Virus record (IMG/VR): IMGVR_UViG_3300031999_004721 | Span: 1-21,097 of that record | DNA: 21,097 nucleotides | Source: a virus | Strand: one strand, 5' to 3' | Translations under genes and position numbers: made by a program | The notes under the pieces: generated by a model | Databases searched by the model: none | What the model saw: the letters and a program-made list of their open reading frames with translations, nothing else | Told to the model about the DNA's origin: nothing | Shown: in pieces, positions 1 through 21,097 of the stretch | Numbering within the stretch: the first letter of the stretch is position 1 | Layout: every line of letters starts with the position of its first letter

Positions 1-112
1 AAAGTGCCTGCCCGCCCAACCCCTTATCGCAGAGTCGCTTGACCGCCAGCACGGCCCGCTCGTTGCCCACCACTTCGGCCCAGGTCTGAGGTCTGTAGCG
101 TTCGTGGATCAC
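1..112 (-). CDS. Clamp-loader-like AAA+ ATPase (DnaX / RFC type), N-terminus only
   Basis: The partial reading frame runs off the left edge of the window. Translated leftward from a GTG at 112-110 it gives 37 residues containing ERYRPQTWAEVVGNERAV. This matches the opening block of clamp loader subunits (bacterial DnaX: W/YRPxTFxDVVGQExV; archaeal RFC small subunit: YRPKTLDEIVGQ). The Walker A loop would lie just past the edge, so ATPase activity is inferred from the family. Clamp loaders open the sliding clamp and place it on primed DNA during replication. The start is supported by AAGGAG about nine bases upstream, inside the last codons of the zinc-ribbon gene, so the two genes are probably translationally coupled. 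It points away from the structural operon and probably begins a replication module. Another AAA+ family sharing this opening motif is possible. Confidence 0.65.
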   Translation of the reverse strand, partial: MIHERYRPQTWAEVVGNERAVLAVKRLCDKGLGGQAL

Positions 113-118
113 GATGGG

Positions 119-418
119 TTACTCCTTGCGGCCTTCATAAAGCTCAGGGAATCTCGCCCAGCCCGTTGTAACGAGGCGGCGCCACTGATGCGCAGCATCG
201 CTCGAATCACGAAAGCCCGGCAGAATCGGATCGTCGTTTTGATCGCGCCGCATATCTCGCAGGTCTGCGGCCAGTTGCGCTCGACTGGAAGTTGCGGCCA
301 GCGCTTCATCGTCGCACTGCTCGCACGACCGAGCGGCGCCCGGTTCGTCAACGGCTAGATGGTCGCGGGGCACTAGGCGGTCACATTGTCCGCATCGCAC
401 CCGTCGCAGCGCCGTCAT
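119..418 (-). CDS. Small zinc-ribbon protein upstream of the clamp loader
   Basis: This 99-residue protein has two CxxC pairs, Cys9/Cys12 (CGQC) and Cys32/Cys35 (CEQC), spaced as in a single zinc ribbon, followed by a charged, mostly helical tail ending ELYEGRKE. No known phage family is recognised; DNA or protein binding is only suggested by the ribbon. I place the start at the ATG at 418-416, with a GTGAGG-type ribosome site just upstream. A longer frame from a TTG at 529 is open, but its extra 37 residues overlap two strong hairpins and look like leader sequence. The stop TAA (121-119) lies seven bases before the GTG of the clamp loader gene, and the end of this gene carries that gene's ribosome site, so the two are very likely cotranscribed leftward. 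Confidence 0.6.
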   Translation of the reverse strand: MTALRRVRCGQCDRLVPRDHLAVDEPGAARSCEQCDDEALAATSSRAQLAADLRDMRRDQNDDPILPGFRDSSDAAHQWRRLVTTGWARFPELYEGRKE

Positions 419-435
419 GCTCCGCCTCACTTTCT

Positions 436-476
436 CCGGCTCACGCCGGCCTGTAGGTCCGCGCCACAAGGCGCGG
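436..476 (-). promoter_or_regulatory. Two adjacent hairpins in the leader of the leftward genes
   Basis: Read on the minus strand, 476-459 forms a perfect 7-bp stem (CCGCGCC/GGCGCGG) with a TTGT loop. Then 449-436 forms a 5-bp stem (CCGGC/GCCGG) with a GTGA loop, which as RNA is a GNRA-type tetraloop. They sit 18-60 bases before the ATG at 418 and just before its ribosome site. Neither is followed by a run of T on either strand, so intrinsic terminators are unlikely. A leader structure affecting translation or RNA stability is an inference. Confidence 0.4.
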
Positions 477-590
477 TAATACGAGCCGCATGTCCCATCT
501 AAGATAGACCCAAACGCTACATCGGTCAAGTATAATCTCGGAATTATGCGACATTTTCAGCAGATTCGTGTAAAGCCACAATTGAATTTG

Positions 591-605
591 TCAACTGTCA
601 GTTGA
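591..605. promoter_or_regulatory. 15-bp palindrome, candidate operator
   Basis: TCAACTG-T-CAGTTGA is a perfect inverted repeat with 7-bp arms and a single central base. It contains part of a minus-strand TTGACA (594-589), so a protein bound here could cover a leftward -35 box. The matching -10 is weak (TACACG after 16 bases), so the leftward promoter itself is doubtful. Confidence 0.4.
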
Positions 606-620
606 ATCGACGAAAGAAAG

Positions 621-672
621 TGATAACAAAATGCCATTATCATTGACACAACCGCTCCCGACTTTGTATGGT
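621..672 (+). promoter_or_regulatory. Candidate rightward sigma-70-like promoter with abutting inverted repeat
   Basis: A perfect -35 hexamer TTGACA lies at 643-648. After 18 bases comes TATGGT (667-672), four of six matches to TATAAT. Directly upstream, an inverted repeat TGATAA (621-626) / TTATCA (637-642) ends at the base before the -35, a usual place for an activator or repressor site. Transcription would start near 679 and give a leader of several hundred bases before the packaging genes. Confidence 0.35.
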
Positions 673-835
673 GCGCGCAACCCGGCCATGCTTCGCAAGG
701 AATGCACCTGAAAAGCGGGCGGAAACCCAGAGAAAACCAAGTCACGACCTCGGCCACGACGAGCAACCAGACAGATCGTACTCAGTGTTACAGCGTTACA
801 AGCGGTTGAGGCATGCGATACTACTGTAAAGCGAG

Positions 836-879
836 TAGAGCGAACGCTCTAACCCAAATGGACTAGAGCGAACGCTCTA
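836..879. promoter_or_regulatory. Pair of identical 16-bp inverted repeats, TetR-type operator candidates
   Basis: TAGAGCGAACGCTCTA occurs at 836-851 and again, identical, at 864-879. Each is an inverted repeat with 7-bp arms (TAGAGCG/CGCTCTA) around AA. The centres are 28 bp apart. The shape (AGAGCG-NN-CGCTCT) is like operators described for TetR-family dimers. Two exact copies in an intergenic region are unlikely by chance. No regulator gene is visible in the window, so whether the binding protein is phage- or host-encoded is unknown. Confidence 0.55.
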
Positions 880-1263
880 TAGCCAGGTCAGGCAGCGGCG
901 AGCTTGCAAGCGCTTTACGAGTGCTTTCACCTGCTCCCAGAGCAGCGCACGCGCTCACATGCAACAGACTGTATAGACTGTAGCATAGGGCAGCGCTCAG
1001 CACGCTCGGGGCGAGGAGTAAATGAGAACGGGATCTCAAAAGGGGGCCCCAACACACGCGCACGCGCGAATCGGCCCCCACCGGTCGGGACCCCGCCGCC
1101 CCAGCGCTTAACCCTCTCTCGAGCAAATTAGCCTCCGTCGGGTCATCCTGGTATTCTGCGTGGCCTGTAGGTGCCAAAGTGGAGCGCCAGTCGGGGGTAA
1201 ACGCCATCCAGTGCTTAGGACTAGGTGGGCGGGGGTTCGTTCCATGTGAAACTGATAATGCAC

Positions 1264-1292
1264 TTGCAATCTCAGTAGGGGTTCTGTATCTT
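1264..1292 (+). promoter_or_regulatory. Weak promoter candidate just before the late operon
   Basis: TTGCAA (1264-1269), a 17-base spacer and TATCTT (1287-1292) each match four of six sigma-70 consensus bases. The predicted transcription start falls at about 1299-1300, on the ATG of the 37-codon ORF, which lacks a ribosome site. That would make the message leaderless. This is suggestive only; similar matches arise by chance. Confidence 0.2.
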
Positions 1293-1299
1293 TCTCGCC

Positions 1300-1413
1300 A
1301 TGAAGCCGTTTCCGATGGGTAATGGGACGATCCAGGTACGGCCGCTTCGGGCTGGTGGCGGGTTCCCTGCGGTTTTTATCGTGGAAGTGCAGGACATAGC
1401 GCGGGGTTGGTGA
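1300..1413 (+). CDS. Possible 37-residue leader peptide overlapping the small terminase start
   Basis: An ATG at 1300 opens a frame of 37 codons (MKPFPMGNGTIQVRPL...) that ends in TGA at 1411-1413. Its stop overlaps the ATG of the next gene as TGATG (1411-1415), the arrangement typical of translationally coupled genes. The composition is protein-like (a Val/Ile-rich segment near residues 24-33) and codon use resembles the next gene. I see no ribosome site at a normal distance; AGGGG at 1277-1281 is 18 bases away. No family is recognised. It may be a true short gene, a leader peptide controlling the terminase gene, or chance. Confidence 0.35.
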   Translation: MKPFPMGNGTIQVRPLRAGGGFPAVFIVEVQDIARGW

Positions 1414-2093
1414 TGGCAGGTCTTCCTCAGAGTCAGACCCGTCTACCGAGCAGGTCCGAACCCAAGAAGCACTTCAAGGCTCGGTTGACGCTTTCGGGTG
1501 AATGGGAGGCATTTGTTGAACGGCGAGTGATGTATGCGCGGAGTTACACGCCGGTTCAAGCGTGGATCATGGCGATGCGGGAGTTCCCGCCGCCAACGGC
1601 TGATCCGGACGGATCGGCGGCGCGGATTGCCCGGACGGACAACGAAGCGAAGATGCTTCGGGTTCAGATGGCTCGGGACCGTCTGGAGGCGGGAGAGGCG
1701 GAACTGCCGACGGGTTCGTTGGATCGGATGCAGGTTTTTGCTCTTCTGGCGACACTCGCGGCGGAGAAGCCTGCCTGCACGATGATGGACGAGTTCGAGT
1801 GGGTGCGACGGAGCCTGTTGTTACCGGTTGATTATCTTGATCCGGAGACGATTCCGAGTGCTGCGGCGCTGGGCTGGCTCAAGAATTTGCAGGATGACGA
1901 GAAGGCGCGGTCGGATTTCTGGCGGATAGCCGGCAAGATCGTGCTCCAGACGTTGCAGACGCAGGCGGGGGTGCCGTTGGAGAGGGACCCGACCTCATCG
2001 GAAGCCGGCGGCAATGGTGAAGCTGCCACAACCGACGACGGGGTGGCGCGACTGAACGACCTGTTGGGCAACCGGGGGTCAACCAATGCGTAG
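1413..2093 (+). CDS. Probable terminase small subunit
   Basis: This 226-residue, mostly helical protein lies directly before the large terminase and overlaps it by 8 bases, the usual place for the small subunit that recognises phage DNA and recruits the packaging motor. I do not recognise a specific small-terminase family. The block FVERRVMYARSYTPVQAWIM (about residues 34-53) could form a helix-turn-helix-like unit. The tail after about residue 185 is Gly/Ser/Thr-rich and probably flexible. I prefer the ATG at 1413, because it overlaps the stop of the preceding short ORF; in-frame TTG (1407) and GTG (1410) are alternatives. No strong ribosome site precedes any of them, so coupled translation is plausible. 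The assignment rests mainly on position. Confidence 0.5.
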   Translation: MAGLPQSQTRLPSRSEPKKHFKARLTLSGEWEAFVERRVMYARSYTPVQAWIMAMREFPPPTADPDGSAARIARTDNEAKMLRVQMARDRLEAGEAELPTGSLDRMQVFALLATLAAEKPACTMMDEFEWVRRSLLLPVDYLDPETIPSAAALGWLKNLQDDEKARSDFWRIAGKIVLQTLQTQAGVPLERDPTSSEAGGNGEAATTDDGVARLNDLLGNRGSTNA

Positions 2094-3939
2094 GTGGCAA
2101 CCAAGTGGCAGTCCGGGGGCGGTCGCGGCCGTACTAGCGCGCTGGCCGCACTACGGCGTAGTGCCGAAAGATGCTACGGCCAACGCGACTTGGCGCCGCG
2201 AGATCGCGAAAGCAACAGCCAACAGTCGATCAGCGCGCGCGCGGCTGGAACGGATGTGCGCGGACGACCTGCTGTTCTGGCTCAACACGTTTTGCAACGT
2301 CTACGAGCCGCGTGCGGTGTCCGAGACCGTGTTGCCGTTCGTCACCTGGGGGTTCCAGGACGAATGTTTCACCGCACTGGATGCGGAACTGACGGCCGAG
2401 AGCGACGTGGGGATCGAGAAGTCGCGCACGATGTCGGCGACCTGGATGGTGCTGGCGTTCTACGTGTGGCTCTTCCAATTCCGACCCTATATGGCACTCG
2501 GCATTACGTCGCGGGACAAGAACTGCGTTGATCGGCGGGGCGACCCGGACAGTTTGTTCTGGAAGATCGACTTCCTGATCGACCAACAACCGGAATGGCT
2601 CCAGTCGGACGTGCGATCCATTGGGATGAACCGCGAAAACCGCCGGACGCACGGGGCCATCTCGGGCGAAGAGGCGACCCCGGACATGTTCCGGTCGGGT
2701 CGCAGACGGTCGATCTTCATGGACGAGATAGGGGCATTTCAGCTGCGAGACGGCTATGCGGCGATGAACGCGACGCAGGCCGCCACGAATGTGCGCATCG
2801 CGGCCTCGACGCCGAAGGGCGCCGTGGGTGCGTTCTACGATGCCATGCACAGTGCGGATAGCACCGCTCTGGCGATGCGTCTCCACTGGCGCGACCACCC
2901 GTTATACAATCGGGGCCTGTATACCTTCGAGAACGGGCGGCTTGTCTACCTGGACTCGGCCTGTCAGTATCAGGCCAGTTATCCCTTCGTCACTGACGGG
3001 AAGGTCCGCAGTCCCTGGTATGACCGCGAGTGCAAGCGGCTGGGCGCCAATGACACCCTGATCTCCCAGGAACTGGACATCTGTTACCTGGGTTCAGGCT
3101 CCCCCTTCTTCGGCACCGCCCTTCTGGAGCGGGTATTCCATCGGGACGTGCGCGCTCCGTTAAAAATCGGCAATATCGAGACCGTGGGAAGCGGGGTGCG
3201 GTTCGTCGAGGATTCGCGCGGGTCTCTGCGACTCTGGCTCTACCCGGACCCGAGCGGAAATCCGCCGCACGACCGGGATTACGGCATGGGAATCGACGTG
3301 TCGGAAGGGACCGGCGCCACACCGTCCGTCGTGGCAATTGTGGACCGTCGGACGGCAGCGCAGGTCGGGGAGTATGCCGATGCACACGTCACGCCGGAGC
3401 GCTTCAGCGAGAAGGTGAAGCAACTTGGCGAGTGGTTCTGCGGCCCCAGCGGTCCGGCCTATGCCAAATGGGAATCGAACGGACCCGGTCGGCCGTTTGG
3501 AATACGTTTACGGGACTTGGGTTACGGGAATTGCTTTATGCGCATGGGCGCTCGGGGCTCGCGCTACCAGGGCAACGAGATCGCCGGCTGGGCCGCGACG
3601 CAGGCCGGCGTACGCGACATCCTGACGGAACTGCGCCGGGCCTTGGAGTCGGGGGACTACACCTTGCGATCGCAATATGCCTTAGACGATTGCCGGTTGA
3701 TCGTGTACGCACCGGGCGGCATTGCGCACTTGCACGCCCTGGCGACCCGCGATCCCAGCGGGGCACGGGAGAACCATGCCGACTATGCCCGCGGCCATGC
3801 TCTGGCGTGGTCCATCGTGCGGCAGTTTCGGGACGATCCCGGCGCTGCGAAGCCTGAGGAGCCGGACATGTGCATCGCACGGCGCATGCGGATGTATGAG
3901 GACGCCCACAAGCCAACTATCGGACGACGGTGGATATAG
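2086..3939 (+). CDS. terL: Terminase large subunit (packaging ATPase and nuclease)
   Basis: At 617 residues this fits a large terminase, the motor that pumps DNA through the portal and cuts it. The ATPase domain shows a deviant Walker A, GIEKSRTMSATW at about residues 109-120, of the EKSRxMGxSW type known in terminases. The Walker B is RSIFMDEIGAF with Asp213-Glu214. An ASTPKG motif near residue 240 fits the coupling motif. The C-terminal RNase H-like nuclease shows MGIDVSEG (Asp404), KWESNG (Glu463) and HAD near 564-566, in the right order for the metal-binding acids. All catalytic blocks are present, so the gene looks intact. Its ATG lies inside the end of the preceding gene (8-base overlap), with GGGGG a few bases upstream as a weak ribosome site. 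It is followed 10 bases later by a small gene and then the portal. Confidence 0.9.
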   Translation: MRRWQPSGSPGAVAAVLARWPHYGVVPKDATANATWRREIAKATANSRSARARLERMCADDLLFWLNTFCNVYEPRAVSETVLPFVTWGFQDECFTALDAELTAESDVGIEKSRTMSATWMVLAFYVWLFQFRPYMALGITSRDKNCVDRRGDPDSLFWKIDFLIDQQPEWLQSDVRSIGMNRENRRTHGAISGEEATPDMFRSGRRRSIFMDEIGAFQLRDGYAAMNATQAATNVRIAASTPKGAVGAFYDAMHSADSTALAMRLHWRDHPLYNRGLYTFENGRLVYLDSACQYQASYPFVTDGKVRSPWYDRECKRLGANDTLISQELDICYLGSGSPFFGTALLERVFHRDVRAPLKIGNIETVGSGVRFVEDSRGSLRLWLYPDPSGNPPHDRDYGMGIDVSEGTGATPSVVAIVDRRTAAQVGEYADAHVTPERFSEKVKQLGEWFCGPSGPAYAKWESNGPGRPFGIRLRDLGYGNCFMRMGARGSRYQGNEIAGWAATQAGVRDILTELRRALESGDYTLRSQYALDDCRLIVYAPGGIAHLHALATRDPSGARENHADYARGHALAWSIVRQFRDDPGAAKPEEPDMCIARRMRMYEDAHKPTIGRRWI

Positions 3940-3949
3940 AGGAGCAATC

Positions 3950-4264
3950 GTGCCGGACAACGAGATGCCGCCGCAGAAAGGCAACGGGAACCCGCCAACG
4001 AGGACCGTACACTTGACGACGGCCGCCGGGGCCGCCTTCCAGGGTCAACTCCAGGCGTTGTGCCAGCAAGCGGTGCTGCGCGACGGCGTGGCGCTCACCG
4101 AGATCTACGCCGGACTGCACATTGCGGCCCATGAGACGCTGCACGGGATTCGCAGCGCGCAGCTGGAAGACGCGGCCCGTCGGCAACAGCGGGAAGGCAT
4201 CGCCATACCGACCGATGCGGCGGCGGTGGGTCGCATTTTGAAGCTGCACAACAAGGAATGTTGA
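3950..4264 (+). CDS. Small unknown protein between terminase and portal
   Basis: This 104-residue protein starts at a GTG preceded by AGAGGAG six bases away. The frame is open further upstream, inside the terminase gene, but the ribosome site decides the start. The N-terminus is polar and Pro/Asn-rich (PDNEMPPQKGNGNPP). The remainder is predicted helical with Gln/Ala-rich stretches (FQGQLQALCQQAVLRDGVAL) and a basic end. No family is recognised. Its position between terL and the portal, with the portal start two bases after its stop, suggests a packaging or head-assembly accessory, by location only. Confidence 0.6.
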   Translation: MPDNEMPPQKGNGNPPTRTVHLTTAAGAAFQGQLQALCQQAVLRDGVALTEIYAGLHIAAHETLHGIRSAQLEDAARRQQREGIAIPTDAAAVGRILKLHNKEC

Positions 4265-4265
4265 A

Positions 4266-6044
4266 TTGGCGGTCCAGGAAGTCAACCCGAAGAAGGGTCT
4301 GAGCCTCGCACGGTTGCGCCGGGCGATTCGCGCCAGTCAGGAGCAACTGGCGCCGTTTCGCCAGGAGGCCAACCGGCTGTTGGAAGAGATCGCCGGACCA
4401 CGCTACGGTGCTAACTGCGCCGGCAAGCAAGCTTGCTCGTCTCAACCGTTCAACATCCTGGCGTTCGCCGCTCGGACCTACGCCCGCCAGATCGCGGCTC
4501 GCAACCCGCGAGTCAAGGTCTACGCCACGGACAAGCAGTACCGGCCGGTCGCGAACAGCCTCGAATTGGCCGTCAATCAGCGACTGCGCATCCTGGAGCT
4601 GGCCGAATCGGTACGGGCCTGCGCGTTCGACGCCCTGATCGGCGTGGGGATCACCAAGACGTACATGCGCAAGCGGCGCGGCCGGTCCGTGCTGGCCGTC
4701 GATTCCATCAGTCTGGCCGATTGGGTACACGACCCGGCCGCGACCCGCTGGGGAATGGATTCCGTCGGGTTCTGCGGCGACCGATACCGCGTCAGCCTGG
4801 AAGAGTTGCGCTCGAACCCGCGCGCCAAGCAGGACGTCGTGAAACGGCTGCGGCCAAGTCGCGGCCAGGTAATGGACAACACGAGCCCGCGACCCCAGGA
4901 GCTCACGGTCAGGACGGACGAAGAGGGAATCAACGACGACGTGGAGGTCTGGGACATCTTTCTGCCCCGGTTGCGTTTGATTCTGTGCCTGCCGGACCAG
5001 GATTTGGAAGCGCCGCTCATGGTGCTGCCCTATGATGGCCACCCGGAACAGGGACCGTACCATCTACTACGCTTCTTCCCCCTGTCCGACAACATTATGC
5101 CGGTCTGCCCATTGTCGCCATTGCTGGAGTTGCACACGGCAGTCAACGAGCTGCTGCAAAAGACGATCCGGCAATCCCGCCGACAGCGCGACCTGCTGGT
5201 CTGTGAGCAGGGCAGCGCCACGGACGCGGAACGCATCGTCAACTCGGTGGATGCCGACGTGTTGCCACTCCAGAACCCCGGCGGAGTGGGTGAGAAGCGG
5301 ATCGGCGGACCGGACCAGGCGACCCTCTTCACCTTGCTCCAGTGCATGCAGTTGTTCAACAAGCTGGGCGGCAACATTGATGTGCTGGCGGGCCTGGGCA
5401 GCGGAGCGCCGACGCTGGGGCAGGACCAGTTGATGGCGACCAGTGCCAGCCAGATGGTCGCCGACATGGCTGAATCGGTCAGTCGGCTGGCCCGCCACGT
5501 AGTCGAGGACATTGCATACGACATCTTCACCGACCGCACGTTGAAGGAAATGGCGAGTCAGACCTTCGGACCCTTGAAGATCGACGATTTGCGCATCACC
5601 AATGAAAGTTTCCGGGGTGAGTTCTTTCAGTACGCGTTCGACGTCGAGCCGTACTCGATGCAGCATCAGACGCCGGCCCAGCAATTCGCCGCCCTGATGA
5701 CGGTCTTCAACAACTTCGTCGCCCCCTATGCCCAGGTGCTGCAAGCGCAGGGCGGCGCGATCGACTTCCGGGCACTGTTGAAGCGCCTCGCCGACCTGAC
5801 GGGGTTGCGCGATCTGGACGAGATCGTGCGGTTCGCCGAGTTGCCGACGGACACGATGCAGCAAAACGCCGGACCAGCGCCGCGGCCAGGTATTTCGCCA
5901 GCCGGCAACAACGGCAATGCCCCACAGGCGCCAGCGAGTGGTGGCGGCACGGCCGGCATGAACGATGTGATGTCGCGGTTGCTGGCAGGCGGCAACGTCC
6001 AGGACGGCGAGCGGCGGCGATTGATCCCGAGCGGAGTTGGATAG
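4266..6044 (+). CDS. Portal protein
   Basis: At 592 residues directly after the terminase, this is the size and place expected for the portal, the ring at the capsid vertex through which DNA enters and to which the tail attaches. The N-terminal 45 residues are a charged helix, followed by FNILAFAARTYARQIAARNP (about 62-81). This LAFAxRTYxRQIxxxNPRV pattern recurs in portals of environmental phages as I know them. A long alpha/beta stem follows, and then a helical region around 340-420 that fits the wing/crown. The last 70 residues are Gly/Pro/Asn-rich and disordered. It starts at TTG, supported by AAGGA eight bases upstream; the nearby ATG at 4258 is out of frame. The stop is four bases before the next ATG. 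Confidence 0.82.
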   Translation: MAVQEVNPKKGLSLARLRRAIRASQEQLAPFRQEANRLLEEIAGPRYGANCAGKQACSSQPFNILAFAARTYARQIAARNPRVKVYATDKQYRPVANSLELAVNQRLRILELAESVRACAFDALIGVGITKTYMRKRRGRSVLAVDSISLADWVHDPAATRWGMDSVGFCGDRYRVSLEELRSNPRAKQDVVKRLRPSRGQVMDNTSPRPQELTVRTDEEGINDDVEVWDIFLPRLRLILCLPDQDLEAPLMVLPYDGHPEQGPYHLLRFFPLSDNIMPVCPLSPLLELHTAVNELLQKTIRQSRRQRDLLVCEQGSATDAERIVNSVDADVLPLQNPGGVGEKRIGGPDQATLFTLLQCMQLFNKLGGNIDVLAGLGSGAPTLGQDQLMATSASQMVADMAESVSRLARHVVEDIAYDIFTDRTLKEMASQTFGPLKIDDLRITNESFRGEFFQYAFDVEPYSMQHQTPAQQFAALMTVFNNFVAPYAQVLQAQGGAIDFRALLKRLADLTGLRDLDEIVRFAELPTDTMQQNAGPAPRPGISPAGNNGNAPQAPASGGGTAGMNDVMSRLLAGGNVQDGERRRLIPSGVG

Positions 6045-6048
6045 GGCA

Positions 6049-6354
6049 ATGGCGATCATCTACAAGATCAACCACCGCACCGTGACTGAGGAGGAGTTCC
6101 GGCGCTTCCGGTGCCAGGGGGAACCGGGCATGGGTCGGGTGGCACCGGCCGGCAACTGGCCCAAGAAGTCGTGGGCGCTGGGTTGCCCGCGACACCAGAT
6201 ACCGGAGATGCGGGCGGCCTATGCGCGGGCGGGCATACCAACAGACTTCGACCCGGCAACGGGGGACATGAAGCTGACCGGCCGCCAACACCGCAACGCG
6301 ATCCTGACCCTGTGGGGCAAGCACGATCTGGATGGCGGTTACGGAGACGAGTGA
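6049..6354 (+). CDS. Conserved small phage protein, portal-adjacent
   Basis: This 101-residue protein has a core pattern of CPRHQIPEMRAAYARAGIPT, then FDPATGDMKLTGRQHRN, ending in DLDGGYGDE. I recognise this as a small family common beside phage portals, with a hallmark of HPxQIPEA, a short linker, then RKHR and a C-terminal DxDGGYGD. Its function is not established; location suggests a head or connector component. I chose the ATG at 6049 over a TTG at 6037 that overlaps the portal; GGAG at 6033-6036 is the best ribosome site but is rather far. The TGA stop lies two bases before the next ATG, so the next gene is probably coupled. Confidence 0.65.
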   Translation: MAIIYKINHRTVTEEEFRRFRCQGEPGMGRVAPAGNWPKKSWALGCPRHQIPEMRAAYARAGIPTDFDPATGDMKLTGRQHRNAILTLWGKHDLDGGYGDE

Positions 6355-6355
6355 T

Positions 6356-6544
6356 ATGGCCAGGAAATGGATACAGAAAGCGATTAAACATCCCGGTGCC
6401 CTGCGCCGGACGCCGGGGACAAAGACCGGAACCAATATCCCGCGACTGACGTTGGAGTCCGCCGCGAAGAAGTCGGGCCTGACCGGAGCGCGGGCGCGCT
6501 TTGCCCCGACGCTGCGGAAAGTCGGGTCCCGGAAGAAGAGTTGA
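6356..6544 (+). CDS. Small basic phage protein
   Basis: This 62-residue, strongly basic protein begins MARKWIQKAIKHPGALRR and ends in KVGSRKKS. The opening KWIQKAIKxPGALRR, followed by a basic stretch with KSGLTGARARFAPTLRK, is a recurring small phage protein as I remember it, usually near the portal or capsid genes. The role is unknown; the charge would allow DNA or RNA binding inside the head. The start is the ATG at 6356, with GGAG nine bases upstream, inside the end of the preceding gene. Confidence 0.6.
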   Translation: MARKWIQKAIKHPGALRRTPGTKTGTNIPRLTLESAAKKSGLTGARARFAPTLRKVGSRKKS

Positions 6545-6562
6545 GACAGGAGTAGCGAACCG

Positions 6563-7450
6563 ATGTCTAGTGCAACGTCTCCCGTACCTGCGGTTTCTAT
6601 GCCGCCGCCGGATGTCAAATCCCCGGCCACCGTGCCCGTCGTGACAGTCGCGCCGCCCGCCTCCTCGGCCATGCCGCCATCCCCGGTCATTGCGCCGGAC
6701 GTGAAGCAGCGCGCCCTAGAGGCCGGGTTCAGCGAAGCGGAGCTCACCCAAATGCCCCCGGAAGCCGTCGAGCGCGCCCTGGTCGCGTTTGACCGCCGGG
6801 CCTCGCAGATCGGCAAGAGTCTGTTGTCTGCACCGGCCCCACGTTCCCCGATGCCTGGAATCCCGAGACCCGATCCCGGCGCGCCGGGACGAGTCCCGAC
6901 CCCCGCCACGGTTCCGGCGCCTGATGCTTTCGAGCAACGCCTGAGTCGCCTGCGGGAAACGGGCCACGAGACCGAGCTCGTCGAGACCTTGCGGGAGATG
7001 CGCAAGGGTGCCGACCCCCAGCGTTACGACGACACCCACCTGCGATACGCGATCATGGCGATGGGTCAGTCACTCGTCCAGCTTGGCGACATGCTGCTGA
7101 CCGAACGGGCCAGCGCCGCGTTGGCCACGATGGGGCCTGACTTTGCCAATGTAACCCCGCAGGCCGTGAAGGAGACCTTCGCGGCGATGAACTATGGGCG
7201 GCAGGCCCAAGGTCTGCCTCCGTTGCCCCCCGAGCCGGCCGCCATCCGTCGCGTGGCGTGCATGTTGGCCGGCGAGACGTTGCACGCCAAAGTGCAAGAC
7301 CAGGTCGCACAGCAGGAACGCGACGGGCTGGGACGTTTCCAGTCCGGCGGGTCCGGCCGCGCGGCCATTGACGACCGAAACGAAGAGCAACGGCGCCTCG
7401 AGACGGTGCGTGAGCAGCATCGCCGCATGGCCGGAGCCCCGGCGCCGTAG
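6563..7450 (+). CDS. Probable capsid scaffold protein
   Basis: This 295-residue protein lies immediately before the major capsid gene, where most tailed phages encode the scaffold that guides prohead assembly and then leaves or is digested. The first 40 residues are Pro/Val/Ala-rich and disordered. A UBA-like helical block follows at 47-75 (ALEAGFSEAELTQMPPEAVE), then a second Pro-rich linker. The rest is predicted mainly helical with coiled-coil character, including LRETGHETELVETLREM. Near 250-263 is QERDGLGRFQSGG and a charged C-terminal helix; such basic or charged tails often bind the capsid shell. No protease signature is seen, so it is not a combined protease-scaffold. AGGAG lies ten bases before the ATG. 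The call comes from position and composition. Confidence 0.6.
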   Translation: MSSATSPVPAVSMPPPDVKSPATVPVVTVAPPASSAMPPSPVIAPDVKQRALEAGFSEAELTQMPPEAVERALVAFDRRASQIGKSLLSAPAPRSPMPGIPRPDPGAPGRVPTPATVPAPDAFEQRLSRLRETGHETELVETLREMRKGADPQRYDDTHLRYAIMAMGQSLVQLGDMLLTERASAALATMGPDFANVTPQAVKETFAAMNYGRQAQGLPPLPPEPAAIRRVACMLAGETLHAKVQDQVAQQERDGLGRFQSGGSGRAAIDDRNEEQRRLETVREQHRRMAGAPAP

Positions 7451-7462
7451 GAGTAAGCCGAT

Positions 7463-8560
7463 ATGGCACTACAAGCTGACCAAATCGCCGATCTCGTACA
7501 GGCCGCACGGCCGACCGAGATTCGCGACAAGTGGGTTGATGCCAGCCAGAAGAAGCAGAAGTATCACGCTCTGCCGCGTCTGCTGGTACAGAACCGCACG
7601 AAATTGAGTGGCGGGTTAGGCCCCCGATTGCGGGTGCGCGTCAAATCGACCGCGACCGCGAAGTTCACCGGCCTCTACGCCTCCGACACGACCAACGTCA
7701 CCGACGTGTTCCAGTACATCCAGATGGGTTGGCGACACGCGACTAACAACTGGTCCTACGAGGAGCGCGAGCCCGAGATCAACAGCGGCCCGGACGCAAT
7801 CTTCAATCTCGTCCAGGCCCGCGAAGCGACCGCGATGCTCGATCTGACGGACCTGATCGAGAATGCGTTTTTCACCACCATCCCGACCGCGACCGACACG
7901 GACCAACTGCACGGCATCTTCTATTGGCTTGTGCCGTACAGCAGCGCCGCCGCTACTCCGACGAACCCCGGCGCCGACGATTTCTACGGCCTGGACCCCT
8001 ATGCCAAGAATGCCGCCGAAATTACCGGCGGTGCCGGCGGACTCAGCAGCGACACGTATCCCTACTGGGCCAACTGGGCCGGCAAATACACGGACGTGAC
8101 GGCCGATGACGCTATCAGGCTGATGCGTAATGCGGCCGACTACACCGACTTCGAGGCTCCGGTGCCGGTGCCGCAGTACGATCGTATCGAGGACGACTGG
8201 GGCCTCTACACGGTACATTCAGCCCTCGCAAGCATGCAAACCCTGGCCCGACAACAGAATGAAAGCATCGGGTTCGACATCGGCAGCAAGGCAGTGACAT
8301 TCAACAACCGGCCCATCGAATGGGTCCGGGCCTTGGAAGCCGTCAGTGGTGCCCCGATCATCGGACTGAACTGGTCCACGTTCGAGGTCCATCACCTGAG
8401 CGATCCGTTCGTCAAAAAGACGCCGCCGCTGCGCAACAAGGAATCGCACAACGTGTGGAACTGTTTTGTGGATATGTCGATGGACACGTTGTGCTGCAAC
8501 CGGCGGCGCAACTGGATTCTCACCACGACCGACGTGGCCAGCATCACGTACAGCGTGTAG
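7463..8560 (+). CDS. Major capsid protein (HK97-type fold expected)
   Basis: At 365 residues directly after the scaffold candidate, this fits the major head protein. The pattern W-R-H-A-T-N-N-W-S-Y-E-E-R-E-P-E-I-N near residues 89-106 resembles a block I know from capsid proteins of environmental phages (W...YxxxExxIN). It is followed by two helices around QAREATAMLDLTDLIENAFF, which would form the spine helix of the fold. The C-terminal half has the mixed beta pattern expected of the A domain (WVRALEAVSGAPIIGLNW). No N-terminal cleavage site is obvious. The ATG has AGGAG nine bases upstream. It is followed by a lectin-like virion gene, a common neighbour of capsid genes. Confidence 0.75.
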   Translation: MALQADQIADLVQAARPTEIRDKWVDASQKKQKYHALPRLLVQNRTKLSGGLGPRLRVRVKSTATAKFTGLYASDTTNVTDVFQYIQMGWRHATNNWSYEEREPEINSGPDAIFNLVQAREATAMLDLTDLIENAFFTTIPTATDTDQLHGIFYWLVPYSSAAATPTNPGADDFYGLDPYAKNAAEITGGAGGLSSDTYPYWANWAGKYTDVTADDAIRLMRNAADYTDFEAPVPVPQYDRIEDDWGLYTVHSALASMQTLARQQNESIGFDIGSKAVTFNNRPIEWVRALEAVSGAPIIGLNWSTFEVHHLSDPFVKKTPPLRNKESHNVWNCFVDMSMDTLCCNRRRNWILTTTDVASITYSV

Positions 8561-8589
8561 CGGCGCCGCGGTCATAAGGAGTAAGATCA

Positions 8590-9414
8590 ATGCCTACCTT
8601 CTACAAAGGCGACAATTCGGGTCGTGGTCCGAGTCCTGGTCTGTGGGCCGATTGCCCCTTCACTGGCGACCCGACCGAGGATACGAATCTCGGTTATCAC
8701 TTCTGGGATGACTTTATCAGTTTGCCGGTAATGCCGACCGTTACCACGGTGGCGGCCTGGGGGCCGTACAACGTGTACAACACCGACGGTACCAGCGTTC
8801 AGACCCCGGCCTTCCCGGCCGGAACGGTCTATGGCGGCGGCATTTTCAGGCACACGGCCAACACGGCCGGCGACGCGATGGTGATTGGCACGGCCTCCTG
8901 CCCGTTTGTCCTCAAGAGCAAGAAGTTGTGGTTCGAGGCGCGCATTGCCACAACCTCGATCGCCACCAATGACGGCCAGTTGTTCCTCGGGCTGGCCGAG
9001 AACTACAGCATGACGTTCGGCGCCGCCACACCCCTCGCCGATGCCAACGCTACCGCGAACACCGGAGCCCTCATTGGCTTCAACCGGCTGGAGGACGGCC
9101 TCGCGGTCGTCAACACGTCCTACGCGGATCATGCCACATCGTGGACCAACGTGAAGGCGTCGGCGTATGCGGCCTTGGCGGCCAACACCTGGCTCAAGCT
9201 GGGTATCCGCTACGATCCCAACAACGCTGCCCGGGCGATCACATTCTTCGTCAACGGCGTGGAATTGGACAATGCCGTGACCCAGGCGATTCTCACCGCC
9301 ACGACCTATCTGGATAACGTGGGATTCGGTCCCTGCTTTGCGTTCTTCGTCGATACCGCTGGGACGGCCAGTTACGGTTATCTGGACTGGTGGCGATGCG
9401 CGCAACTCGGCTAG
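8590..9414 (+). CDS. Concanavalin/LamG-like virion protein, possible head decoration
   Basis: This 274-residue, beta-rich protein shows the strand pattern of a concanavalin/LamG-type jelly roll. The sequence has HFWDDFI near 37-43, KKLWFEARI near 112-120, GQLFLGLAE near 133-141, WLKLGIRYD near 201-209, ITFFVNGVEL near 217-226, and a closing YLDWWRCAQLG. I recognise the scheme (LWFEARI, then FLGLAE, then W-KLG-RYD, then FFVNGVE) from phage proteins encoded right after the capsid gene. Such domains commonly bind sugars or decorate the head surface; which applies here is not shown. TAAGGAG lies eight bases before the ATG. The spacing of 29 bases from the capsid gene suggests cotranscription. Confidence 0.6.
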   Translation: MPTFYKGDNSGRGPSPGLWADCPFTGDPTEDTNLGYHFWDDFISLPVMPTVTTVAAWGPYNVYNTDGTSVQTPAFPAGTVYGGGIFRHTANTAGDAMVIGTASCPFVLKSKKLWFEARIATTSIATNDGQLFLGLAENYSMTFGAATPLADANATANTGALIGFNRLEDGLAVVNTSYADHATSWTNVKASAYAALAANTWLKLGIRYDPNNAARAITFFVNGVELDNAVTQAILTATTYLDNVGFGPCFAFFVDTAGTASYGYLDWWRCAQLG

Positions 9415-9426
9415 GCGGAACGAACG

Positions 9427-10425
9427 ATGTCTGAATCGACCCTGACACTCACCTATGAGGACTTCCACAAAGAGTGTGCCTTCACCTGTGGTTGGCCTCG
9501 GGTGGATAGCCAGAATGCCGGCGGCCTCCTGACCGCCGCACAATTGGAACGGGTCGACTTCTGCGTCCGGGACGGATACCGGCGTTTCCTGATGTGCGAT
9601 AGCGACGCGCCGGGCGCGGGGCTCCACATATGGAGTTTCCTGCGCCCGGCGGCGACGTTCACTACATCCAAACCGAATACGGTGAAGACTCTAACGTGGA
9701 GCCCCACAACCAAGATTACTACCCTTGTGGCCAATGCGAGTTGTTTTGGACCGTCCGTGCTTAACGGCACCGTCCGTTTCTCTACGACGACCAATGAGTA
9801 TCCGGTTGTCGTCTATACCAGTGACACGACCGTCGGATTCAGTGGCAACCTCGTTGCTCTGGGAGAGGCTGGCGCATTCACGGTTCCAAACGTCGGCCTG
9901 CCCGACGATTTCGGATCACTGGAATGGCCGATCACGTTCGCATTGGGGACCGGGCATGCACACATCGACGACACGGGCGAGTCACAGATAAGGATGTTGC
10001 GCCAACAGAATACCGCGCTGACACCGGGACGTCCGCGACAGGCGGCAGTACGTGCGCTCAGGTCGGACGGCACCGGCGGGCAACGCTGGCAGTTGATGCT
10101 GCACCCGATTCCGGATGCCATGTATCCACTCGGCTACCGGTACAACGTGCTGGCCGAGAAGTTGACCCACACGGCCCTGTATGCCCTCGGCGGCATGTTC
10201 CATACACAGACGATTCTGGAAGGGTGCCTGGCCGCCGTCGAATTGCACATTCACCGTCTGCCGGGCATCCACGCGGCGCGGTTCCAGGAACTCCTGGCCC
10301 GCAGCATCGCCCACGACCGCAACTTGGCGATGCCGGGCACGCTCGGCAATCTGGACGATCCCACGGATCGGGCGGCGCCGCGGCGCCGCACCGGTGTGAC
10401 GACCTACAACGGCGTCGCCTACTAA
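9427..10425 (+). CDS. Probable head-to-tail adaptor / connector
   Basis: This 332-residue protein comes after the head genes. The N-terminus (TYEDFHKEC..., LTAAQLERVDFCVRDGYRRF, IWSFLRP, residues 9-70) and C-terminus (MYPLGYRYNVLAEKLTHT, GCLAAVELHIHR, FQELLARSIAHDR, residues 220-300) are helical. They resemble the two halves of podovirus adaptors such as T7 gp11 and P22 gp4, which form a ring under the portal. Between them lies a beta-rich insert (about 75-165) ending VGLPDDFGSLEWP, which I have seen in related environmental-phage proteins. The assignment is by pattern and order, not close similarity. AGGCGGA precedes the ATG. A head-completion or tail-terminator role is possible. Confidence 0.5.
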   Translation: MSESTLTLTYEDFHKECAFTCGWPRVDSQNAGGLLTAAQLERVDFCVRDGYRRFLMCDSDAPGAGLHIWSFLRPAATFTTSKPNTVKTLTWSPTTKITTLVANASCFGPSVLNGTVRFSTTTNEYPVVVYTSDTTVGFSGNLVALGEAGAFTVPNVGLPDDFGSLEWPITFALGTGHAHIDDTGESQIRMLRQQNTALTPGRPRQAAVRALRSDGTGGQRWQLMLHPIPDAMYPLGYRYNVLAEKLTHTALYALGGMFHTQTILEGCLAAVELHIHRLPGIHAARFQELLARSIAHDRNLAMPGTLGNLDDPTDRAAPRRRTGVTTYNGVAY

Positions 10426-10435
10426 GGAACAGACC

Positions 10436-10786
10436 ATGCGCCATTACGGAAACGAAACGGCCCGCGAATCAAGTCCGCCTACGTTCGCGGTATCGGGTGA
10501 CCTTGAGGCCGACGTCGTGAATGTCGCAACATTCAGTCCGGCGGTGGCCCATTGTGAAGTGGCGAATCTCCCGACCAGTGGAAAATATCTGTATGGTCGA
10601 TGGAACGCACTTACAGTGCGGTATAACGCTACGGTCCCGAATTCCTCTTATCCCGATCCGAACTTCGTGATCGGACCCGGCGAGCAAATCGAATCACCAC
10701 CGGGCATCATCGTCTCGTCGGTCGCGCTGGTCTCGCCGTGGATCGTAGTCTACGGCACGGATTACAATACGGAAGGTTGGGATTAG
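10436..10786 (+). CDS. Small beta-rich virion protein, unknown
   Basis: This 116-residue protein has alternating hydrophobic strands and an acidic C-terminus (VYGTDYNTEGWD). The middle shows KYLYGRWNALTVRYNATVPN and an FVIGPGEQIESPPGI turn, which suggests a compact beta fold. No family is recognised. AAGGA, overlapping the end of the previous gene, lies seven bases before the ATG. The position, between the adaptor and a duplicated pair of small virion genes, points to a tail or decoration component. There are no transmembrane segments or signal peptide. Confidence 0.55.
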   Translation: MRHYGNETARESSPPTFAVSGDLEADVVNVATFSPAVAHCEVANLPTSGKYLYGRWNALTVRYNATVPNSSYPDPNFVIGPGEQIESPPGIIVSSVALVSPWIVVYGTDYNTEGWD

Positions 10787-10811
10787 AACCCAGGAAACAA
10801 GGATCAGAACG

Positions 10812-11135
10812 ATGCCACTCTTCTCCGGTCCGGCGATGATCCCTAGCAATGAGAGTGCTATCCTGTTAGGTGCCACCGCCGTGGACATCACGTTCGCCAA
10901 GCGCCCGCTCAAGTTGATTGTGCAGGTCTGGGTTGGCGGTCCGATCTACGTGCGCCTCAACGCAACGGGAGCAAGTCCGATAGTCGGCAACGTAATCAAG
11001 GTGACGACGACTACACCGTTGATGGTGGAGGATGTTGCACTGACCAGCGCTGTGCCCCTGTCGATCTATAATGGCAGTGGTGTAGCCTTTATCTGGAACG
11101 GAGCAAACCAAAGTGGGTGCATCCTGGCCTGGTGA
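10812..11135 (+). CDS. Small virion protein, first copy of a tandem pair
   Basis: This 107-residue, beta-rich protein is about 65% identical over its last 99 residues to the next gene product. The shared core includes RPLKL, YVRLNATGASP, VALTSAV, FIWNG and the identical end GCILAW. The conserved closing WNG...GCILAW suggests a domain packed at its C-terminus. AAGGA lies eight bases before the ATG. Its body begins at the internal MIP near residue 9, which aligns to residue 28 of the second copy. Function is unknown; location and strand-rich sequence suggest a small tail or fibre-base component. The pair is part of a DNA duplication described separately. Confidence 0.6.
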   Translation: MPLFSGPAMIPSNESAILLGATAVDITFAKRPLKLIVQVWVGGPIYVRLNATGASPIVGNVIKVTTTTPLMVEDVALTSAVPLSIYNGSGVAFIWNGANQSGCILAW

Positions 11136-11174
11136 CGAACAAGATTAGAGGGCACAGATGATACCACCCAACAA
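10818..11174 (+). repeat. Tandem duplication, unit 1
   Basis: This stretch matches 11221-11577 at an offset of 403-406 bases. Nearly identical blocks include 10951-10980 (29 of 30 bases match 11357-11386), 11034-11053 (matches 11440-11459) and 11115-11136 (matches 11521-11542). Similarity continues past the stop into the intergenic spacer and the first codons of the next gene, so the duplicated unit spans a gene, a spacer and a gene start. Confidence 0.75.
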
Positions 11175-11541
11175 ATTAGGACGTAAAGGTGGAAAGTCGG
11201 GTGCAGGGGGTCATTACCAGTTCTTCTCCCGTGAGCCGATGATCCCCGCCAATTTGATTGCCGTCCTAGCGCCCGGCGGCGCCGTGGACATCGCGTTCTA
11301 CTCGCGCCCTCTCAAACTGCTTGTGGAACTCTGGCTTGCCAGTCCGACCCTCTATGTGCGCCTCAACGCAACGGGAGCGAGTCCGACGGCGGGCGATATA
11401 ATCAAGGTGACAGTGGACATGCCGTTGGTGGTGGAGAATGTTGCACTGACCAGCGCTGTAGCCCTGTCGATATGGAACGCTGGCAGCGGAGACTTCATCT
11501 GGAACGGAACGGGGCAAAATGGGTGCATCCTGGCCTGGTGA
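11158..11541 (+). CDS. Small virion protein, second copy with a different N-terminus
   Basis: This 127-residue paralog of the preceding gene is about 65% identical from residue 28 on (65 of 100 aligned positions by hand count). Its first 27 residues are unlike the first copy and are rich in Gly and Lys (LGRKGGKSGAGG). The first six codons, ATGATACCACCCAAC..., resemble the start of the gene at 11564 (MIPP versus MIPL), as expected if the duplication copied that start and fused it to this body. AGAGGG lies five bases before the ATG; an internal ATG at 11239 has no good ribosome site. Divergence of the copies suggests they have distinct roles, perhaps as heteromeric subunits. Confidence 0.6.
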   Translation: MIPPNKLGRKGGKSGAGGHYQFFSREPMIPANLIAVLAPGGAVDIAFYSRPLKLLVELWLASPTLYVRLNATGASPTAGDIIKVTVDMPLVVENVALTSAVALSIWNAGSGDFIWNGTGQNGCILAW

Positions 11542-11577
11542 CAAACGAGACTGGAGACGATAGATGATACCACTCAA
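11221..11577 (+). repeat. Tandem duplication, unit 2
   Basis: This is the second copy of the unit at 10818-11174. It covers the body of the second small virion gene, the spacer after it and the first codons of the gene at 11564. About 45 bases (11176-11220) between the two units match neither copy and encode the Gly/Lys-rich N-terminal segment of the second gene. Confidence 0.75.
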
Positions 11578-11965
11578 GCAAAGCACGACCGTGACGGTGA
11601 AGGCCGGTCCGATGGTGGACGCCACCAATGGGGACACCGAAGAGGCCGAACTGACGATCCAGAAGGCCCACGTCCGGCTGAGCAAAAACGGCGGTGACAT
11701 CGCGGCAGCTCATGCGAATCAGGGCGCAAGTAATGTCGGCGCACCGTACGACGAGACGGGTTGCTATGACATCAGTTTCGATGCTACGGACACGAACACG
11801 CTCGGTCGCCTGGACATGGTCATCCACGTCACGGGCGCGCGCCCGTTTCTGGAAAACTACGTGGTCCTCAAGGCCGATCTGTTCGACGCCCTAATTACGA
11901 ACGGCGTATTTACCTCTGCGAACTTCGACTCCAGCGTTTTTGCGAATGTCGGAATCGTGATATAG
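11564..11965 (+). CDS. Ig-like/beta-sandwich virion protein
   Basis: This 133-residue protein contains a beta module. It has TTVTVKAGPMVDATNGDT, then HVRLSKNGGDI, then CYDISFDATDTNTLGRLDMVIHVTG and NYVVLKADLFDALI. The scheme (strand, D-x-T-x-G-D, strand with LSKNGG, then a G-x-Y strand, D-T-x-T-L-G-x-L, and a closing strand ending in VFDALI) is one I recognise from environmental phage tail and fibre proteins. Its role may be in a tail-fibre or baseplate attachment. GGAG lies seven bases before the ATG. The gene at 17286 has a similar layout. A 54-base spacer with a hairpin follows. Confidence 0.55.
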   Translation: MIPLKQSTTVTVKAGPMVDATNGDTEEAELTIQKAHVRLSKNGGDIAAAHANQGASNVGAPYDETGCYDISFDATDTNTLGRLDMVIHVTGARPFLENYVVLKADLFDALITNGVFTSANFDSSVFANVGIVI

Positions 11966-11979
11966 AACCAAGAAACGGC

Positions 11980-11998
11980 GCGGCGGGTCTCCTGCCGC
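11980..11998 (+). other. Intergenic hairpin before the next ribosome site
   Basis: GCGGCGGG (11980-11987) pairs with CCTGCCGC (11991-11998) around a TCT loop: eight pairs, one of them G-U as RNA. It sits in the longest spacer within this part of the operon, just before AAGGAG of the next gene. The bases after it are A-rich, not T-rich, so it is not a standard intrinsic terminator. RNA processing, stability or translation control are possible readings. Confidence 0.4.
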
Positions 11999-12019
11999 AA
12001 CTAAGAAAAGGAGTTTGCG

Positions 12020-12832
12020 ATGTCGATGCACAACCTGTATGCAAAACTACACGATGCCCAGATGCCAGGTACCGGGCAAATTCTGTGGGTTCCCAGAATG
12101 GCGGCATACCTGCTAAGTTGGGGCGAGACGCCGGCCGATTCGATCGCGGGCTACGCGCCCGGGCACCTGGCAATCGGAATTGACGCCACCGATGCGTCAT
12201 TGACCACATCAATCAATGTCGGCAGCAAGACCGCTTCCCTCTTCAAGCCCATTCTCCCATCCTGGATCGGCACTGAGGCCGAACCCCAGACCTCGGTCTT
12301 CGCAACAAATCGCCAGCAATGGTACATCCGCAACGCGGCCGCTACTGGCACGATCCGCAGTTTCTATAATCGTCTGTATCTCAGTGGCGGGGCCGGCGGT
12401 GAAGCCCTACGGTGCTACACGATCGTCGAGCACGCCGCGCCGGTCGATACCTGCAACGGTGCCCACATCAGCCTGAATTTCGGCGCGAGCGCCGGCAATA
12501 TCACCGGATTGGGCACGGCCCTGCGCGCAACCCTTCACTGCGCGGCACGCGCCATCGGGGGCACGACGGCTGCCATCCAGGCCGAACTGTACGGCGAAGC
12601 ATCCGGATCGGTCGGCGGGAATATGACGTTGATTCGTGCGGTCATCGACGGCAGCGACGGCACTGCGAAGGCGAACCTGGAGACCAACGCGACATTACTC
12701 TCAGTCGTCTGTACCGCCGACACCGGTAAACTGGTGGAAGTTGGCACCGGGATGGGCACGGTCGAGGGTACGTTGAAGATCAGAGTCAACGGTGAACTCA
12801 AATACCTCCCCTACTATGCGGCTCCGGGTTAA
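12020..12832 (+). CDS. Beta-rich virion protein (tail or fibre type)
   Basis: This 270-residue protein opens with a short helical segment and IAGYAPGHLAIGIDATDASL (residues about 42-61). A core follows with GEALRCYTIVEH and ISLNFGASAGNITGLGTALR, and it closes with GTLKIRVNGELKYLPYYAAPG-like strands. The pattern (GYAxGxLxID.DA...; RCYT...; GLGxAxRATL; GTLKIRVNGxxYYLP) recurs in phage virion proteins I remember from metagenomic contigs, where the function is not assigned. No enzyme motif is seen. Alternating Gly/Ala-rich strands suggest a trimeric or decorated beta structure. AAGGAG lies six bases before the ATG. Confidence 0.5.
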   Translation: MSMHNLYAKLHDAQMPGTGQILWVPRMAAYLLSWGETPADSIAGYAPGHLAIGIDATDASLTTSINVGSKTASLFKPILPSWIGTEAEPQTSVFATNRQQWYIRNAAATGTIRSFYNRLYLSGGAGGEALRCYTIVEHAAPVDTCNGAHISLNFGASAGNITGLGTALRATLHCAARAIGGTTAAIQAELYGEASGSVGGNMTLIRAVIDGSDGTAKANLETNATLLSVVCTADTGKLVEVGTGMGTVEGTLKIRVNGELKYLPYYAAPG

Positions 12833-12844
12833 GGAGTCCACGCG

Positions 12845-13027
12845 ATGATGGTAACGCCGCAAATCTTACAGGAACAAATCGCACTATTGGAACAGAAGGA
12901 AGCCGAGTTTTTGGCGCTGGCGAATCAGGCGCACGGCGCCATACAGGCGCTGCGCGACGTGATTGCCCGGATAGCCGAACCGAACCCGGAGGAAGATGGC
13001 CCGCACCTTGCAAAGTCCGGCGACTAG
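12845..13027 (+). CDS. Small coiled-coil protein
   Basis: This 60-residue protein is almost wholly helical. Heptad-like spacing of Leu/Ile/Ala runs from about residue 5 to 45 (ILQEQIALLEQKEAEFLALA), and an acidic, Pro-rich tail follows. AAGGAG lies eight bases before the ATG; a second ATG follows immediately. It overlaps the next gene by 32 bases in another frame, so the end of this gene carries the ribosome site of the nozzle candidate. Short coiled-coil proteins at this place may act as assembly partners or chaperones for the large tail protein; that is inference. Confidence 0.55.
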   Translation: MMVTPQILQEQIALLEQKEAEFLALANQAHGAIQALRDVIARIAEPNPEEDGPHLAKSGD

Positions 13028-15518
13028 GACGGTCGAGGTCCAGTTCCCGCTCGCGGGACTGGACCGCGGCGCCTCCTTCCAGTCCCAACCGCCCTACACG
13101 ACGCCTGATGCACTCAACGTCGTACCGGCCGGGGCGCCCGAGATGCGCCGCCGCGGCGGCCCACGACCGGGATTCATCCTCGACGAACACAACCTGCTGC
13201 ACCAACCCAACAGTTACGGTGCCTTGTACCCTGTCCAGTGCATCGGGCTCTTGCCGCGCTACGGCCTTTGGCAATCGCTGTGGGATGAATTCGAGGACCC
13301 TTTCACCGGCAAGGCCATTGGCCGCGGCTGGGTTGGCGGCTATTACACGGAACCACCGGCGACGCGCTTTGTGGAAGGATTCGTGGAGGCGCGCAATGGA
13401 GAACACTACGGGTCGGTTACGCTGGCCCTGGCCGATTATGACGAAGACGAGTCGCATTCTGTATCCATCTGGGTTTATCCGTACAAGGGGGCCTATGGTG
13501 GGTCGGTGTGCCTGTACCTCACGGTGAACTGTACAACCAAGAATTACCGTGACAACGGCGTCGAGTTCGAGTTGGACTTGTCGGTGCCGACAAAGTACCG
13601 GTTCTGGATTCGCAGATATGTCAACGGTGCCGTTGATTCGTTCCATGATTCAGGTCAACAAAACCTGAGCAGCCTTGATCCGGGCTATACGGCCCCATGC
13701 CCGCGCGAATTCCGGGTCGATCTAATCCGCCGTTCTAGCGGAATAGGCGATACGTTCGAGTGTTTCTGGCGTCGCAACACCCTCTATAACGAAATGGAGG
13801 TCACGCCGATCGGCGGTGATCCACTCTATCGTATGGTCGGCTATTCAATCCACGGCACGAGCGCGGATACGACAGCCCGTGTGCGCGTGCGACGCTTCCG
13901 ACATCGGGGCAAATGTCCGACCAATCCCGCGATCACCCCATTGGCCACGACCCACGTCTACTTTGTGCAGCTTGGATACCTGTATACCGAACACCCTGAC
14001 GGGCGCCTCGGTCCCTACCCGGTCGATACGGCCATCCAGTTCCTCAGCGACCGGCGTCTGGCCAGTGTGACGATCGGCAACTGCGCGATCTTGGCGGCCG
14101 GCGACGGTTTGCAGATCGCGAACTTCGCGGACGGGCACGGCACATCAGTGGGTGGGTGCGGATACAAAATCGCGACGAACAACCCAGAGGTAATGCAGGC
14201 CGACAAGAACATTCATGTGATCTCCATCACGAGCGCCGGAGAGAATCCGGCTGGCACCTATGGCATCGACCATGTGACTTTCGAGGAAGGTCGCTATCAA
14301 GTCTATGTCCTGTGCAGTTATAAGTACACCGCGGACTGCATCTGTGCCTACATCACGCGCGCCGACATGAGGTACATTCCGGACGGGGATACTCCCCGCC
14401 TATGCCCATTCGTCCCCTTGCCCGAGTTCGACGCCAGCGGAGTGACGGTGGGCAACCGCGGCCTCCTGCCAACAGGTTGCCGTCTCATTTGCCACTATGC
14501 CGGTCGTCTGGTCCACGGCCGCAGTATGGAACGACCTCACGGCTGGTGGATGTCGCGGGTCGGCTCTCCGTGGGACCATCTCCCAAGTATCGACATTCAA
14601 GACCAGGACCAACCTCGCGGCGGCACGACAGGCCAGGCAGGCATTCCGCCACAACCGCTGATGGCGCTAGTGCCGTGGACCAACGATTATCTCTTGATGG
14701 CCACTCAAACTGCCATCCTGCGCCTGTCGGGCGATCCGGGTTATGGCGGCCGGTTCGATGTCGTGTCACGGACGACGGGCATCATCGGGATGTCGGCTTG
14801 GTGTCACTTGCCGGACGGCACACTCGTCTTCCTGGCCAGGGACGGTCTCTACTCGCTTAACCCCGGCGCCATTGGAATTCCGCAGCCGATGTCGCCCAAC
14901 AAACTGCCGGATGAACTCCAGGATTGTGCCGCCTTCGGCGACGACGTGGTACTGGCTTACGAGTACACGCGCCGCGCCATCCTGATCGGGGTGACGCCTA
15001 TTATGGCCACACGGCGCAACAGTTGGTGGTTCGATCTGGACACGCTGAGCTTCTGGCCGGTCGAGTTTCAGGCGGACCACATTCCGACCGCCGTCGGCAA
15101 TGACGAGCGCGGCAACCTGTTGATCGGGTGCCGCGACGGAAAGTTGCGGCGCTTCGATCAGCGCAGTGAAGTAGACGATGCGGGTGTTGCGATCACGAAT
15201 TACGTGGTCATCGGTCCTTTACGGGCGGGGTTCAATCTGGCCGGCATCCTGGTCGAGATGACTGCCGTCACATCCGCCAGTGGGGGTCCGGTCGCGTGGC
15301 AACTCTATACCGGCGATACGGCGGAAGAGGCATTGGCCTCAACCGCGATTGGCTCGGGCACCTGGTCGCGCTCGGGTCTCCAGTACACGGACTGGCCCCA
15401 GATGCGTTTTGGTTCTTTCTATCTGAAGCTCTCGCCCGGCACCGTTGGACGGCGCTGGGCCTTCGAGTCGGCTGCGCTGCGGATGAATGCGGCCGGCATA
15501 TTGCGCGTACTCGCGTAA
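12996..15518 (+). CDS. Large tail protein, probable nozzle (T7 gp12-like)
   Basis: At 840 residues this is close to the size of the T7 nozzle gp12 (794). The N-terminus reads PLAGLDRG (18-25), QPPYTTPDALNV (31-42) and RRRGGPRPGF (51-60). This parallels the gp12 opening, in which GG, QP, an N-V/N-G block and K/R-RPP come in the same order. The middle and C-terminal parts hold repeated four-strand blocks typical of a beta-propeller: LLMATQTAILRLSGDP (about 565-580), DGTLVFLARDGLYSLNPG (about 607-624), WWFDLDTLSFWPVEF (about 676-690) and GNLLIGCRDGKLRRFD (about 705-720). A nozzle would close the short tail and pass DNA. The ATG is near GGAGGA, only about three bases away, which is short. A different propeller-type tail protein is the alternative. 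Confidence 0.55.
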   Translation: MARTLQSPATRTVEVQFPLAGLDRGASFQSQPPYTTPDALNVVPAGAPEMRRRGGPRPGFILDEHNLLHQPNSYGALYPVQCIGLLPRYGLWQSLWDEFEDPFTGKAIGRGWVGGYYTEPPATRFVEGFVEARNGEHYGSVTLALADYDEDESHSVSIWVYPYKGAYGGSVCLYLTVNCTTKNYRDNGVEFELDLSVPTKYRFWIRRYVNGAVDSFHDSGQQNLSSLDPGYTAPCPREFRVDLIRRSSGIGDTFECFWRRNTLYNEMEVTPIGGDPLYRMVGYSIHGTSADTTARVRVRRFRHRGKCPTNPAITPLATTHVYFVQLGYLYTEHPDGRLGPYPVDTAIQFLSDRRLASVTIGNCAILAAGDGLQIANFADGHGTSVGGCGYKIATNNPEVMQADKNIHVISITSAGENPAGTYGIDHVTFEEGRYQVYVLCSYKYTADCICAYITRADMRYIPDGDTPRLCPFVPLPEFDASGVTVGNRGLLPTGCRLICHYAGRLVHGRSMERPHGWWMSRVGSPWDHLPSIDIQDQDQPRGGTTGQAGIPPQPLMALVPWTNDYLLMATQTAILRLSGDPGYGGRFDVVSRTTGIIGMSAWCHLPDGTLVFLARDGLYSLNPGAIGIPQPMSPNKLPDELQDCAAFGDDVVLAYEYTRRAILIGVTPIMATRRNSWWFDLDTLSFWPVEFQADHIPTAVGNDERGNLLIGCRDGKLRRFDQRSEVDDAGVAITNYVVIGPLRAGFNLAGILVEMTAVTSASGGPVAWQLYTGDTAEEALASTAIGSGTWSRSGLQYTDWPQMRFGSFYLKLSPGTVGRRWAFESAALRMNAAGILRVLA

Positions 15519-15530
15519 AAGGAAGTTCTC

Positions 15531-15923
15531 ATGGCGATTACCTATTCAGCGACAGTTTGTAAGGTACTATGCGATGCAGCGGTAGACCAGTGCGATGTCG
15601 GCGGCATCGGGTATGTTGAAATCCAAAGTGCGGCTAGTGCTGTACTGGTCACCCTGCCGTTTGCGGCGACTGCGTTTGGGGGGGCCACGGCTGCGGCCCC
15701 TAGTATAGCGACAGCGGCCGCTATTGCCCCGGCGGCTGCCTCGGGTGGCGGCGCCGGCACCGCGGCGACAAAATTTACCGTAAACAACAACGCTGCCACG
15801 CTTTTGTGGACCGGCGAGGCAGGCGCTGCCGGTAGCGGCAAGGAAATGATCTTGGACAACGTGAATATCGCGACCGGCCAGGTAGTCACGATCAGTTCCT
15901 TCACCCACACCCAGCCGGCGTAA
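15531..15923 (+). CDS. Ala/Gly-rich beta virion protein
   Basis: This 130-residue protein has three Cys near the start (CKVLCDAAVDQC). Next comes a strand with YVEIQSAASAVLVTLPF and a low-complexity Ala/Gly stretch at about 44-80 (GGATAAAPSIATAAAIAP), and the end is a beta region (ATLLWTGEAG, DNVNIATGQVVTISSF). No family is recognised. The alternation of flexible Ala-rich and beta parts is common in small phage fibre or decoration proteins. AAAGGAAG lies seven bases before the ATG. There is no signal peptide. Confidence 0.5.
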   Translation: MAITYSATVCKVLCDAAVDQCDVGGIGYVEIQSAASAVLVTLPFAATAFGGATAAAPSIATAAAIAPAAASGGGAGTAATKFTVNNNAATLLWTGEAGAAGSGKEMILDNVNIATGQVVTISSFTHTQPA

Positions 15924-15936
15924 GGAGTAGGCAGCA

Positions 15937-16203
15937 ATGGCCCTCTCGGTCGGTGTATCCAGTATCACGAAAGACGACGCCGATGTCTACCATATCACGT
16001 TTGTGGGCGGAATGGGGTTACATGGCACGTTGGAACAACTCAAGGCGTTTGTTGCAGGCATCGACGGCTTGGTTGAGATAGTCCACCGGCTCATTCTGGG
16101 CTACTGGCTGGCTCGCCGACCAGACGGGGATCAGTACACAATCATCGTTGGCAAGACGCTGACGTTCGATCTGGCAAACGCCGCTCCGATAAGGCTGGTG
16201 TGA
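15937..16203 (+). CDS. Small unknown protein in the fibre cluster
   Basis: This 88-residue protein combines beta strands (DVYHITFVGGMG) with a helical centre (TLEQLKAFVAGIDGLVEIVH) and a hydrophobic segment too short and broken for a confident membrane span. AAGGAG, sharing the previous stop codon, lies nine bases before the ATG. Its TGA is one base before the next gene's ATG, indicating coupled translation. The family is not recognised. Confidence 0.5.
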   Translation: MALSVGVSSITKDDADVYHITFVGGMGLHGTLEQLKAFVAGIDGLVEIVHRLILGYWLARRPDGDQYTIIVGKTLTFDLANAAPIRLV

Positions 16204-16204
16204 A

Positions 16205-17284
16205 ATGGCGTACAACTGGTCGCGAGTGCCGGGCGTGTGGAATGTGGCCATCTCAAACGTAGGAACCCTTACCACGTTTGACCTGGACAGTGCATTCGTG
16301 CATGGTACAAGTGGGGATGCCTGGCTATGCCGCTTCATTTCGCCCGTTTCTCAGACCGACGCGGCCCTCAACCTGTACGTCTGGGTGAACGCGGTGACAG
16401 GCAGCCCGACCGACGTTCGCTTGGGCGTCTATCGGGGCGCTCAGGCCGGGCAAGACCCGCAGCGTCCCGAGACGGCGGGCGGGTCTTCGCCGCTTGCGGA
16501 ATCCGCCGCTACCGACCTGTCGGCGATGGCCGGACATTGGGCCACCTTTACCATTGCCAGCGTGTCGCTGACTCGCGGGTTCACGTATTTCCTGATTCTG
16601 GATAATCGGACAACTACGCCCGCCAGTCATTTCCCAGCGATTGCGGTGCGTGGCAAATGGAACGGGGCTTCCGGCGCCGAGGGTTGCGGCTTTGAAATGG
16701 TCGGCTCCTCGACGAACGGGATTACTACCGATCCCACCCTGCTTGTGTATCCCGGCCCGGCCGTCATCGCATTTGGCGACGGCACCCTACTCGGTAATCC
16801 CTATGTCGGTGATGTGACTCACGCGAGTAATGCAAACGACCGCGGCATACGGTATCGGTTTGCTGAGGATGTCCTTGTCAGTGGATTTGCGTTGAACGGG
16901 GTCAGCGCGGCGGCCGCTACAGCCGAACTTAACGCAACGGTTGGTGGTGCCAATGTAGCAACGCAGGCCCTTGACCTGAGTGCTGCCAACGGGGTTGCAA
17001 TGGCCAGCCGTTGGACTCCGACAACTCTTACTGCTGGAATCTCGTATGATGCCGTTATGACGTTTAGCGGTAACACGAGCTCAGGAGGTATTATCAATAT
17101 GGGCGAGGCTGCGCCGCCCACGGATGTGCAAGCCTGCCGACCACAAGGCGCACTAGGTTATGTGGATGGTGCTACGCCGGGATCATACACGTTTGATCCG
17201 TTATCTTTGATGCTGGGCGTCCTGGTGGTTGATGATGTTCCTGTGAGTCCTGACTATCCGGAAGCGCAAATGGTAGGAGTCTGA
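16205..17284 (+). CDS. Two-domain beta-sandwich protein, probable fibre or decoration
   Basis: This 359-residue protein is built of two similar halves. The first (about 1-165) has RFISPVSQTDAALNLYVWVN, then WATFTIASVSLTRGFTYFLI. The second (about 190-330) has RYRFAEDVLVSGFALNGV, then ASRWTPTTLTAGISYDAVMT. Both follow the same order: a strand containing F.SP or FAED, an L/V-rich strand, then a W-T/P...L-x-x-G-x-x-Y edge. This resembles duplicated jelly-roll carbohydrate-binding domains, though no binding residues can be named. No signal peptide is seen. It lies among other fibre-like genes, so host or surface attachment is a reasonable inference. Confidence 0.5.
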   Translation: MAYNWSRVPGVWNVAISNVGTLTTFDLDSAFVHGTSGDAWLCRFISPVSQTDAALNLYVWVNAVTGSPTDVRLGVYRGAQAGQDPQRPETAGGSSPLAESAATDLSAMAGHWATFTIASVSLTRGFTYFLILDNRTTTPASHFPAIAVRGKWNGASGAEGCGFEMVGSSTNGITTDPTLLVYPGPAVIAFGDGTLLGNPYVGDVTHASNANDRGIRYRFAEDVLVSGFALNGVSAAAATAELNATVGGANVATQALDLSAANGVAMASRWTPTTLTAGISYDAVMTFSGNTSSGGIINMGEAAPPTDVQACRPQGALGYVDGATPGSYTFDPLSLMLGVLVVDDVPVSPDYPEAQMVGV

Positions 17285-17285
17285 T

Positions 17286-17849
17286 ATGGCGTTTTTCAAG
17301 AACCGGGCTGGCCAGAAGATACCCGTGTTTGCTGTCGATTCAACCGGATCACCCAAGACGGGGGACGCCGCAAATATCAGCGCGCAGATCAGTCTGGATT
17401 GCGCGGCGACGGCGGCAACGGATGATGCGGCCCCAAGCGAACTTGATGCGACCGATGCCCCTGGCGTGTATTACTTCAACATGCTGACCGCCGAGACTAA
17501 CGCGGACCTCATCATTCTGTTCGCCAAGAGCAGCACGTCCGGCGTTGTACTACGCCCAGTGTTCATCTATACCGAGGGGGCGGAGGTTCTATTTGGCAGC
17601 GTCAACGACGTGGCGCCGGCCGTCGGTGATTTCGATCTGAGTACCGAGTTCGCGGCGACCGCCGACCTCTACAACGGCATGGTTATGGTGTTCATCTCGG
17701 GTGCGTTGGTCGGGCAGAATCGCAAGATCAGCGACTATAGCGTTGGGCGGAATGCGGTATTCAGCGGCGCGGCGGGCGAGGTCGATGCGCCTTGGCCGGC
17801 TGCCCCTGCGAACGCCGACAAGATCATGCTGATCGGACGGATCGGGTAA
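17286..17849 (+). CDS. Ig-like/beta-sandwich virion protein
   Basis: This 187-residue protein has an N-terminal module of the form VFAVDSTGSPKTGDAANISA (about 14-33), then LDATDAPGVYYFNMLTAETN (about 53-72), then a closing strand VLRPVFIYTEG. The TGDAANI...DATxAPGxYxFxLTxAETNAD pattern is one I recognise from environmental phage tail or fibre proteins. A second beta segment follows (ADLYNGMVMVFISGALVGQN). It parallels the gene at 11564 in layout. AGGAG lies six bases before the ATG. The stop TAA is directly joined to the next ATG (TAAATG). Function beyond virion structure cannot be stated. Confidence 0.55.
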   Translation: MAFFKNRAGQKIPVFAVDSTGSPKTGDAANISAQISLDCAATAATDDAAPSELDATDAPGVYYFNMLTAETNADLIILFAKSSTSGVVLRPVFIYTEGAEVLFGSVNDVAPAVGDFDLSTEFAATADLYNGMVMVFISGALVGQNRKISDYSVGRNAVFSGAAGEVDAPWPAAPANADKIMLIGRIG

Positions 17850-18959
17850 ATGGGCCTGCACCGCTACTTCTGGTTCCTGACAACCGTACCGGCGGGCGGA
17901 CCGGCGCCGATTACGGCCACGGTGGCCGAGAGCGGGTCCAAGGCAACCGAAGCCGCGATTGGAACTGTTGCGATTGTCAGCGCGGTTGCCGAGACCAGTT
18001 CCAAACCTATCGAGGCCCTTACCGGCACCTGCGCCGTTGTGGCGACGGTCGCTGATGCTGGGAGCAAGGGCACCGAAGCTATTGCAGGCACGGTCGCTAT
18101 AGCAGTCGCCGTCACCGAGACCGGTTCTAAGGCTACGGAGGCTGCGGTCGGCGCTCTTGCCGTTGCCGGAACCGTGGCCGAGAGCGGGCTCAAGGCTACC
18201 GAGGCGGCAACCGCAGCAATATCCGTGGCTGTAATTGCCGCAGAAACGGGTTCAAAAGGCACTGAGTCGATCGTTGGAACGGTTGCCATTGCCGCGACGA
18301 TTGCTGAAACAGGCAGTGAACCGACTGAGGCTATCGAGGTAACGGTTGTGCCAGCTGGCGCAATCGTCGCCGAAACTGGATCTAAACCGACCGAAGCCGT
18401 CACCGGTACGGTTGCTATTGCTGGAAGTGTTACGGAAGTTGGGGCGAAATCAACCGACGCAGTAACAGTCACCAAGGCTTTGTTGCCGACATTTAGGTCA
18501 CCATCCGGTCCCGCAATATCCGCCGCGACGCTTCCCGGCGCCGGGATGATCCGGGTGAGTTATACGAGCCTACCCGAACTCGCTCGTGCGGTCCAAGAAC
18601 TGGCATTTCGCCTCAATGACGCGATTACTGCGGCCGCGGCTGCAAGCGCCGTTCCGCCCACCGATCCACTTCCCTACCTGACCTACGCCGACGGCAATAC
18701 CGTTACACTTGAGGCTGGCGATCCGTTACTCCTCGGCGCGCAACCGACCGATACCGAATATCTGGGCGACGCCCAGGGGGCGCCCCTGCTACTAGCAGAC
18801 TGCCGACCCATGCGACTTGGCGCTAGCGGCGTCGCGCAGGCCGAGGCAACCCGTATAAATGAACTGATCCGATCCGGTCTGATGCAGTGGTTGCCGCCCG
18901 AAGCGCGGCGCGTTACCAGCGAAACCGTCGATCAGTACAAGAACGTACCGGAGTCCTGA
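17850..18959 (+). CDS. Fibre-like protein with nine 21-residue repeats
   Basis: This 369-residue protein has three parts. Residues 1-24 include an aromatic/hydrophobic stretch (HRYFWFLTTVPAGG). From residue 25 to about 212, nine tandem units of 21 residues (one of 22) follow the pattern VAETGSKxTEAxxGTVAIAAT. The third part, 220 onward, contains a helix LARAVQELAFRLNDAI, a beta hairpin-rich part (VTLEAGDPLLLG, PLLLADCRPMRLG) and a final helix. The repeat alternates a polar loop with a hydrophobic strand, which would suit an elongated beta solenoid or fibre shaft; no structure is known to me. Its weak ribosome site and TAAATG junction suggest coupling to the gene before. Function is inferred only from position and shape. 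Confidence 0.6.
   Translation: MGLHRYFWFLTTVPAGGPAPITATVAESGSKATEAAIGTVAIVSAVAETSSKPIEALTGTCAVVATVADAGSKGTEAIAGTVAIAVAVTETGSKATEAAVGALAVAGTVAESGLKATEAATAAISVAVIAAETGSKGTESIVGTVAIAATIAETGSEPTEAIEVTVVPAGAIVAETGSKPTEAVTGTVAIAGSVTEVGAKSTDAVTVTKALLPTFRSPSGPAISAATLPGAGMIRVSYTSLPELARAVQELAFRLNDAITAAAAASAVPPTDPLPYLTYADGNTVTLEAGDPLLLGAQPTDTEYLGDAQGAPLLLADCRPMRLGASGVAQAEATRINELIRSGLMQWLPPEARRVTSETVDQYKNVPES
17922..18485 (+). repeat. Nine in-frame 63-bp tandem repeats
   Basis: Units begin at 17922, 17985, 18048, 18111, 18174, 18237, 18300, 18366 and 18429. Eight are 63 bp or, for the last, slightly shorter; the seventh is 66 bp. Conserved positions are V/I-A/T-E/D, S/T-G-S-K, T-E-A and G-T-V-A. The DNA copies differ at many third-codon positions, so the array is old or under selection at the protein level, not a recent expansion. 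Confidence 0.8.
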
Positions 18960-18960
18960 T

Positions 18961-19944
18961 ATGCGCACAATGGATGATCTGGCGGCTGCCACATATCTGT
19001 ATCAGGACGACCTGGTTCACCTGTTGCGGACGCACGAGACCGCCACGGTCGATCAGGACAAGAAGATGAACGCCGCCGTGTTAGGTGCATCCCTCGGTTG
19101 GGTGCGCCTCTATACGACCGACTACACCGCTCAACCGGCGAATTACAGTTACGCGGCCACTGCCTTCACAGTCGTTCCGACCTGGGTCGCCGATACCGTG
19201 ACGACCCTCAATTCGTTTGTTCGTCCCACCGCCGCTAATGGATTCTTCTATCAGTGCGTGGCGCGCACCGGCACTTTCAAGACCGATGCGGCGACGGAAC
19301 CAACATGGTCCACGACCCTGGGATTCGACACCATTGATGACGAGATCACCTGGCGCTGTCGAGGTTTGAACGTCATCGCAACGCCAACCGACCTAAGTTC
19401 CATCTTCTTACCCGGCGTGCCGTTGAAGTACGTGTACAACAGTGTCACCTACTACGGCATGGTCCTGTACGCTAGCGCAGATTACGTGGGGCTCGTCGGT
19501 GCGCCACTCAGCAGCAGTTACGCCCTGACAGCACTCTACTACGCACCCCTACGAGGCGCCGTCACGGTCGAGTTGCACAAAGTCGGCGACTACGATGCCG
19601 GCGCAGCGGCAGTGGTGACGGACAATGAGGTCATCTGGCTGGGCCAGGCGGCCAGTCTTGTGACCTTTGCGGTGAAACACCGCACGAATGCGACGGGGGC
19701 CGGGACGAACCCTTACGTCAACCCAACGGTCGGCGGGTCTGTCGTCTCGACGAACGGCGATGGCGCCAGTGCCGACAGGGGCATTCAGGTCTCGACGAGT
19801 TGGCAGGAGAACAGTGCCGTCGCGATCAAGACGGCGAATTACCATGTGGATCGGGGAGATGCGATTGGCGTGTCGATCACTGTAACCGGGAGCAATCCCG
19901 ATGCCGCGGGCCTGTCGGTCTGCGCCATATTGGTATTGGAGTAA
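18961..19944 (+). CDS. Fibre-like protein with a possible carbohydrate-binding module
   Basis: This 327-residue protein begins with a helical N-terminus (about 1-45). A compact module follows at about 76-135: VADTVTTLNSFVRPTAANGF, FYQCV, TEPTWSTTLGFDTIDDEI and TWRC. The order of TLNSFVRP, NGFFYxC, EPTWxTTxG and ITWxC resembles small phage modules related to CBM5/12-type carbohydrate binding, with clustered Trp, Tyr and Phe. The C-terminal 130 residues are a beta sandwich (VTVELHKVGDYDAG, FAVKHRTNATG, DRGDAIGVSITVTG). GGAG precedes the ATG by about eight bases, within the previous gene's end. Recognition of host surface sugar is plausible but not shown. Confidence 0.5.
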   Translation: MRTMDDLAAATYLYQDDLVHLLRTHETATVDQDKKMNAAVLGASLGWVRLYTTDYTAQPANYSYAATAFTVVPTWVADTVTTLNSFVRPTAANGFFYQCVARTGTFKTDAATEPTWSTTLGFDTIDDEITWRCRGLNVIATPTDLSSIFLPGVPLKYVYNSVTYYGMVLYASADYVGLVGAPLSSSYALTALYYAPLRGAVTVELHKVGDYDAGAAAVVTDNEVIWLGQAASLVTFAVKHRTNATGAGTNPYVNPTVGGSVVSTNGDGASADRGIQVSTSWQENSAVAIKTANYHVDRGDAIGVSITVTGSNPDAAGLSVCAILVLE

Positions 19945-19972
19945 CCGCATGGGTTCTTCAGGAGGCAGTTGC

Positions 19973-21097
19973 ATGGGACTTCCCGGAGGCGATTTTCTCA
20001 CCAATCCGCGTTCGATCCTGCAATGGCTCCAAATCCCGACAGAGCTGGCGGGTGTTGGATTGAATAACCAAACCGCGACCGAACAGGAGGCTGCGCGGAC
20101 CGCCGGACTTGCCGACATTTTCAGTCAGTGGGGTGATTTCGGTGGCGCCCTCCTGAACTTTATGAACGAGAACACTGCGGCCGGTTTGAACTTCATGGGT
20201 ACTACGACGACTGCGACCGAGCAAAACCTAGCCGGCATCACGAACTTCCTCTTGACGGGCGAGATGCCGACGATCCAGAGTGGGATCACACCAGGGTCAC
20301 TGAGTCGGTTGATCTCGGCCGCGATACCGGGAGACGAGACTGCCGCGACTGCCGCGACTGCCGCGACTGAGACACCGGCCAACACCGCAGTCGATTTCGG
20401 CGGTGCGACTACCAGCCGTGAGGCCCTGCGCAATCTGACGCCCGAAGAGGCGAAACAGGTCAGCTTCGACCTCAACTGGCTGCCCCCTGACGTGCGTGCG
20501 ACGGCTTGGCAGACCAATCAATTTGAGTGGGGCGGACTCGGCCGGAACGAACGAACGGCCGCGCAGTTCAACCGGTGGGCCGAACACGTTCCTGAGACTT
20601 ACATGGACGAAGCAATCCGGACGATATACGGGACGACGCCGGAGGAACAAGGCCAAGCGGGTATCAATACCACAATCGCCGGCAGAGGAGGCGACACTCC
20701 GAAGGCGCACGACTGGAACGTCACGACATCGGGCGGTGTCCAAAACTATGTCGTCAATCCGGACGGCACCGTGCGTCCAGCGACAGTTCCCGGCGGGGCG
20801 AAAGGACTGGTCACGGTATCAGGTGAGGACGTGCCGTTCGCCCAATTGACCTTGGCGGCCGGCGGCGCTTGGAATCCTGGCAAAACGGCCGAGGAGAATC
20901 TGGCTGCGGCACTCGGCATCCCGGTTCAGGGTACTCAACCGGCCACGACCGACACTGGCACGCGCGACCTGTGGCTCCAGGGTTATCAGGGTCGATTTGA
21001 GGCCGGCATGGCGGAACTTGAAAAGCTTGGCGGCACTGGCCACACCAACATCGACACCGCCTACGACAGCGCGATCGGCAACAGTCTGGCCGATTTG
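19973..21097 (+). CDS. Start of a long virion protein, cut by the window edge
   Basis: An uninterrupted frame of 375 codons runs to the last base, without a stop. I chose ATG 19973 because AGGAGG (19960-19965) lies seven bases before it; an in-frame ATG at 19949 has GGAG seven bases upstream and would add eight residues. The N-terminus is helical, then come a low-complexity TAATAATAAT (from a 9-bp tandem repeat) and Trp-rich middle segments (FDLNWLPPDVRATAWQTNQF). At the visible end is GRFEAGMAELEKLGGTGHTN followed by IDTAYDSAIGNSLADL. That end resembles a helical phage virion block I remember (GMAELEGLGxQxxxDI). It may be an internal virion or DNA-ejection protein; tail fibre or lysis roles cannot be excluded. 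Confidence 0.6.
   Translation, partial: MGLPGGDFLTNPRSILQWLQIPTELAGVGLNNQTATEQEAARTAGLADIFSQWGDFGGALLNFMNENTAAGLNFMGTTTTATEQNLAGITNFLLTGEMPTIQSGITPGSLSRLISAAIPGDETAATAATAATETPANTAVDFGGATTSREALRNLTPEEAKQVSFDLNWLPPDVRATAWQTNQFEWGGLGRNERTAAQFNRWAEHVPETYMDEAIRTIYGTTPEEQGQAGINTTIAGRGGDTPKAHDWNVTTSGGVQNYVVNPDGTVRPATVPGGAKGLVTVSGEDVPFAQLTLAAGGAWNPGKTAEENLAAALGIPVQGTQPATTDTGTRDLWLQGYQGRFEAGMAELEKLGGTGHTNIDTAYDSAIGNSLADL
20341..20367 (+). repeat. Three 9-bp tandem repeats
   Basis: TGCCGCGAC is repeated three times without change and encodes alternating Thr-Ala-Ala triplets within the last open frame. The unit is a multiple of three, so expansion or loss would not shift the frame. It is likely a flexible linker. 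Confidence 0.7.

Follow-up and report, generated by a model that had tools for sequence, protein, structure and literature searches.

What does a protein in which a 21-residue unit occurs nine times contribute to a phage, and do these copies build a fibre shaft or some other structure? The question is raised by the repeat gene (P0001) of an uncultured virus. The window, which is the whole stretch of 21,097 bp analysed here, is a complete IMG/VR record that is classed as linear. The open frame of P0001 fits exactly into the gap left by the preceding stop (17849) and the following start (18961), and all neighbouring genes lie on the same strand (Table 1). The reading favoured here, with a probability of about one half, is that P0001 is a minor virion protein from the tail-fibre or tail-tip region of a podovirus-like phage, and that its nine units are the rungs of a parallel beta-solenoid serving as a rigid spacer.

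Table 1. Positions of the repeat gene, its parts, and the genes that place it in the window.
Feature	Position	Strand	Length	Evidence or remark
Large terminase (TerL)	2086-3939	+		phrog_5989, E 5.6e-12
Portal-like protein	4266-6044	+		phrog_332, E 0.0056; conserved in syntenic phages
Podovirus-type major capsid protein (MCP)	7463-8560	+		NF033394, E 9.7e-27
Gene 9427-10425	9427-10425	+		Conserved in syntenic uncultured phages
840-aa gene	12996-15518	+	840 aa	Followed by a series of smaller genes, then the repeat gene
Upstream neighbour	17286-17849	+	187 aa	C-terminal 84 aa are a widespread phage domain
Repeat-protein gene (P0001)	17850-18959	+	369 aa	Open frame
N-terminal leader, MGLHRYFWFLTTVPAGGPAP	17850-17909	+		One predicted strand (AF2, residues 3-13)
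Array	17910-18479	+	nine units	Autocorrelation and shuffles, pS/pN, AF2, VIA-align
Units 1-3	17910-17972, 17973-18035, 18036-18098	+	21 aa each
Units 4-6	18099-18161, 18162-18224, 18225-18287	+	21 aa each
Units 7-9	18288-18350, 18351-18416, 18417-18479	+	21 aa; unit 8, 22 aa
Post-array linker and helical segment, GMIRVSYTSLPELARAVQELAFRLNDAITAAAA	18480-18722	+		AF2 helix; similarity to L105 11622-11975
C-terminal segment	18723-18956	+		Fold not recognised; pLDDT 27-47
Downstream neighbour	18961-19944	+	327 aa	Residues 74-132 like phrog_20658 (head decoration), E 9.9e-05

The initial annotation had called the repeat gene a virion gene, and its surroundings agree with this placement. The gene sits in a structural module with the genes for MCP, TerL, and the portal-like protein and the conserved gene 9427-10425 upstream. 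Given this position, the repeat protein is presumably present in particles. The domain that ends the upstream neighbour (YNGM..F..GAL.GQNR.ISDY) has a relative in 67 viral loci; it is 52% identical over 84 aa to L105 12359-13264. Two copies of it occur in a 715-aa protein (L117 1681-3828), which also carries an Ala/Ile/Asp-rich array with a period of about 30 residues. Elsewhere in the window, 10812-11135 and 11158-11541 encode adjacent paralogous small proteins that are 60% identical over 106 aa, and the latter weakly matches the head protein family phrog_240 (E 0.005).

The array spans residues 21-210, and unit 8 alone has an extra residue. Its autocorrelation peaks at 21, 42, and 63 residues only. 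At the 21-residue lag, identity is 43% and the BLOSUM62 score is 1.87 per position; the repetition is far above chance, as the highest score among 2000 shuffles is 0.58. The nine-fold, 21-residue repeat described initially is thereby borne out, and the limits first given for it, 17922-18485, were accurate to within a few codons. The motif ETGSKxTEA that was proposed to mark each copy is exact in two of the nine, and the other copies carry variants of it. Pairs of units share 33-67% protein identity, and their consensus is approximately IAATVAETGSKATEAVTGTVA. This consensus is strongest at Glu7, Gly9, Lys11, Thr13, Glu14, and Ala15, together with hydrophobic residues at positions 1, 5, 16, and 20. 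Ala and Thr account for 25% and 16% of the array, respectively, and SEG masks about a third of it.

The repetition is a property of the protein and not of the DNA, because TRF detects no DNA-level tandem repeat in the array and identical residues use identical codons about as often (0.327) as predicted from the array's own codon usage (0.314). Between units, synonymous sites are saturated (pS 0.76) and pN is 0.32, which argues for selection on the motif. Taken with the codon matches, these values show that the units were duplicated long ago and that their likeness has been maintained by selection. Judged from its sequence, the array carries no sign of recent strain-to-strain slippage. Its GC3 is low (0.55 versus 0.74 expected). 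This was considered as a sign of foreign origin and dropped, since part of gene 16205-17284 is equally low; the C-terminal half of that gene has a GC3 of 0.52 versus about 0.73 in the module. The low-GC3 stretches in this gene and in the array possibly mark a mosaic fibre region.

Structure was predicted with AlphaFold2 (AF2) from a single sequence only, for the full-length protein and then for residues 1-211. The full-length model has an overall pLDDT of 48; the array stands at about 60 and the part beyond it at less than 50. The shorter model is a regular beta array with a pLDDT of 66.6, a pTM of 0.62, and no stretch below 50. Both runs place one strand of about 14 residues in each 21-residue unit, whereas parallel stacking appears only in the pLDDT-67 single-sequence model of residues 1-211. 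When this model was compared with known structures by VIA-align, the top match was the SufB-SufD parallel beta-helix (Z 11.9, 158 residues, 3.3 Å), followed by the SMS complex (Z 9.2), 4dn7 (Z 8.7), and then CsgA (Z 6.5), FHA, and SRRP; for repeats, a Z below about 13 may reflect merely a common arrangement. Foldseek returned no significant match for the array model in the PDB, and the rows that it listed, FapC among them, are largely parallel beta-solenoids that are individually not significant. The array is thus predicted, with moderate confidence and no family assignment, to be a parallel beta-solenoid, although AF2 may render many V/T/A/G-rich repeats as solenoids. The solenoid guess of the initial annotation gains modest support from the ordered model and from the parallel beta-helices nearest to it in VIA-align. 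Its proposal that the C-terminal domain is a tip fares worse. That segment is predicted at a pLDDT of about 27-47 and has no match in Pfam or PHROG, and the part common with G002, the closest relative that is informative here, is not a terminal knob but the helical segment that follows the array, where AF2 places a low-confidence helix (residues 241-266).

Three other explanations of the array were weighed. Doubtful, but the best placed of them, is a homotrimeric fibre shaft of intertwined chains of the triple beta-spiral or beta-helix type, in which the helical segment would trimerise and the C-terminus would form the tip; the native state would then differ from the monomer model. Known triple beta folds are built of short-strand units, whereas the array has a 21-residue unit with one long strand. 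Triple beta-spiral, triple beta-helix, and beta-bracelet shafts are trimeric or pentameric with unit lengths other than 21 residues, and the beta-bracelet combines strands of 5 residues with loops of 3, versus the roughly 14-residue strands of the array. The ordered solenoid is also predicted for the monomer alone, and the supposed tip has no confident prediction. The trimer draws its support from the order of the parts, with the helical segment after the array, from the fibre-like proteins with shaft repeats that fill the corresponding stretch in related phages, and from the viral fibres, in which beta-structured trimers are common and short repeated beta units form a thin shaft (PMC7565637, PMC8869412).

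A flexible Ala/Thr/Gly-rich linker that owes its register to an old duplication and has no defined fold is an unlikely account of the array. An exact 21-residue period across nine copies is unusual for linkers, AF2 yields strands rather than coil, and Glu7, Gly9, Lys11, Thr13, Glu14, and the four hydrophobic positions are retained despite the saturated synonymous sites. The Ala/Thr-rich, low-complexity composition, with its SEG-masked third, is nonetheless compatible with a linker, as is an array pLDDT of just 60-70. A meander of antiparallel strands, a barrel, or an amyloid-like sheet, with each unit giving one long strand and the strands alternating in direction, such as a self-associating surface or adhesive element, would suit the 14-residue strands and 7-residue polar loops and the appearance of CsgA and FapC among the structural matches, but it is very unlikely, as the best matches are parallel beta-helices and the CsgA and FapC amyloids are themselves solenoid-like.

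The likeness of the array to SufB and SufD, whose core domain is a parallel beta-helix (PMC5571166), is one of predicted shape only. In its predicted backbone arrangement, the array model matches SufB and SufD (PDB 5awg and 5awf), with 8% sequence identity in the structural alignment. SufB and SufD differ in being scaffolds for Fe-S assembly that carry helical domains at their flanks. Neither Pfam nor NCBIfam gave a match that would place the array in this family, and its profile matched no PDB sequence at E up to 10. The best viral structural match by Foldseek is A0A6J5KYR2 (BFVD) from an uncultured Caudovirales phage, with a probability of 1.00, a TM of 0.51, 20% identity, and an E of 0.0077, which lies above the 0.001 significance line. 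This protein is uncharacterised.

Beyond the window, searches recovered no second copy of the array, and the suggestion of the initial annotation that copy number differs between strains and tunes fibre length finds no support. P0001 matches no family of Pfam, PHROGs, or NCBIfam, bar one chance-level row, and searches of these collections gave neither a second array nor a described phage fibre family similar to it. The array profile (A1) found no array in genome contigs, and none was found in viral contigs with P0001 and A1. Among 39 other viral records, A1 likewise detected no array, with the window as positive control. A tblastn search of phage and plasmid records was also negative; BLAST masking affects no more than about one third of its length, which makes the tblastn negatives meaningful, not absolute. 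The search for related loci relies on short exact peptide matches, so that diverged arrays could be missed. Several candidates were set aside. A DNA pattern for ETGSKxTEA gave six matches in viral contigs, each a single motif without an array. Repeats with periods in multiples of 7 (L124, L125, L128, L140, and L151) are Ala/Ser/Asn-rich arrays of different sequence. Designed armadillo repeats (PDB sequence, best E 0.03) are helical and probably match through shared period and composition. A literature search on 21-residue or solenoid repeats in phages found nothing.

Syntenic uncultured phages were identified through terminase alignment. These podovirus relatives are distant, with TerL at most 38% identical, and the array is absent from those found. 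Among the phages that span the matching region, the closest is G002 (TerL 37%), in which the probable counterpart of the repeat protein is a 117-aa protein without an array (L105 11622-11975). Its gene lies downstream of a gene with the 84-aa domain of 17286-17849 and of a homologue of 15531-15923, directly before the gene for a 382-aa protein. In this protein, the segment MVRASQASLVELRKAIQ can be aligned to MIRVSYTSLPELARAVQ, which closely follows the array of the window. BLASTP gives 47% identity over 19 aa (E 0.001). The Smith-Waterman score is 56; one of 2000 shuffles scored this high, and the pair ranked first among 1897 ORFs. The 117-aa protein is read as a probable homologue of the helical segment, although the shared stretch is short, at some 20-40 residues, and the array would be the difference between the two proteins. 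The leader is loosely like MRSRAFFFFVHDG of the same protein by eye, but a computed comparison did not rank this likeness. A phrog_6188 match of the 117-aa protein was rejected as non-specific, as this family also matches in 13 of 14 control genomes. L002, found through the domain of the downstream gene, was rejected as a relative, its capsid protein having no similarity to that of the window. The initial annotation had named two outcomes that would speak against it, disorder in the predictions and relatives lacking any repeat; the one recognisable relative does lack the repeat, whereas the prediction is ordered at moderate confidence.

In three other phages (G010, G006, and G004), the matching genome stretch encodes long, repeat-bearing, fibre-like proteins, with best repeat periods of 99 (L107 867-3884), 103 (L108 530-2941), and 45 residues (L111 612-5762). 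Like the repeat gene, those of G010 and G004 lie downstream of a homologue of the 840-aa protein gene and contain internal repeats, but these repeats are different and longer, with no sequence similarity to the array. The G010 protein (1005 aa) matches the tail fibre family phrog_31660 (E 4.3e-27), and this match in the equivalent stretch was counted in favour of a fibre-region protein. The similar repeat proteins of G010 and G006 measure 1005 and 803 aa, and repeat number may vary there.

In the favoured reading of P0001 as a solenoid spacer, the nine-rung block would be placed between the short N-terminal strand and the helical segment, which may serve in oligomerisation. The nine rungs are probably stacked as a parallel beta-solenoid to form a rod. 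In beta-helices, the usual rise is about 4.8 Å per rung, and nine stacked rungs with this rise would form a rod of about 4-5 nm. Such a rod may act as a rigid spacer that keeps the N-terminal strand and the helical segment apart; adhesion is a second, subordinate possibility. A further, tentative idea is that the array represents an orphan family of beta-solenoids with 21-residue rungs, acquired or expanded in a small helical virion protein of a single lineage of uncultured podovirus-like phages as a rod appendage that relatives lack. The array is an orphan in sequence, and stacked-strand rods are already a known structural kind. If the solenoid is real, the gene and the 117-aa protein of G002 would together illustrate in compact form how a virion protein gains a modular rod. 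The strict period of the unit and its saturated silent sites could make it a clean natural starting point for the design of beta-solenoids. By itself, the array resolves no open question. Short repetition of another kind occurs in the last gene of the window, which follows the downstream neighbour and is cut by the contig end: at 20338-20369, a perfect 9-base DNA tandem repeat (GACTGCCGC x3.6) encodes a short peptide repeat of the TAA type (Thr-Ala-Ala).
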